DNA of 52,479 nt, taken from Parvibaculaceae bacterium (lineage in GTDB: Bacteria; Pseudomonadota; Alphaproteobacteria; Parvibaculales; Parvibaculaceae). Positions 1 to 52,479 of the stretch are shown one piece after another. Within the stretch, counting starts at the first letter, position 1, and each line of letters opens with the position of its first letter. Under the pieces are notes generated by a model. That model saw nothing but the letters and a program-made list of their open reading frames with translations. It was not told the origin of the DNA and made no database searches. A program made the position numbers and the translations under genes. The stretch covers positions 1-52,479 of the forward strand of contig JARGNZ010000022.1 in assembly GCA_029209985.1 (NCBI GenBank). The letters run 5' to 3'.

Positions 1-441
1 TTGAATTGGTTTGCCTTTGAACTTGGGTAAGTATCATGCCTATCTATTAAAATTTCTTCTAAATAGAACGAACCACCTATTAGTTATTTCGGTGCAGGCC
101 GTTTTTGAGCGCCAAATAGGTTTGGGTGAGGGCGTTTGGGCTTTGAGGCATATTATAATGGCGTATTTGGCGGACTTAGGCGGGTTTTGATCAATGGGTG
201 GGGCTGGCTTTGGGAGCCATTGGGAAGTGGTTTTTGGCAAAACTATAGTTTTATCTTGAGGTTGCTCGGCGGTTTGGCTCTTTGATAACGTCGCGGCGTC
301 TGGCTCTTTTCAGTTCGTTGTCTGGGAGCCATTGACCCCGTGGCGTGGTTTACCGATACTCCGGCAAAATTTCCCTCTGCTTTGCGTGAGGGCCTTGTTT
401 CATTGCCTTGCAGGCGCCTGTATTGGATCGGATGACACCGC
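1..441. other. Intergenic leader upstream of scpA, no gene seen
   Basis: No recognisable gene lies in these bases. Short reading frames on the minus strand have no family signature and no convincing ribosome binding site. A short sequence, GGGAGCCATTG, occurs twice (near 211 and 327), as does TGGCTCTTT near 274 and 300; I attach no function to either. No cobalamin riboswitch was recognised, although the downstream enzyme is B12-dependent. The promoter of scpA presumably lies here, but no clear -35/-10 pair stands out. Confidence 0.5.
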
Positions 442-2595
442 ATGACCGACACGAAAAAAACTGTCCAAGATTGGGAAGCGCTTGCCGCTAAACAGCTTAA
501 AAACCGTACCGTTGATGATTTGACGTGGGAGACCCCTGAAGGGATCGACGTGAAGGCGCTTTATACGGCGGAAGACCTTGAGAAAGCCGTTGATGAGGGC
601 TACGAGGCCGACACAATGCCGGGCATGTTCCCCTTCTTGCGGGGGCCGCAAGCGACCATGTATGCGGGCCGACCTTGGACGATCCGCCAATATGCTGGGT
701 TTTCTACTGCTGAAGAATCGAATGCATTTTATCGCCGTAACTTAGCAGCGGGCCAAAAGGGCCTCTCGGTTGCTTTTGATTTGGCGACGCACCGTGGGTA
801 CGACAGCGACCATCCGCGTGTTGTGGGGGATGTTGGTAAAGCGGGCGTGGCGATTGATTCTGTTGAGGATATGAAAATTCTCTTTGACGGTATTCCGTTG
901 GATGAAATGTCGGTGTCTATGACCATGAATGGGGCGGTGATCCCCATTTTGGCAAATTACATTGTTGCAGCCGAGGAGCAGGGTGTTAGTCCCGAAAAGC
1001 TGACCGGCACGATTCAGAATGACATTCTCAAAGAATTCATGGTGCGCAATACTTATATCTACCCGCCGGAACCTTCCATGCGGATTATCTCCGATATTAT
1101 TGGATATTGTTCTGCCAATATGCCGAAGTTTAATACGATTTCGATTTCGGGCTATCACATGCAGGAAGCTGGCTCGACGCAAGTACAAGAGCTTGCTTTT
1201 ACGTTGGCCGATGGGATGGAATATGTGCGTGCGGCCCAAAAGACTGGGTTGAACGTGGATGAATTTGCGCCGCGTCTTTCGTTCTTCTTTGCGATTGGGA
1301 TGAACTTCTTTATGGAAGTTGCCAAGTTGCGTGCGGCTCGGTTGTTGTGGGCGCGGATCATGAAAGAATTTGGCGCGGAAAATCCGAAGTCATTGATGCT
1401 GCGCACGCACTGCCAAACCTCTGGCGTGTCGTTGACGGAAAAAGATCCTTACAACAATGTGATGCGGACAACGCTTGAGGCGCTCGCCGCTGTTTTGGGG
1501 GGCACGCAGTCTCTCCACACGAATGCGCTGGATGAAGCGATTGCTTTGCCGACTGAATTTTCTGCTCGTATTGCCCGTAATACGCAGTTGGTCATTCAAG
1601 AAGAGAGCGGCGTATGCAACGTGGTGGATCCGTTGGGCGGGTCTTATTATGTGGAAACACTGACCCATTCGCTGGCAAATGAAGCTTGGAAAATTATTCA
1701 AGAAGTTGAAGAGATGGGCGGCATGACGAAGGCCGTTGAATCTGGCATGCCGAAGCTGCAAATTGAAGAAGCGGCTGCACGTAAACAAGCCCGGATTGAC
1801 CGCGTTGAAGAAGTGGTCGTGGGCGTGAATAAGTACAAGCTCGAAAAAGAAGATGATATCGATATCCTTGATGTGGACAACGATATGGTGCGCGAAGCCC
1901 AGATTGCACGCCTGACTAAAATGCGGGCTGAGCGTGATGAAGCGGCAACGCAGGCGGCTTTGACGGCGATTACTGAAGGCGCACGCGGGAACGGCAATAT
2001 GTTGGCGCTGGCTGTTGATGCAGCGCGCTTGCGGGCATCGGTTGGTGAGATTTCAGATGCGATGGAAGCGGTTTTTGATCGCCATAAAGCGGAGGTGCGG
2101 TCTGTGTCTGGTGTGTATGCAAATGCGTATGATGGGGATGATGGGTTTGCTAAGTTGCAAGGCAATATTGAAGCCTTCGCGGCTGAAGAAGGCCGTCGCC
2201 CGCGTATGCTGGTTGTGAAGATGGGGCAAGACGGCCATGACCGGGGCGCTAAAGTTGTGGCGACTGCCTTTGCTGATTTGGGCTTTGATGTGGATGTTGG
2301 TCCGCTTTTCCAAACGCCAGAAGAAGCGGCACGCGATGCGGTGGAAAATGATGTGCACGTGATTGGGATTTCTAGCTTGGCGGCTGGACACAAAACATTG
2401 GTGCCAACGTTGGTGCAAGCCCTTAAAGATGAAGGGGCGGACGATGTTGTGATTGTGTGTGGCGGTGTGATCCCGGCGCAGGATTATGAGTTCTTGTATA
2501 ATGCGGGAGCAGACGCGATCTTTGGTCCGGGCACAAACATTTTGGAAAGTGCGGCTGAAGTTTTGGACGTGATCCGCAAGAAGCGTAACGCTTAG
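442..2595 (+). CDS. scpA: Methylmalonyl-CoA mutase, single-chain, cobalamin-dependent
   Basis: Isomerises (R)-methylmalonyl-CoA to succinyl-CoA with adenosylcobalamin, linking propionyl-CoA breakdown to the TCA cycle; cytoplasmic. The 717-residue chain has the usual full length: an N-terminal substrate-binding TIM barrel (about 50-560) with the family stretch [16 protein letters not shown] near residue 70, then a C-terminal B12-binding Rossmann domain (about 585-717). The base-off cobalt-binding motif D-G-H-D-R-G is at residues 597-602, with H599 as the expected cobalt ligand. The ATG at 442 gives the N terminus expected for alphaproteobacterial mutases, although its Shine-Dalgarno is weak. 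A strong terminator follows. The chaperone MeaB lies about 1.3 kb downstream on the same strand, and the CobS/CobT cobaltochelatase genes lie within 10 kb. The symbol could equally be mcm or bhbA. Confidence 0.97.
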
Positions 2596-2644
2596 TCTTA
2601 TGTTTGACCCCTTACGTTCGACGGTCTTTACAGCATGATCAACA

Positions 2645-2673
2645 GGCGCTGCTCTTTCGGGCAGCGCCTTTTT
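2645..2673 (+). terminator. Rho-independent terminator of scpA
   Basis: GGCGCTGC at 2645-2652 pairs perfectly with GCAGCGCC at 2661-2668 around an 8-base loop, followed by five T. It sits 50 bases after the scpA stop and ahead of the convergent DUF3108 gene. Confidence 0.9.
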
Positions 2674-2698
2674 GGTGGGCAGATGAGGCCGGGAGGGT

Positions 2699-3661
2699 TT
2701 AGCGCAAACGGGCTTTGACCAATGTATCTCCATCAATGATGGCTTGGGTGAGGTGGGCGGTGGCGTTCATGTAGCTGGTTTCCACGAGCACTTTTACTGG
2801 GATTAGAAGGGGCTTGTCGAAAAGTGTACTTTTAGGGGTTTTGATTTCAGCAATCCAAACCGTGAAAGGCTTCATCGGGTTTTTGGCTTCTTTGAGGAGC
2901 CATTTGCGGGCGTATCCGGCAACCGGCTTAAACACGACTTTGCATCGCTGCACGTGGCCTTTGTAGCCACCGACCCGGCTGGCATCTATGTCATCGGTGC
3001 CGTCCTTCGTGAAGCTGAGGTCAAAGACACGGCGTCCGTCGAAGATGGTTATTCTGCCTTCGCAGGGTTCTTGTCGCGTGTTCAACGCGGTGTAGATGGA
3101 CGCTGTTAGGGGATCTACGGTGCCTTTGAGAGAGCTTTTGGCAAAGTCGGGTTGGGCGTGAATGCCGTTTCTCGGAATTGCGAGGACTGTGTAGATTTCT
3201 TTTTTGTCGCGGGCCATGAAGACCGATTGGTCGCCGTATTTTCCTCGGTAATCTTGGCTATAGGCATGAAGGCGGGGGCCTGTATTGGTGAGCAGGCCAC
3301 GGGCTTGGGTGAGCACTCTGCCTTTGAAAATGCTGTCGACAATGCCTTGAGTTTTGATTTGCGAGGCAATTTCATAGGTGCGCGGGGTGAGGACGGCTTG
3401 CGTGTCGAGGGAAAAGACTTCCATGCCGCCACCAAAGAACCGATAGGACAAATCGATCGAGGTGATGCCAAGAGTGCGGGTGTGCAACTCAATGGCTTCG
3501 TTGAGGGTGGTGATGCCGCGCTCCGCTTTGGCTTGGGTAATGGAGAGGGGCTGTGGGTCGGCTGCGAAAACGGATGGACTGGCGCATAGGCTGAACAGCA
3601 CGGCCAGTGTCGGCGTGCTGTAAGAACCACATGTCTTGGTGAATTTTTTGAATAAACCCAT
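2699..3661 (-). CDS. Exported DUF3108-family protein
   Basis: A 320-residue protein of unknown function, predicted to be periplasmic. I use the ATG at 3661 because it begins a normal signal peptide (MGLFKKFTK, then a hydrophobic stretch ending SVFA before ADPQP); a longer frame reaches 3721 but places 20 polar residues in front. The mature part matches the DUF3108 pattern: beta-rich, a motif like IDLSYRFFGGGMEVFSL near the start, a middle stretch on tabulated output (EGRITIFDGRRVFDL), and a last strand resembling IPVKVLVET. This family is widespread in alphaproteobacterial envelopes without a proven role. It is convergent with scpA and divergent from meaB, and so separates two functionally linked genes. 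Family assignment is from memory of the pattern. Confidence 0.72.
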   Translation of the reverse strand: MGLFKKFTKTCGSYSTPTLAVLFSLCASPSVFAADPQPLSITQAKAERGITTLNEAIELHTRTLGITSIDLSYRFFGGGMEVFSLDTQAVLTPRTYEIASQIKTQGIVDSIFKGRVLTQARGLLTNTGPRLHAYSQDYRGKYGDQSVFMARDKKEIYTVLAIPRNGIHAQPDFAKSSLKGTVDPLTASIYTALNTRQEPCEGRITIFDGRRVFDLSFTKDGTDDIDASRVGGYKGHVQRCKVVFKPVAGYARKWLLKEAKNPMKPFTVWIAEIKTPKSTLFDKPLLIPVKVLVETSYMNATAHLTQAIIDGDTLVKARLR

Positions 3662-3906
3662 AGCTTGATCTACGCCCACCCTTGAGCTGGCGAAAGGTTC
3701 ATTGCGTGGCCAGCACGCCAATCATGCGGGTGCGGAGGGGAGACTGCAAGGGCGGGTGCATTACATTTTTGCGGCTATGGTTTACGGCCATGAGAAAGGG
3801 GGGACGCGGGTGCTTAGGCGAGGCGTCACTATTTGCTCAATGCACGGGCGCAAGGCTTGCGATTGGCCGGGGGGGCGCGTATTTATGAGGGGTATTTCTT
3901 CCGATC

Positions 3907-4968
3907 ATGGCCCAAAATTGGGTGTGTTTCGAGCTAAAGGGACTAAGGGTCTTGTCCAAACGCCGTCGTTTATCTGAGCTATCCCCCGAAGAACTTGCCA
4001 CGCATGTGCTGGCGGGTGATCGCGCTGCCTTGGCGCGGTCCATTACGCTGATTGAGTCCACACGCGACGACCATCAAGTAATGGCGCAAGAGGTGCTGGC
4101 GCGGGTGTTGCCGCAGACGGGGCGGGCCGTTCGGGTTGGTTTGTCGGGTGCGCCGGGGGTGGGGAAATCTACGTTTACGGAAGCCTTTGGGCGGTATCTG
4201 ACCGGAACGGATAAGAAGGTCGCGGTTTTGGCGATTGATCCCTCGTCGGCGCGCACGGGTGGCTCCATTTTGGGGGATAAAACCCGGATGGAAGAGCTGT
4301 CGCGCGACCCGAATGCCTTTATTCGTCCGTCTCCTGCTTCTGGCACCTTGGGGGGCGTGGCACGGCGGACGCGAGAGGCGATGTTATTGGTGGAAGCGGC
4401 GGGCTTTGACGTGGTGATTGTTGAGACCGTTGGTGTTGGCCAGTCTGAAACCTCCGTGGCGGATATGGTGGATATGTTCATCTTGCTGTTGTCACCGGGG
4501 GGCGGCGATGAATTGCAGGGGATTAAGCGCGGCATCATGGAGCTGGCTGACATGGTCATCGTCAATAAGGCGGACGGGGATTTATTGATGCCTGCGAAAC
4601 GGTCGGCGGCAGAATATAAAGGCGCATTGCATTTGATGCGGCCCAAGTATGACGGTTGGACGGCAGAGGTTCTCTTGACCTCGGCGCTTAAAAATAATGG
4701 GATTGCTGAGGTTTGGGAGGCGATTACGCGCTTTAGAGGGATATTGGATGCGGCGGGCGATTTAGCGGCCTTGCGGTCTTCTCAGTCTAAGGCGTGGATG
4801 TGGACCGAATTGCGGGCGGGGTTGTTACACCTTGTGCATGAGGCCCCAGCGGCGCGGGCAGCCTTGCCGGAGCTAGAATCAGATGTGATGGCGGGGCGGA
4901 TGACGCCCACTGTTGCGGCTCAAAAGTTGCTAAAAATGGTTGCTGCAGGGCTTTCTGCACGGTCTTGA
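3907..4968 (+). CDS. meaB: MeaB/ArgK-type GTPase, mutase chaperone
   Basis: A G3E-family P-loop GTPase that protects methylmalonyl-CoA mutase and gates its cobalamin loading, replacing MMAA of animals; cytoplasmic. Visible motifs are the Walker A stretch GAPGVGKST at residues 81-89, the Mg/switch region AIDPSSARTGGSILGDKTRM, the switch-like ETVGVGQSE, and the guanine-specificity motif NKAD at 220-223. The C-terminal helix that dimerises the protein is present (to residue 353). The ATG at 3907 is used, but a TTG at 3952, preceded by an AAGGG-containing stretch, would give the more typical start MSKRRRLSEL and 338 residues; the true start is uncertain. Its partner scpA is upstream on the same strand, with a DUF3108 gene in between. 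Confidence 0.95.
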   Translation: MAQNWVCFELKGLRVLSKRRRLSELSPEELATHVLAGDRAALARSITLIESTRDDHQVMAQEVLARVLPQTGRAVRVGLSGAPGVGKSTFTEAFGRYLTGTDKKVAVLAIDPSSARTGGSILGDKTRMEELSRDPNAFIRPSPASGTLGGVARRTREAMLLVEAAGFDVVIVETVGVGQSETSVADMVDMFILLLSPGGGDELQGIKRGIMELADMVIVNKADGDLLMPAKRSAAEYKGALHLMRPKYDGWTAEVLLTSALKNNGIAEVWEAITRFRGILDAAGDLAALRSSQSKAWMWTELRAGLLHLVHEAPAARAALPELESDVMAGRMTPTVAAQKLLKMVAAGLSARS

Positions 4969-5109
4969 AGGGCAGATTTGGTGTTCAGGTGAGAATAAAG
5001 CTGTACGGATCTGCTCGGTATAAGGCTGGGGGAGCCGCAGGAAGGCTGGCATGTTGGTGCGAGCGCAGGATTCTGCGATAAATCATCGGCGCATAGAGGC
5101 TATCAGGGC

Positions 5110-5138
5110 TTGACGAGCGGCGGGCTTGCCGATATATC
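5110..5138 (+). promoter_or_regulatory. Probable sigma-70 promoter of rpmB
   Basis: TTGACG at 5110-5115, a 17-base spacer, then TATATC at 5133-5138. Five of six and four of six positions match the consensus with ideal spacing. It would give a leader of about 120 bases for the ribosomal protein gene. Confidence 0.55.
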
Positions 5139-5265
5139 TCCCGGCTCAAGCGGTCCTTTGGGCTGCTCATCTTTTTCAGATCAATCCTTCTGATCGAGTA
5201 GACGCACTATCAGCTTTGCTGGTGGAGGCTTTGAAGATCGAGGGTCAAACGTAAGGAATATGTCC

Positions 5266-5565
5266 ATGGCGCGCCGTTGCGAGCTTTCCGGTAAAGGAGT
5301 TCAAACTGGGAACAATGTGAGCCACGCGATGAATAAAACGCGTCGCCGGTTCCTGCCTAATTTGTGCAATGTTAACTTGATGAGTGATGCTTTGGGTAGC
5401 CAGCATCGTTTGCGCGTTAGCGCACACGCATTGCGCTCTGTAGAGCACACAGGTGGTCTCGATGCTTTCTTGTTGAAAGCCCGTGATAGCCAGTTGTCAC
5501 AAAAAGCACTTCGCTTGAAGCGCTCTATTGCAAAAGCGAAATTGGCTGCAGCCGCTGCTGCATAA
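5266..5565 (+). CDS. rpmB: 50S ribosomal protein L28
   Basis: A structural protein of the large ribosomal subunit, 99 residues, close to the long form usual in alphaproteobacteria. The N terminus [20 protein letters not shown] is the family signature, followed by [10 protein letters not shown] and the C-terminal helix rich in Lys, Ala and Leu. Two ATG codons compete: 5260 and 5266. The Shine-Dalgarno AAGGA at 5253-5257 lies 8 bases before 5266 but only 2 before 5260, and the family begins at MARR, so 5266 is chosen. It is a single-gene unit with its own promoter (5110-5138) and terminator (5591-5620). Confidence 0.97.
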
Positions 5566-5590
5566 GCTTCTTTCAGGCTTTGACGAATTG

Positions 5591-5620
5591 AACCCCGGCA
5601 ACGTCGTTGCTGGGGTTTTT
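5591..5620 (+). terminator. Rho-independent terminator of rpmB
   Basis: A 12-base-pair stem, AACCCCGGCAAC against GTTGCTGGGGTT with one G-T wobble, has a 3-base loop at its tightest folding (in practice slightly open) and runs into TTTTT. It lies 26 bases after the rpmB stop. Confidence 0.88.
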
Positions 5621-5693
5621 CGTGTTTCTAGGTTTGGAGCTGCGGCCTGTGGGGCCGGACTTGGCGAGATCTGATTGCTCTACGCCCCTATTA

Positions 5694-5701
5694 ATGGTTA
5701 A
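5694..5701 (-). promoter_or_regulatory. CtrA half-site-like TTAACCAT
   Basis: ATGGTTAA on the plus strand reads TTAACCAT on the minus strand, the half-site bound by CtrA in many alphaproteobacteria. It lies 70-80 bases before the VUT-type gene. One 8-mer alone is weak evidence. Confidence 0.25.
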
Positions 5702-5772
5702 CATAAATGGCACCGATCTCTGGGTTATCAGAGAGCGACGGACTGGGTAGAGTGGGCCCTAAGGGGAACAAG

Positions 5773-6465
5773 ATGACATTGATTGATGAAGGACTTCGGC
5801 AGGTGCGACCCGTTGCAAAGGGGCCAAATCTGTTTTCACTGATATTTGGTATTTTCCTGCGGTTGATCGTTCCAGTCGTTGCCCTTACCGGTGTCTTTCT
5901 TGCGGCCTATTGGGGCATGTCATTTTTCGTCACCAGCTTTGATGTGTTTCCGCTTGAGCAATGGTATCTCAATCCGGGTTACTGGCTGACCTATGGGCAT
6001 ATTATTTTGCCGGGTGTGTTTGTTGTCATCAATTTGGTGAACCGGCGCTTTGGACCGGGGTTGACGATTGGGGCCGTTGTTGCCTCATGGCTGGTGTTGC
6101 TCGGCATTTTGATCTGGGCCACGCAAAAATTTGGTTTTTCAGAGGTTGAAGGCCGATTGGCTTCTTTGATGATGGTGGCCAGTTTCGTGGGGGCGCTTTT
6201 TACAGGCCAATTGGTTTGCACCTATTCCTTTGACCGGCTGCGGGGCATTCCGTGGTGGCATGCTCCGTTCTATGGCAGCTTGCTGGGCGGGCTTGTGTTT
6301 GCTTTTCTGTTTTATGGGCAAATGAGTTTTGGGGCGCAGGAGCCATGGGCCAACCGTATTGTGGTGGCTTTTAGTGTGCAGGTTGCGTGGGCCTTCGTAG
6401 GGCTTGTGCCGTACCAATTAATGCGTGGCTTTGTGCGGCCTTTGCCCGGTTTCGGTGGGGCTTAA
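5773..6465 (+). CDS. VUT-family (YhhQ/queuosine-precursor-transporter-like) membrane protein
   Basis: A 230-residue integral membrane protein with about six hydrophobic segments. Its central motif NLVNRRFGPG and the later stretch FDRLRGIPWWHAPFYGSLLGG resemble the VUT (DUF165) pattern of YhhQ-type carriers, whose characterised members import 7-deazaguanine precursors of queuosine. The match is partial, so the substrate is an inference. The ATG at 5773 is preferred over an in-frame ATG at 5707 because AAGGGG at 5761-5766 is correctly spaced before it and the upstream extension is not conserved-looking. It appears to be monocistronic and converges with the lipoprotein gene 9 bases away. A TTAACCAT-type element lies at 5694-5701 on the minus strand. 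It could instead belong to a sensory VUPS-like relative. Confidence 0.6.
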   Translation: MTLIDEGLRQVRPVAKGPNLFSLIFGIFLRLIVPVVALTGVFLAAYWGMSFFVTSFDVFPLEQWYLNPGYWLTYGHIILPGVFVVINLVNRRFGPGLTIGAVVASWLVLLGILIWATQKFGFSEVEGRLASLMMVASFVGALFTGQLVCTYSFDRLRGIPWWHAPFYGSLLGGLVFAFLFYGQMSFGAQEPWANRIVVAFSVQVAWAFVGLVPYQLMRGFVRPLPGFGGA

Positions 6466-6474
6466 TCGTGGGAT

Positions 6475-7512
6475 TTAGGCAGCGGGTTTCAATTCAAACG
6501 TGAGCAAAAGCGTGCGTTGTAGTGAATTGAAATTATCGTCTGAAATCACGTGCAACCAGACGGCGCCATCTGGTTTTTCCACCACACTCAATCCTTCCAT
6601 ATTGTCGATGCTGTAGCGGTTGCCGACATTGAGCAGAACGTCTCCCTTTACGGGGTCGGATGACGGCTCATACCAATCGGCTTCTGAAATGTGGCGCAGT
6701 GACAGGCCAACCCCTGCAAGGGGGGAGAAGCGGCGTTCTAAAAGTATGATATCGCCGGTTGAGGGGACGCGGGCGGCATCTGTGATGGCATATGGGGGCT
6801 GTTCGGCAATTGATTTTTCAATACTGACGTCGCCGGTGATTAGGAGGGCCGGGTGGGCGTTGGCCGTGCTTTTTTCGGCGATGGTGAGAAGTGTTTCTTC
6901 TTCTCCTTCCATGACCAACAGGCTTTCTAGGCTTCCGTTATTTGCTAGCTGGGCCGTGAAGCTGCTGGGCAGAGGGCGCTTATGTGCAGGCCCTTGGGGC
7001 AGCTTTGTTTCTGGGTAGGGGTAACAAAGGATGCGGTGTTTGCGCTCAAAAGACACGCAGGCTTCTCGTGTGCCATCCATTTTGAGGTGAACGCTTAGAC
7101 CTTCTGCGTCGGTGTTTGACTTGCCGTTGAGTACGGCCCCTGCTTCGTCGGTTAGGGGGGCGAGTGTCGCGTTCTCAAGGCCGATTGGTAGGCCTGCTTC
7201 ATTTAAGGTGAGATCGGCTGATAGCCAATGTCCTTGATCTGAAATGGCGAGGAGGCGTGTGCCTGTACTCTCGATATGTAAGCCTGACAGCCCTCCAAAA
7301 TCGGAATGGTCGGAGTTAAGTTCTATCCCGCCTAGGTATTTCAGCTTGCCTGTATGTCTCTCCGCGAGGTCACCCACATTCCATTTAACGGTATTGGCTG
7401 TGATGGTGAGAGGAGTTTCCTCTGTGGCGCGTTGGGCGGCCGCATCAGCTTGACAGCCTGTGAGGCCAAGGAGCAACGCGAGGCTGCTGGCTTTGAGGAT
7501 GGATGAACGCAT
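6475..7512 (-). CDS. Phytase-like esterase domain lipoprotein
   Basis: A 345-residue lipoprotein. The N terminus MRSSILKASSLALLLGLTGC is a lipoprotein signal with lipobox L-T-G-C and C20 as the lipidated residue. The remainder fits the esterase-like activity of phytase family (Pfam PF13449): a beta-propeller-like pattern with GGLSGLHIE, LLAISDQGHW, TDAEGLSV near residue 140, ERRFSP and NMEGLSVVEKPDG near the C terminus. These DxEGLS/NMEGLS repeats are the family hallmark. The actual substrate is unknown; the name reflects fold similarity only. It lies 64 bases downstream of an MFS permease gene on the same strand, so the two may be co-transcribed. Confidence 0.78.
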   Translation of the reverse strand: MRSSILKASSLALLLGLTGCQADAAAQRATEETPLTITANTVKWNVGDLAERHTGKLKYLGGIELNSDHSDFGGLSGLHIESTGTRLLAISDQGHWLSADLTLNEAGLPIGLENATLAPLTDEAGAVLNGKSNTDAEGLSVHLKMDGTREACVSFERKHRILCYPYPETKLPQGPAHKRPLPSSFTAQLANNGSLESLLVMEGEEETLLTIAEKSTANAHPALLITGDVSIEKSIAEQPPYAITDAARVPSTGDIILLERRFSPLAGVGLSLRHISEADWYEPSSDPVKGDVLLNVGNRYSIDNMEGLSVVEKPDGAVWLHVISDDNFNSLQRTLLLTFELKPAA

Positions 7513-7576
7513 GTGCTGATCCTTTGCGTGACAGACTGTGAGGTCTTGTATGGCGGGCCGTTGCCTTTGATGGATT

Positions 7577-8782
7577 TTACGCAGGCTGATCTTTTCTTTT
7601 TTCGTAAAAGACTAAAGGCAAATAACTTAACGCGATGAGCGTGCCAGCAACGATGAGGCCATATGGGTCCCATAAATCAATACCCACACCGCCGAGCACG
7701 GGCCCGATCATGGCACCGGCTGCCCACAACATGGTCATTAATGCGCTGGAACCTGCAAGGTCGGCACCAGAAAAACGATCACCCATTTTGGCCATGCCGA
7801 TGGCGTATGTACCATTGAGGACACCGCCCAGAATGAAGAAATAGACGTAGTTATAGGGCGTGTATTCGTAAATGACGCCGATGCCGGCAACGATGGCTAC
7901 GGTCAATGTGGAAAACAGCAGGAGAAGATTGTCTCTATTGTAATTATCTGCGAGCCAGCCAATGGGGACCATCAAGGCAATGCCGCCAAGGCCAATGGCG
8001 CTGAGCATATGTAAGGCAAGCGTATCTGATTGCCCAAGAGCCAGAGAGAAAATTGGTAAGAATGTGCCGATGCTCTCTTCCATAGCCGCAAACACAAAGG
8101 CGATGAGCAAGGAAGCGGGGGCTAACCTGAGCAGCTTGAAATTGCTTTTAGGGGTTTCATGGGCTTGGTAGGCGCTTGACCTGTTTGGGATCGTAGCGAG
8201 AAAAATGCAGGGTAAGGCGACAATGGTGGCGGCGACGTAAAACGGCAAATTGCTGTGGGTGCCAATGGTTGCTAAGAGCAATGGGCCTGATGCAAAACCA
8301 AGGGCGGCGGCCGACATGTAAACCGAAAGCCAGCGCCCACGGGTTTCATCGGTTACGAGTGAGTTGATCCATGCTTCTGAAACAGCCCATAGGAGGGCCG
8401 CCCCAACACCAATGAGTATGCGCAGGGGCATCCAGGCCCAGACATCTGGGTAGACGGGGAGCAGAACCATTGCCAAGGAGCAGAGTATCAACCCAAGCAT
8501 GAGCGTGCTTGCAGGGCCTAAGCGGCTGGCAATGCGGTGGGAAAAAGGCGCGGCAATGAAACCAGCCCCTGCTTGAACAGCGGTGGAGATGCCGATGAGC
8601 GTTGCATCAACCCCTTGACGCTGAAGGGTGAGAGCGATGAGGGGAAAGGTGAGGCTCATGATCAGATTGACAAGCGCCATGGAACCGATCACTGCGATGA
8701 GGCAATGTATGCGTTGGCGCGCTGTCAGCGTTTCTGAATCTGTTAGGCCGTTAAGGTCTGAACTGCTTCCACGATCAGACAT
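7577..8782 (-). CDS. MFS transporter, YcaD-like
   Basis: An inner-membrane major facilitator permease of 401 residues with twelve predicted membrane segments. The first hydrophobic segment begins around residue 27 (CLIAVIGSMALVNLIMSLTF) and the loop 2-3 region reads SHRIASRLGPASTL. The segments GAALLWAVSEAWINSLV and ETRGRWLSVYMSAAALGFASGPLL near residues 125-165 resemble YcaD and related sugar/drug-type carriers. The substrate cannot be told. The ATG at 8782 is used. It is followed at 64 bases by the lipoprotein gene and lies 77 bases downstream of cobT on the same strand, with no clear terminator between. Confidence 0.88.
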   Translation of the reverse strand: MSDRGSSSDLNGLTDSETLTARQRIHCLIAVIGSMALVNLIMSLTFPLIALTLQRQGVDATLIGISTAVQAGAGFIAAPFSHRIASRLGPASTLMLGLILCSLAMVLLPVYPDVWAWMPLRILIGVGAALLWAVSEAWINSLVTDETRGRWLSVYMSAAALGFASGPLLLATIGTHSNLPFYVAATIVALPCIFLATIPNRSSAYQAHETPKSNFKLLRLAPASLLIAFVFAAMEESIGTFLPIFSLALGQSDTLALHMLSAIGLGGIALMVPIGWLADNYNRDNLLLLFSTLTVAIVAGIGVIYEYTPYNYVYFFILGGVLNGTYAIGMAKMGDRFSGADLAGSSALMTMLWAAGAMIGPVLGGVGIDLWDPYGLIVAGTLIALSYLPLVFYEKRKDQPA

Positions 8783-8859
8783 AGCTTCCTGCTTTCTAAC
8801 TCAGCCCCGGTCACAGATTGTGAACGCGGGGTGGGGTCTTAAGGGCTGGCCCTTAAATA

Positions 8860-10722
8860 TTATGATGCGCGTTTGCCTCGTTTTTTTGGCCCTGTGTTTT
8901 CTTCAAATAGGGAGGCAAGTTGTTCGGTCATTGCGCCGCCTAATTGTTCAGCATCTACGATTGTCACGGCGTGCTCATAATAGCGGGTTACATCGTGACC
9001 AATGCCAATCGCAATCAACTCTACAGGCGAGCGGGTTTCAATGTCTTCGATGACTGAGCGCAGGTGACGTTCTAGGTAGTTGCCAGAATTGACAGACAAG
9101 GTGCTGTCATCCACGGGGGCGCCATCTGAGATCACCATCATGATTTTGCGTTGCTCGGGGCGGGCCATCAAGCGGTTGTAGGCCCAGCCGAGTGCTTCGC
9201 CGTCGATGTTTTCTTTCAGCAAGCCTTCCCGCATCATCAAACCTAGGTTGCGACGGGCACGACGCCACGGAGCGTCTGCGGCTTTATACACAATGTGGCG
9301 CAGGTCATTGAGGCGCCCCGGATTTGCCGGTTTGCCTTCCGCAAGCCATCTCTCGCGAGACTGGCCGCCTTTCCATGCACGGGTGGTAAAGCCCAAAATT
9401 TCTACTTTTACACCGCAGCGTTCTAAGGTGCGGGCCAGAATGTCTGTGCACATGGCCGCAACCGTGATCGGGCGGCCCCGCATGGAGCCTGAATTGTCGA
9501 GCAGCAATGTGACGACGGTGTCGCGGAAATCCATGTCGCGTTCCATTTTATAGGAAAGCGGCATGGTGGGATCGACAAGGGCGCGGGTGAGGCGTGCGGC
9601 ATCTAAAATGCCTTCTTCTAAGTCAAATTCCCACGTGCGGTTCTGTTGTGCCATCAAGCGGCGTTGCAGCTTATTGGCGAGGCGTGAAACAACGCCCTGC
9701 ATTTGCTGCAATTGTTGGTCGAGATATTGACGCAGACGGGTGAGCTCTTCGAGGTCACATAATTCCTCGGCCAGAATCACTTCATCGTATTGCTGGGTGA
9801 AGACTTTGTAGGAAGGCTCTCGTTTGCTGCCCAACTCAGAATCCGGACGCCAAGGCTGGTTGCCCTCGGAGGTTTCGTCCATTTCCTCAGAGTCTGTTGG
9901 CATATCATCCGCATCGACCTCAACGGTTTGCTCTTCGCCGTCTTCGCCGTCGCCGTCGGAAAGTTCCATTTCTTCGGCAGATGTGCCTTCTGGTTGGTCG
10001 GCTTCACCGGCTTGGCCTTCTTCGTCTTGTTCGTCTTGGCCTTCGTCCTCGCCTTCCTGCTCTTCGCCCTCTTCTTGAGGGGCGTCTCCCAGTTCATCAC
10101 CCATTTCTAGGTCGATGAGGACGTCACGCATGACGCGAGAGAATTTCTCTTGATCGGTCATGACGTCGGCTAGACGAGCGATATCTGCTTCGGCTTTGGC
10201 TGATAGTTCTTCTTGCCAAAAGTCCATCACGGCTTGGGCCGCTGGAGGAGGGGTGTCCCCCGTCAACTTTTCGCGCACCATTAAGGCCACGGCTTCTGCC
10301 AGTGGCGCCTCGTCTTTGGTGGTGACTTTATCTAGGCCGCGTTGCACCAAGCGTTGCTCAAGGGCATGAGAGAGGTTCTCACGGGTGCCGTCCATTTGCG
10401 TGGCACCAATGGCTTCCACTCGGGCTTGTTCGACCGCCTCAAACACAGCGCGGGCGTTGCCGCCTTCTGGTTCAAAGCGAGAATTGAGGGCAGCGTCATG
10501 GTGGGCGAGCCGTAGAGCATAGGCATCTGAGAAGCCGCGAATGCGGGCGACATCGTCGGTGTCCATCTCACGACTTGGGAGGGGAAGGCGTGCGCGTAGG
10601 CCGCGCAAGCCTGGCGGTTCAGTGCCGAAGCTTACTGCCAGCTCTTGGTTTTCCGAAATGGTGCGCATGGTATTGATGAGCGCACGCTTGAACGGTTCGA
10701 CCGGGCTTTCCTTATCACTCAT
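8860..10722 (-). CDS. cobT: Aerobic cobaltochelatase subunit CobT
   Basis: Together with CobS (AAA+) and CobN it inserts cobalt into hydrogenobyrinate a,c-diamide in aerobic cobalamin synthesis, driven by ATP. The 620-residue chain has an N-terminal helical region, a very acidic linker (about 210-300, rich in Glu, Asp, Gln) and a C-terminal von Willebrand A domain. The MIDAS metal motif D-N-S-G-S-M is at residues 409-414, and the second Thr/Asp elements follow in the helices ([12 protein letters not shown]). Length and layout match the family. It lies 88 bases downstream of cobS, the usual pair. The large partner CobN is not in the window. The product supports the cobalamin-dependent mutase scpA encoded 8 kb away. 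Confidence 0.96.
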
Positions 10723-10810
10723 GTTTTTGCCTTACTTCTGGCTTGAGCCGATTTGTGGCGTTGGGCCTCACGTAGTAGCAGAGCCTTTGGTGGCTCTTTG
10801 ATAAGGATGC

Positions 10811-11815
10811 TTAGTCAGCAACCAAGATTTTCGGAGCCGCTGTTGGCAGATCTTCGCCAAAACAACGCTGATAAAATTCAGCTACGGTTGGGCGTTCCAG
10901 CTCATCACACTTGTTGAGGAAGGTGAGGCGGAAGGCAAAACCAATGTCGCCAAAAATCTGTGCATTTTCAGCCCATGTCAGCACTGTACGCGGGCTCATC
11001 ACGGTAGAAATGTCCCCATTGATGAAGGCTGAGCGGGTTAAGTCGGCAACGCGGACCATTGAAGAGACGGTCTTGGCCCCATCGGGGGCATCCGCGAAGT
11101 GTTTCGACTTGTGCAGAATGATGTTTGTTTCTGCGTCGTGGGGCAGATAGTTCAAGGTGGTCACAATGTTCCACCGGTCCATCTGGCCTTGGTTGATTTG
11201 CTGTGTGCCGTGGTAGAGACCGCTGGTATCGCCCAAGCCAATGGTGTTGGCGGTGGCGAATAGGCGGAAAGCTGGGTTGGGGCTGATGACTTTGTTTTGG
11301 TCGAGCAAAGTCAATTTACCCTGTTGCTCGAGTACGCGCTGGATGACGAACATCACATCGGCGCGGCCTGCATCATATTCATCAAAGACGATGGCCACGG
11401 GGCGTTGAAGTGCCCAAGGCAAAATACCTTCGCGGAATTCCGTGATTTGTTTGCCGTCTTTCAGCACGATCGCATCTTTACCGATCAAATCGATCCGACT
11501 GATGTGGCTGTCCAAGTTGATGCGCACGCATGCCCAATTAAGGCGCGCTGCAATTTGTTCGATGTGGGTGGATTTACCTGTGCCGTGGTAGCCTTGAACA
11601 ATGACGCGGCGGTTAAAGGCAAAGCCGGCAAGCAGCGCGAGTGTTGTGTCGTGGTCGAAGAGATAGTCTTCGTCCAAGTCCGGTACATAGTCATTCCCTT
11701 CGGAAAAAGCAGGGACCTGGAGGTCCACGTCAATTCCAAATACTTCACGGGCATCTACCGTGGTGTCTGGTGCTTCGAGGGAAAATTCTTGGTTGCCGTT
11801 TACATTCGCGCTCAT
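10811..11815 (-). CDS. cobS: Aerobic cobaltochelatase subunit CobS, AAA+ ATPase
   Basis: The ATPase of the CobNST chelatase, forming rings with CobT as do BchI/BchD in magnesium chelatase. The 334 residues carry Walker A at 75-83 (G-Y-H-G-T-G-K-S-T), Walker B as IVFDEYDAG near 150, sensor [11 protein letters not shown] and the arginine-finger region MDRWN. The N terminus includes the CobS-type [15 protein letters not shown] segment. The ATG at 11815 gives this conserved start. It is first of the cobS-cobT pair; a J-domain protein gene lies 212 bases upstream on the same strand. A perfect AT-rich palindrome sits 57 bases before the start (11872-11883). Confidence 0.97.
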
Positions 11816-11871
11816 TTAGTCATCCAACTTCTGGACCATCGCCCATTTAGTGCGTTTTTACGTATATCGAG

Positions 11872-11883
11872 CCTATATATAGG
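11872..11883. repeat. 12-bp palindrome upstream of cobS
   Basis: CCTATATATAGG is a perfect palindrome in the 212-base gap before cobS. It contains a TATATA that could serve as a -10 element on the minus strand, but no good -35 lies at the right distance. It may be an operator or promoter core. Confidence 0.35.
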
Positions 11884-12027
11884 GGATTGTCACGATATTG
11901 GGAGGGCAAACACGAAAAAAGTTCGCTTTGGACTAGGTTTTTCTCAGATTGGCTCTGAAAATCAACGTCCGCGTCTGTTTTCCGTGTTGAGTGCCCCGTG
12001 ACAGGTTCGACTGTTTCTTTGAGAAGT

Positions 12028-12660
12028 TTAGCAGAAACCACTCTTTTTAAGATAGTCATATGCTTGCAAAACATGTTGCAGACGATCTTCTACATCCCGG
12101 TCGCCGCCATTGCGGTCTGGGTGGAACTTTTTCACCAGATCCTTGTAGCGGGTTTTGATTTCTGGGAGGGAGGCAAATTCGTCTAGGCCCAATGCTTCCA
12201 ACGCTTTGCGCTCTGCATTGCGCGGGGCGCGTTTGGGCATGTCGGCTTTGTCACGGGTAGCATCTACGCGGGCTTGTTTGCGTTTGTTCACGACGCCGAG
12301 TGAATCTTCGTAAAACTCTGGCTTCAGGCGCGCGGTGCCGAAAGAGCCATCTACACCGGTTTGCCATGTTGGACGGTGACCGGTGGCTGCTTGCTCGCGG
12401 TAGGTGCGGGCTTCTTCTTCGCTCATGCCTTCGAAATAATTGTATTGCTTGTTGTGTTCTTTAATGTGCGCCACGCAAAACCAATTGAATTTGTCATTTG
12501 GTTTGGCATTGTCTGCAGCAGGTCCGCGTTTTGGTGCCCGGTGGGGTGCGGGTAAATCGCAATTGGGCCAATCGCAAACACGATGGTTGAGTTTTGCGCG
12601 CTCCTTTGCCTTTTGGGGGGCAATGCGGATGGAGTCAAAATATTTAGAGTCTTTTGTCAT
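12028..12660 (-). CDS. J-domain protein with C-terminal DnaJ module
   Basis: A 210-residue co-chaperone-type protein. The J domain is at the C terminus (about 152-210), with the Hsp70-stimulating H-P-D at residues 180-182 between helices KTRYKDLVKKF and QHVLQAYDYLKKSG. The N-terminal half lacks DnaJ's Gly/Phe and zinc-finger regions. It holds C29-x4-C34 in CDWPNC and C62-x2-H65, which could be a small zinc site, followed by a conserved-looking NYFEGMSEEEARTYRE stretch. Proteins of this form commonly lie beside bolA and cobS in alphaproteobacteria. It presumably recruits DnaK to a specific client; which one is unknown. It is divergent from bolA. Confidence 0.88.
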   Translation of the reverse strand: MTKDSKYFDSIRIAPQKAKERAKLNHRVCDWPNCDLPAPHRAPKRGPAADNAKPNDKFNWFCVAHIKEHNKQYNYFEGMSEEEARTYREQAATGHRPTWQTGVDGSFGTARLKPEFYEDSLGVVNKRKQARVDATRDKADMPKRAPRNAERKALEALGLDEFASLPEIKTRYKDLVKKFHPDRNGGDRDVEDRLQHVLQAYDYLKKSGFC

Positions 12661-12789
12661 GGCTGAGATTATGGACTTTTTCGTTAAGAGAACAAAAGCA
12701 AAAGCTTTGGAATGGATATTTGTAGCAGGTTGTGCCGTCAGGGAATGTTGAGCCGGGCAGTGTATAGCAATTAGGTAAATGAGGATAGA

Positions 12790-13065
12790 ATGCGAATTGT
12801 AAAACTTATTGAAGAAAAACTGACAGCGGCGCTACACCCTCACCAGTTAGAGGTGATTGACGAGTCCCATTTGCATGCTGGCCATGGAGGTGCGCGGCCC
12901 GAAGGGGAAACGCATTTTCGGGTCGTGATTGTGTCGCCTCTTTTTGAGGGGGAAAGCCGGGTAGCGCGTCATCGGATGGTGACAAAGGTGCTTGCCGCCG
13001 AGATGAACAATCCCATTCATGCGTTGGCCCTCAAAACACAGACGCCAAAGGAAGCCGATGTTTAG
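12790..13065 (+). CDS. bolA: BolA family protein
   Basis: A 91-residue BolA-fold protein; family members pair with monothiol glutaredoxins to handle [2Fe-2S] clusters and affect morphology and stress responses. The conserved core HFRVVIVSPLFEGESRVARH (residues about 42-61) with the closing RHRMV segment is intact, and the loop His residues HLHAGHGG lie near 28-34. The ATG at 12790 follows GAGGA at 12781-12785. Its stop codon overlaps that of the convergent CBS-domain gene by four bases (13062-13065). It is divergent from the J-domain gene. Confidence 0.93.
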   Translation: MRIVKLIEEKLTAALHPHQLEVIDESHLHAGHGGARPEGETHFRVVIVSPLFEGESRVARHRMVTKVLAAEMNNPIHALALKTQTPKEADV

Positions 13066-14348
13066 GTGATTGCCCGTGTCCGCTCGCGTAGGTGGGTAAT
13101 TTTAACGGCGGTGATTTGGTTGCGTTGCCGCCGTAGAATTTCAAACCGCACGCCGTGGAAGGTGAATTTTTGGCCAATATCGGGAATGGTTTGGGCCTCG
13201 TGGATGACCAGACCTGCAATGGTTGTGGCCTCACTGTCGGGCAGGTTCCAGTCGAGTGATCTGTTGAGATCGCGGATGGTGACGGCGCCATCGACGCTGA
13301 TAGAACCGTCTGCATGACTGCGCATGGAGGGCACATCAAGGTCGTGCTCGTCTGCAATGTCCCCCACAATTTCTTCCAAAATATCTTCCAGCGTGACCAA
13401 GCCCATCAACGCGCCATATTCATCCACCACAAGGGCGAAGTGGCTTTTTTTGCGCAAAAAGGCGTTGAGCTGCGCCCGTACGGCTGTGGTTTCGGGCACA
13501 AACCATGGCTTGTTGGCAATCGACATGACATCGATGGCCCCAAATTTTCCTTCAGCAGCGGCCAAGGCCCGCAACAGGTCTTTGGCGTGAACAACGCCGA
13601 CGATGTTGTCGGGATCGTCTTTCCAAAGCGGAATGCGGGTGTGTGGGCTTGCTAAAACCTGTTGGACGATGGTTTCGTTGGCTTGGGACGCGTCGATCAT
13701 GCCCATATTCTTACGGTGCACCATAATCTCGCTGACTTCTAGCTCCTGTAAATCCAGAATACCGCCGAGCATGTCCCTATCACGTTTGACCACGCCGCCT
13801 TCGTGGTGGTGCAGATCAATGGCCCCGCGTAATTCTTCATGAGCGGAGAGAACAAGTTCATTCTCTGTTGAGATGTTGAAGAGCTTTAAGGTGGTGCGCA
13901 CAATAAATTGGATGGCCCCGGTGATGGGGGCGAGGATCATTACTAAGACCCGCAAGAGGGGACCTGCAATGAGGGCGACTCTATCGGGATTTGAAATGGC
14001 GTAGGTTTTGGGCAGCACTTCGGCAAAAACGACGATGAGGGCTGTCATGACCAAGGTCGCATAGACCACGCCCGTGTCGCCAAACAGAATGATGAGAACG
14101 CTTGTGGCAAGGGAGGTCGCGAGGATGTTGACCATATTATTGCCGAGCAGGATCGCGCCAATTAAGCCTTCCAGATCGTTGATGAGGTTGGAGACGGTGC
14201 GGGCTTGTTTGTTCCCTGCTTTTGACAAGGCATGGATGCGCGATTTGGATGCTGCTGTCAGAGCTGTTTCAGAGCCTGAGAAAAGAGCAGAAATGGCCAA
14301 TAGAATGAACACAAAGAAGAGTGTCAGCCACAACCCCAGCGTTTCCAT
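13062..14348 (-). CDS. CorC/HlyC-type CNNM and CBS-domain membrane protein
   Basis: A 428-residue inner-membrane protein. Residues about 1-190 form a CNNM/DUF21 transmembrane domain (four hydrophobic segments; ALFSGSETALTAASKSRIHA near 21-40 is the signature). A CBS pair follows at about 205-330, including VVDEYGALMGLVTLEDILEEIVGDI, then a C-terminal CorC_HlyC domain (about 340-425). Homologues are tied to Mg/Co efflux or to hemolysin-like phenotypes. The transport role is inferred from family. It lies 21 bases downstream of aroB on the same strand, so aroK-aroB-corC may form one unit. The stop codon overlaps bolA's. Confidence 0.92.
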   Translation of the reverse strand: METLGLWLTLFFVFILLAISALFSGSETALTAASKSRIHALSKAGNKQARTVSNLINDLEGLIGAILLGNNMVNILATSLATSVLIILFGDTGVVYATLVMTALIVVFAEVLPKTYAISNPDRVALIAGPLLRVLVMILAPITGAIQFIVRTTLKLFNISTENELVLSAHEELRGAIDLHHHEGGVVKRDRDMLGGILDLQELEVSEIMVHRKNMGMIDASQANETIVQQVLASPHTRIPLWKDDPDNIVGVVHAKDLLRALAAAEGKFGAIDVMSIANKPWFVPETTAVRAQLNAFLRKKSHFALVVDEYGALMGLVTLEDILEEIVGDIADEHDLDVPSMRSHADGSISVDGAVTIRDLNRSLDWNLPDSEATTIAGLVIHEAQTIPDIGQKFTFHGVRFEILRRQRNQITAVKITHLRERTRAIT

Positions 14349-14369
14349 GATTGTTCTCCAATGAACTGG

Positions 14370-15485
14370 TTAGGCGTCCTTGCGGATGCCACTTAAAAAA
14401 GTGCGCAGGTCGCTTGTGGCGATCTCGCGGGTAATGAAGCTGTCGCCAATGCCCTTGGTTAGAATGAAGGTGAGCTCTCCATCGACGACTTTTTTATCTT
14501 GCGCCATGAGCGTAATCAGGGCGTCTGTATCTGGCAGATCGCCGGGAATATCTTCCATACGGGTGGGCAGTCCGGCTGCTCTCATATGGCGTTCGGCGCG
14601 CTCGGCATCTTGCCCCGGACATAAGCCTAAGTGTTGAGAAAAATACATGGCCAGCGTCATGCCGATAGCAACCCCTTCGCCGTGTACCAATCGGGCGGAT
14701 GTATAGGACGTGGCTGCTTCAAGAGCGTGGCCGAAGGTATGCCCAAGATTAAGCAGGGCGCGGACGCCGCCTTCTTTTTCGTCTTGGGCCACAATGTCGG
14801 CCTTTGCCTGACAGCTTTTTGTGATCGCATAGGTGCGGGCTGTTTCATCGCCTGCTTTAATTTTTTCGACATTGGCTTCAAGCCAATCGAAAAAAGGCCG
14901 ATCATTAATCAGGCCGTATTTAACGACTTCAGCGTATCCGGCAATGAATTCGCGCGGGCTGAGTGTTTTAAGGGCGCTGGTGTCGGCTAAAACAAGTTGA
15001 GGTTGATGGAAGGCCCCAATAAGGTTTTTGCCTTCAGGGGTGTTAATGCCTGTTTTGCCACCCACAGAACTGTCTACTTGCGACAAAAGGGTGGTTGGAA
15101 TTTGGATGAAATCGACACCGCGCCGTAGAATTGAGGCGGCAAAACCTGTGAGATCACCAATCACCCCGCCCCCCAGAGCTACAACCATATCATTGCGTTC
15201 GACACCGGCTTGCAGCAGGTCGGAACACAGGCTTTGCAGTTGGGGAAAGCTTTTGGTTTTTTCACCTGCTGGCAGGACAAAGCTTTTGACGGCGATGCCT
15301 TTTTCTTCTAATGCGCTTTGCAGTGGTCCTAAGTGGTGTGCGGCAACATTTTCATCTGTTACGACAACAGCCTTGGGACGGCGCAATACTTTGGATAAAT
15401 GTTCCCCCGCATTCGCAATGAGATCGGGGCCAACCAAAATGTCGTAAGCGCGATCGCCGAGGTCTACAGTAATACTTGCCGTCAT
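14370..15485 (-). CDS. aroB: 3-dehydroquinate synthase
   Basis: The second step of the shikimate pathway, converting DAHP to 3-dehydroquinate with NAD and a divalent metal. The 371-residue chain shows the NAD/substrate loop GGGVIGDLTGFAAS and PTTLLSQVDSSVGGKTGIN, and the metal ligands Glu (AEVVKYGLI) and two His (NLGHTFGHALE, LVHGEG). Length is typical. The ATG at 15485 overlaps the stop of aroK by four bases, so translation is probably coupled in an aroK-aroB operon. Confidence 0.98.
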   Translation of the reverse strand: MTASITVDLGDRAYDILVGPDLIANAGEHLSKVLRRPKAVVVTDENVAAHHLGPLQSALEEKGIAVKSFVLPAGEKTKSFPQLQSLCSDLLQAGVERNDMVVALGGGVIGDLTGFAASILRRGVDFIQIPTTLLSQVDSSVGGKTGINTPEGKNLIGAFHQPQLVLADTSALKTLSPREFIAGYAEVVKYGLINDRPFFDWLEANVEKIKAGDETARTYAITKSCQAKADIVAQDEKEGGVRALLNLGHTFGHALEAATSYTSARLVHGEGVAIGMTLAMYFSQHLGLCPGQDAERAERHMRAAGLPTRMEDIPGDLPDTDALITLMAQDKKVVDGELTFILTKGIGDSFITREIATSDLRTFLSGIRKDA

Positions 15486-16159
15486 TTAGAAGTCTCTTTT
15501 GCAGGGGTGGTGGTTAGATAAGCGTTCAGCGCAATCAGTAATTTCTCTACAACATGTTCATGCGTGCCTTCTACGCTATCAACTGTGAGGTCGGCCAATT
15601 CATAGATAGGATAGCGTTCTGAAATTAATTTTTCCATCACGGCGCGTGGGTTTTCTTCGTTGAGTAATGGCCGATTGCCTCGGCGTCCGACGCGGTCCAT
15701 AAGAACATCTAAATCTGCATGTAGCCAGATGGAGACGGCATGTTGGGCGATGTTCTCTCTGGTTTGAGCATTCATATAGGCCCCGCCGCCTGTCGCTAAA
15801 ACATGCGGCCCTTTGGTGAGAAGGCGGGCAATCACACGTTTCTCGCCTGCACGAAACGCGGCTTCCCCGTGATTTTCAAATATTTCCGGTATGGTTTCAC
15901 CTGCGGCCGTTTCGATTTCGGCGTCGGCGTCCACAAAATCTAAATCTAATGCTTGCGCCAGCCTGCGCCCGATTGTTGTTTTGCCAGCCCCCATCAGACC
16001 TACAAGCACAAGCGCGCGCCCCTTGAGATGCGACTTGATCGAGGCAGATAATTTTGCGGCCTCCTGCGCGGGGGAGGGGGCGGTCCCATTTGAGGGTGCA
16101 GTGGATTGGCCGGAATTTTGTTTGGGTGGCGAGGCGTGTGCCGGAATGTCTTCGCTCAT
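15482..16159 (-). CDS. aroK: Shikimate kinase
   Basis: Phosphorylates shikimate at O3 with ATP. The catalytic part starts near residue 47. Walker A GLMGAGKTT is at residues 54-62, the shikimate-binding Asp in DADAEIE, the Arg in FRAGEKRVI, the GGG substrate loop (LATGGGAY), and the lid arginines in GRRGNRPLL. The ~45-residue Ser/Pro/Ala-rich N-terminal extension before the kinase core is longer than in E. coli AroK but common in alphaproteobacteria; an internal start is possible. It is first gene of the aroK-aroB unit, divergent from the exported protein at 16532. Confidence 0.96.
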   Translation of the reverse strand: MSEDIPAHASPPKQNSGQSTAPSNGTAPSPAQEAAKLSASIKSHLKGRALVLVGLMGAGKTTIGRRLAQALDLDFVDADAEIETAAGETIPEIFENHGEAAFRAGEKRVIARLLTKGPHVLATGGGAYMNAQTRENIAQHAVSIWLHADLDVLMDRVGRRGNRPLLNEENPRAVMEKLISERYPIYELADLTVDSVEGTHEHVVEKLLIALNAYLTTTPAKETSK

Positions 16160-16531
16160 TGCTTTTCAGTCATATGGTTGCGGTATTGCCTAAGTTCTAT
16201 CGCTTGCGTCTTATCCCGGTCTCTAAATTTGGGCTTCCGCCTCTCAATTGAGGGGAGTGCGACGCGCGACGGATGAGGTCAATACCAATGTGTTTCACTT
16301 TGAGGGCATCTTACCCCAAAAACTTTGGATCTCTTAGTGGGAACCGCGAGAAAAGCTTGCTTGATTGAGGAAAATGAATTGTCAGTGAAATCGCCCCATT
16401 TTCGCCCTAAGCTTTGCCTAGTATGCGGTACTGTGTGATTTGCTGATGGCATCTTCGAACAGGGCGTTTTGGCAAAGATATTGGCCGCATGTTCGGTCAG
16501 GCGATGAATTTAAGTTGAGGGAGTGGTTTGT
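16160..16531. other. Divergent intergenic region between aroK and a secreted-protein gene
   Basis: 372 bases without a recognisable gene. It must hold promoters for aroK (minus) and the gene at 16532 (plus). No convincing -35/-10 pair or large inverted repeat was found. GAGGGAG at 16517-16523 is the ribosome binding site of the plus-strand gene. Confidence 0.5.
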
Positions 16532-18514
16532 ATGTCGGGGGGAGTAAGTCGAACAACTTCATTTGTTGCATTTTCGCTCGCTTCAACGCTGATGGCCGTC
16601 AGTTTGGTGCCATTCTCTGGGCAAAAGGCATGGGCACAAGATGAGCCCCCCCAAAGTGAAGCCTCTGTTATTTCCCCTGTTGCTGCTTCATCTGTTGAGA
16701 AGACTGGTGGGCCGGTGCGCCTGCTTCCTCGTCGGTTGACCCCTAAAAGGGGTCCTGATGCGGCTTCTTTGGATGTTGGCCTTGATTCGGATTTGAGTTC
16801 TAAAGTAGACGCCCCTCTCGATGCAGATGTTGTGGAGATGGGTGAAAATACGCTGGCATCGCCGACGGCTATTTTGGGGCCGCCTGTGGGGGCGGATCGA
16901 TTTAAGCTGTTATCGGCCCCGCCGGGTGGGGATGGTTCTGGCATTCAAGTGGGTGTTTTAGGGCGGGTTGATGAAGCCTCTGTGGGATTGCTGTCGCACT
17001 TAGATGGCGGCTTGGGCAGCACAATGTGGCTGGGTACAGACCGGGCCTTGGTTGAAGAAGGGCTATCTGCCCTGCATGTGCCGATTGAGGGGCGCAGCCT
17101 GCAAGAGCTGACGAAACGATTTTTATTGAGCACGGCGACTGCGCCGGGTGGGGTGACGCAGGGGCGTTCGTTGCTTGCCTTGCGGCTGGAAAAGTTGAAT
17201 GCCGCTGGTTTGAGCGACCAGGTGCGCCGCTTGGTGCGTCACGCGGGGCTGAAACGCATTGCCCCAGAAACATCTGTGCAAATTGCCCGTGCGTTTTTGG
17301 CGAATGGCGATAAAATGGACGCGTGCCGGTTTTTGAGCGCATTGCCTGCGGGGGGTGATGTGGCGGGTGATCCGGTCGCGGCGTTTACCATGAAGATGAC
17401 GGCTTATTGTCAGATGATTGGGGGCGACGGGGTTGCTGCCAATTTGACATTGGATTTGGCACGGGAAAAGGGACTGGATGCGCCGCTCTTTTTTGCCCTC
17501 ATGGCAAAGGCCATCGATGGCATTACGCTGCCTGCTAAAACGCCTGAGCGCCTGAGTGTATTTGATTTGATGCTTTATGATGAGGCACGCCAAACGGTGC
17601 CCACGGATGTGGTTAGCCGAGTTGAGTTGGCTGGATTGCCTGCATTGGCGCGTAATATACGCCACCCCTTGGCCATTCAGTTGGCGGCTGGTGAGAGGGC
17701 GGCTGGATATGAGTTAATTAGTGGCGCTGAGCTTGGAGACCTTTATTTGACCGCGAGTGCTGCGGGGGAAAATGAGGGCGCGGGTTTTGCCCGAGCGCGG
17801 GCTTATCGGGATATTATGAACGAGGCGGTGCCCCAAAAACGGTCGCGGCTTGTGAGCGGACTGGTCGGCTCTGTGCCTGATGGGTTGGTGCGGCGGGCGC
17901 TGGTGGATGTGGTGCAACCGGCCTTGGCGACGGCTCCTCCCGCGCGGGCTGTCCTAGAAGATGCGCCGCAGATTATTCGTGTGCTGATTGAACAGGGTGA
18001 CCGGGTGCGTTCTGGCATGTGGTTGAACATGGTGCGTGAGACGGGGGCTGCGGCACCTGGTTTGGTGCAATTAGAGCTGATGCACCTTATTTTGACTTTG
18101 CCTGACAACGGTTTGGTTGTGCCCGAAAAGGCAAGCCAATTATTGTTGTCGGCGACAAGAGAGGGTGGATTTGATCGTGACTTTGCAGCGGTTTGTGCTG
18201 TTCTGTTCGATCCTCTTGGGATTGCGCTGGACGGCGCGGTGTGGCCTGCAATCTTTGATACGGGAAACCCTGCAAATGGGGCGATGCCGAATGAAGACGT
18301 GATGCAGCGATTGGCTGCGGCGGGTAACGCTGGAAAACGAGGTGAGACGGTGCTTTGGTCTCTGCTTGCCTTGGGAGAAAAGCCATTGGCCGAGGTGCAC
18401 CCTCAGGCGGTGGCGGCGGTTGCAACGGCGCTACGCCAAGTCGGTTTGCGTGATGAAGCAAAAGCAATGGTTTTGGATGTAATGCTGGCAAAAACCAGCA
18501 CTGTAGGGAGTTAA
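16532..18514 (+). CDS. Large exported protein of unknown function, helical repeats
   Basis: I do not recognise a named family. The 660-residue product begins with a signal peptide (MSGGVSRTTSFVAFSLAST onward) with a probable cleavage at A-W-A|Q-D around residue 35. A Pro/Ser/Asp-rich low-complexity stretch follows to about 110, then a long all-helical body of Leu/Ala-rich segments (for example GRSLLALRLEKLNAAG and PALARNIRHPLAIQLAAGER) that look like TPR- or SEL1-type solenoid repeats. The ATG at 16532 is chosen because GAGGGAG at 16517-16523 lies 8 bases before it; a GTG at 16523 overlaps that site. xerD starts six bases after its stop, so both are probably co-transcribed. A periplasmic scaffold is the most that can be inferred. 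Confidence 0.82.
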   Translation: MSGGVSRTTSFVAFSLASTLMAVSLVPFSGQKAWAQDEPPQSEASVISPVAASSVEKTGGPVRLLPRRLTPKRGPDAASLDVGLDSDLSSKVDAPLDADVVEMGENTLASPTAILGPPVGADRFKLLSAPPGGDGSGIQVGVLGRVDEASVGLLSHLDGGLGSTMWLGTDRALVEEGLSALHVPIEGRSLQELTKRFLLSTATAPGGVTQGRSLLALRLEKLNAAGLSDQVRRLVRHAGLKRIAPETSVQIARAFLANGDKMDACRFLSALPAGGDVAGDPVAAFTMKMTAYCQMIGGDGVAANLTLDLAREKGLDAPLFFALMAKAIDGITLPAKTPERLSVFDLMLYDEARQTVPTDVVSRVELAGLPALARNIRHPLAIQLAAGERAAGYELISGAELGDLYLTASAAGENEGAGFARARAYRDIMNEAVPQKRSRLVSGLVGSVPDGLVRRALVDVVQPALATAPPARAVLEDAPQIIRVLIEQGDRVRSGMWLNMVRETGAAAPGLVQLELMHLILTLPDNGLVVPEKASQLLLSATREGGFDRDFAAVCAVLFDPLGIALDGAVWPAIFDTGNPANGAMPNEDVMQRLAAAGNAGKRGETVLWSLLALGEKPLAEVHPQAVAAVATALRQVGLRDEAKAMVLDVMLAKTSTVGS

Positions 18515-18520
18515 GAGCGT

Positions 18521-19510
18521 ATGGCACGTGCCAATGAACGGGGCACGGGGGCAACAACACAACACGAAAGACACCGAGGGCGAGCTGTGGGAAGTTTCGC
18601 CCTTGTTGACGGTTTTCTGGAGATGATGAGTGCAGAACGTGGGGCGTCTGCCAATACATTGTCTGCCTATCAAAGAGACCTGAAGGAATATCTTGGCTCG
18701 CTTGCTGGACAGGGAAGTGATGCCATACATGCTACGGGAGATCACATTCGGGCCTATTTGGCAGAAATCGCTGGGCTGGGTTTATCAGCGGCTACGAGTG
18801 CGCGCAGGCTTTCTTCTTTGCGGCAATTCCATACCTTCATGCTATCGGAAGGGATGAGACCTGATGATCCGTCTGCGATTATCGAAGGGCCTCGACGGCA
18901 ACGACCTTTGCCTAAGACACTTGATATGGCGGATGTCGATCGATTGTTAGCGGCCGCTCGGGCGTTTCGGGCGGAAAAGGGGAACGAGCAATCGCGGGCG
19001 TATCAAACAGCGCGGATCGTGTGCTTGATGGAAATTCTTTACGCCACGGGCCTTCGGGTGAGTGAGCTGGTGGGATTGCCTTTGGCGGCGGCGACCGGAG
19101 AGGCAGAGTTCATTGTTGTGAAGGGCAAGGGCGGAAAAGAACGTCTGGTGCCTTTGAGCGATCCTGCCCGTGCCGCGATTGATGCATATGTTGCTTTGCG
19201 GGCTGAAAAGCTTGGCCAAGCGGATCGGTCTGTTTTCTTGTTTCCTTCTCGTGGGAAAGAAGGGCATTTGACGCGGCACCGGTTTGCACAGTTGCTGAAA
19301 GAGCTGGCCCGAAAAGCGGGATTGAGTGCGGGGCATGTGTCGCCGCACACACTTCGGCATGCGTTTGCCAGCCATTTGCTGGCGAATGGGGCTGATTTGC
19401 GGGCTGTGCAGCAAATGTTGGGGCATGCTGATATTTCGACGACGCAGATTTATACCCATGTGCTCGAAGAACGGATGCGCGAATTGGTGGCGAAACACCC
19501 CTTAGCGTAA
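18521..19510 (+). CDS. xerD: Tyrosine recombinase XerD
   Basis: A site-specific recombinase that resolves chromosome dimers at dif with XerC and FtsK. The 329-residue chain has an N-terminal SAM-like DNA-binding domain (SANTLSAYQRDLKEYL) and a C-terminal catalytic domain with the complete set R179, K203, H276-x2-R279, H302 and nucleophile Y311. XerD rather than XerC is inferred from the AERGASANTL segment and the aroK-side neighbourhood typical of alphaproteobacteria. No integration features (attachment repeats, excisionase) flank it, so a phage integrase is unlikely. A terminator follows at 19542. Confidence 0.93.
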   Translation: MARANERGTGATTQHERHRGRAVGSFALVDGFLEMMSAERGASANTLSAYQRDLKEYLGSLAGQGSDAIHATGDHIRAYLAEIAGLGLSAATSARRLSSLRQFHTFMLSEGMRPDDPSAIIEGPRRQRPLPKTLDMADVDRLLAAARAFRAEKGNEQSRAYQTARIVCLMEILYATGLRVSELVGLPLAAATGEAEFIVVKGKGGKERLVPLSDPARAAIDAYVALRAEKLGQADRSVFLFPSRGKEGHLTRHRFAQLLKELARKAGLSAGHVSPHTLRHAFASHLLANGADLRAVQQMLGHADISTTQIYTHVLEERMRELVAKHPLA

Positions 19511-19541
19511 TGGCGCGTTAGGCTTTGACGTTAAGTTTTAG

Positions 19542-19579
19542 AAGGGCGGGCCGATTCGACGGCTCGCTCTTCTTGTTTT
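19542..19579 (+). terminator. Terminator of the 16532-xerD unit
   Basis: AAGGGCGGGCCG at 19542-19553 pairs with CGGCTCGCTCTT at 19560-19571 (two G-T wobbles, six-base loop), followed by CTTGTTTT. It is 31 bases after the xerD stop. Confidence 0.65.
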
Positions 19580-19733
19580 GGCTTCTCGCGTTAAAGGGGG
19601 CTTGAGGCAGGGGATGTGCCTTTATTGGCCCTAATTTGGCCGTTTTTTTGGGCGACGCAGGGGGATGGGGACTTGTAAGCTGTGCTGTGGGCAGATGCTG
19701 AATGGGCAGGCGGTGGCCGGTAACCAAAAGTTT

Positions 19734-19758
19734 CGACAAGAACACGGTCTTGTTGACA
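19734..19758 (+). promoter_or_regulatory. Inverted repeat abutting a TTGACA box before accA
   Basis: CGACAAGA (19734-19741) and TCTTGTTG (19748-19755) form a 7-of-8 inverted repeat with a six-base centre. The right arm overlaps a perfect TTGACA (19753-19758). The expected -10 region 17-18 bases on is poor (CAGTGT), so this may be an activator-type promoter or operator for accA. The rest of the 19511-19844 gap holds the xerD terminator and no gene. Confidence 0.3.
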
Positions 19759-19844
19759 AGTGAGGGGCGTGGGTTCAGTGTCCGCGCGTTGTGACAGGTA
19801 GCCGGATTTCGCACTGCGAGCCGGATGAAGAAGTACGGATTTCA

Positions 19845-20804
19845 ATGCATACTTATCTAGAATTCGAAAAGCCGCTTGCTGAACTTGAAGGTAAAATTCA
19901 AGAACTGAAGGGTTTGGCACATCAAGACCCGTCTGTATCGATTTCAGATGAAGTGGAAAAGCTTGAAGCGAAAGCGGCTCAGCTGCTCTCCAATACTTAC
20001 AAAAACTTGGAAACTTGGCAGAAAGTTCAAGTGGCACGCCACCCGAACCGGCCACATATGATCGATTACATTGATCAGCTTGTTGAAGATTTTACGCCGC
20101 TGTGTGGTGATCGCCAATTTGGGGAAGATCCTGCAATTTTGGGCGGCATGGGCCGGTTCCGTGGACGTTCGGTTGTGATTATGGGCCACGAAAAGGGCCA
20201 TGATATGGAAAGCCGGATGCACCATAACTTTGGTATGGCGCGGCCTGAAGGCTACCGAAAAGCTGTTCGGCTGATGGATATGGCTGAGCGTTTCAATTTG
20301 CCGCTGGTGATGTTGGTTGATACCGCAGGCGCGTATCCTGGCATTGGCGGGGAAGAGCGTGGGCAGGCTGAAGCGATCGCCCGTTCTACGGACCGATGCT
20401 TGTCGGTTAAGACACCTAGTGTGTGTGTTGTGATCGGTGAAGGTGGTTCTGGCGGGGCGGTGGCGATTGCCACAGCGAGCCGTATCATCATGCTGGAGCA
20501 TTCAATTTATACTGTTGCCTCTCCTGAAGCGTCCGCCTCGATTTTGTGGCGCAGTTCGGATAAGGCAAAAGACGCGGCAACGGCAATGAAGGTGACCGCG
20601 CAGGGTTTGTTGGACCTTGGGGTGATTGACCGCATTTTGCCCGAACCTATTGGCGGGGCGCACCGAGAGCGTGTGCAAATGATCCGCGAGGTTGGCGATG
20701 CGATTGAAGAAGAAATTCGCGGCATGGAAGGTTTGAACGGCGACGCATTGGTGAAGGCGCGTCGTGAGAAATTCTTAGCGATGGGCCGTATTGTCGAAGA
20801 ATAA
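19845..20804 (+). CDS. accA: Acetyl-CoA carboxylase carboxyltransferase subunit alpha
   Basis: With AccD it transfers the carboxyl group from biotin-BCCP to acetyl-CoA, committing carbon to fatty acid synthesis. The 319 residues match the family's length. The N terminus MHTYLEFEKPLAELEGKI is the conserved start, so the ATG at 19845 is used rather than a longer frame that opens at 19791. The crotonase-fold core shows GMARPEGYRKAVRLMDMAE, DTAGAYPGIGGEERGQ and the oxyanion Gly motif GEGGSGGA. AccD is not in the window. A strong two-way terminator follows. Confidence 0.98.
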   Translation: MHTYLEFEKPLAELEGKIQELKGLAHQDPSVSISDEVEKLEAKAAQLLSNTYKNLETWQKVQVARHPNRPHMIDYIDQLVEDFTPLCGDRQFGEDPAILGGMGRFRGRSVVIMGHEKGHDMESRMHHNFGMARPEGYRKAVRLMDMAERFNLPLVMLVDTAGAYPGIGGEERGQAEAIARSTDRCLSVKTPSVCVVIGEGGSGGAVAIATASRIIMLEHSIYTVASPEASASILWRSSDKAKDAATAMKVTAQGLLDLGVIDRILPEPIGGAHRERVQMIREVGDAIEEEIRGMEGLNGDALVKARREKFLAMGRIVEE

Positions 20805-20833
20805 TTTCAGACACCTGAGCGACGATTTTTTTG

Positions 20834-20868
20834 AAACCCTGAGCCTCTCGTAAAGAGGCTCAGGGTTT
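20834..20868. terminator. Terminator shared by accA and the epoxide hydrolase gene
   Basis: A perfect 15-base-pair stem: AAACCCTGAGCCTCT at 20834-20848 against AGAGGCTCAGGGTTT at 20854-20868, loop CGTAA. It is followed by TTTTG on the plus strand and lies in the 68-base gap between convergent genes, so it can serve both. Confidence 0.88.
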
Positions 20869-20872
20869 TGTG

Positions 20873-22069
20873 TTAGAGGGCTTGAATGAAGGCTTGCACA
20901 TCTTTGGCAAACACAGACCCGGTTTCTAAGGCTGCAAAGTGGCCGCCTTTATCAAAGTCTTGCCAATGGACGATGTTGTAGCCTTTTTCCAACATTGTGC
21001 GTGGGGGGAAGTTGAAAATTTCGCCCGCGTAATTGGCAATGCCTACGGGAATTTCAACTGATTTTCCCGGCTCCATGTTGGCGCCGCCTTCTTCCATCAT
21101 GCCACGGTAATACCATGTGGCGGTGTTGAAGGTGCCGGTGACGAGGTAGAGCATGAGGTTGGTGAGTAAAGTGTCTTTGCTGAAGGCGGCTTCTATGTTG
21201 TCGCCACTTGGCGCGCGGGTGTCGCCCCAGGTGTTGAACTTTTCCATGAACCAAGCCGCTTGGCCGACAGGGCTGTCCATCATTGAGTAGGACAGGGATT
21301 GGGGCTTGGTCATTTGCAGCCGCAAATATGCCCCTTCCAGTTCAAATGTCATGGCGGCCATCTCAGCCCATTTTTTCTCTTCTTCCGTTTCGGGAAGAAC
21401 GGCTGGGCGCAGGCCAAACATGTTGAGATGGATGGCTTTGCAGCCGCCGCCTACATTGGTGCCGTGGTTATATCCAAGCCAGCCGGTGACCACCGATCCC
21501 CAGTCCCCTCCCTGTGCAATATAGGTGTCGTAGCCCAACACGGAGCGCATGAGTTTGTCCCATAAATGGGCTGTATATTTGGGGCCAACCGGGGCTTTGG
21601 GCTTGCCGGAAAATCCATAGCCGGGGAGGGAAGGGATGATGAGATCAAGGCCGTCTTCTGCGTTGCCGCCAAACTTTTCGGGATGGGCAAGCTCCTCGAT
21701 AATGCCGGTAAATTCTAGAAAAGAACCGGGCCAGCCATGGGTGAGGAGAAGCGGTTGTGGGTTTTTGCCTGAGCCTTTGATGTGCAGAAAGTGGATGGAC
21801 TGGCCGTCAACCTCTGTTGTGAAATGAGGCAAGGCATTGAGCTTCTTTTCCCAGGCACGCCAATCATATGTGTTCAACCAATAGGTGGTCAGTTCCTTCA
21901 TGTACTCCATGTCTGCCCCGTAGGCCCAGCGATCTGCGCCGTCGGCGATCACAGGCATTTCGTGCCATGTGTACGCGGCAACTTTGGCACGGATGGTGTC
22001 CAAGGTGGTGTCTGGAATGTCGATGGTGAAAGGAGTGATGGGGGAGCTGCTCATGGTGTTGCCTGACAT
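20873..22069 (-). CDS. Epoxide hydrolase, alpha/beta-hydrolase with EHN N-terminal domain
   Basis: Opens epoxides to diols by a covalent ester intermediate. The 398-residue chain has an N-terminal EHN domain (about 10-120) with PFTIDIPDTTLDTIRAKV and the oxyanion motif H-G-W-P-G-S at 111-116. Nucleophile D189 sits in GGDWGS, the YYRG Tyr near 300 is present, and the general base H377 is in KGGHFAA. The family matches juvenile hormone epoxide hydrolase-like bacterial enzymes, which accept diverse epoxides; the native substrate is not known. The ATG at 22069 is used; an ATG at residue 6 is possible. It is divergent, across 146 bases, from an MFS permease-glutathione transferase pair. Confidence 0.93.
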   Translation of the reverse strand: MSGNTMSSSPITPFTIDIPDTTLDTIRAKVAAYTWHEMPVIADGADRWAYGADMEYMKELTTYWLNTYDWRAWEKKLNALPHFTTEVDGQSIHFLHIKGSGKNPQPLLLTHGWPGSFLEFTGIIEELAHPEKFGGNAEDGLDLIIPSLPGYGFSGKPKAPVGPKYTAHLWDKLMRSVLGYDTYIAQGGDWGSVVTGWLGYNHGTNVGGGCKAIHLNMFGLRPAVLPETEEEKKWAEMAAMTFELEGAYLRLQMTKPQSLSYSMMDSPVGQAAWFMEKFNTWGDTRAPSGDNIEAAFSKDTLLTNLMLYLVTGTFNTATWYYRGMMEEGGANMEPGKSVEIPVGIANYAGEIFNFPPRTMLEKGYNIVHWQDFDKGGHFAALETGSVFAKDVQAFIQAL

Positions 22070-22215
22070 GATTGTTATTATTGAGAGTACGCAAGACGTG
22101 CGCTTCCATTATGGCGCGGAATGACGCGCTTTCAAGAGGGATGGGGTGGCTAAGCGATTGCCGTTAGGGAAAGAGCGGGGTAGGATCGAGCAAAGAAATT
22201 AAAAGGGGGGATAAG

Positions 22216-23538
22216 ATGTCTACACAAGATGCTGCCGCTGGCGGGTCGTCGGGCATGACGCCTAATTATCGCATGTATGCGATGATGGTTTTGCTTTTGG
22301 CCTATACGTCGAGCTATGTCGATCGCCAAATTATGGGTATTTTGATTGAGCCCATCAAAGCGGACTTGTTGTTATCTGATACGCAAATGGGCTTTATGTC
22401 GGGGATCGCCTTTGCGATTTTCTATGCGACATTGGGTATTCCGATTGCTTTTCTGGCCGACCGTTGGAGCCGCCGAAATATTATTGCCGCCTCCGTTCTG
22501 ATTTGGAGCGGCATGACCATGTTATGTGGTACGGCTGGAAACTTCCTTCAGTTGGCTATTGCGCGTGTTGGGGTTGGAATTGGTGAGGCTGGTTCTAGCC
22601 CTCCGTCTCACTCGCTCATTGCAGACATGTATGCGCCTCAGCACCGGGCCGGTGCGATGGCTGTTTATGCGCTGGGTGTTTATCTTGGCATCATGTTGGG
22701 CTTTTTGGTCGGCGCGTATGTTGCGGCTGTGTATGGCTGGCGCACGGCCTTTTATGTTGTGGGCGCGCCGGGTATCTTGATTGCCTTGCTCGTGCGGTTC
22801 ACTTTGCGCGAACCAAAACGCGGGGAGTCTGAGGGATTGCCCGAAAAAGAGCTTCCCCCATTTGTGATGCGTGAGGCGGTTGCGCAAGTCTTGGGTGCGT
22901 TTAAGCATTTGGCGACTGATAAGATTTCTTTTCACACGGTGGCCGGTGTGACGCTGGTTTCTTTCGTAGGCTACGGCAGTGCTGTTTGGGGGGCTTCCTT
23001 CCTTATTCGGTCACACGGATTTAGCTTGATCGAAGTGGGTGAGTTTCTAGCCCTTGTGATCGGTTTGGGCGGCGTGACCGGCGCTTTGGTCGGCGGTTTC
23101 CTAACCGATAAAATTGGGCAGGTAGATCCCCGGTGGAGAAGTTGGATTGTTGCTGCAGCTAAGGTGGCAGCGGCTCCATTGGTGTTGTTTACCTACCTTA
23201 CAGCTGACACTGAAATGATGATGCTGGTCTATATTCCAGTGACCATTTTGGGGGCGTTTTACCTCGGGCCAAGCTTTGCGACCATTCAAAGCCGTGCACC
23301 CATTCATATGCGTTCTTTAGTGTCTGCTGTTATGTTGTTTATTCTCAACATGATTGGTCTGGGCTTGGGACCACAGATGGTGGGTATTTTGTCGGATGTT
23401 TTGGCTCCGAGCTACGGTGCTGACTCATTGCGATATGCCTTGATGATCTTGTCCTTCTTTTCTTTGTGGGGAGCTTTACATTACTACCTTGCAGGGCGCG
23501 CCATTGGAGCGGAGCTGAAGGAAGAAGAAGGACATTAA
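22216..23538 (+). CDS. Spinster-type MFS transporter
   Basis: A 440-residue permease with twelve membrane segments. The first segment reads MYAMMVLLLAYTSSYVDRQIMG, an arrangement with DRQ seen in spinster-like MFS carriers, and loop 2-3 carries FLADRWSRRN. GVGIGEAGSSPPSHSLIADM in segment 4-5 is also typical of this subgroup. Substrates in the family include lipids, sugars and aromatic compounds; none can be assigned. The Shine-Dalgarno AAGGGGGG precedes the ATG at 22216 closely. Its stop is three bases before the glutathione transferase start, so the two are co-transcribed. Confidence 0.9.
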   Translation: MSTQDAAAGGSSGMTPNYRMYAMMVLLLAYTSSYVDRQIMGILIEPIKADLLLSDTQMGFMSGIAFAIFYATLGIPIAFLADRWSRRNIIAASVLIWSGMTMLCGTAGNFLQLAIARVGVGIGEAGSSPPSHSLIADMYAPQHRAGAMAVYALGVYLGIMLGFLVGAYVAAVYGWRTAFYVVGAPGILIALLVRFTLREPKRGESEGLPEKELPPFVMREAVAQVLGAFKHLATDKISFHTVAGVTLVSFVGYGSAVWGASFLIRSHGFSLIEVGEFLALVIGLGGVTGALVGGFLTDKIGQVDPRWRSWIVAAAKVAAAPLVLFTYLTADTEMMMLVYIPVTILGAFYLGPSFATIQSRAPIHMRSLVSAVMLFILNMIGLGLGPQMVGILSDVLAPSYGADSLRYALMILSFFSLWGALHYYLAGRAIGAELKEEEGH

Positions 23539-23541
23539 AAT

Positions 23542-24201
23542 ATGAGTGACCTCGTTGTGTACGGACCTGCTTACAGTGTTTATACGCGGATTGTGCGCAT
23601 GACATTGGTTGAAAAAGGGCAGAGCTACCGGTTCGAAGAGGTCGACTTTCTTTCTGAAGGGATGCCTGCAGCGCAAGTTGCACGGCATCCCTTTGGCGTT
23701 GTACCGGCCCTTGAGCATGAGGGGCGTATGTTATGCGAGACATCTTCTATTTGTACGTATTTGGATGAGGTATTTGTGGAGCCTGCGCTGCGCCCGGCCG
23801 ATGCGTTTGGGCGGGCGGGTGTTGCTGAACGTATTGCCGCATTTGACCATTATCTGTGGCCCGACATGCGGGACCTTGTTACCCAATCTCTGTTTGCCCC
23901 TATGGTTGGGGGGTGGCCTGACGAGAGTATTGTGGAGCGGGCGGTGAAACGCTTGGGGCAGACCTTGCGCATTGTCGAAGATCGTTTTCTCAGTGATGGC
24001 TTTATGGCAGGGGGCAATTTTACCCTTGCTGACTTACATGCTGGCGCCATGATTGATTATATTGTGCAGACGGTTGCTGGCGCGACGTTGGTTGCGGAGC
24101 TGCCCAACCTCAAAGCATGGCGTGAGATGATGCGGCATCACCCGGCTCTTGCTGCTACCGAAATTGATTTCGATGCGTATGAATGGACGCGGCGAGATTA
24201 A
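23542..24201 (+). CDS. Glutathione S-transferase-like protein
   Basis: 219 residues: an N-terminal thioredoxin-like domain (about 1-80) with the cis-Pro region G-V-V-P (P55) and the gamma-glutamyl-binding E66-T-S motif, then an all-helical C-terminal domain with the fold-capping stretch FTLADLHAGAM near residue 155. S12 is in the usual catalytic position. Such enzymes conjugate or isomerise electrophiles. Its three-base spacing after the MFS gene and the divergent epoxide hydrolase suggest shared handling of an electrophilic compound, which is an inference. It converges with the Rieske/MBL gene, with only five bases between stops. Confidence 0.9.
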   Translation: MSDLVVYGPAYSVYTRIVRMTLVEKGQSYRFEEVDFLSEGMPAAQVARHPFGVVPALEHEGRMLCETSSICTYLDEVFVEPALRPADAFGRAGVAERIAAFDHYLWPDMRDLVTQSLFAPMVGGWPDESIVERAVKRLGQTLRIVEDRFLSDGFMAGGNFTLADLHAGAMIDYIVQTVAGATLVAELPNLKAWREMMRHHPALAATEIDFDAYEWTRRD

Positions 24202-24206
24202 GCGGG

Positions 24207-25958
24207 CTAGTAAACACCTTGATCGATGGCGGCGCAGGCAGTGCAATTTTGCGAGGCCTTCATCACATAGTCTTTGACGTAGACGTTGGTGAAGTGAAAC
24301 CAAAAGTCCGAATTGTAGACATTGGGATCGCGTAGGACGCGCATTTGGAAACCAATGCTGAGGTCTTCCCACGGCAAACCTTCACGTATGGTGGTGTAAA
24401 ATGCTTCTTCTCTGATTTTGAGGTGAAGGACGTTGGTTTGTGTGCCGCTTTTGCGAAAGCTAGGAAGTGGAGGGAGAGGCTGTTGCGGCGGGTCGAAGAA
24501 TTGAACCGTTGTTTTGTGTTGCTCTGTAAAATCAATTGCGAATTGTTTGTGGGTGGTCTCAAAAGCATCGTCGCATAGGGAAATAAGAACGAGCAGGCTG
24601 TCTTGAAAGCCTGCCTTTTCGAAGTAACACGTAATTTCGTGATCCGTGCGGGTGCTGTAGGCTTTCTTTGAGTCATGGATGTAGGCTTCTGTGCTCCTCT
24701 CAGAGAGGAAAGCTTGTTTTTTCCTTTGGGCGCGGTCTAACTTTTTCCCGACGAATTGGAAATGGTCTGTCGCTTGGACGTTGAGCAACATTGTGTGCCG
24801 GGCGGTCGCAAGTGGTTCGTAATCCTGCACGGTGTTTTTCTGGTTGTTCTCTTTGATGTAGTGATCGCGCTTTGCGTTTTCGCTGAAAAAACCTGCGTAT
24901 GGCATAAAATAAGTTGGCGTTGTGCGTTCGAGTACAAGCCCATTTGTGGCCTTGATCGCATTGCGATTGCGCACGGTAATGCGTTGCTTTTCTTCTTCGG
25001 TGTAATTGTCAAAGCTGAGCGGAAACGATGACGCACCGCCTGCAAAGGATGAACACAGAAGTGTTATGTCTTGAGGTAAGCGCCAAAAATCAATGTAATT
25101 ACTGTCGACAGTTAGGAGGGCGCTAAACGTGCCAATCTCCAAAAGCAATCCTGAATCATCTCGAAAATCACCGCTCTTTAGGATGGAAAGCGATATTTCC
25201 TTTTCCCGCAGCACGAGACTTTTATCAAAGTCTGCGGTGAGAATTGTTTCAAAGCCTAAGGAGCGCATATAGCGGGCGGTTGAGCCTGATTGGAAATGCG
25301 CCGTTAAGATCGGCATGTCCTTGCGGATATGAGATAATGATTCTGGGTGCAGGTGATCGGGGTGATTGTGCGAAATATAGAGAAGGTCGCACGCATTGAG
25401 TTGTTCAAAGCTGTCTTCGGGTGAGGGCTGTGCCAACCACCACCCATTGCAAAAAGCGGGGCCTAAAATCCATGGGTCGGTCGCAATCTTAAAACCGCCG
25501 GACGAGATGATGAGGCAGGCATGGTTAAGAAATGTGATTTCAACGGGCTTGTCGGTTTGGAAGTTCTTGAGGCTGCGTTTGCGCTCAGAGCTTTCAAAGG
25601 ACAGGCTTTTGGTGTTGTTGGCGGCGATCGTGGCGGTGCTAAACTCAGCGAGTGGCTCTTTTGAGCAATTGACGTTTTTATATTTCCCTGTTTTGGGGTC
25701 TAAGTCCCAGCCATGCAATGGGCATTGAATGGCGCTGCCGCGTGAGATGAGTTTGCCGCCGCTATGATCGCAGGAGCGATCAAATACTTTGATGCGGGCG
25801 TCGTCTTGCCAAACAAAAAAATCATCAAATTGGGTGGTGCCCTTATTGAGTGTTGTCAGGTCAATGTTTTGGGTTGTCTTGACGTCAATAAAAGAAACCT
25901 CCTCAAGCTGGAAAGCATCAATGAGTGATGGCGCTTGAGGAGGTTTAGTATCTTTCAT
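24207..25958 (-). CDS. Rieske / metallo-beta-lactamase-fold protein resembling CMP-Neu5Ac hydroxylase (CMAH)
   Basis: A 583-residue cytoplasmic protein with two fused modules. An N-terminal Rieske [2Fe-2S] domain (about 15-125) has C63-x-H65 and C79-x2-H82. A metallo-beta-lactamase-like domain (about 137-400) has H-N-H-P-D-H at 197-202. The layout and several motifs match animal CMAH as I recall it: ITDPW/IATDPW, GPAFxxGWW, S-x-FAGGAS-x-FP, PYAGFF, YIKExNxKN, and near the C terminus IGFQxRxxRDP and FWxHF. CMAH hydroxylates CMP-N-acetylneuraminate to the N-glycolyl form with cytochrome b5. The bacterial substrate is unknown, and no neu genes are in view. A C-x2-C lies 12 residues from the end. 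A TTG at 25979 could start it; the ATG at 25958 follows AAAAGAA. It is 30 bases after secA with no terminator, and its GC is somewhat below neighbours. Confidence 0.85.
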   Translation of the reverse strand: MKDTKPPQAPSLIDAFQLEEVSFIDVKTTQNIDLTTLNKGTTQFDDFFVWQDDARIKVFDRSCDHSGGKLISRGSAIQCPLHGWDLDPKTGKYKNVNCSKEPLAEFSTATIAANNTKSLSFESSERKRSLKNFQTDKPVEITFLNHACLIISSGGFKIATDPWILGPAFCNGWWLAQPSPEDSFEQLNACDLLYISHNHPDHLHPESLSHIRKDMPILTAHFQSGSTARYMRSLGFETILTADFDKSLVLREKEISLSILKSGDFRDDSGLLLEIGTFSALLTVDSNYIDFWRLPQDITLLCSSFAGGASSFPLSFDNYTEEEKQRITVRNRNAIKATNGLVLERTTPTYFMPYAGFFSENAKRDHYIKENNQKNTVQDYEPLATARHTMLLNVQATDHFQFVGKKLDRAQRKKQAFLSERSTEAYIHDSKKAYSTRTDHEITCYFEKAGFQDSLLVLISLCDDAFETTHKQFAIDFTEQHKTTVQFFDPPQQPLPPLPSFRKSGTQTNVLHLKIREEAFYTTIREGLPWEDLSIGFQMRVLRDPNVYNSDFWFHFTNVYVKDYVMKASQNCTACAAIDQGVY

Positions 25959-25988
25959 AATCGTCAGTTCTTTTCGCAATAACCGTGG

Positions 25989-28709
25989 CTAGAGGGCGCC
26001 GTGGCAATGTTTATATTTCTTGCCTGAATTGCAAGGGCAGGGTGCATTCCGTGCGACACGGCCCCATGTTTCTGGTCTCTCCGGATCCGCATCTGCGGCT
26101 GTTCGGTTGCGCAGAGGCTCAAGGCCACTGAGGGGATCTGACGGCTCGTCGCTCATTTCATTGCGCCCGGTGAGGGGGTCAATGTGGCTGGCGTGCATTT
26201 CAGGCTGTTGTAGCTCTGGCGCATCTTCTTGCACAAATTCGATGTGCATGAGTTGGCGTGTCACGTCTTCGCGCAGACGATGCAGAAGGTTTTCAAATAG
26301 CTCGAAAGATTCTGTTTTGTATTCGTTGAGCGGATCGCGTTGGCCGTAGCCCCGTAGTCCTACGAATTGGCGCAGCTGATCGAGCTGTTGTAGATGTTCG
26401 CGCCAGCGCATGTCGATGGTTTGTAGCAGAACGCTTTTTTCGACTTGGCGTAAAAGCTCTGGCCCTACTTGTGCGACTTTGCGGGCCATGGCCTCATCGG
26501 CGTATTTGGTCAGGCGTTCATGAATTTCTTCATTGGCAATGCCTTCTTCTGCGGCCCATTCCGCAACAGGAAGATCGAGACCCAAAATACTTTCAGTCTT
26601 CTCAACCAGTCCGGCAATATCCCATTGTTCCGCATAAGCCTTTTCTGGCATGTGCTGGGCGACCATGTCATCAATGATTTCATGGCGCATGTCGGTCACT
26701 GTTTCAGAAACATCTTCGACTTCCATCAATTCGATGCGTTGTTCAAAGATGACTTTGCGCTGGTCATTCATCACATCATCGTATTTGAGCAAGTTTTTGC
26801 GCATGTCAAAGTTGCGGGCTTCGACTTTTGCCTGTGCTTTTTCCAACGCCTTATTGATCCATGGGTGGATGATGGCTTCGCCTTCTTCCAGCCCTAGACG
26901 CTGTAGCATGCTGTCCATACGGTCGGTGCCGAAGATGCGCATCAGGTCATCTTCCAGAGATAGATAGAATTTTGAGCGACCTGGATCCCCTTGACGACCG
27001 GAGCGACCGCGCAACTGATTATCGATGCGGCGGCTTTCGTGGCGTTCTGTACCGATCACATAGAGGCCACCGGCTTTCAAAGCTGTTTGGCGTTTTGCTT
27101 CGATGTCTTCTTCAATGGCGGCTGTGCGTTTGGCAAGCTCTGCTTCACTGGTGATGCCTGCACATTCGTCTTCAACGCGCATTTGCAGGTTGCCGCCGAG
27201 TTGAATGTCTGTACCACGGCCGGCCATATTGGTGGCGATGGTGACAGCGCCGGGGACGCCTGCTTGAGAAATGATATTGGCTTCTTGCTCATGATAGCGG
27301 GCGTTGAGCACGTTGTGCTTGACGTTTTTCTGCTTGAGCAAATCGGCCAGTGCCTCAGATTTTTCAATCGAGGTTGTGCCGACGAGAACGGGTTGGCCCC
27401 GTTCTACGCAGTCTTTGACTTCAAGGGCGATGGCATTGAATTTTTCCAAGCCAGTGCGATAAATTTCATCGTCTTCGTCGACCCGTGAAATGTCGAGGTT
27501 GGTTGGCACTTCCAGAACTTCAAGCTTGTAGATGTCTAGAAACTCTTCGGCCTCGGTCATGGCTGTACCGGTCATGCCTGCGAGTTTGTCATAAAGACGG
27601 AAGTAGTTTTGGAAGGTAACTGAGGCCAGTGTTTGGTTTTCTGGCTGGATTTGTACGCCTTCTTTGGCTTCCAGCGCTTGGTGAAGACCGTCAGAGTAAC
27701 GGCGTCCTTCCATCATTCTGCCTGTAAATTCATCAATGATGATGACTTTGCCAGATTTGACGATGTAGTCGCGGTCTCTCAAAAAGAGTTTATGTGCCCG
27801 CAAGGCATTGTTGAGGTGATGCACAAGTGTGATGTTCTCAACATCGTAGAGGGAGCCTTCTTCTAACAAGCCGTGGGCGCGTAGAATTTCTTCGCCGTGC
27901 TCATTGCCTTCTTCAGACAGTGAAATTGATTTGGCTTTCTCGTCCAATTCGTAGTCTTCAGGTACAAGCTCTGAAATGAGGGCGTCGATTGAGATGTAGA
28001 GGTCGGATTTGTCGTCTAGGGGACCTGAAATGATGAGCGGGGTCCGCGCTTCGTCTACGAGGATCGAGTCGACCTCATCAACCACAACAAACGCATGGCC
28101 GCGTTGAACCATTGCGTCGAGTTGATACTTCATATTATCGCGTAGATAATCAAAGCCAAGCTCGTTGTTGGTGGCATAGGTGATGTCGCAGGCATAGGCT
28201 GCACGGCGCTCGTCATCGTTCAAGCCGTGAAGAATGCAGCCCGTTGTCATGCCTAATTGAGCAAAGACCCGGCCCATCCATTCCGCATCCCGACTGGCGA
28301 GGTAGTCATTGACCGTCACCACGTGCACGCCTTTGCCCGGCAGCGCATTGAGGTAGGCGGCTAGGGTGGAGACCAAGGTCTTACCTTCACCGGTTTTCAT
28401 TTCTGCGATGTGACCATCGTGAAGAATCATGCCGCCGAGCATTTGCACATCATAGTGGCGCTGGCCTAAGGCCCGCTTGGCAGCTTCGCGGACGGCGGCA
28501 AAGGCTTCGGGTAAAAGAGCTTTAAGGTCTTCCCCGGCTTCTAAGCGCGCCCGAAATTCTGTGGTTTTTCCTTTAAGTGCCTCATCAGACAGGGGGAGCA
28601 TCTGCTCTTCAAGAGCGTTAATGCCGGCTACCGCTGCTCGATAAGTTTTAAGCTTACGGTCGTTGGCCGTTCCAAATACGCGCTTGGCAATCGAGCCGAA
28701 ACTTACCAT
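25989..28709 (-). CDS. secA: Protein translocase ATPase SecA
   Basis: The motor that drives preproteins through SecYEG. The 906 residues are complete: Walker A in [11 protein letters not shown], the DEVDS box, the preprotein cross-linking domain, the second nucleotide-binding fold ([14 protein letters not shown]), the helical scaffold, and a C-terminal SEC-C zinc tail C-P-C-N-S-G-K-K-x2-K-H-C-H that binds SecB. The start is a choice: the ATG at 28709 gives [13 protein letters not shown], like alphaproteobacterial relatives; a TTG at 28721 adds four residues and sits just after AAGAAGA. An 8-bp hairpin lies in the leader at 28739-28761. The Rieske/MBL gene follows directly; a parvulin gene is divergent. 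Confidence 0.98.
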
Positions 28710-28738
28710 CAGGTTGTCCAATCTTCTTTAATTCTGTT

Positions 28739-28761
28739 TGTTTGGCGGTGATGGCCAAACA
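28739..28761 (-). promoter_or_regulatory. Hairpin in the secA leader
   Basis: TGTTTGGC (28739-28746) and GCCAAACA (28754-28761) form a perfect 8-bp stem with a seven-base loop, about 30 bases before the secA start. It could mask or expose the initiation region. Function is unproven. Confidence 0.35.
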
Positions 28762-28787
28762 TGATCCCCGGAGGAAACCCCCACAGG

Positions 28788-28816
28788 ATGTAAGGGGTGG
28801 GGGGAGGGTGTGTCAA
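28788..28816 (-). promoter_or_regulatory. Candidate secA promoter
   Basis: A perfect TTGACA on the minus strand (plus-strand TGTCAA at 28811-28816) is followed at 17 bases by TTACAT (28793-28788), three of six to the -10 consensus. The remaining ~300 bases of the 28710-29190 gap hold no recognisable gene. Confidence 0.4.
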
Positions 28817-29115
28817 TATTGATCATGCTAACGGATGTATGGTTCCGCCTTTCGCATTTTGATCGGGTGGAGTTGAATGAAACCGGAATGGCGGCTTCAT
28901 GGTGGGTTTAGGTATATGTAGGGGGTAAATATGCCGAATTTGAGTCACTCAGCCCATTTAGATTTGATTACGTCTGCGGCACTTTGATCGGGGGACGTGA
29001 TTGTTCGTTTTGGGGAGGGGATGTCCAGCTTATGGCCCTTGGAGGGTGACTTATGGTCTGGTTTGGGCGGAAAACTTGAATTTGATGGGGAATATTGCTG
29101 ATTTGTAAGTGTTTT

Positions 29116-29144
29116 TTGACATAGTGGGCACCTTAACATAGATG
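29116..29144 (+). promoter_or_regulatory. Candidate promoter of the parvulin gene
   Basis: TTGACA at 29116-29121, 17-base spacer, TAGATG at 29139-29144. The -35 is perfect and the -10 is three of six. It lies 47 bases before the ATG at 29191. Confidence 0.45.
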
Positions 29145-29190
29145 CCACAAGGTAGGGCGCCACCGGTGCTTGATTAAAAAGGGACGAAAA

Positions 29191-30138
29191 ATGACACAGG
29201 GTTTGCTGCGCTCACTGAGTTTTCAACTGAATTGGGGACGCCAACGGGCAGTTGAGATGAGCCGTGGGATGCTTTTGGGCAGCATTTTTGCCGTGGGCAT
29301 TTTTGCCGGTGGGATGACGGTGCAAGGGACGGATGTGCGGGCCGAAGAAGCCAGCGACGCGAGCGAGGCTGAGGATGTGGTCGTGGCAACGGTGAATGGG
29401 TCGGAGATTCGTTTTTCGGATGTTTTGCTGGCGGAAGAAGAGATGGGCCAAGCTTTGGCGCAATTGCCGGAGCAAGCACGTTTTCAATATATGCTGAGCA
29501 TGTTGATTGATCGCCAAATTTTGGCGGATGCTGCGCTGAAGGATGGGCTAGCGGACGATCCCGGCGTGTTGCAGCGCCAAGCTTATTTCGACAAAAAGGC
29601 TTTGCGTGATGTTTATTGGACCAAGCGTCTTTTGGCCGAAGTGACGGAAGAAAAAGCGAAAGAATATTACCAGGAGACCATTGCTGCGGCTGAGCCTGAA
29701 GAAGAAATTCATGGTCGCCATCTTTTGGTGCCAAGTGAAGAGGCCGCGCGGGCGGCGATGGCGGAGATTGCCGGCGGTAAAACATTTGCAGAGGTGGCCG
29801 CGGCTGTTTCTGTGGGGCCAAGCAAAAGCGAAGGGGGAGACCTTGGGTATTTTGTGCGCGGCGATATGGTGCCTGCGTTCTCTGAAGTTGCTTTTGCGCT
29901 AAAGGACGGAGAAGTGTCTGAACCGGTCAAAACTAAATTCGGCTGGCACGTCATTACTGTGGAAGACCGGCGCATGAGAGAGACGCCTTCTTATGAGGCT
30001 GTGCGCAGTCAGTTGATGAGTGAAATGGTGCAGGTGAAAAGCCAAGAGCTGATGGACAGTTTGCGCGAAGGGGCGAAAATTGATCTTTCTGGGTCTGAAG
30101 AGGGCGGCTCAAGTCGTCCAGTTATTGCGCCAGAGTAA
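29191..30138 (+). CDS. Membrane-anchored parvulin-type peptidyl-prolyl isomerase
   Basis: A PpiC/SurA-like foldase acting in the periplasm. The 315-residue chain has a hydrophobic segment at about 29-46 (signal or anchor), a SurA-type N-terminal helical part (about 60-165) and a parvulin domain (about 172-262) with the motifs HGRHLLV, GGDLGYFVRGDMVPAFSEVAF and TKFGWHVI that define the rotamase fold. The ATG at 29191 follows AAAGGGA at 29178-29184 with good spacing; a TTG at 29170 is less likely. Position divergent from secA and upstream of argJ is common in alphaproteobacteria and fits a role in folding exported proteins. A hairpin with T-run follows. Confidence 0.93.
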   Translation: MTQGLLRSLSFQLNWGRQRAVEMSRGMLLGSIFAVGIFAGGMTVQGTDVRAEEASDASEAEDVVVATVNGSEIRFSDVLLAEEEMGQALAQLPEQARFQYMLSMLIDRQILADAALKDGLADDPGVLQRQAYFDKKALRDVYWTKRLLAEVTEEKAKEYYQETIAAAEPEEEIHGRHLLVPSEEAARAAMAEIAGGKTFAEVAAAVSVGPSKSEGGDLGYFVRGDMVPAFSEVAFALKDGEVSEPVKTKFGWHVITVEDRRMRETPSYEAVRSQLMSEMVQVKSQELMDSLREGAKIDLSGSEEGGSSRPVIAPE

Positions 30139-30155
30139 AAGACAGGGGTACATAG

Positions 30156-30190
30156 AGGGTGGATGGTGGGGAATCACTTTCCGCCCTTTT
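30156..30190 (+). terminator. Probable terminator after the parvulin gene
   Basis: AGGGTGGA at 30156-30163 pairs with TCCGCCCT at 30180-30187 (one wobble); the 16-base loop can form a small inner GTG/CAC stem. TTTT follows. Modest strength. Confidence 0.5.
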
Positions 30191-30283
30191 CTATATGGAT
30201 ATGCTCTTGGTTAGCATCGACTTCTGGTTAGAATGGGGTCTCTCTTTATTGAGCGTTTCGGCGCAGGCAGGGCAGGACACGGT

Positions 30284-31645
30284 ATGACAAAAAAGGTCGC
30301 TAAGGCAAAATCGGCAGGCCGTACTGCCAAACCCAAAGCGTCAGCTAAGGCAAAAGCCGCTGTCTCTAAATTGAAAAAGAAAAAGCCGGCCGTAAAGATT
30401 TCCCCTTTGGCCCCTAAGACCTATCCGGCGATGCCGCCAGTGGCGGGTGTTTGGCTGGGGACTGCCTCCACCAAAACTAAGTATAAAGGCCGCGATGATT
30501 TGTTGGTCGCGACGTTCCCAGAAGGCACGAGTGCGGCGGGTGTTTTTACGACATCTAAAACAGCCTCTGCATCTGTTGAATGGTGCCGGACAAATTTGGA
30601 GAATGGCACCGCGCGTGGGCTTGTTGTGAATGCTGGCAATGCGAACGCTTTTACGGGCAAGGCGGGCATGGCGACTGTACGAGCCACGGCTGCGGCTTTG
30701 GCGAGTGAAATTGGCTCACGGCATAAAGATATTTTCCTTTCTTCAACGGGCGTTATTGGGGAAGTTCTGGACCCAGCACCGCTTGAGGCTGGTATTCAGA
30801 CAGCTTTGAGAAGCCCGGAAGCGAGCTTTGAAGGTGCTGCGCACGCGATCATGACGACAGACACGTATGCAAAATTTGCAACGCGGCAAGTGATGATCGG
30901 CGGGGTGCCTGTTCGGATTAGTGGCATCGCGAAAGGCTCGGGCATGATTGCGCCAGACCTTGCGACGATGTTGGTTTATATCTTCACCGATGCGGCTATT
31001 CCGCCGAGCATGTTGCAAAACCTTTTGATGGTGGGTGTGCGCGAGAGCTTTAATTGCATTACGGTGGATAGCGATACGTCTACCAGCGATACCGTGTTGA
31101 TGTTTGCTACCGGTGAGGCCATGCGCACTGCGGAAGCTGAAACCGGCAAGCCCTTTACGCCACTGCGCCGGACGGCCGACCCTCGGTTGAAAGAGTTTCG
31201 TTCAAGCTTGGATGACTTGATGCTCGACCTGTCTCACCAAGTGGTGAAGGACGGGGAAGGGGCGACAAAGTTTATTAAAATTACCGTGCAAAACGCGGCC
31301 TCCCATATGGAAGCGAAACAAATTGCGATGTCGGTGGCCAATTCTCCATTGGTGAAAACAGCGATTGCCGGGGAGGATGCCAACTGGGGCCGTATTGTTA
31401 TGGCGGTGGGCAAGTCTGGTGCGCGGGCGGACCGAGATAAGCTCGCCATTCGGATCGGCGGCGTTGATGTTGCTAAAAACGGCGTTGCTGTGCCTGACTA
31501 TGATGAAGCGCCGATTGCGCGTCATATGAAGGGCAGCGATATTGATATTGAAATCAGTGTCGGGGTTGGCACGGCGGGCGTCTCTGTGTGGACGTGTGAC
31601 CTCACATACGAATATATCCGAATTAACGCTGATTATCGGAGCTAA
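30284..31645 (+). CDS. argJ: Glutamate N-acetyltransferase / ornithine acetyltransferase with Lys/Ala-rich N-terminal tail
   Basis: Moves the acetyl group from N-acetylornithine to glutamate in the cyclic arginine pathway. The protein self-cleaves before a Thr; here the site is A227|T228 in KGSGMIAPDLATML. The ArgJ core begins at residue 39 with ISPLAPKTYPAMPPVAG. Before it lies an unusual tail of 38 residues with 14 Lys and 10 Ala and no hydrophobic stretch, unlike typical ArgJ and like histone H1-type tails. The ATG at 30284 is used; a GTG-initiated upstream reading to 30233 would add 17 residues. Other motifs (NAGNANAFTG, GEDANWGR) are intact, so the enzyme should be active. mutT follows at 67 bases, a common alphaproteobacterial pair. 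Confidence 0.95.
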   Translation: MTKKVAKAKSAGRTAKPKASAKAKAAVSKLKKKKPAVKISPLAPKTYPAMPPVAGVWLGTASTKTKYKGRDDLLVATFPEGTSAAGVFTTSKTASASVEWCRTNLENGTARGLVVNAGNANAFTGKAGMATVRATAAALASEIGSRHKDIFLSSTGVIGEVLDPAPLEAGIQTALRSPEASFEGAAHAIMTTDTYAKFATRQVMIGGVPVRISGIAKGSGMIAPDLATMLVYIFTDAAIPPSMLQNLLMVGVRESFNCITVDSDTSTSDTVLMFATGEAMRTAEAETGKPFTPLRRTADPRLKEFRSSLDDLMLDLSHQVVKDGEGATKFIKITVQNAASHMEAKQIAMSVANSPLVKTAIAGEDANWGRIVMAVGKSGARADRDKLAIRIGGVDVAKNGVAVPDYDEAPIARHMKGSDIDIEISVGVGTAGVSVWTCDLTYEYIRINADYRS

Positions 31646-31712
31646 GTAAGGCTTTATTAACCTTGCTTGAGAACCCCTCTTTAACTCAACACTGACAGAA
31701 TGGACGAGCTGC

Positions 31713-32126
31713 ATGTCGGATGAATTGACGAAAATTCTACTGGTGGCAGCGTGTGCGTTGGTGGACAACGATGGGCGTGTTTTGCTTGCCCAACGACCCG
31801 AAGGCAAGTCAATGGCTGGCCTGTGGGAGTTTCCCGGCGGCAAGGTTGAAGCAGGCGAAACACCTGAGGTGACATTGATACGTGAGCTGAAAGAAGAGCT
31901 TGATATTGATGTGACGGAGGCTTGTTTGGCGCCCTTTACTTTTGCCAGCCATGGGTATGAAAAGTTCCACCTTCTTATGCCGCTTTATGTGTGCCGCCGT
32001 TGGGAAGGCAATATGGCACCGGTAGAGGGGCAGGTATTGAAGTGGGTGTCTCCCCTGCGCATGGGAGACTATCCGATGCCACCGGCTGATGTGCCGCTTG
32101 TCGCGATGTTGCGCGATTTGCTGTAG
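31713..32126 (+). CDS. mutT: MutT-type Nudix hydrolase
   Basis: Probably 8-oxo-dGTP diphosphatase, which removes oxidised GTP analogues from the nucleotide pool. The 137-residue chain has the MutT start VAACALVDNDGRVLLAQRP, the GLWEFPGGKVE substrate segment and the Nudix box from G43 to I65 (G-x5-E49-x7-R57-E58-x2-E61-E62). The usual box Gly is replaced by D64, a tolerated variation. The end motif PADVPLV is family-like. It follows argJ by 67 bases. Confidence 0.94.
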   Translation: MSDELTKILLVAACALVDNDGRVLLAQRPEGKSMAGLWEFPGGKVEAGETPEVTLIRELKEELDIDVTEACLAPFTFASHGYEKFHLLMPLYVCRRWEGNMAPVEGQVLKWVSPLRMGDYPMPPADVPLVAMLRDLL

Positions 32127-32167
32127 CAGCGGATTGGCGACAGGGGTGACATGAGGGGATGGACTGT

Positions 32168-32371
32168 ATGGCGACGATTTTAACAACAGAACGGACAGAG
32201 CAAGTGCGTGCCTTTTTTGCGCGGTTCGCGGCAGACCAGCACGGCTCAACCGCCATTGAATACGGCTTGATCGCATCGGCTGTTGCGGTTTCGATTGCAG
32301 TGCTTGTGAGCTCTATTGGCACATCTGTGACCAGTATGTTTGGCCGTGTGCTGTCTGCCTTTACGGGCTAA
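32168..32371 (+). CDS. Flp-type IVb pilin
   Basis: A 67-residue prepilin. After a charged leader, the processing site G26|S27-T-A-I-E31-Y32 matches the Flp pattern, with Glu at +5 followed by Tyr, and a 20-residue hydrophobic helix follows (GLIASAVAVSIAVLV). The ATG at 32168 is chosen because GAGGGG (32153-32158) is nine bases before it, while the ATG at 32159 abuts that sequence. No tad, cpa or prepilin peptidase gene is in the window, so it either works with a tad system elsewhere or is solitary. It converges with the methyltransferase gene one base away. Confidence 0.88.
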   Translation: MATILTTERTEQVRAFFARFAADQHGSTAIEYGLIASAVAVSIAVLVSSIGTSVTSMFGRVLSAFTG

Positions 32372-32372
32372 A

Positions 32373-33266
32373 TTATTGAGACGTTTTTTCACCAGCTGAT
32401 TGTTCGGGCACTTTGAGTGCATCCGCAAGGCGGGTGCGCGCACTACCGGGTGCGAGCGGCTTTTGCTGGCTTTCGTGCGGTGCCCAGCCGGTGAGGTAGA
32501 TCACTTCAAAAGTGGCGGGGATGCGGCCATCTTCCAACCCATATTTTTCTTGATAAATTTCGACTGCCCGTAGAAGCGTTTTGCGTCTCAAGGGGGTTTT
32601 GCGCCGATCCAATACAGCATTGGTTTCTCCCATCCCGCGCAATTCCTGCATGAGATGGAAGGGGCTTTTGTAGCGGACTGTCAGGGGTTCGCTATCGGTG
32701 ACAGGCAAGCCAAAGCCCGCACGTTGCAGGAGGCTTCCGGCATCTCGCAAATCTACCATCGGCGATACGCGTGGGCTGAGGCCACCTTCTAGCTCCACTT
32801 CTGCTTCTGATAGGGATGTACGCAGCTCGTGCAAGGTAGCGCCTCCCAATACCGCGCCAAGAAACAATCCGTCTGGTTTTAGGCTGCGATTGATTTGGAT
32901 GAGCGCGCCGGGCAGGTCATTGGTCCAATGCAGGGAGAGCACAGAGGTGACAAGATTGAGGCTTTCCTCTGCGACGGGCAAGCGTTCTTCGTCTGCGGCA
33001 AAACGAGGGCCGTGTGCTTTGGCGACCATTTTGGGGGAGAGGTCACACTGAAAGAAAGTCTCGACTTTATCTTTCAGGAGGGGATGGGCGACCAGCGCCC
33101 CTTGATGGCTCCCTAAATCCAGCCCTTTGGGAAAGACGCGGTCAATGGCGGAAAGGCGTTCTGCCATTTCCTGCGCGATATGATGGATGAGGAAGTCGTG
33201 CTTCTCAAAATTCTGTGCCGCTCGATTGCGGTGGTGCTGGACCAGTAAACGATCAAACAGAAGCAT
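32373..33266 (-). CDS. SAM-dependent methyltransferase-fold protein, NDUFAF5-like
   Basis: A 297-residue class I methyltransferase-fold protein. The first residues MLLFDRLLVQHHRNRAA, the SAM site around L49-D50-L51-G52, LSLHWTNDLPGALIQI and the HLMQELRGMGETNA block follow the BioC-like relatives that include mitochondrial NDUFAF5 (C20orf7). NDUFAF5 hydroxylates an arginine in complex I subunit NDUFS7, so this may be a bacterial complex I assembly factor; that is inferred from homology. BioC of biotin synthesis is an alternative, less likely from the neighbourhood. It is divergent from comF. Confidence 0.85.
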   Translation of the reverse strand: MLLFDRLLVQHHRNRAAQNFEKHDFLIHHIAQEMAERLSAIDRVFPKGLDLGSHQGALVAHPLLKDKVETFFQCDLSPKMVAKAHGPRFAADEERLPVAEESLNLVTSVLSLHWTNDLPGALIQINRSLKPDGLFLGAVLGGATLHELRTSLSEAEVELEGGLSPRVSPMVDLRDAGSLLQRAGFGLPVTDSEPLTVRYKSPFHLMQELRGMGETNAVLDRRKTPLRRKTLLRAVEIYQEKYGLEDGRIPATFEVIYLTGWAPHESQQKPLAPGSARTRLADALKVPEQSAGEKTSQ

Positions 33267-33365
33267 GGGATGGTCCTACTTTTAAGGGCGGTCCTTAGGA
33301 GGTAACGCAGGGGGGGCAGCGTCTCAAGGTTTTTATTATATGATATTTATGTTTTAGTATTTGGA

Positions 33366-34205
33366 ATGGCTTATTTCAGCGAAAAAATAGATCACGCTTT
33401 GTCTCGTCTTGTCTCCATGGCGCAGATGCTTGGGCAGATTTTGCTGCCGGAGCGATGTTGTGGCTGCGGTAAAGAGTTGGTGCGCGCCAGCGATGCGGGG
33501 CATGTGGTGTTTGCCGCGCGGGCGCGTTTATGTGGTGAATGTTGGTCTGAGCTGGATTTTATTGATGCGCCTCTTTGTCCGATCAGTGGCGACCCCTTTC
33601 CCTTTGCGGATGCTATGCAGGAAAACGGTGAGGCGCAGGCTGTGAGTGCGGAGGTGTTGGCGAGACGCCCGGCCTTTACAAGCGCACGAGCAGCTGTGCG
33701 ATACGGGGCTGTGGCACGGCGGCTTGTGGGGCAATTGAAATATGGGGACCGAACTGATTTAGCGCCTCTTTTTGCCAGTTGGTTGATGCGCTGTGGTGCT
33801 GAGGTCTTGGCGGAGGCTGATTTTGTTGTCCCGGTGCCGCTGCACGGGGGGCGGTTGTTTTTGCGCCGTTACAATCAAGCTGGAGAAATAGGACGGCATG
33901 TGGCGCGTTTGAGCCAGGTTGCCTTTTTGCCAGATAGCCTGCGCCGGGTGAAGCGAACGCGCAGTCAAATTGGTTTGTCGGCGGGGGCACGGCGGCGCAA
34001 TGTTGCGGGGGCATTTCAGTTGAAGGAGGGCGAGGGGGCGCGGTTGCTTGGGAAAGTGGTCGTCTTGATTGATGATGTGCGAACCACTGGTGCGACGGCG
34101 GAGGCATGTGCGCGCGTGTTGGCTGCGCACGGTGTGCAGGCGGTGCATGTCTTGAGTGTTGCACGGGTTGTTCCGGGGGAAGAAGAGATTATATCTTCTA
34201 AGTAG
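33366..34205 (+). CDS. comF: ComF family protein
   Basis: A 279-residue protein with an N-terminal zinc-ribbon-like set of cysteines (C31, C32, C34, C56, C59) and a C-terminal phosphoribosyltransferase-type domain. The PRPP loop reads I-D-D-V-R-T-T-G-A-T around D236-T244, and RSQIGLSAGARRRNVAGAF is the ComF signature. Homologues aid DNA uptake (ComFC/GntX), though in alphaproteobacteria the role is not established. A gap of 174 bases separates it from grxC, so they may be transcribed together or apart. Confidence 0.93.
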   Translation: MAYFSEKIDHALSRLVSMAQMLGQILLPERCCGCGKELVRASDAGHVVFAARARLCGECWSELDFIDAPLCPISGDPFPFADAMQENGEAQAVSAEVLARRPAFTSARAAVRYGAVARRLVGQLKYGDRTDLAPLFASWLMRCGAEVLAEADFVVPVPLHGGRLFLRRYNQAGEIGRHVARLSQVAFLPDSLRRVKRTRSQIGLSAGARRRNVAGAFQLKEGEGARLLGKVVVLIDDVRTTGATAEACARVLAAHGVQAVHVLSVARVVPGEEEIISSK

Positions 34206-34379
34206 CCTCGGGTTGAATTGCGCTTTGTCGTGTCAACGCGGTATAGTCCTGCGTATCCCATTTTTGAGCGTTGGGTTTTCTTTGCCTGCTTTTACCTTGG
34301 TTGCGTAGGGGGGAGGAGGCGGGGCCTAACCTAGATAAATTTAACCGATCTCAGTAAACTGAAATTCAGGAGTGTTCGC

Positions 34380-34640
34380 GTGAGCCAAGTTACCCTTTAT
34401 ACAACGATGATGTGTCCCTATTGTTCTCGGGCAAAAACATTGCTGTCGAAGAAAAACGTCACCTTTGATGAGATTGATGTTGGGATGGATCCTGACTTGC
34501 GCAACGCGATGCGGAAACGGGCGGGTGGGGCGCATACTGTCCCGCAGATTTTTGTCGGTGATATCCATGTTGGTGGGTGTGACGATCTTTATGCGCTTGA
34601 ACGCGCTGGTAAGCTCGACCAACTTCTTGCGGCTGGTTAG
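34380..34640 (+). CDS. grxC: Glutaredoxin 3
   Basis: A small dithiol glutaredoxin of 86 residues that uses glutathione to reduce disulfides. The active site C12-P-Y-C15 and the TVPQIFVGDIHVGGCDDL glutathione-binding segment (TVP and GG-C-D-D) are intact. It begins with GTG at 34380, supported by AGGAG at 34368-34372 with seven-base spacing and by the conserved N terminus VTLYTT. Nitrilase follows after ten bases, in the alphaproteobacterial grxC-nit order. Confidence 0.96.
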   Translation: MSQVTLYTTMMCPYCSRAKTLLSKKNVTFDEIDVGMDPDLRNAMRKRAGGAHTVPQIFVGDIHVGGCDDLYALERAGKLDQLLAAG

Positions 34641-34650
34641 GACGAAAAGA

Positions 34651-35478
34651 ATGGCGAATAAATTTCAGGTGGCCTGTGTTCAAATGTGCAGTAGCCGGAG
34701 TGTTTCGGAAAACATTGAACAGGCCTGCGGGCTGATTGAAGCGGCCGCCGATGCGGGCGCTGAGCTGGTGATTACGCCTGAAATGACTTCGTTGCTTGAG
34801 CAAGAGACTAAAACTCTTTTTGCCCATGTTTATAGAGAAGATGAAGACCCGGCCCTTAAACGCTTTCGGGATGTTGCTCGTGCGCGGGGGATTTGGTTGG
34901 TGGTCGGTTCTTTGCCCATCTGGCTGAGCGATACTCAGATTGCTAATCGATGTTATGTGCTCTCCCCTCAGGGCGACGTGGTGTCTTTCTATGATAAAAT
35001 TCATATGTTTGATGTGGATTTGGCAGGTGGCGAAAGCTACCGAGAATCGCAGAATTTTCAGCCGGGCGAGCGCAGTGTTATTGCGCAAACCCCTTGGGGC
35101 GGGCTGGGGCTGAGCATTTGTTATGATGTGCGCTTCCCTGCGCTTTATAGAGAGCTGGCTCAAGGGGGCGCCTCATTTTTGAGCGTTCCGGCTGCCTTTA
35201 CCCAGCAAACAGGTGAAGCGCATTGGCATGTTTTGTTGCAAGCCCGGGCGATTGAAACGGGATGTTATGTTTTTGCATCGGCCCAAACTGGTGAGCATGA
35301 GTGCGGCCGTCATACCTATGGACATAGCTTGATCATTTCTCCGTGGGGTGAGGTGTTGGCGGATGGCCAGACAAATGTGGGTTTTGTCAGTGCTGAGGTG
35401 GACCTTGAAGCTGTTGCCCAAGCGCGAACGAAAGTTCCTTCTTTGCAGCACGACCGGCCTTTTCGGATGACCCCATGA
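34651..35478 (+). CDS. Carbon-nitrogen hydrolase, Nit1/Nit2-type
   Basis: A nitrilase-superfamily amidase of 275 residues with the catalytic triad E44 (TPEMTS), K116 (YDKIHMFDVD) and C157 (SICYDVRFP). These segments and the downstream AETGCYVFASAQTGEH resemble Nit1 deaminated-glutathione amidase or Nit2 omega-amidase; the glutaredoxin neighbour fits a link to glutathione repair, which is inferred. The ATG at 34651 gives the family start MANKFQVACVQM; a longer frame from 34465 overlaps grxC and is not used. It overlaps the DUF1178 gene by four bases (35475-35478). Confidence 0.93.
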   Translation: MANKFQVACVQMCSSRSVSENIEQACGLIEAAADAGAELVITPEMTSLLEQETKTLFAHVYREDEDPALKRFRDVARARGIWLVVGSLPIWLSDTQIANRCYVLSPQGDVVSFYDKIHMFDVDLAGGESYRESQNFQPGERSVIAQTPWGGLGLSICYDVRFPALYRELAQGGASFLSVPAAFTQQTGEAHWHVLLQARAIETGCYVFASAQTGEHECGRHTYGHSLIISPWGEVLADGQTNVGFVSAEVDLEAVAQARTKVPSLQHDRPFRMTP

Positions 35479-35909
35479 TTAGGTATCAACTCTTGTGTAA
35501 AGAGGATCATGAATTTGACGGGTGGTTTACTGGCTCCGCCGAATTTGATCGGCAAGTGGCGCAGAAAGAAATCCTATGCCCTGTGTGTGGGTCGAGTGAT
35601 GTGCGTAAGGGGCTGATGGCGCCTTCGGTTGCTACGTCTCGTATGAAGGCGCAAGGACGTCAGGAAAAAGCCCGACAAGTTGCGATGGAAACTGTCGGCG
35701 ATGCAATGCGGGCGCTGAAAAGAGAAGTCGAAAGAGAATGTGATGATGTGGGCACGGGCTTTGCTGAAGAGGCTCGTAAAATACATTACGGCGAAGCGGA
35801 AGAGCGTGGCATTTATGGAGATGCGACGGTGGCGGAAGCCAAAGAGTTATTGGAAGAGGGCGTCGATATTTTGCCGCTTCCGTTTTCATCCAACTCTAAA
35901 TTGAATTAG
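35475..35909 (+). CDS. DUF1178 family protein
   Basis: A 144-residue protein of unknown function, common in alphaproteobacteria downstream of nit genes. The start MIRYQLLCKEDHEFDGWF is the family signature, with a CPVCGS zinc-knuckle-like pair at 35-38 plus C8 nearby, and a C-terminal stretch GEAEERGIYGDATVAEAKELLEEG that is well conserved in DUF1178. Start overlaps the nitrilase stop by four bases (ATGA), so translation is coupled. No terminator is clear; the TetR gene converges 63 bases on. Confidence 0.93.
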   Translation: MIRYQLLCKEDHEFDGWFTGSAEFDRQVAQKEILCPVCGSSDVRKGLMAPSVATSRMKAQGRQEKARQVAMETVGDAMRALKREVERECDDVGTGFAEEARKIHYGEAEERGIYGDATVAEAKELLEEGVDILPLPFSSNSKLN

Positions 35910-35972
35910 CTGCCACCCCTCAAGTCTGCACGGATGTTTGCTCGTCGCTAAGCAAAGCCGTTTTGGATGGGG

Positions 35973-36641
35973 TTAGTTATTTTCTTCACGGGCGAGTATG
36001 TCAGCTGCCCAAAAAGAAATGATGCTGCTGGCGGCTTCATTGACGATTTCGTCGCGGTGGGAAAGTTCTTCTTCAAGGGCTAATTCGATCGTTGTGTAGC
36101 CAATTTCAATTGAAATCCGAACCTTTGTCCAAATTTTATCTTGGTTAACATTGGGAATGATCGGGATGAGTACCTTCGTGATGATCTCTGTGAGTTCGCG
36201 GTTGGCGATTAAGCGTCGTTCTCGCAAAATAGGGACGGCGCTGGAGGCTCGCATCACAGCAAGGCTGCCCGGTTGTTTAGCTGTTAGAGAGACTAATTGT
36301 GACATGAGGTTGCGCACACCTCCTGCCAATTGCGGGGGCTGGCCATCGGGGAGGCTTTGGCTCCAATTATAGACTGCCTTGAGCTGAGCTTCGGAAAGCT
36401 TGTCTGCCAATGCGCGCAGCAATGCGTATTTATTGGGGAAGTAACGGTAGAGCGCGGGCACGGTGACGTTTGCCCGATCGGCGATCATGTTGGTTGAAAT
36501 GCGTTCAACGCCTTCTGCCTCAAGGAGCATAGCTGCGACGGCGAGTAATTTGTCGTAGGTGGCTTGTGCGCGTTTTTGTAGAGGGCGCTTTTTCAGATCG
36601 AGGTCAATCGTACCGGCTTTGCTGGTGACATTTGTACTCAT
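35973..36641 (-). CDS. TetR family transcriptional regulator
   Basis: A 222-residue repressor-type protein. The N-terminal helix-turn-helix lies at about 25-75, with ISTNMIADRANVTVPALYRYF forming the recognition helix region and PNKYALLRALA closing it. The remainder is an all-helical ligand domain without recognisable specificity. It lies 26 bases downstream of ubiG on the same strand and so may be co-transcribed; its targets are not evident. No nearby transporter on an adjoining promoter points to a ligand. Confidence 0.93.
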   Translation of the reverse strand: MSTNVTSKAGTIDLDLKKRPLQKRAQATYDKLLAVAAMLLEAEGVERISTNMIADRANVTVPALYRYFPNKYALLRALADKLSEAQLKAVYNWSQSLPDGQPPQLAGGVRNLMSQLVSLTAKQPGSLAVMRASSAVPILRERRLIANRELTEIITKVLIPIIPNVNQDKIWTKVRISIEIGYTTIELALEEELSHRDEIVNEAASSIISFWAADILAREENN

Positions 36642-36667
36642 CTGAAACCCTACTCCCCTGATGCGAC

Positions 36668-37456
36668 CTAGTCAGGCTTGGTCGCAATTGTCATGTAGTT
36701 CACTGCAGTGTCTTTCGACAGTGACCATCGATCTGAGATTGGGTTGTAGGTAACGCCAGTGAACTCCCCCACCGAAAGACCAGCGTTATTAAGATGGCCC
36801 GTCAGTTCATCCGGTTTGATGAATTGCGACCATTGATGTGTCCCCACTGGTAACCAGCGTAAAATGTATTCTGCGCCGATGACAGCTAACCCTAATGATT
36901 TGAAGGTCCGATTGAGGGTAGCGCATAACATCACCCCCCCAGGTGCCAGCAAATTTGCACAAGAAGTAACGAAGTGCGGCAGATCAGCCACGTGCTCCAT
37001 CACTTCCATATTGATTATGATATTAAACCTTTCGTTCTGTTCGACAAGCATTTCTGCTGGTATGGAACGATAGTTAATAGTCAATTTTTGCTGCTCGGCG
37101 TGTACTTTGGCTGTCTTAATGTTGTTTTCGGAGGCGTCGGCACCGGTGACGTCAGCGCCCATCCGGCACATGGGTTCGCTGAGCAGTCCGCCGCCGCACC
37201 CGATATCGAGTAGGCTTAATCCTTCTAACGGTCTTGCTAAACTCTGATCGCGATTGAAGTGAGAGCAGAGTTGTTCGCGGATAAAAGCAAGCCGGGTTGG
37301 ATTGAATTTATGGAGCGGGCGGAATTTCCCCAAGGGATCCCACCACTCTTCTGCGATGGCAGAAAACCGGGCAACGTCTTCGGGGTCAATGGTGGTGCGG
37401 CCTGTCTGATCGGAATTGTTGGCATGAGAGCCCGTCGTAGTTGCCTGTGGGGACAT
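36668..37456 (-). CDS. ubiG: Ubiquinone biosynthesis O-methyltransferase
   Basis: Performs both O-methylations in ubiquinone synthesis. The 262-residue enzyme shows the typical [26 protein letters not shown] start, the SAM loop D84-I-G-C-G-G-G90, [13 protein letters not shown] and [12 protein letters not shown] near the C terminus. AAAAGG precedes the ATG at 37456 with eight-base spacing. It is divergent from lysC across a 375-base gap that contains a strong inverted repeat. The tetR gene follows at 26 bases. Confidence 0.97.
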
Positions 37457-37831
37457 GGTAAAATACCTTTTATTTTCAATATCTTAGTGGGGACGTGGCC
37501 GAAATCGTTGCCTAAGGGTACTGCATTTAAGTGGGTTGGGGCGAGGGCTTATGTTGCGACATTGTGGAACAGGCCTTATGTATGGGCCCAAATGCAGCAC
37601 ATAGACGGATTTGGGCCCATTTTGTATGGTGCCGCCGCGAAACTTAGTGGTTTTGATTCTCTTGTTTATGGAGGGAGCCATCTAAGCGCGCGTCTGGTGA
37701 GGACCTTGCGGGGTTATGCTTCTTGGGCCTGATTGCGGGAATGGCAAATAGGGATGTTCTGGCGAGGTCTGTTTTAGGCTTGGCGATTAATTAGCTTCTT
37801 TGAAGAGAAGCAGACGATAGGATTGTTGTGT
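37457..37831. other. ubiG-lysC divergent gap
   Basis: 375 bases without a recognisable protein gene. It contains a 12-bp inverted repeat at 37582-37620 (listed separately), which could end a short transcript or bind a regulator. AGGA at 37819-37822 is the lysC ribosome binding site. No lysine or SAM riboswitch was recognised. Confidence 0.5.
37582..37620. repeat. Perfect 12-bp inverted repeat with 15-base spacer
   Basis: ATGGGCCCAAAT (37582-37593) and ATTTGGGCCCAT (37609-37620) are exact complements with GCAGCACATAGACGG between them, followed on the plus strand by TTTG. It may be an operator shared by ubiG and lysC, or the terminator of an unannotated small RNA. Confidence 0.6.
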
Positions 37832-39094
37832 ATGGCCCGATTGGTCATGAAATTTGGCGGGACATCGGTGGCGGACCTAGAACGGATTCGCAACGTTGCC
37901 ACGCATGTAAAACGTGAAATTGATGCAGGGCATCAAGTGGCGGTGGTTGTATCTGCTATGGCAGGACAGACCAACCAGTTGGTGAATTGGACGCGGGAAG
38001 CTGCAAAGCTGCACGATGCGCGCGAGTATGATGCTGTGGTGTCAACGGGCGAGCAAGTGACGGCTGGGTTGTTGTCTATCACGCTTCAGAATATGGGCGT
38101 TGACGCGCGTTCGTGGTTGGGGTGGCAAATCCCCATTATTACGGATGGGGCGCATGGGGCGGCACGTATTCAAGAAATTAAGGGCGAGGCGCTGATCGAA
38201 CGGTTAGAGCAGGGTCAAGTTGCTGTTGTGGCTGGTTTCCAAGGCATTGGACCGGATAATCGGATTACGACACTCGGGCGGGGTGGTTCAGACACCAGCG
38301 CGGTCGCCATTGCGGCGGCTGTGCAGGCAGATCGATGCGATATTTATACGGATGTGGACGGCGTTTATACGACGGACCCACGTATTGTGTCTAAAGCGCG
38401 GAAGCTGGGTAAAATCAGCTACGAGGAAATGTTGGAAATGGCGTCGCTGGGCGCGAAGGTGCTGCAAACGCGGTCTGTTGAATTGGCGATGGTGCACGGT
38501 GTGCCGTTGCAGGTTCGCTCAAGCTTTGATGCACCAGATGGCCCGCAAGGGCACGGTGTGGGCCGTGACTATTTTGGGCCTGGTACAATTGTATGTAATG
38601 AGGATGAAATCGTGGAACAGGAAGTCGTTAGCGGTATCGCGTATTCCAAAGACGAAGCTAAAATTACCCTGCGTAAAGTGGCCGACCAGCCGGGTGTGGC
38701 CGCACGCGTGTTTGGTCCTTTGGCAGATGCAGCGATCAACGTCGATATGATTGTGCAGAACGTTTCTGAAGACGGAAACCGCACCGATATTACCTTCACT
38801 GTGCCCTCTGCTGATTTGGACCGGGCGGTAGAAGTGATTAATTCTTCGGCAGCCGATATTCAATTTGCAGAATTGTTAAGCGATACAGATGTTGTGAAAG
38901 TCTCTATCATCGGTGTTGGCATGCGGTCCCATGTGGGGGTTGCGCGCAAAATGTTTGAAACGCTTGCAGACAAAGGCATTAACCTTCAGGTGATCTCTAC
39001 ATCTGAAATTAAAGTGAGTGTCTTGATCAGTTCAGAGTATTCTGAATTGGCCATTCGCGCGTTACACACGGCTTACGGACTGGATCAAGAGTAG
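37832..39094 (+). CDS. lysC: Aspartate kinase
   Basis: Phosphorylates aspartate, the first step toward lysine, threonine, methionine and diaminopimelate. 420 residues: the kinase domain starts with K7-F-G-G-T-S and contains SAMAGQTNQL, TTLGRGGSDTSA and TDVDGVYTTDPR; two ACT regulatory domains lie at about 265-415 (AKITLRKVADQPGVAARVF, VVKVSIIGVGMRSHVGVA). The ATG at 37832 follows AGGA with nine-base spacing; a TTG at 37823 is less likely. It is the monofunctional, feedback-regulated form. ptsP follows at 97 bases, as in many alphaproteobacteria. Confidence 0.97.
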   Translation: MARLVMKFGGTSVADLERIRNVATHVKREIDAGHQVAVVVSAMAGQTNQLVNWTREAAKLHDAREYDAVVSTGEQVTAGLLSITLQNMGVDARSWLGWQIPIITDGAHGAARIQEIKGEALIERLEQGQVAVVAGFQGIGPDNRITTLGRGGSDTSAVAIAAAVQADRCDIYTDVDGVYTTDPRIVSKARKLGKISYEEMLEMASLGAKVLQTRSVELAMVHGVPLQVRSSFDAPDGPQGHGVGRDYFGPGTIVCNEDEIVEQEVVSGIAYSKDEAKITLRKVADQPGVAARVFGPLADAAINVDMIVQNVSEDGNRTDITFTVPSADLDRAVEVINSSAADIQFAELLSDTDVVKVSIIGVGMRSHVGVARKMFETLADKGINLQVISTSEIKVSVLISSEYSELAIRALHTAYGLDQE

Positions 39095-39191
39095 ATATGA
39101 ATGCACGGCGGCATATGGCATCTCGTTTTTGGCGAGTTTGCGGCCTCTCATCTCTAACATGTCAAATTGACTTGTTTGGGGAGGGGCTGTC

Positions 39192-41462
39192 GTGACCCAT
39201 GCCGGTGTAGGTGGCCCACGCGTATTGCTGCGGCGATTGCGTGAGGAGATGGCGGAGCAAAGTAGTCCGCAAAAACGTCTCGACACAATTGTGCATATGA
39301 TTGCGCAAAGTGTTGTTGCGGAAGTGTGCTCTCTCTATCTCATTCGCAATGACACGGCTTTAGAGCTTTTTGCAACGGAAGGCTTGCGCCCTGATTCCGT
39401 TCACATCACACGATTGCGTGTGGGTGAGGGGTTGGTGGGCGACATTGCTGCCCATGCGCGTCCGCTCAATTTGTTTGATGCTCAAGCCCACCCTGCCTAT
39501 GCCTATCGTCCTGAAACGGGTGAGGAAGTTTATAAGTCGCTGATGGGCGTGCCCATTTTGCGCAGTGGCCGGGTTGTAGGTGTGCTGGTGGTTCAGAACC
39601 GGACCATGCGCCATTATTCTGAGGAAGAAGTTGAGGCGCTTGAGACCGTTGCCATGGTCATTGCTGAAATGCTGGCGGCGGGTGGGCTGACGCAACTGGG
39701 GTCTGAAGACGGTGTGGAATCGCCACCGGAACGTACGCATTATGTGTGTGGCACGGTTATCTCGGACGGTATTGGGCTGGGCCATGCGGTGCTGCATGAA
39801 CCGCGCATTCATGTAGAACATCTGATTGCTGAAGATGTGGACAGCGAGCAGCTTCGATTGGAAAGCGCGGTTTATGAATTGCGCTCGTCTATCGATCAGA
39901 TGTTGAATACATCGGACCTGAGCCATGCGGGCGAACACCGGGAAGTTTTGCAAGCGTACCGTATGTTCGCAAATGACCGTGGTTGGTTGCGCCGGATGAT
40001 TGAGGTGATCAAAACCGGGTTGACGGCTGAGGCGGCTGTGGAGCGGGTGCAAAATGATACGCGCGCGCGGATGATGCGCCAGACCGATCCTTATTTGCGC
40101 GATCGGCTGCATGACCTTGATGACCTCGCCAACCGTTTGTTACGTCATTTGATTGGCCTTGGTCCGTCCTCTGCGGGCGGTGAATTGCCCGATGATGCGA
40201 TTGTAATTGCCCGGAACATGGGCCCTGCGGAACTGTTAGATTATGACAAGGACCGCCTGCGTGGGTTGATTTTGGAAGAAGGGTCGAGCAACGCACATGT
40301 TGCGATTGTGGCCCGTGCGCTTGGTATTCCTACCATTGGCCGCGCTTCTGGGGTGTTGGACCGGGTTGAGCAAAATGATGCTGTGATCTTGGATGGGGAC
40401 ACGGGCGAAGTTTATGTGCGCCCAAGCCCAGAGGTCATTGAAGCTTATTCTGAGAAAGCCCGCTTTAGGGCGCGTAAACAAGCTCAGTATGAAGCGATCC
40501 GGCATGAGCCATCGATCACTAAAGATGGGATGGATATTTCGCTCAATTTGAACGCCGGTTTGTTGGTGGATTTGCCGCAATTAGCGGAATCAGGTGCCGA
40601 AGGGATTGGGCTGTTTCGGACAGAGCTGCAATTTATGGTGGCCTCTACGTTGCCAAGCCAGCGTGATCAAACACAATTATATTCCGCCGTTCTTGATGCG
40701 GCAGGTGACCGCCCGGTTGTGTTCCGCACCTTGGACATTGGGGGCGACAAGATTCTTCCCTACATGAAGGTGGAGCGAGAAGAAAATCCTGCGCTTGGGT
40801 GGCGGGCGCTTCGCATTGCGTTGGACCGCCCTTCTTTGTTGCGCCATCAGGTGCGGGCGCTGCTGGCTGCGGCTGAAGGGCGTGAATTACGGTTGATGTT
40901 CCCGATGGTTGCGGAAGTGAATGAGTTCGTGAAAGCCAAGGCGTTGGTGGACAAGGAACTGGCGCGACTTGAAAAGTTTAATAAGCCACGGCCTAGCAAG
41001 TTGATTGTGGGCACAATGTTGGAAGTGCCTGCGCTGGTGTGGCAATTGGATGCGTTGTTGCCGCTTGTGGACTTTGTCTCTATTGGGTCGAACGATTTGT
41101 TGCAGTTCTTTTTTGCGAGCGACCGGGGCAACCCGCGTGTGTCTGACCGGTATGATTATTTAGGCCCCTCCGTTTTGAATCTTCTGCGTCACGTGGTTCT
41201 TAAATGCCGCGAATATGATGTGACTTTGACGCTGTGTGGCGAGATGGCAAATAAGCCGCTGGAGGCGATGGCGCTTATTGGTCTTGGCTTTCGGCGGATC
41301 TCAATGTCACCTGCTGCCATTGGTCCGGTGAAAATGATGCTTCGCAGTTTGGATGCCGCTCGGCTTGAAGGCTTTATGGAAAGCCTTTATCTGCGCGGGG
41401 ATGCGACTTTGCGGACCGAATTGGAAGAATTCGCCAAAAACGAAGGCGTTTTGATCGGCTAG
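39192..41462 (+). CDS. ptsP: PEP-protein phosphotransferase of the nitrogen PTS (EI-Ntr)
   Basis: Takes phosphate from PEP and passes it to NPr in the regulatory PTS. 756 residues: an N-terminal GAF sensor domain (about 25-160) that in this family binds glutamine or other signals, then the enzyme I body with the His-domain motif G-S-S-N-A-H369, the PEP-binding TIM barrel and the late Cys motif TLCGEMANKP. Length matches PtsP rather than sugar-PTS EI. A GTG at 39192 starts it, with GAGGGG five bases before. It follows lysC. NPr and EIIA-Ntr are not in the window. Confidence 0.96.
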   Translation: MTHAGVGGPRVLLRRLREEMAEQSSPQKRLDTIVHMIAQSVVAEVCSLYLIRNDTALELFATEGLRPDSVHITRLRVGEGLVGDIAAHARPLNLFDAQAHPAYAYRPETGEEVYKSLMGVPILRSGRVVGVLVVQNRTMRHYSEEEVEALETVAMVIAEMLAAGGLTQLGSEDGVESPPERTHYVCGTVISDGIGLGHAVLHEPRIHVEHLIAEDVDSEQLRLESAVYELRSSIDQMLNTSDLSHAGEHREVLQAYRMFANDRGWLRRMIEVIKTGLTAEAAVERVQNDTRARMMRQTDPYLRDRLHDLDDLANRLLRHLIGLGPSSAGGELPDDAIVIARNMGPAELLDYDKDRLRGLILEEGSSNAHVAIVARALGIPTIGRASGVLDRVEQNDAVILDGDTGEVYVRPSPEVIEAYSEKARFRARKQAQYEAIRHEPSITKDGMDISLNLNAGLLVDLPQLAESGAEGIGLFRTELQFMVASTLPSQRDQTQLYSAVLDAAGDRPVVFRTLDIGGDKILPYMKVEREENPALGWRALRIALDRPSLLRHQVRALLAAAEGRELRLMFPMVAEVNEFVKAKALVDKELARLEKFNKPRPSKLIVGTMLEVPALVWQLDALLPLVDFVSIGSNDLLQFFFASDRGNPRVSDRYDYLGPSVLNLLRHVVLKCREYDVTLTLCGEMANKPLEAMALIGLGFRRISMSPAAIGPVKMMLRSLDAARLEGFMESLYLRGDATLRTELEEFAKNEGVLIG

Positions 41463-41533
41463 GGGATTAAAACACCTAAAAGTGGCTAATTATGTGGATC
41501 AGGCATTGCGGAACCGCGGGCCTTTTGATTTAT

Positions 41534-41541
41534 TTAACCAT
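41534..41541 (+). promoter_or_regulatory. CtrA half-site-like TTAACCAT upstream of rodZ
   Basis: TTAACCAT occurs 123 bases before the rodZ start, with two more TTAA cores downstream at 41550 and 41565. The gap (41463-41663) holds no gene. A CtrA role is an inference from the motif. Confidence 0.35.
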
Positions 41542-41663
41542 CTTGAACTTAAAGTAATTGCTAGGTTAACAGAGGGTTTCTTCCATAGGCTTTGGGAGGT
41601 ACCTCTAAAGATGCATTCTATTTGTCCGATGCTCGGATGGGGGAATGAAGCCGGGGGCAATCG

Positions 41664-42764
41664 ATGAATGATCGCGTAGTGGCCGATAAAGAGGCCGGTG
41701 CTGAGAAAGAACAGGTAGACAAATTGACCTTGGATGAGGATCGCCCAGAGGGTGCTCGCCGTATTCACTTGCATGATATTCAAGATGATGCCGAAGCCGA
41801 AGCTAATGCAGTGGATAAAGCTGACTTGGTTGGGGCGGCGCTACGAGCGCAGCGGCTGAAGCAAGGCTTGGACCTGGCGCAGGTATCGAGTGATTTGAAA
41901 ATTCGTCGTCCTTATTTGGAAGCTTTGGAAGATAGCCGCGACAGTGCGTTGCCGGGCCGGGCTTATGCCATCGGTTTTGTGCGCACCTATGCGACTTACC
42001 TCGGCATGGACGCAAAAAAGATTGTGGACCTGTTCAAAGTTGAAACAGACCCAGAAACCGAACTTGTGGATGAGCGGCTTGCTGAAGAATATCCATATGT
42101 TGAAGCTGGACCCGAGCGCCGCTGGCCTAAGGGGTCGCTTCTTATTTTGCTTTTGATTTCCTTTGCGGCGATTTACGGCGCGTGGCAATTATCGTTTTCT
42201 GTCGACCAAATGGTCAGTGGACGTGGTGCGAGCGTTTCGCCGAGCAATTCGTCAACAGATGCTGGGGTTGCCCCGGTTGCGTCTTTTCCAGCGCTGGGAC
42301 GTGAGGCTGTTGTTGCTGAAACCGACCCTGCTGGTGATGGGGAAGAGGGCGAAACGGATGTCACACTTGAGACACTCCCCACTTTAACCTCTCCTATTTT
42401 GACGCCGCCTGCCGGTGCGCAGACGCCTGCTGTTGAAACAGAAGCGGTTCCTCTCGCTGAGGGCAATCAATACGGTGTTGGTGGTGCAGATGAGACGGCC
42501 GCTTCCGCTGGGCGCGTGACGCTGCGGGCTTTGAAAAACGATTCTTGGTTGCGGGTTGAGGCTGCTGACGGTACGGCTCTCTTTAGCGAAACTTTGAAGG
42601 CTGGGGATACTTATGTCACCCCAGACCAACAAGGTTTGGTGATGGTGGCCCGTGATGCGGGAGCATTTGAAATTCTCGTTGATGAGAAATCTATCGGTTT
42701 GGCCGGGCCAAATGGCTTGGTTTTGACCGGCTTATCACTCGATCCAGATGATTTGGGTAATTAA
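41664..42764 (+). CDS. rodZ: RodZ-like cell-shape protein
   Basis: An inner-membrane protein coupling MreB to the cell-wall machinery. 366 residues: a cytoplasmic helix-turn-helix (HTH_25, about 53-125, with LRAQRLKQGLDLAQVSSDLK and PGRAYAIGFVRTYATYLG), a membrane segment at 157-177 (GSLLILLLISFAAIYGAWQL), a Pro/Thr/Glu-rich periplasmic linker and a C-terminal DUF4115 domain (about 285-355, ALKNDSWLRVEAADGTALF). The layout and the position before ispG repeat the E. coli rodZ-ispG order. A long acidic N-terminal tail of about 50 residues precedes the HTH. A hairpin separates it from ispG. Confidence 0.92.
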   Translation: MNDRVVADKEAGAEKEQVDKLTLDEDRPEGARRIHLHDIQDDAEAEANAVDKADLVGAALRAQRLKQGLDLAQVSSDLKIRRPYLEALEDSRDSALPGRAYAIGFVRTYATYLGMDAKKIVDLFKVETDPETELVDERLAEEYPYVEAGPERRWPKGSLLILLLISFAAIYGAWQLSFSVDQMVSGRGASVSPSNSSTDAGVAPVASFPALGREAVVAETDPAGDGEEGETDVTLETLPTLTSPILTPPAGAQTPAVETEAVPLAEGNQYGVGGADETAASAGRVTLRALKNDSWLRVEAADGTALFSETLKAGDTYVTPDQQGLVMVARDAGAFEILVDEKSIGLAGPNGLVLTGLSLDPDDLGN

Positions 42765-42832
42765 CGAGAACGGACAGCGTTTCTGCTTGTGAGAGACAAC
42801 GGGGCTGTTTAGCCGCCTAAACGACATATTTT

Positions 42833-42864
42833 AAGGGGAGACACGGTGTGCTGTGTCTCCCCTT
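42833..42864. terminator. Perfect 12-bp hairpin between rodZ and ispG
   Basis: AAGGGGAGACAC (42833-42844) pairs perfectly with GTGTCTCCCCTT (42853-42864) around an eight-base loop. Only three T follow before TGTGT, so it is a weak-tract terminator or an attenuator within the rodZ-ispG transcript. Confidence 0.55.
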
Positions 42865-42895
42865 TGTGTCTAAATGCCACATGATATCGCATGGG

Positions 42896-42923
42896 TTGTT
42901 GGAACCGCGTGAATTTGTATATA
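42896..42923 (+). promoter_or_regulatory. Candidate ispG promoter
   Basis: TTGTTG at 42896-42901, 16-base spacer, TATATA at 42918-42923, 66 bases before the ispG ATG. The -10 is good and the -35 fair. Confidence 0.4.
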
Positions 42924-42989
42924 GTCGGGATAGGTTAGACCATGACGCGAAGTCTAAGGTCATCAATCCCATTTGAATGGAAATATTGA

Positions 42990-44126
42990 ATGAGTATTCG
43001 CCCGTGGCGCGATATTGAACGTCGTAAAAGTCGGCAAATCCATGTTGGGTCTGTGCCGGTTGGCGGGGATGCGCCCATTGCTGTGCAATCAATGACGAAT
43101 ACAATCACGTCTGACGTGAAGGCGACCGTTGAGCAAATTTTGCAACTGGAAGAAGCCGGTGCAGATATTGTGCGGGTGTCTTGCCCTGATGAAGCCTCAA
43201 GCCGGGCGCTTAAAGAAATTGTGGCCGAAGTTTCTGTGCCGATCGTCGCGGATATTCATTTCCACTATAAGCGGGGCATTGAAGCTGCGGAAGCGGGCGC
43301 TGCGTGTTTGCGGATTAATCCGGGGAACATTGGATCGCCAGAACGGGTGCGCGAGGTTGTTAAGGCAGCTAAGGACAATAATTGTTCGATGCGGATTGGC
43401 GTGAATGCGGGATCGCTGGAAAAGCACTTGCTTGAGCGGTTCGGCGAGCCGTGCCCGGAAGCGATGGTGGAAAGTGCGCTTGAGCATGTGCGCTTGCTGG
43501 AAGACAATGATTTTCGCGAATACAAAATTTCTGTAAAAGCCTCTGATGTCTTTTTGACGGTGGCCGCGTATCACGCCCTATCAGAAGCTGTGGACTGTCC
43601 GTTGCATTTGGGCATTACCGAGGCGGGTGGCTTGATGAGCGGCACGGTGAAGTCGTCCATTGGTTTGGGGGCACTCTTGTGGGCTGGTATTGGCGATACG
43701 ATACGTGTGTCTTTGTCTGCAGACCCGGTTGAAGAAATTAAGGTCGGCTTTGATATTTTGAAATCCCTGAACCTACGCCACCGGGGGGTGAATATTATTT
43801 CCTGCCCTTCATGTGCCCGCCAAGGGTTCAATGTGATTGAGACTGTTAAGGTTCTGGAAGGTCGGTTGGCACATATCACGACGCCGATGAGCTTGTCTGT
43901 CATCGGTTGTGTTGTGAATGGGCCGGGGGAAGCAGCGCAAACGGACGTTGGGTTTACTGGCGGGGGTGCTGGGAGCGGCATGGTTTATGTCGCTGGCTTA
44001 CCAGATCATAAGCAAGCGAATGATGGGATGGTTGACCATCTCGTTCATTTGGTTGAAGAAAAAGCAGTAGAAATAGAAGCCGCTCGCGTGCTTGAGGCAG
44101 AGGCTGCGCAGCTCGCCGGTGATTAG
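42990..44126 (+). CDS. ispG: 4-hydroxy-3-methylbut-2-enyl diphosphate synthase (IspG)
   Basis: The penultimate step of the MEP pathway to isoprenoids, an iron-sulfur enzyme. 378 residues: a TIM-barrel domain (VQSMTNT near 33, [23 protein letters not shown]) and a C-terminal [4Fe-4S] domain with ligands C272, C275, C307 and E314 (C-P-S-C ... [10 protein letters not shown]). This is the usual bacterial length. It has its own candidate promoter at 42896 and lies after rodZ as in E. coli. prfA follows at 66 bases. Confidence 0.98.
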
Positions 44127-44192
44127 CGAGGGTGTTTGCCTTCTGACCGTGCCTGTTTGGGCAAACCTTTCCTGCTGATAGATTGAAAACAT

Positions 44193-45272
44193 ATGATCCC
44201 CCAAGAACAATTGCGTAAAGTCCTCGACCGGTTTGAGGCGGTGCAGTCTGAGATGAACTCTGATGTTGCGCCGGAGAAATTTGTTGCTCTTTCTAAAGAG
44301 TTTTCCGACCTTCAGTCAGTGGCAGAAACTGCACAGGCGTTGCTGCAAGCCCGATCGGATCTAGAGGATGCCAAAGAGATGTTGGCAGACCCTGAGATGG
44401 CGGAAATGGCGCGCGAGGAAATGACCCGATTGAATGGGGACATGCCAAAGTTAGAGCGCGCCATGCAATTGCTGCTCTTGCCTAAAGACGCGGCCGATGA
44501 GTTGAACTCTATTATTGAAGTGCGCGCCGGTACTGGGGGCGATGAGGCCTCTTTGTTTGCCGGCGATTTGTTCCGCATGTATCAGCGGTATGCCGATTTG
44601 CAGGGTTGGAAAGTGGAATTGATTTCTGCAGCTTCTGGCGATGTAGGTGGCTTTAAGGAAGTTGTTGCGTCTGTGCGCGGCAAGGGCGTGTTTGCCAAGT
44701 TGAAATTTGAATCTGGTGTGCACCGGGTGCAGCGGGTGCCGACGACCGAGTCGGGGGGGCGTATTCATACGTCAGCTGCGACGGTTGCGGTTTTGCCTGA
44801 GCCGGAAGAGGTGGACATTAAACTGGAGGACAAAGATCTGCGGATTGATGTGTTCCGGGCCAGTGGTGCTGGTGGGCAGCACGTGAACACGACCGATAGT
44901 GCGGTGCGGATTACGCACTTGCCAACCGGGATCGTTGTGAACCAGCAGGATGAAAAGTCGCAGCATAAAAACAAAGCCAAGGCGATGTTGATTATGCGGG
45001 CACGTTTGTTTGAAGCAGAACGCAGCCGTGTGGACCAAGAGAGATCTGAAGCTCGCAAAGATCAGGTCGGCTCCGGCGATCGTTCAGAACGCATTCGGAC
45101 TTATAACTTCCCTCAAGGACGGGTGACGGATCACCGGATCAATCTGACTTTGCATAAATTGGATAATATTCTGGCGGGTGACGGTCTGCATGAGATGATC
45201 GATGCATTGATTGCAGAAGACGAAGTCCGCCGGTTGGCCAGCATGGGTGAGGATGAGGCTGGGGACGCGTGA
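44193..45272 (+). CDS. prfA: Peptide chain release factor 1
   Basis: Terminates translation at UAA and UAG. 359 residues: the stop-codon motif P183-T-T185 of class PxT, the GGQ motif at 227-229 (S-G-A-G-G-Q-H-V-N) that triggers peptide release, and the conserved [14 protein letters not shown] stretch. The first half is the usual helical domain. prmC, which methylates the GGQ glutamine, starts at its stop codon. The ATG at 44193 has no clear Shine-Dalgarno. Confidence 0.98.
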
Positions 45273-46129
45273 TGGCAACGCGGGCAACAGCTTTTCGATC
45301 TGCGTGGAGCCAGTTTCGCGATCTTCAGCTTGAAAGTGCTGAATTGGATGCCCGGCTTATTTTATGTGCGGCGGCTGAGTGTTCAGAGTTGAGCTTTATT
45401 ACAGACCCTGATGTTGAATTGACGTCCCCGCAACTCAAAACATTTGAGACATATGTGATGCGCCGCTGCGCACGTGAGCCGGTTGCGCGGTTGCTTGGAG
45501 AACGGGAGTTTTGGGGATTGCCTTTTGCGTTGGGCCCGGACACGCTTGATCCACGCGCTGACACTGAGGTTTTGGTAGAAGCGGTGCTTGAGCAAGTGGG
45601 CAAAGCCAATGGGCGCTTGAACGTGCTTGATTTGGGGACAGGCTCGGGGTGCATTCTGATTGCTTTGTTGCGTGAACTTAGCCATGCCCAAGGAACCGGG
45701 GTGGATGTTTCAGCCGGGGCTTTGCGTGTGGCGGCATTGAACGCGGAGCGGCATGGGGTGGGTGACCGTACTAACATGCGACCGGGCAGTTGGTTCCAAG
45801 CACTTCCCGAGACATCGAAAAAGCAGTTTGATGTTATTGTCTCCAACCCGCCGTATATTACGATTGAAGAGATGGAGGCCTTGGCCCCAGAGGTTAGTTT
45901 GTTTGATCCGCCTGCGGCCCTCGTGGCGGGGGTTGATGGATTAGATGCTTACCGGGTCATTATTGAGGGGGCGCAAGACTATCTTTCGCTTACAGGATTT
46001 TTGGCTTTTGAATTAGGGGCTGGTCAATTTGATGCGGTTTCTGCTCTTGGGCGGGCTGCAGGGTTGCGGGTGCTGGGCGGCCGTGATGATTTAGCCGGTC
46101 ATAAACGTGTTATTCTGTTGGGTGCCTAG
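45272..46129 (+). CDS. prmC: Release factor glutamine N5-methyltransferase PrmC
   Basis: Methylates the glutamine of the GGQ motif in release factors. 285 residues: an N-terminal helical domain and a class I methyltransferase domain with SAM loop LDLGTGSG (near 118) and the catalytic N192-P-P-Y195 motif, followed by FDPPAALVAGVDGLDAYR. The ATG at 45272 overlaps the prfA stop by one base (TGATG), so it is translationally coupled; a GTG three bases earlier is possible. It pairs functionally with prfA. Confidence 0.97.
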   Translation: MATRATAFRSAWSQFRDLQLESAELDARLILCAAAECSELSFITDPDVELTSPQLKTFETYVMRRCAREPVARLLGEREFWGLPFALGPDTLDPRADTEVLVEAVLEQVGKANGRLNVLDLGTGSGCILIALLRELSHAQGTGVDVSAGALRVAALNAERHGVGDRTNMRPGSWFQALPETSKKQFDVIVSNPPYITIEEMEALAPEVSLFDPPAALVAGVDGLDAYRVIIEGAQDYLSLTGFLAFELGAGQFDAVSALGRAAGLRVLGGRDDLAGHKRVILLGA

Positions 46130-46704
46130 GCGTTTGGGTCTGACTTCAAAGCCGTCATAACGACATAGGCCTCTTCATGATATGGGGGGCGGGCTTTCCT
46201 TTTTGGCGGTTTTCTGTGTTTTCTCAAAAAAGGGGTTGGAATAAGTTGTTTGAGCCGCTAGGTTGATTTCAGGGAATCGAGCGACAGGGTTGGATCGCCA
46301 CTTTCTGATCTTCTCAATCATGAGTGTATCGTTGGCCGTTAAACATAGGTTGGCGTTAAATTCATACCAGAGAAATGCAATTAACCTTTGTAGCGAGTGG
46401 CTACCGTGTGGTTACGCATTTAGATCAGTTTTCAAACATTCAGATGGATTAAGAGACGCACACGCGTCTGGAATAAATGAGAGATTTGGTTTTATAGCGA
46501 CACGCATGAATATGCGGGGAAGCGCTGGCCAGCTAATTGATTTCTCAAATAGAGGCAACGGTATTCTTCAAGGTCGAGATAGTTGGACTTTGAATGACGG
46601 GTGCCAGATTGAATTCTTTTCGGCGCTGCCGAATTTTACAAAATAGAAATCCGTTTGTAACGGTGTTCACCATATGTCGAGACTGTCATGAGAGTAGTAA
46701 ACCC
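46130..46704. other. Long AT-richer gap with an orphan reading frame
   Basis: 575 bases between prmC and the DUF4167 gene. A reading frame from an ATG at 46320 to 46646 (108 codons, plus strand) has no recognised family and no Shine-Dalgarno, so I do not call it a gene. A perfect 6-bp hairpin, AGACGC-ACAC-GCGTCT, is at 46454-46469 without a T-run. The DUF4167 promoter presumably lies near 46640-46700. The rest is featureless to me. Confidence 0.45.
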
Positions 46705-47277
46705 ATGAAGCAGGGTCAAAACCCTAGACGCCCGCGCGGACGCGGACGTAAACCACAAAACCCATTGGGTCGAAGCATGGATAGCAATGGCCCTGACGTG
46801 AAAGTCAGAGGCACAGCGCAGCATATTTGCGACAAGTACCAAAACCTTGCGCGTGATGCTCATTCTGCTGGAGACCGCATTGCGGCGGAAAATTATTATC
46901 AACATGCAGAACATTATTTGCGGTTGATTTTGCAGCACCAAAGCACGAATGAGCAGCAAAATGCTCGCCATCAGAACAATAATAATGATGACGGGCGTAA
47001 CAATGGGGAAGAAGCTTCTGGTTCTTCCGATGACAACCCGCAAGAAGCAGCGCAAGGCACCAATGCCGAGCCGGGGCGCGAAGGATCTGAAGCGGCGCAG
47101 TCAAGCCAATCTAATCGATCCGAGGCGGGCCAAAGCCCACGCCGTCGTCAACCGCGCCGCCGCCGCCCACCAAAAACAGAAGCATCTGCTAGTGATGAGG
47201 GTTCTGCAAAATCTGGTGAGAGTGAAGCTGGCGATACGCCAGCACCGACGCCAACACCGGATACGGCCTCAGCCTAA
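46705..47277 (+). CDS. DUF4167 domain protein, RNA-binding-like
   Basis: A 190-residue protein of unknown function that sits between prmC and clpB in many alphaproteobacteria. The N-terminal 75 residues match DUF4167: a basic RGG-like patch (NPRRPRGRGRKPQNPLGR) and VRGTAQHICDKYQNLARDAHS followed by AENYYQHAEHYLRLI. The rest is low complexity: Asn/Gln/Glu-rich with a second basic patch (RRRQPRRRRPPK) and an acidic tail. The ATG at 46705 begins the conserved region and has GAGAG ten bases before; longer readings start upstream in the gap. Nucleic-acid binding is likely from composition. Terminator at 47301. Confidence 0.88.
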   Translation: MKQGQNPRRPRGRGRKPQNPLGRSMDSNGPDVKVRGTAQHICDKYQNLARDAHSAGDRIAAENYYQHAEHYLRLILQHQSTNEQQNARHQNNNNDDGRNNGEEASGSSDDNPQEAAQGTNAEPGREGSEAAQSSQSNRSEAGQSPRRRQPRRRRPPKTEASASDEGSAKSGESEAGDTPAPTPTPDTASA

Positions 47278-47300
47278 CTCGTGTGAGAATAGAATATGTG

Positions 47301-47325
47301 AAGGGTCGGCTTGCCGGCCCTTTTT
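47301..47325 (+). terminator. Terminator of the DUF4167 gene
   Basis: AAGGGTCGG (47301-47309) and CCGGCCCTT (47314-47322) pair with one wobble across CTTG and end in five T (47321-47325). It is 23 bases after the stop. Confidence 0.85.
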
Positions 47326-47333
47326 CGTGCGCG

Positions 47334-47381
47334 TTGCTGTCTGGATTGCTGGCTGGACTGCTGTCTGGGCGGCTGGCTTAT
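47334..47381. repeat. Four imperfect 12-bp tandem repeats
   Basis: TTGCTGTCTGGA, TTGCTGGCTGGA, CTGCTGTCTGGG and CGGCTGGCTTAT follow one another at 47334-47381, between the DUF4167 terminator and clpB. The first three agree at nine or more of twelve positions. The 47326-47599 gap otherwise shows no gene. Confidence 0.6.
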
Positions 47382-47599
47382 GGTTTAATGTGCTTCACGC
47401 GACTATTTTTATCCGCTCCTCTTGTGTGGTTTAATTGCAACGCCCATATCTAAGGTAAGGGTGGTGCCTTGTTAAGGGCTGCCTGTCACACTGCCTATAG
47501 TGACCTTCATCGATCACTTATAGGTGCCATGTAGAGGCGTTGAGATCATGCCGCCGGGTTTTGCCCTTGGATGATTTGGACGTGCTGAAAGGAATGATC

Positions 47600-50203
47600 A
47601 TGGATCTGGAAAAATATACTGACCGGGTGCGCGGCTTTGTGCAATCAGCGCAAGGGCTGGCGACACGCTCTGGACATCAACGGTTTTTACCTGAACACCT
47701 TTTGAAGGTGTTGATTGATGATGAAGAAGGATTAGCGGCAAACCTCATGCGTGCGTCTCGGGCAAAGCCCGGCGTGGTGCAAGATGGGGTCGATGCCTAT
47801 TTGGACGCTCAGCCTAAAGTAGAAGGGTCGGGCGCGGGGCAGCTTTATCTCAGCCCTGAGGCAAGCAAAGTTTTTGATCAGGCAGAAGCGCTGGCAAAAA
47901 AGGCGGGCGATACATATGTCACCGCTGAGCGGCTTTTGTTGGCATTGACCATTGAGCCTGGCACAGAATCTCATAAATTATTGAAAGCAGCAGGGCTCAC
48001 TCCCCAGCGATTAAATGAGGCGATTGAAACTGTGCGCAAAGGGCGAACGGCAGATACGGCATCGGCAGAAGACGGCTATGATGCGTTGAAAAAGTATGCA
48101 CGGGACTTAACGGCAGATGCCTTGGAAGGGCGACTTGACCCCGTGATTGGACGGGATGAAGAAATCCGACGCTCTGTGCAAGTTTTGTCACGCCGTACAA
48201 AGAACAACCCGGTTCTTATCGGTGAACCCGGTGTTGGTAAAACAGCTATCGCGGAAGGCCTTGCGTTACGCATTGTCAACGGTGATGTGCCTGAAAGCTT
48301 ACGCTCTAAAAAACTGATGTCACTCGATTTGGGTGCCTTGATTGCGGGTGCTAAATACCGGGGTGAATTTGAGGAGCGGCTGAAAGCGGTGCTGGCAGAG
48401 GTGACCTCTTCTGACGGGGGCATCATTTTGTTCATCGATGAAATGCATACGTTGGTCGGAGCGGGCAAGACGGACGGGGCAATGGACGCGTCTAATCTTC
48501 TTAAACCTGCTCTGGCGCGCGGTGAGCTACATTGCGTTGGTGCCACGACGTTGGATGAGTACCGTAAGCATGTTGAAAAAGATGCAGCTTTGGCGCGTCG
48601 GTTCCAACCTGTCTTTGTGTCTGAACCGACGGTTGAAGATACCGTGTCTATTTTGCGCGGGATTAAAGAGAAGTATGAGCTGCACCACGGGGTGCGGATT
48701 TCTGACTCTGCTCTTGTGTCCGCAGCAACGCTGTCTGATCGATATATTTCCGACCGGTTCTTACCTGATAAAGCCATCGACTTGATGGATGAAGCGGCGA
48801 GCCGTTTGCGGATGCAGGTTGATTCGAAACCTGAGGAGCTGGACGAGTTGGACCGGCGTATTATTCAGCTGAAGATTGAACGGGAAGCGTTGAAAAAAGA
48901 AACCGATACGGCTTCGGCTGAGCGGTTGGAAAAATTGGAACAAGAGCTGTCCGATTTGGAATCTAAATCAGCGTCTATTACGGCTGCATGGCAGAGCGAA
49001 AAAGAAAAGCTTGGGCGTGCACAAAAGCTGAAAGAAGAATTGGAAGTCGCGCGCCATGAGCTTGAGCAAGTGCAGCGTGCGGGTAAATTGGAACGTGCGT
49101 CTGAGCTGTCTTACGGTGTGATTCCGGGATTGGAAAAACGCTTGGCCGATACGGAAGCTGAGGAAGACACGGCAGATTCCATGGTGGAAGAAACCGTGAG
49201 CCAAGCCCATGTGGCACAAGTTGTGTCGCGCTGGACGGGTATTCCGGTCGATAAAATGCTGGAAGGCGAGCGAGAAAAACTTCTGACTATGGAGGCTGAG
49301 CTTTCGAAGCGTGTGATCGGCCAAGATGAGGCTGTCTCGTCTGTGTCGCGTGCGGTGCGCCGGGCGCGAGCGGGCTTGCAAGATCCTGCACGTCCTATTG
49401 GTTCTTTCATGTTCTTAGGGCCAACAGGTGTGGGTAAGACGGAGCTTACCAAGTCATTAGCGGACTTTTTGTTTGATGATGATCAGGCCATTTGCCGGTT
49501 GGATATGTCTGAGTATATGGAGAAGCATTCTGTCTCTCGGCTCATCGGTGCGCCTCCGGGCTATGTCGGGTACGAAGAAGGTGGGGCGCTTACCGAAGCT
49601 GTACGGCGTCGGCCTTATCAGGTTGTCTTGTTTGATGAAATCGAGAAGGCCCACCCGGATGTCTTTAACGTGCTACTGCAAGTGCTTGATGATGGACGTT
49701 TGACAGATGGCCAAGGGCGGACAGTCGATTTTCGCAATACGATTATCATCATGACCTCTAATTTGGGCGGCGAGTTTTTGGCCAATCAAAGCGAGGGTGA
49801 AGATAGTTCGGCGGTGCGCGAGCAGGTTATGGACGTGGTGCGTTCACGCTTCCGGCCCGAGTTCTTGAACCGCTTGGATGAGATTTTGCTCTTCCGTCGG
49901 TTAAGCCGCGATCAAATGGATTACATCGTTGACATCCAGTTGGGCCGGTTGCTGACATTACTCGAGGACCGCCATATCAACTTAGACCTTGATGATGCGG
50001 CCCGGAGTTGGTTGGCTGACAAAGGCTATGACCCTATCTATGGGGCGCGCCCGTTGAAGCGGGTGATCCAACGTCATGTGCAAGACCCTCTTGCCGAACT
50101 GTTGCTTGAGGGAACGGTGAAGGACGGTGATACGGTTCAGGTCTCTGCCAATGATGACGGGGTTCTCTTGAACGGGAAACTTTTCGAGATCTCTCCGTAC
50201 TAA
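47600..50203 (+). CDS. clpB: ATP-dependent disaggregase ClpB
   Basis: An AAA+ ring that rescues aggregated proteins with DnaK. 867 residues: an N domain (about 1-145), NBD1 with Walker A G-E-P-G-V-G-K214-T, a coiled-coil middle domain (about 400-525, where Lys/Glu heptads such as [13 protein letters not shown] occur), and NBD2 with G-P-T-G-V-G-K613-T and [21 protein letters not shown]. This is ClpB rather than ClpA or ClpC, from the middle domain and length. The ATG at 47600 is chosen because AAAGGA (47588-47593) lies six bases before it; an ATG at 47594 abuts that site. Terminator at 50230. Confidence 0.98.
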
Positions 50204-50229
50204 GGTTTGAGACGAACAACGCAAACTCG

Positions 50230-50256
50230 AAAGGCTGGGAGCAATCCCGGCCTTTT
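50230..50256 (+). terminator. clpB terminator
   Basis: AAAGGCTGGGA (50230-50240) pairs with TCCCGGCCTTT (50245-50255), one wobble, loop GCAA, then TTTT. It is 26 bases after the clpB stop. Confidence 0.85.
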
Positions 50257-50290
50257 GTGTGTCGTATGCTTGTTGGGTGAGGCGGGCATG

Positions 50291-50328
50291 AAAAAGCCCC
50301 CGCACCTGTGCATGTGTGGGGGCTTTTA
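50291..50328. terminator. Bidirectional terminator between clpB and the M23 gene
   Basis: AAAAGCCCCCGCAC pairs with GTGTGGGGGCTTTT (one wobble). AAAAA at 50291-50295 gives TTTTT for minus-strand transcripts, and TTTTAT follows on the plus strand. It lies 23 bases after the stop of the M23 gene, which it probably terminates. Confidence 0.85.
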
Positions 50329-50351
50329 TATTTCGTATGACTTTTAGACGT

Positions 50352-52124
50352 TTACTGCGCTGAGCTATCCGTCTTTGTTGCACTCGCATCTGCCACTTTG
50401 GTAATGGCGGGCGCATCGGCCATCATTAAATTGGTTTGGCGTTGAGCGGTAACATAATGGGCCAGCTCAGCCTTTGCCAGTTTGCGCCCGGTTGGAATGC
50501 GGATGCTTTGTGGGTTAACTTTTTTGCCGTGTACGTGCACTTCGTAATGCAAGTGCGGGCCTGTTGACCGGCCTGTTGTGCCCACGTATCCGATGACTTG
50601 TCCTTGGCGTACCCGTTGGCCTTTTTTGATGCCGCGTGCATAGCCATTCATGTGGGCGTAGGCTGTTTTATAGCCATTGGCGTGGCGAATTTTCACGTAT
50701 TTGCCGTAGCCGCCATTACGCTGTGCTTTTTCGATGATGCCGTTCCCGGCTGCATAGATAGGGGTGCCGCGCGGTGCTGCAAAGTCGGTCCCGGTGTGCA
50801 TTTTGGTGTAGCCCAAAATAGGGTGGCGGCGTCTGCCGAAGCTGGATGAAATGCGGGCACCGTCCACAGGGGTTTTCATCAGGAATTTCTTCATGGACTG
50901 GCCATCCTTGTCGAAATAATCCCAGCCCCCTTTATCGGGTTCAAAGCGCCATAGTTCGCGCTCGCGTCCGCCCACCGTCATGGAGGCATAGAGCACGTCG
51001 CCGTTGCGCACGGCGGTGCCTTTGTCGTCGTAGTCGCGGGCAAAAAAGACTTCGAATTTATCGCCTTGGCGCATCTCACGTTGGAAGTCGATGTCGTAGG
51101 AATACATGCGGATCATTTCAACAACGATCGATGCGGGTACGCCTGCTTTATCAGCTGCAAGGAAAAGACTGGAGTTGATGGTGCCTGCTGCGCGGACGTA
51201 ACCGGTTTTCAGTTCGGTGATGACTTCGTCAGCATTGTACGTGCCGTCTTCTTTACGGTTGATGGCAATGTGACGGTCAACGTCGGTGCGCATGCTGATG
51301 TTGGCAAGTTGCGCGTTGACGGGGTCGGCGCTTTCATCAGCTTGGGGCCACTGCTCAAATGTCAGGTCTAGTTTTTGGCCTGCACGTAGTTTACGCACAT
51401 CAAATAAAGGTTTGACGGCGGCGATGGCATAGTTTGCATCTGTGCGTGTCGCGCCTGAACGTGTGAGCGCTGACATTAAGGTGTCGCCGGAACGCACTTC
51501 GATGGATTTAGTCACCCGCTCAGGTTCAAAGACGGGTTGTTCTGTTTCTACTTGCGAGGGCGCTAAGGTTTCAAGCGGGCCGGTCTGTTCAAAAGAACTG
51601 GCGGCGGTGTCAGAAGGCGCAAGGCTTGCTGTGGCCAGCAGGCGCTCTTCTTCGGTTTCGGCTAAAAATGTGTTGGTGGGCTGAGCGGTCGCTTCGACGG
51701 CGTTCGCGCTCTGCTGGATTACCGGAAGGCTAGCGAGCGGGGCGATGGACCGATTGGCCTTTGTGGCATCGCCGGCAATTGCATTTGCGGCCATGCTTTG
51801 TTTCGTCGCTTTGGGAGCAAAGGAAATCAATGTCGGCGCGATGCTGGTATCTGGTGCCGTTTTGGCGGTTACCGTCGCGTCGGAAGCTGACAGCATAAAG
51901 ACCAAGCCGGTGCTCAATAACAATGCAGATGTGCCTGCAAGCACGGCAGATGCCATGCCCCAACGCCCGCTTTGTGGCAGGCTGGCCAATACTGTTTTGA
52001 GATCATCCGCTAGGCAGGATGCTAAATGACGCCCCTGATACGCAATGGATACTGATTTGGCTGCAAGCTTCGTTGCTGTGCCACTTACTATACTATCAGT
52101 CACTCTTGTCCCCGACTTGAACAC
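50352..52124 (-). CDS. Membrane-anchored M23 metallopeptidase (LysM/OapA-type)
   Basis: A cell-wall endopeptidase or division-amidase activator of 590 residues. A membrane anchor lies at about 55-80 (GMASAVLAGTSALLLSTGLVFML), a Ser/Thr/Ala-rich linker to about 200, an OapA/LysM-like domain (RSGDTLMSALTRSGA ... LRAGQKLDLTF), and a C-terminal LytM catalytic domain with zinc ligands H443-x3-D447 and H526; H524 completes HLH. All four catalytic positions are present, so the peptidase should be active. It starts with GTG at 52124 after GGGGGG. A CtrA site lies 294 bases upstream. DipM/MepM-like roles are inferred. Confidence 0.92.
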   Translation of the reverse strand: MFKSGTRVTDSIVSGTATKLAAKSVSIAYQGRHLASCLADDLKTVLASLPQSGRWGMASAVLAGTSALLLSTGLVFMLSASDATVTAKTAPDTSIAPTLISFAPKATKQSMAANAIAGDATKANRSIAPLASLPVIQQSANAVEATAQPTNTFLAETEEERLLATASLAPSDTAASSFEQTGPLETLAPSQVETEQPVFEPERVTKSIEVRSGDTLMSALTRSGATRTDANYAIAAVKPLFDVRKLRAGQKLDLTFEQWPQADESADPVNAQLANISMRTDVDRHIAINRKEDGTYNADEVITELKTGYVRAAGTINSSLFLAADKAGVPASIVVEMIRMYSYDIDFQREMRQGDKFEVFFARDYDDKGTAVRNGDVLYASMTVGGRERELWRFEPDKGGWDYFDKDGQSMKKFLMKTPVDGARISSSFGRRRHPILGYTKMHTGTDFAAPRGTPIYAAGNGIIEKAQRNGGYGKYVKIRHANGYKTAYAHMNGYARGIKKGQRVRQGQVIGYVGTTGRSTGPHLHYEVHVHGKKVNPQSIRIPTGRKLAKAELAHYVTAQRQTNLMMADAPAITKVADASATKTDSSAQ

Positions 52125-52479
52125 TGGATCCCCCCAGGAGAACGGCTTTAGACATGGCGATATGTGCCATATATGTCCAAAATCCGCCCGGTTCTGATTG
52201 AACGATGACGCTCGAATGCGCCGTTGTCAATCTATTCATCTTCTGTTCATCTTTTTTCCCAAAGCCCCCAATATTATGGAGAGGGTGCATGGCCAGTTGA
52301 ACGATTTATGGTCAACGCATACAGCAAAAGTGTGTCAAATCGGTAAGCAGCTGATGCGTCATAGGTACTAATGCAGGAACTGTGCAAAAGCAGCCCCTAT
52401 AGAGTAAGGGGAGATGGTTAACGGTCTGTTAACTATTGGGGCTGGCAGCTACAAAGGGGTGCATTTCATCCCTAGTATT
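52125..52479. other. Right-edge intergenic region
   Basis: 355 bases without a recognisable gene up to the window edge. It carries the start signals of the M23 gene (minus), a short ATGGC/GCCAT inverted repeat near 52154-52170, a CCCCT/AGGGG pair near 52396-52410, and a CtrA site at 52418-52433. A plus-strand gene may begin beyond 52479. Confidence 0.5.
52418..52433 (+). promoter_or_regulatory. Full CtrA-type site TTAA-N7-TTAAC
   Basis: TTAA at 52418-52421, seven bases, TTAAC at 52429-52433 is an exact match to the CtrA consensus. Read on the minus strand, the end extends to TTAACCAT. It can serve the M23 gene (minus) or a gene beyond the right edge. Confidence 0.6.

Follow-up and report, generated by a model that had tools for sequence, protein, structure and literature searches.

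A CMAH-family Rieske and metallo-β-lactamase protein from Parvibaculaceae belongs to a bacterial sister clade of animal CMAH linked to nonulosonate genes

The stretch of Parvibaculaceae DNA analysed here (52,479 nucleotides; hereafter the window) encodes a protein that, judging from its sequence, is a member of the CMP-sialic acid hydroxylase (CMAH) family, with a Rieske domain followed by a metallo-β-lactamase (MBL) domain and a conserved C-terminal region. It belongs to a bacterial clade that is sister to the clade of the animal enzyme, and nonulosonate synthase or activation genes are recurrent neighbours of its relatives in about seven lineages. Given the conserved Rieske and MBL sites and this linkage, N-acyl hydroxylation of a CMP-nonulosonate appears to be the most likely activity, and we put the probability that the protein is a monooxygenase that turns an N-acetylated CMP-nonulosonate into its N-glycolyl form at roughly 0.6. 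To our knowledge, the synthesis of N-glycolyl sialic acids has been considered beyond the capacity of bacteria, and the modification has been thought absent from microbes. Peri et al., in a 2018 survey, reportedly identified CMAH homologues in a few prokaryotes as well as in two green algae. CMAH hydroxylates CMP-Neu5Ac by adding an oxygen atom at the methyl of its acetyl group, and no structure of the family had been reported as of a 2016 review (PMC4819959); bacterial enzymes are now on offer for this family.

The gene forms one intact open reading frame (Table 1). Its location agrees with that given by the initial annotation, to which the strand can now be added: the plus-strand frame over 24207-25958 contains many stops, while the ORF listing shows the minus strand to be open. 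The fused Rieske and MBL modules proposed at that stage are borne out by two Pfam matches that both exceed the gathering cut-off (for Lactamase_B_3, PF13483, residues 140-210, E=3e-9), and all motifs named then (C63/H65/C79/H82, HNHPDH, FAGGAS-x-FP, YIKExNxKN, IGFQxRxxRDP and FWxHF) were found on the minus strand, the last two as IGFQMRVLRDP (residues 535-545) and FWFHF (552-556). In a 30-sequence alignment, the Rieske ligands, the HxHxDH motif, H146, D161, D268 and D285 are essentially invariant and common to both clades described below; sequences for alignment and tree were taken by reading frame. A dN/dS of 0.064 against the same-genus orthologue (dS ~2) shows that the gene is under strong purifying selection. 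A genome contig scan yielded at least 30 full-length bacterial relatives in independent records, a lower bound since the scan used two short peptide patterns. These relatives, the near-invariant metal ligands and the low dN/dS place the observation beyond chance. No specific NCBIfam model matched the window protein or the 29 aligned relatives, which gave weak generic matches only. secA and the CMAH-like gene stand in the same order, with the same neighbours, in the one further genome sampled from this genus. The convergent GST-family neighbour scored weakly against the model of the FtsZ-binding protein FzlA (62 bits against a cut-off of 300).

Table 1 Features of the CMAH-family gene and its surroundings in the window, and of contig C37 of the same genome.
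Feature	Position	Strand	Remarks
CMAH-family gene	24207..25958	minus	ATG start, 583 aa + stop, one intact ORF
Rieske [2Fe-2S] domain	25656..25832	minus	residues 43-101; Pfam PF00355 E=6.4e-9; ligands C63, H65, C79, H82
MBL fold domain	24747..25547	minus	residues 138-404; Pfam PF13483; fold match Z ~20
HNHPDH metal-binding motif	25353..25370	minus	residues 197-202
KSGD clade-A signature	25167..25178	minus	residues 261-264; Ser262 is Asp in the animal-type clade
D285	25104..25106	minus	bridging metal ligand position by CmlA ADS-motif alignment; kept in all rows
FAGGASSFP motif	25020..25046	minus	residues 305-313
YIKENNQKN motif	24834..24860	minus	residues 367-375
C-terminal SCP2-like domain (modelled)	24267..24656	minus	residues ~435-564; contains IGFQMRVLRDP and FWFHF
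secA	25989..28721	minus	from ORF list, named from translation; co-directional, ends 30 bp before the CMAH-like gene
GST-family protein	23542..24201	plus	convergent neighbour of the CMAH-like gene; weakly FzlA-like
NeuC	C37:109239-110465		NeuC_NnaA 420 bits, cut-off 236
NeuB	C37:110462-111565		NeuB_NnaB 442 bits, cut-off 400
CBS + nucleotidyltransferase, PtmE/LegX type	C37:111543-112631		CBS + NTP transferase match
NeuA/PseF-like gene	C37:112628-113326		CTP_transf_3 match
Flagellin-type genes	C37 ~126 to 130 kb		named from translations
Two FlmG-like TPR proteins	C37 130-134 kb

The window protein aligns with a provisional mouse CMAH sequence, which is not a database record, at 28.6% identity over 562 residues (E=2e-52), a match that serves as a lead. 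This full-length alignment includes the C-terminal region, on whose homology to CMAH the initial annotation had made its assignment hinge. Proteins from Nitrospira, Nitrospinaceae and Myxococcota bridge the two, with 28-31% full-length identity to the window protein and 34-40% to the provisional mouse sequence, so that the link to CMAH does not depend on that sequence alone. An IQ-TREE phylogeny of 31 sequences (the window protein, 29 bacterial relatives and the provisional mouse CMAH) splits into two clades with support of 100/100: clade A comprises 26 bacterial sequences including the window protein, and clade B unites mouse CMAH with four bacterial proteins from Nitrospinaceae (L055), Nitrospira (L056), Myxococcales (L060) and Polyangia (L061). 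In this test of orthology the window protein does not lie inside the animal CMAH clade but in its sister clade; the original claim that it follows animal CMAH across its whole length thus stands as homology, while its place is next to the animal clade. A tree of the MBL domain alone also separates the two, with weaker support for clade A (73/63) than for clade B (97/97), and places NamH, the UDP-MurNAc hydroxylase of mycobacteria and their relatives, outside both (94/91).

Compared to animal CMAH, the window protein shows the same domain order and the same motifs, but it differs in the third-strand motif, where clade A carries KSGDxR[DE]DSG in place of the Asp-bearing motif of the other clade (with one clear exception, L059, which reads PTGD), and in the bacterial nonulosonate context of its relatives; a shared substrate is putative. 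The four bacterial members of clade B are full-length homologues of the window protein as well, yet they group with mouse CMAH, and the animal enzyme may have its true bacterial counterparts in them. NeuB, NeuC and NeuA were not detected in their retrieved flanks, which for two of the four are short contigs.

A predicted model of the full-length protein reached a pLDDT of 88.2 and a pTM of 0.84. For its MBL domain, UlaG-type proteins, NAPE-PLD, RNase J and CmlA/FrsH tie at Z-scores of ~19-21, so the fold alone does not pick a function. By sequence profile, FrsH (6e-13) and CmlA (1e-10), both MBL diiron monooxygenases, are the nearest solved structures and precede the hydrolases, and the HxHxDH motif and the Asp ligands of FrsH and CmlA align with the window protein. 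In contrast to the window protein, the aligned part of CmlA and FrsH has no Rieske domain. Moreover, the position of CmlA Glu377 corresponds by alignment to K261/S262 and thus to no carboxylate; D264 could substitute for it, as far as the alignment suggests. The conserved C-terminus models as SCP2-like: folded alone by AlphaFold (pLDDT 84.7), its top Foldseek matches are SCP2 proteins, and it also resembles the SCP2 domain of MBL alkylsulfatases (best Foldseek E 7e-3, probability 0.99; Z 9.0 across 105 residues). An SCP2-like C-terminus had been predicted beforehand, and the prediction held when the domain was folded alone.

These data bear on the view that the protein is a UlaG/Lactamase_B_3-type hydrolase or oxygenates a substrate other than a sugar, and that it resembles CMAH through shared ancestry only. 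Such an activity would agree with the single-domain fold matches to UlaG-type hydrolases, which tie at Z ~20, and with the SCP2-like domain, which is common to MBL alkylsulfatases; we nevertheless judge it highly improbable, given the invariant Rieske ligands, a profile closer to MBL monooxygenases and the linkage to sugar genes. Unlike UlaG-type or Lactamase_B_3 hydrolases, the window protein has a fused Rieske domain with all four ligands. A generic metal-dependent hydrolase was rejected as the main reading because these ligands are kept and the profile favours FrsH and CmlA, and the hydrolase role once considered for the protein has become less likely for the same reasons.

Among characterized enzymes, NamH also combines Rieske and MBL parts and converts an N-acetyl into an N-glycolyl group on a nucleotide sugar; its UlaG/MBL domain is N-terminal and its Rieske domain C-terminal (PMC10050696), and it has already been described as a distant prokaryotic CMAH homologue (PMC6481270). 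The earlier statement that microbial homologues have no defined substrate does not hold up, as this related enzyme acts on UDP-MurNAc, though with reversed domain order. The similarity of NamH to the window protein lies mainly in ~250 MBL residues, and Nocardia NamH-like proteins likewise place MBL before Rieske, the reverse of the window protein. Judging from the reversed order and the weak similarity, we rejected an identity as NamH.

The genomic context of clade A points to nonulosonic acids. In 10 of the 26 clade-A loci (L034, L035, L041, L043, L046, L048, L051, L052, L053 and L054), a NeuB-family nonulosonate synthase gene shares the contig at a distance of no more than 15 kb, against 0.70 expected; after removal of near-relatives the figure is 7 of 18 against 0.47. 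The 15-kb distance was set once the loci had been seen, and the expectation assumes uniform gene positions. At the level of genomes, NeuB is present in 25 of 30 that carry a CMAH-like gene versus 149 of 397 in the background (p=9e-7, uncorrected for relatedness and with a sample that is not lineage-matched). In Pontibacter (L043), genes for NeuB, NeuC, PtmE-type, NeuA-type, methyltransferase and CMAH-like proteins all lie on one strand; Pannonibacter indicus (L035) combines a TPR glycosyltransferase, NeuA, NeuB, NeuC and a methyltransferase with the CMAH-like gene. A leg/ptm cluster together with flagellin lies near the gene in Lacimicrobium (L034), and PseI is close to it in an alphaproteobacterial locus (L041). 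Six loci representing two phyla (L033, L035, L037, L038, L043 and L044) have a class I SAM methyltransferase gene directly beside the CMAH-like gene; the enzyme might methylate the new glycolyl hydroxyl, and the window's genome has no close copy of it. The CMAH-like gene in SAR11 L053 (L053:3564-5295) is split by a frameshift, which reflects a pseudogene or else an error in the assembly, and was left out of the alignment.

Other observations argue against a CMP-nonulosonate as substrate. Clade A lacks the Asp found at position 262 in the animal-type clade, a clade-A gene occurs in Bradyrhizobium sp. 138, a genome in which NeuB was not found, which leaves room for other substrates, and the neighbour of the gene in SAR11 L050 scores as WecB and is not NeuC (the syntenic neighbour in L040 is its homologue). 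The same N-acyl hydroxylase chemistry could thus be directed at another N-acetylated nucleotide sugar, such as a UDP- or GDP-HexNAc for LPS or capsule. The Bradyrhizobium genome and the WecB neighbour would fit this, as would the activity of NamH on UDP-MurNAc; yet the recurrence of nonulosonate genes as neighbours in about seven lineages and the use of CMP-Neu5Ac by CMAH itself make it an unlikely, if still sizeable, alternative to CMP-nonulosonate hydroxylation.

The absence of visible neuA/B/C genes noted by the initial annotation applies to the 52-kb window and not to the genome, where a NeuC-NeuB-PtmE/LegX-NeuA operon lies on contig C37, with flagellins and FlmG-like glycosyltransferases ~13 kb away (Table 1). 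Genes of a CMP-nonulosonate pathway (NeuC, NeuB and NeuA-like) are thus present in the organism. Contig C6 contributes NeuD/LegH-type and LegC-like genes (LegC 357 bits against a cut-off of 420), and as no LegB exceeded its cut-off in this genome, neuraminic and legionaminic acid are not distinguishable. The CMAH-like gene lies by secA on another contig than the neu operon, so that only their presence in one genome links the two; half of the organism's relatives have NeuB, nearly all of them without a CMAH-like gene.

That the protein is a true CMP-Neu5Ac hydroxylase making Neu5Gc as the animal enzyme does would agree with CMAH-family homology along its whole length and with the scores of NeuC and NeuB above the NeuC_NnaA and NeuB_NnaB equivalog cut-offs, although these models also catch legionaminate enzymes. 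The separate clade and the different third-strand motif speak against it, the organism's own PtmE/LegX-type gene and the full leg/ptm gene sets in relatives point to legionaminic acid instead, and we regard a dedicated Neu5Gc synthesis as improbable.

For hydroxylation of a CMP-nonulosonate, we infer the reaction, substrate, destination and electron donor as follows. The window gene would encode a cytoplasmic CMAH-family monooxygenase, in which the N-terminal Rieske cluster would relay electrons from a ferredoxin- or cytochrome-type donor to the iron site of the MBL domain; no such donor was found. This iron site would add a single oxygen atom to the methyl of the N-acetyl (N-acyl) group on a CMP-activated legionaminic- or neuraminic-type nonulosonic acid, presumably supplied by the operon on contig C37, yielding the N-glycolyl sugar. 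The hydroxylation possibly serves flagellin, as the FlmG-like transferases encoded next to flagellin could place the glycan of the CMP-sugar on it; FlmG is a flagellin glycosyltransferase defined in Caulobacter (PMC7591256).

In our literature search we found no reports of N-glycolyl legionaminic or pseudaminic acid, or of a bacterial CMAH. As far as this search reaches, new findings are the division into two clades, the motif of clade A, the linkage to nonulosonate genes, the SCP2-like C-terminus and the setting of flagellin glycosylation in the window's genome. As the relatives adjoin sialic-acid-type sugar genes far beyond chance, bacteria may make N-glycolyl sialic acids, and the nonulosonate-linked clade suggests N-glycolyl nonulosonates as a surface modification unreported in the literature searched. 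That a CMAH-family enzyme lets clade-A bacteria make such sugars de novo, for display on their flagella or LPS, seems to us a tentative proposal with slightly less than even odds. If it is true, the gene in animal-associated gastric Helicobacter would be a microbial source of Neu5Gc-like antigens.

The relatives span Alpha-, Beta- and Gammaproteobacteria, Bacteroidota, Campylobacterota, Cyanobacteriota, Marinimicrobia, Nitrospirota, Nitrospinota and Myxococcota. Among 398 sampled genomes of the phylum, only the window's own carries a CMAH-like gene, and within Parvibaculaceae it is confined to the window's genus, other matches in the family being short MBL matches. A two-pattern scan of viral contigs returned no relative, nor did phage records, and phage-borne horizontal transfer was rejected on this basis; plasmid matches cover at most half of the query, and the two examined are NamH-type. 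Clade-A genes occur in three animal-associated Helicobacter species (L049, L057 and L058) with two NeuB-family genes per genome, and neuB is absent from their retrieved flanks. The single-cell genome Prochlorococcus AG-459-N19 (L036) contains a clade-A gene ~41% identical to the window protein, possibly through horizontal transfer or a contaminant contig. Finally, MBL-only relatives with a DPW...WW motif adjoin a gene that is MOSC-type by translation (L004:1504-2805 and L005:859-2364, in two genomes from the same family).
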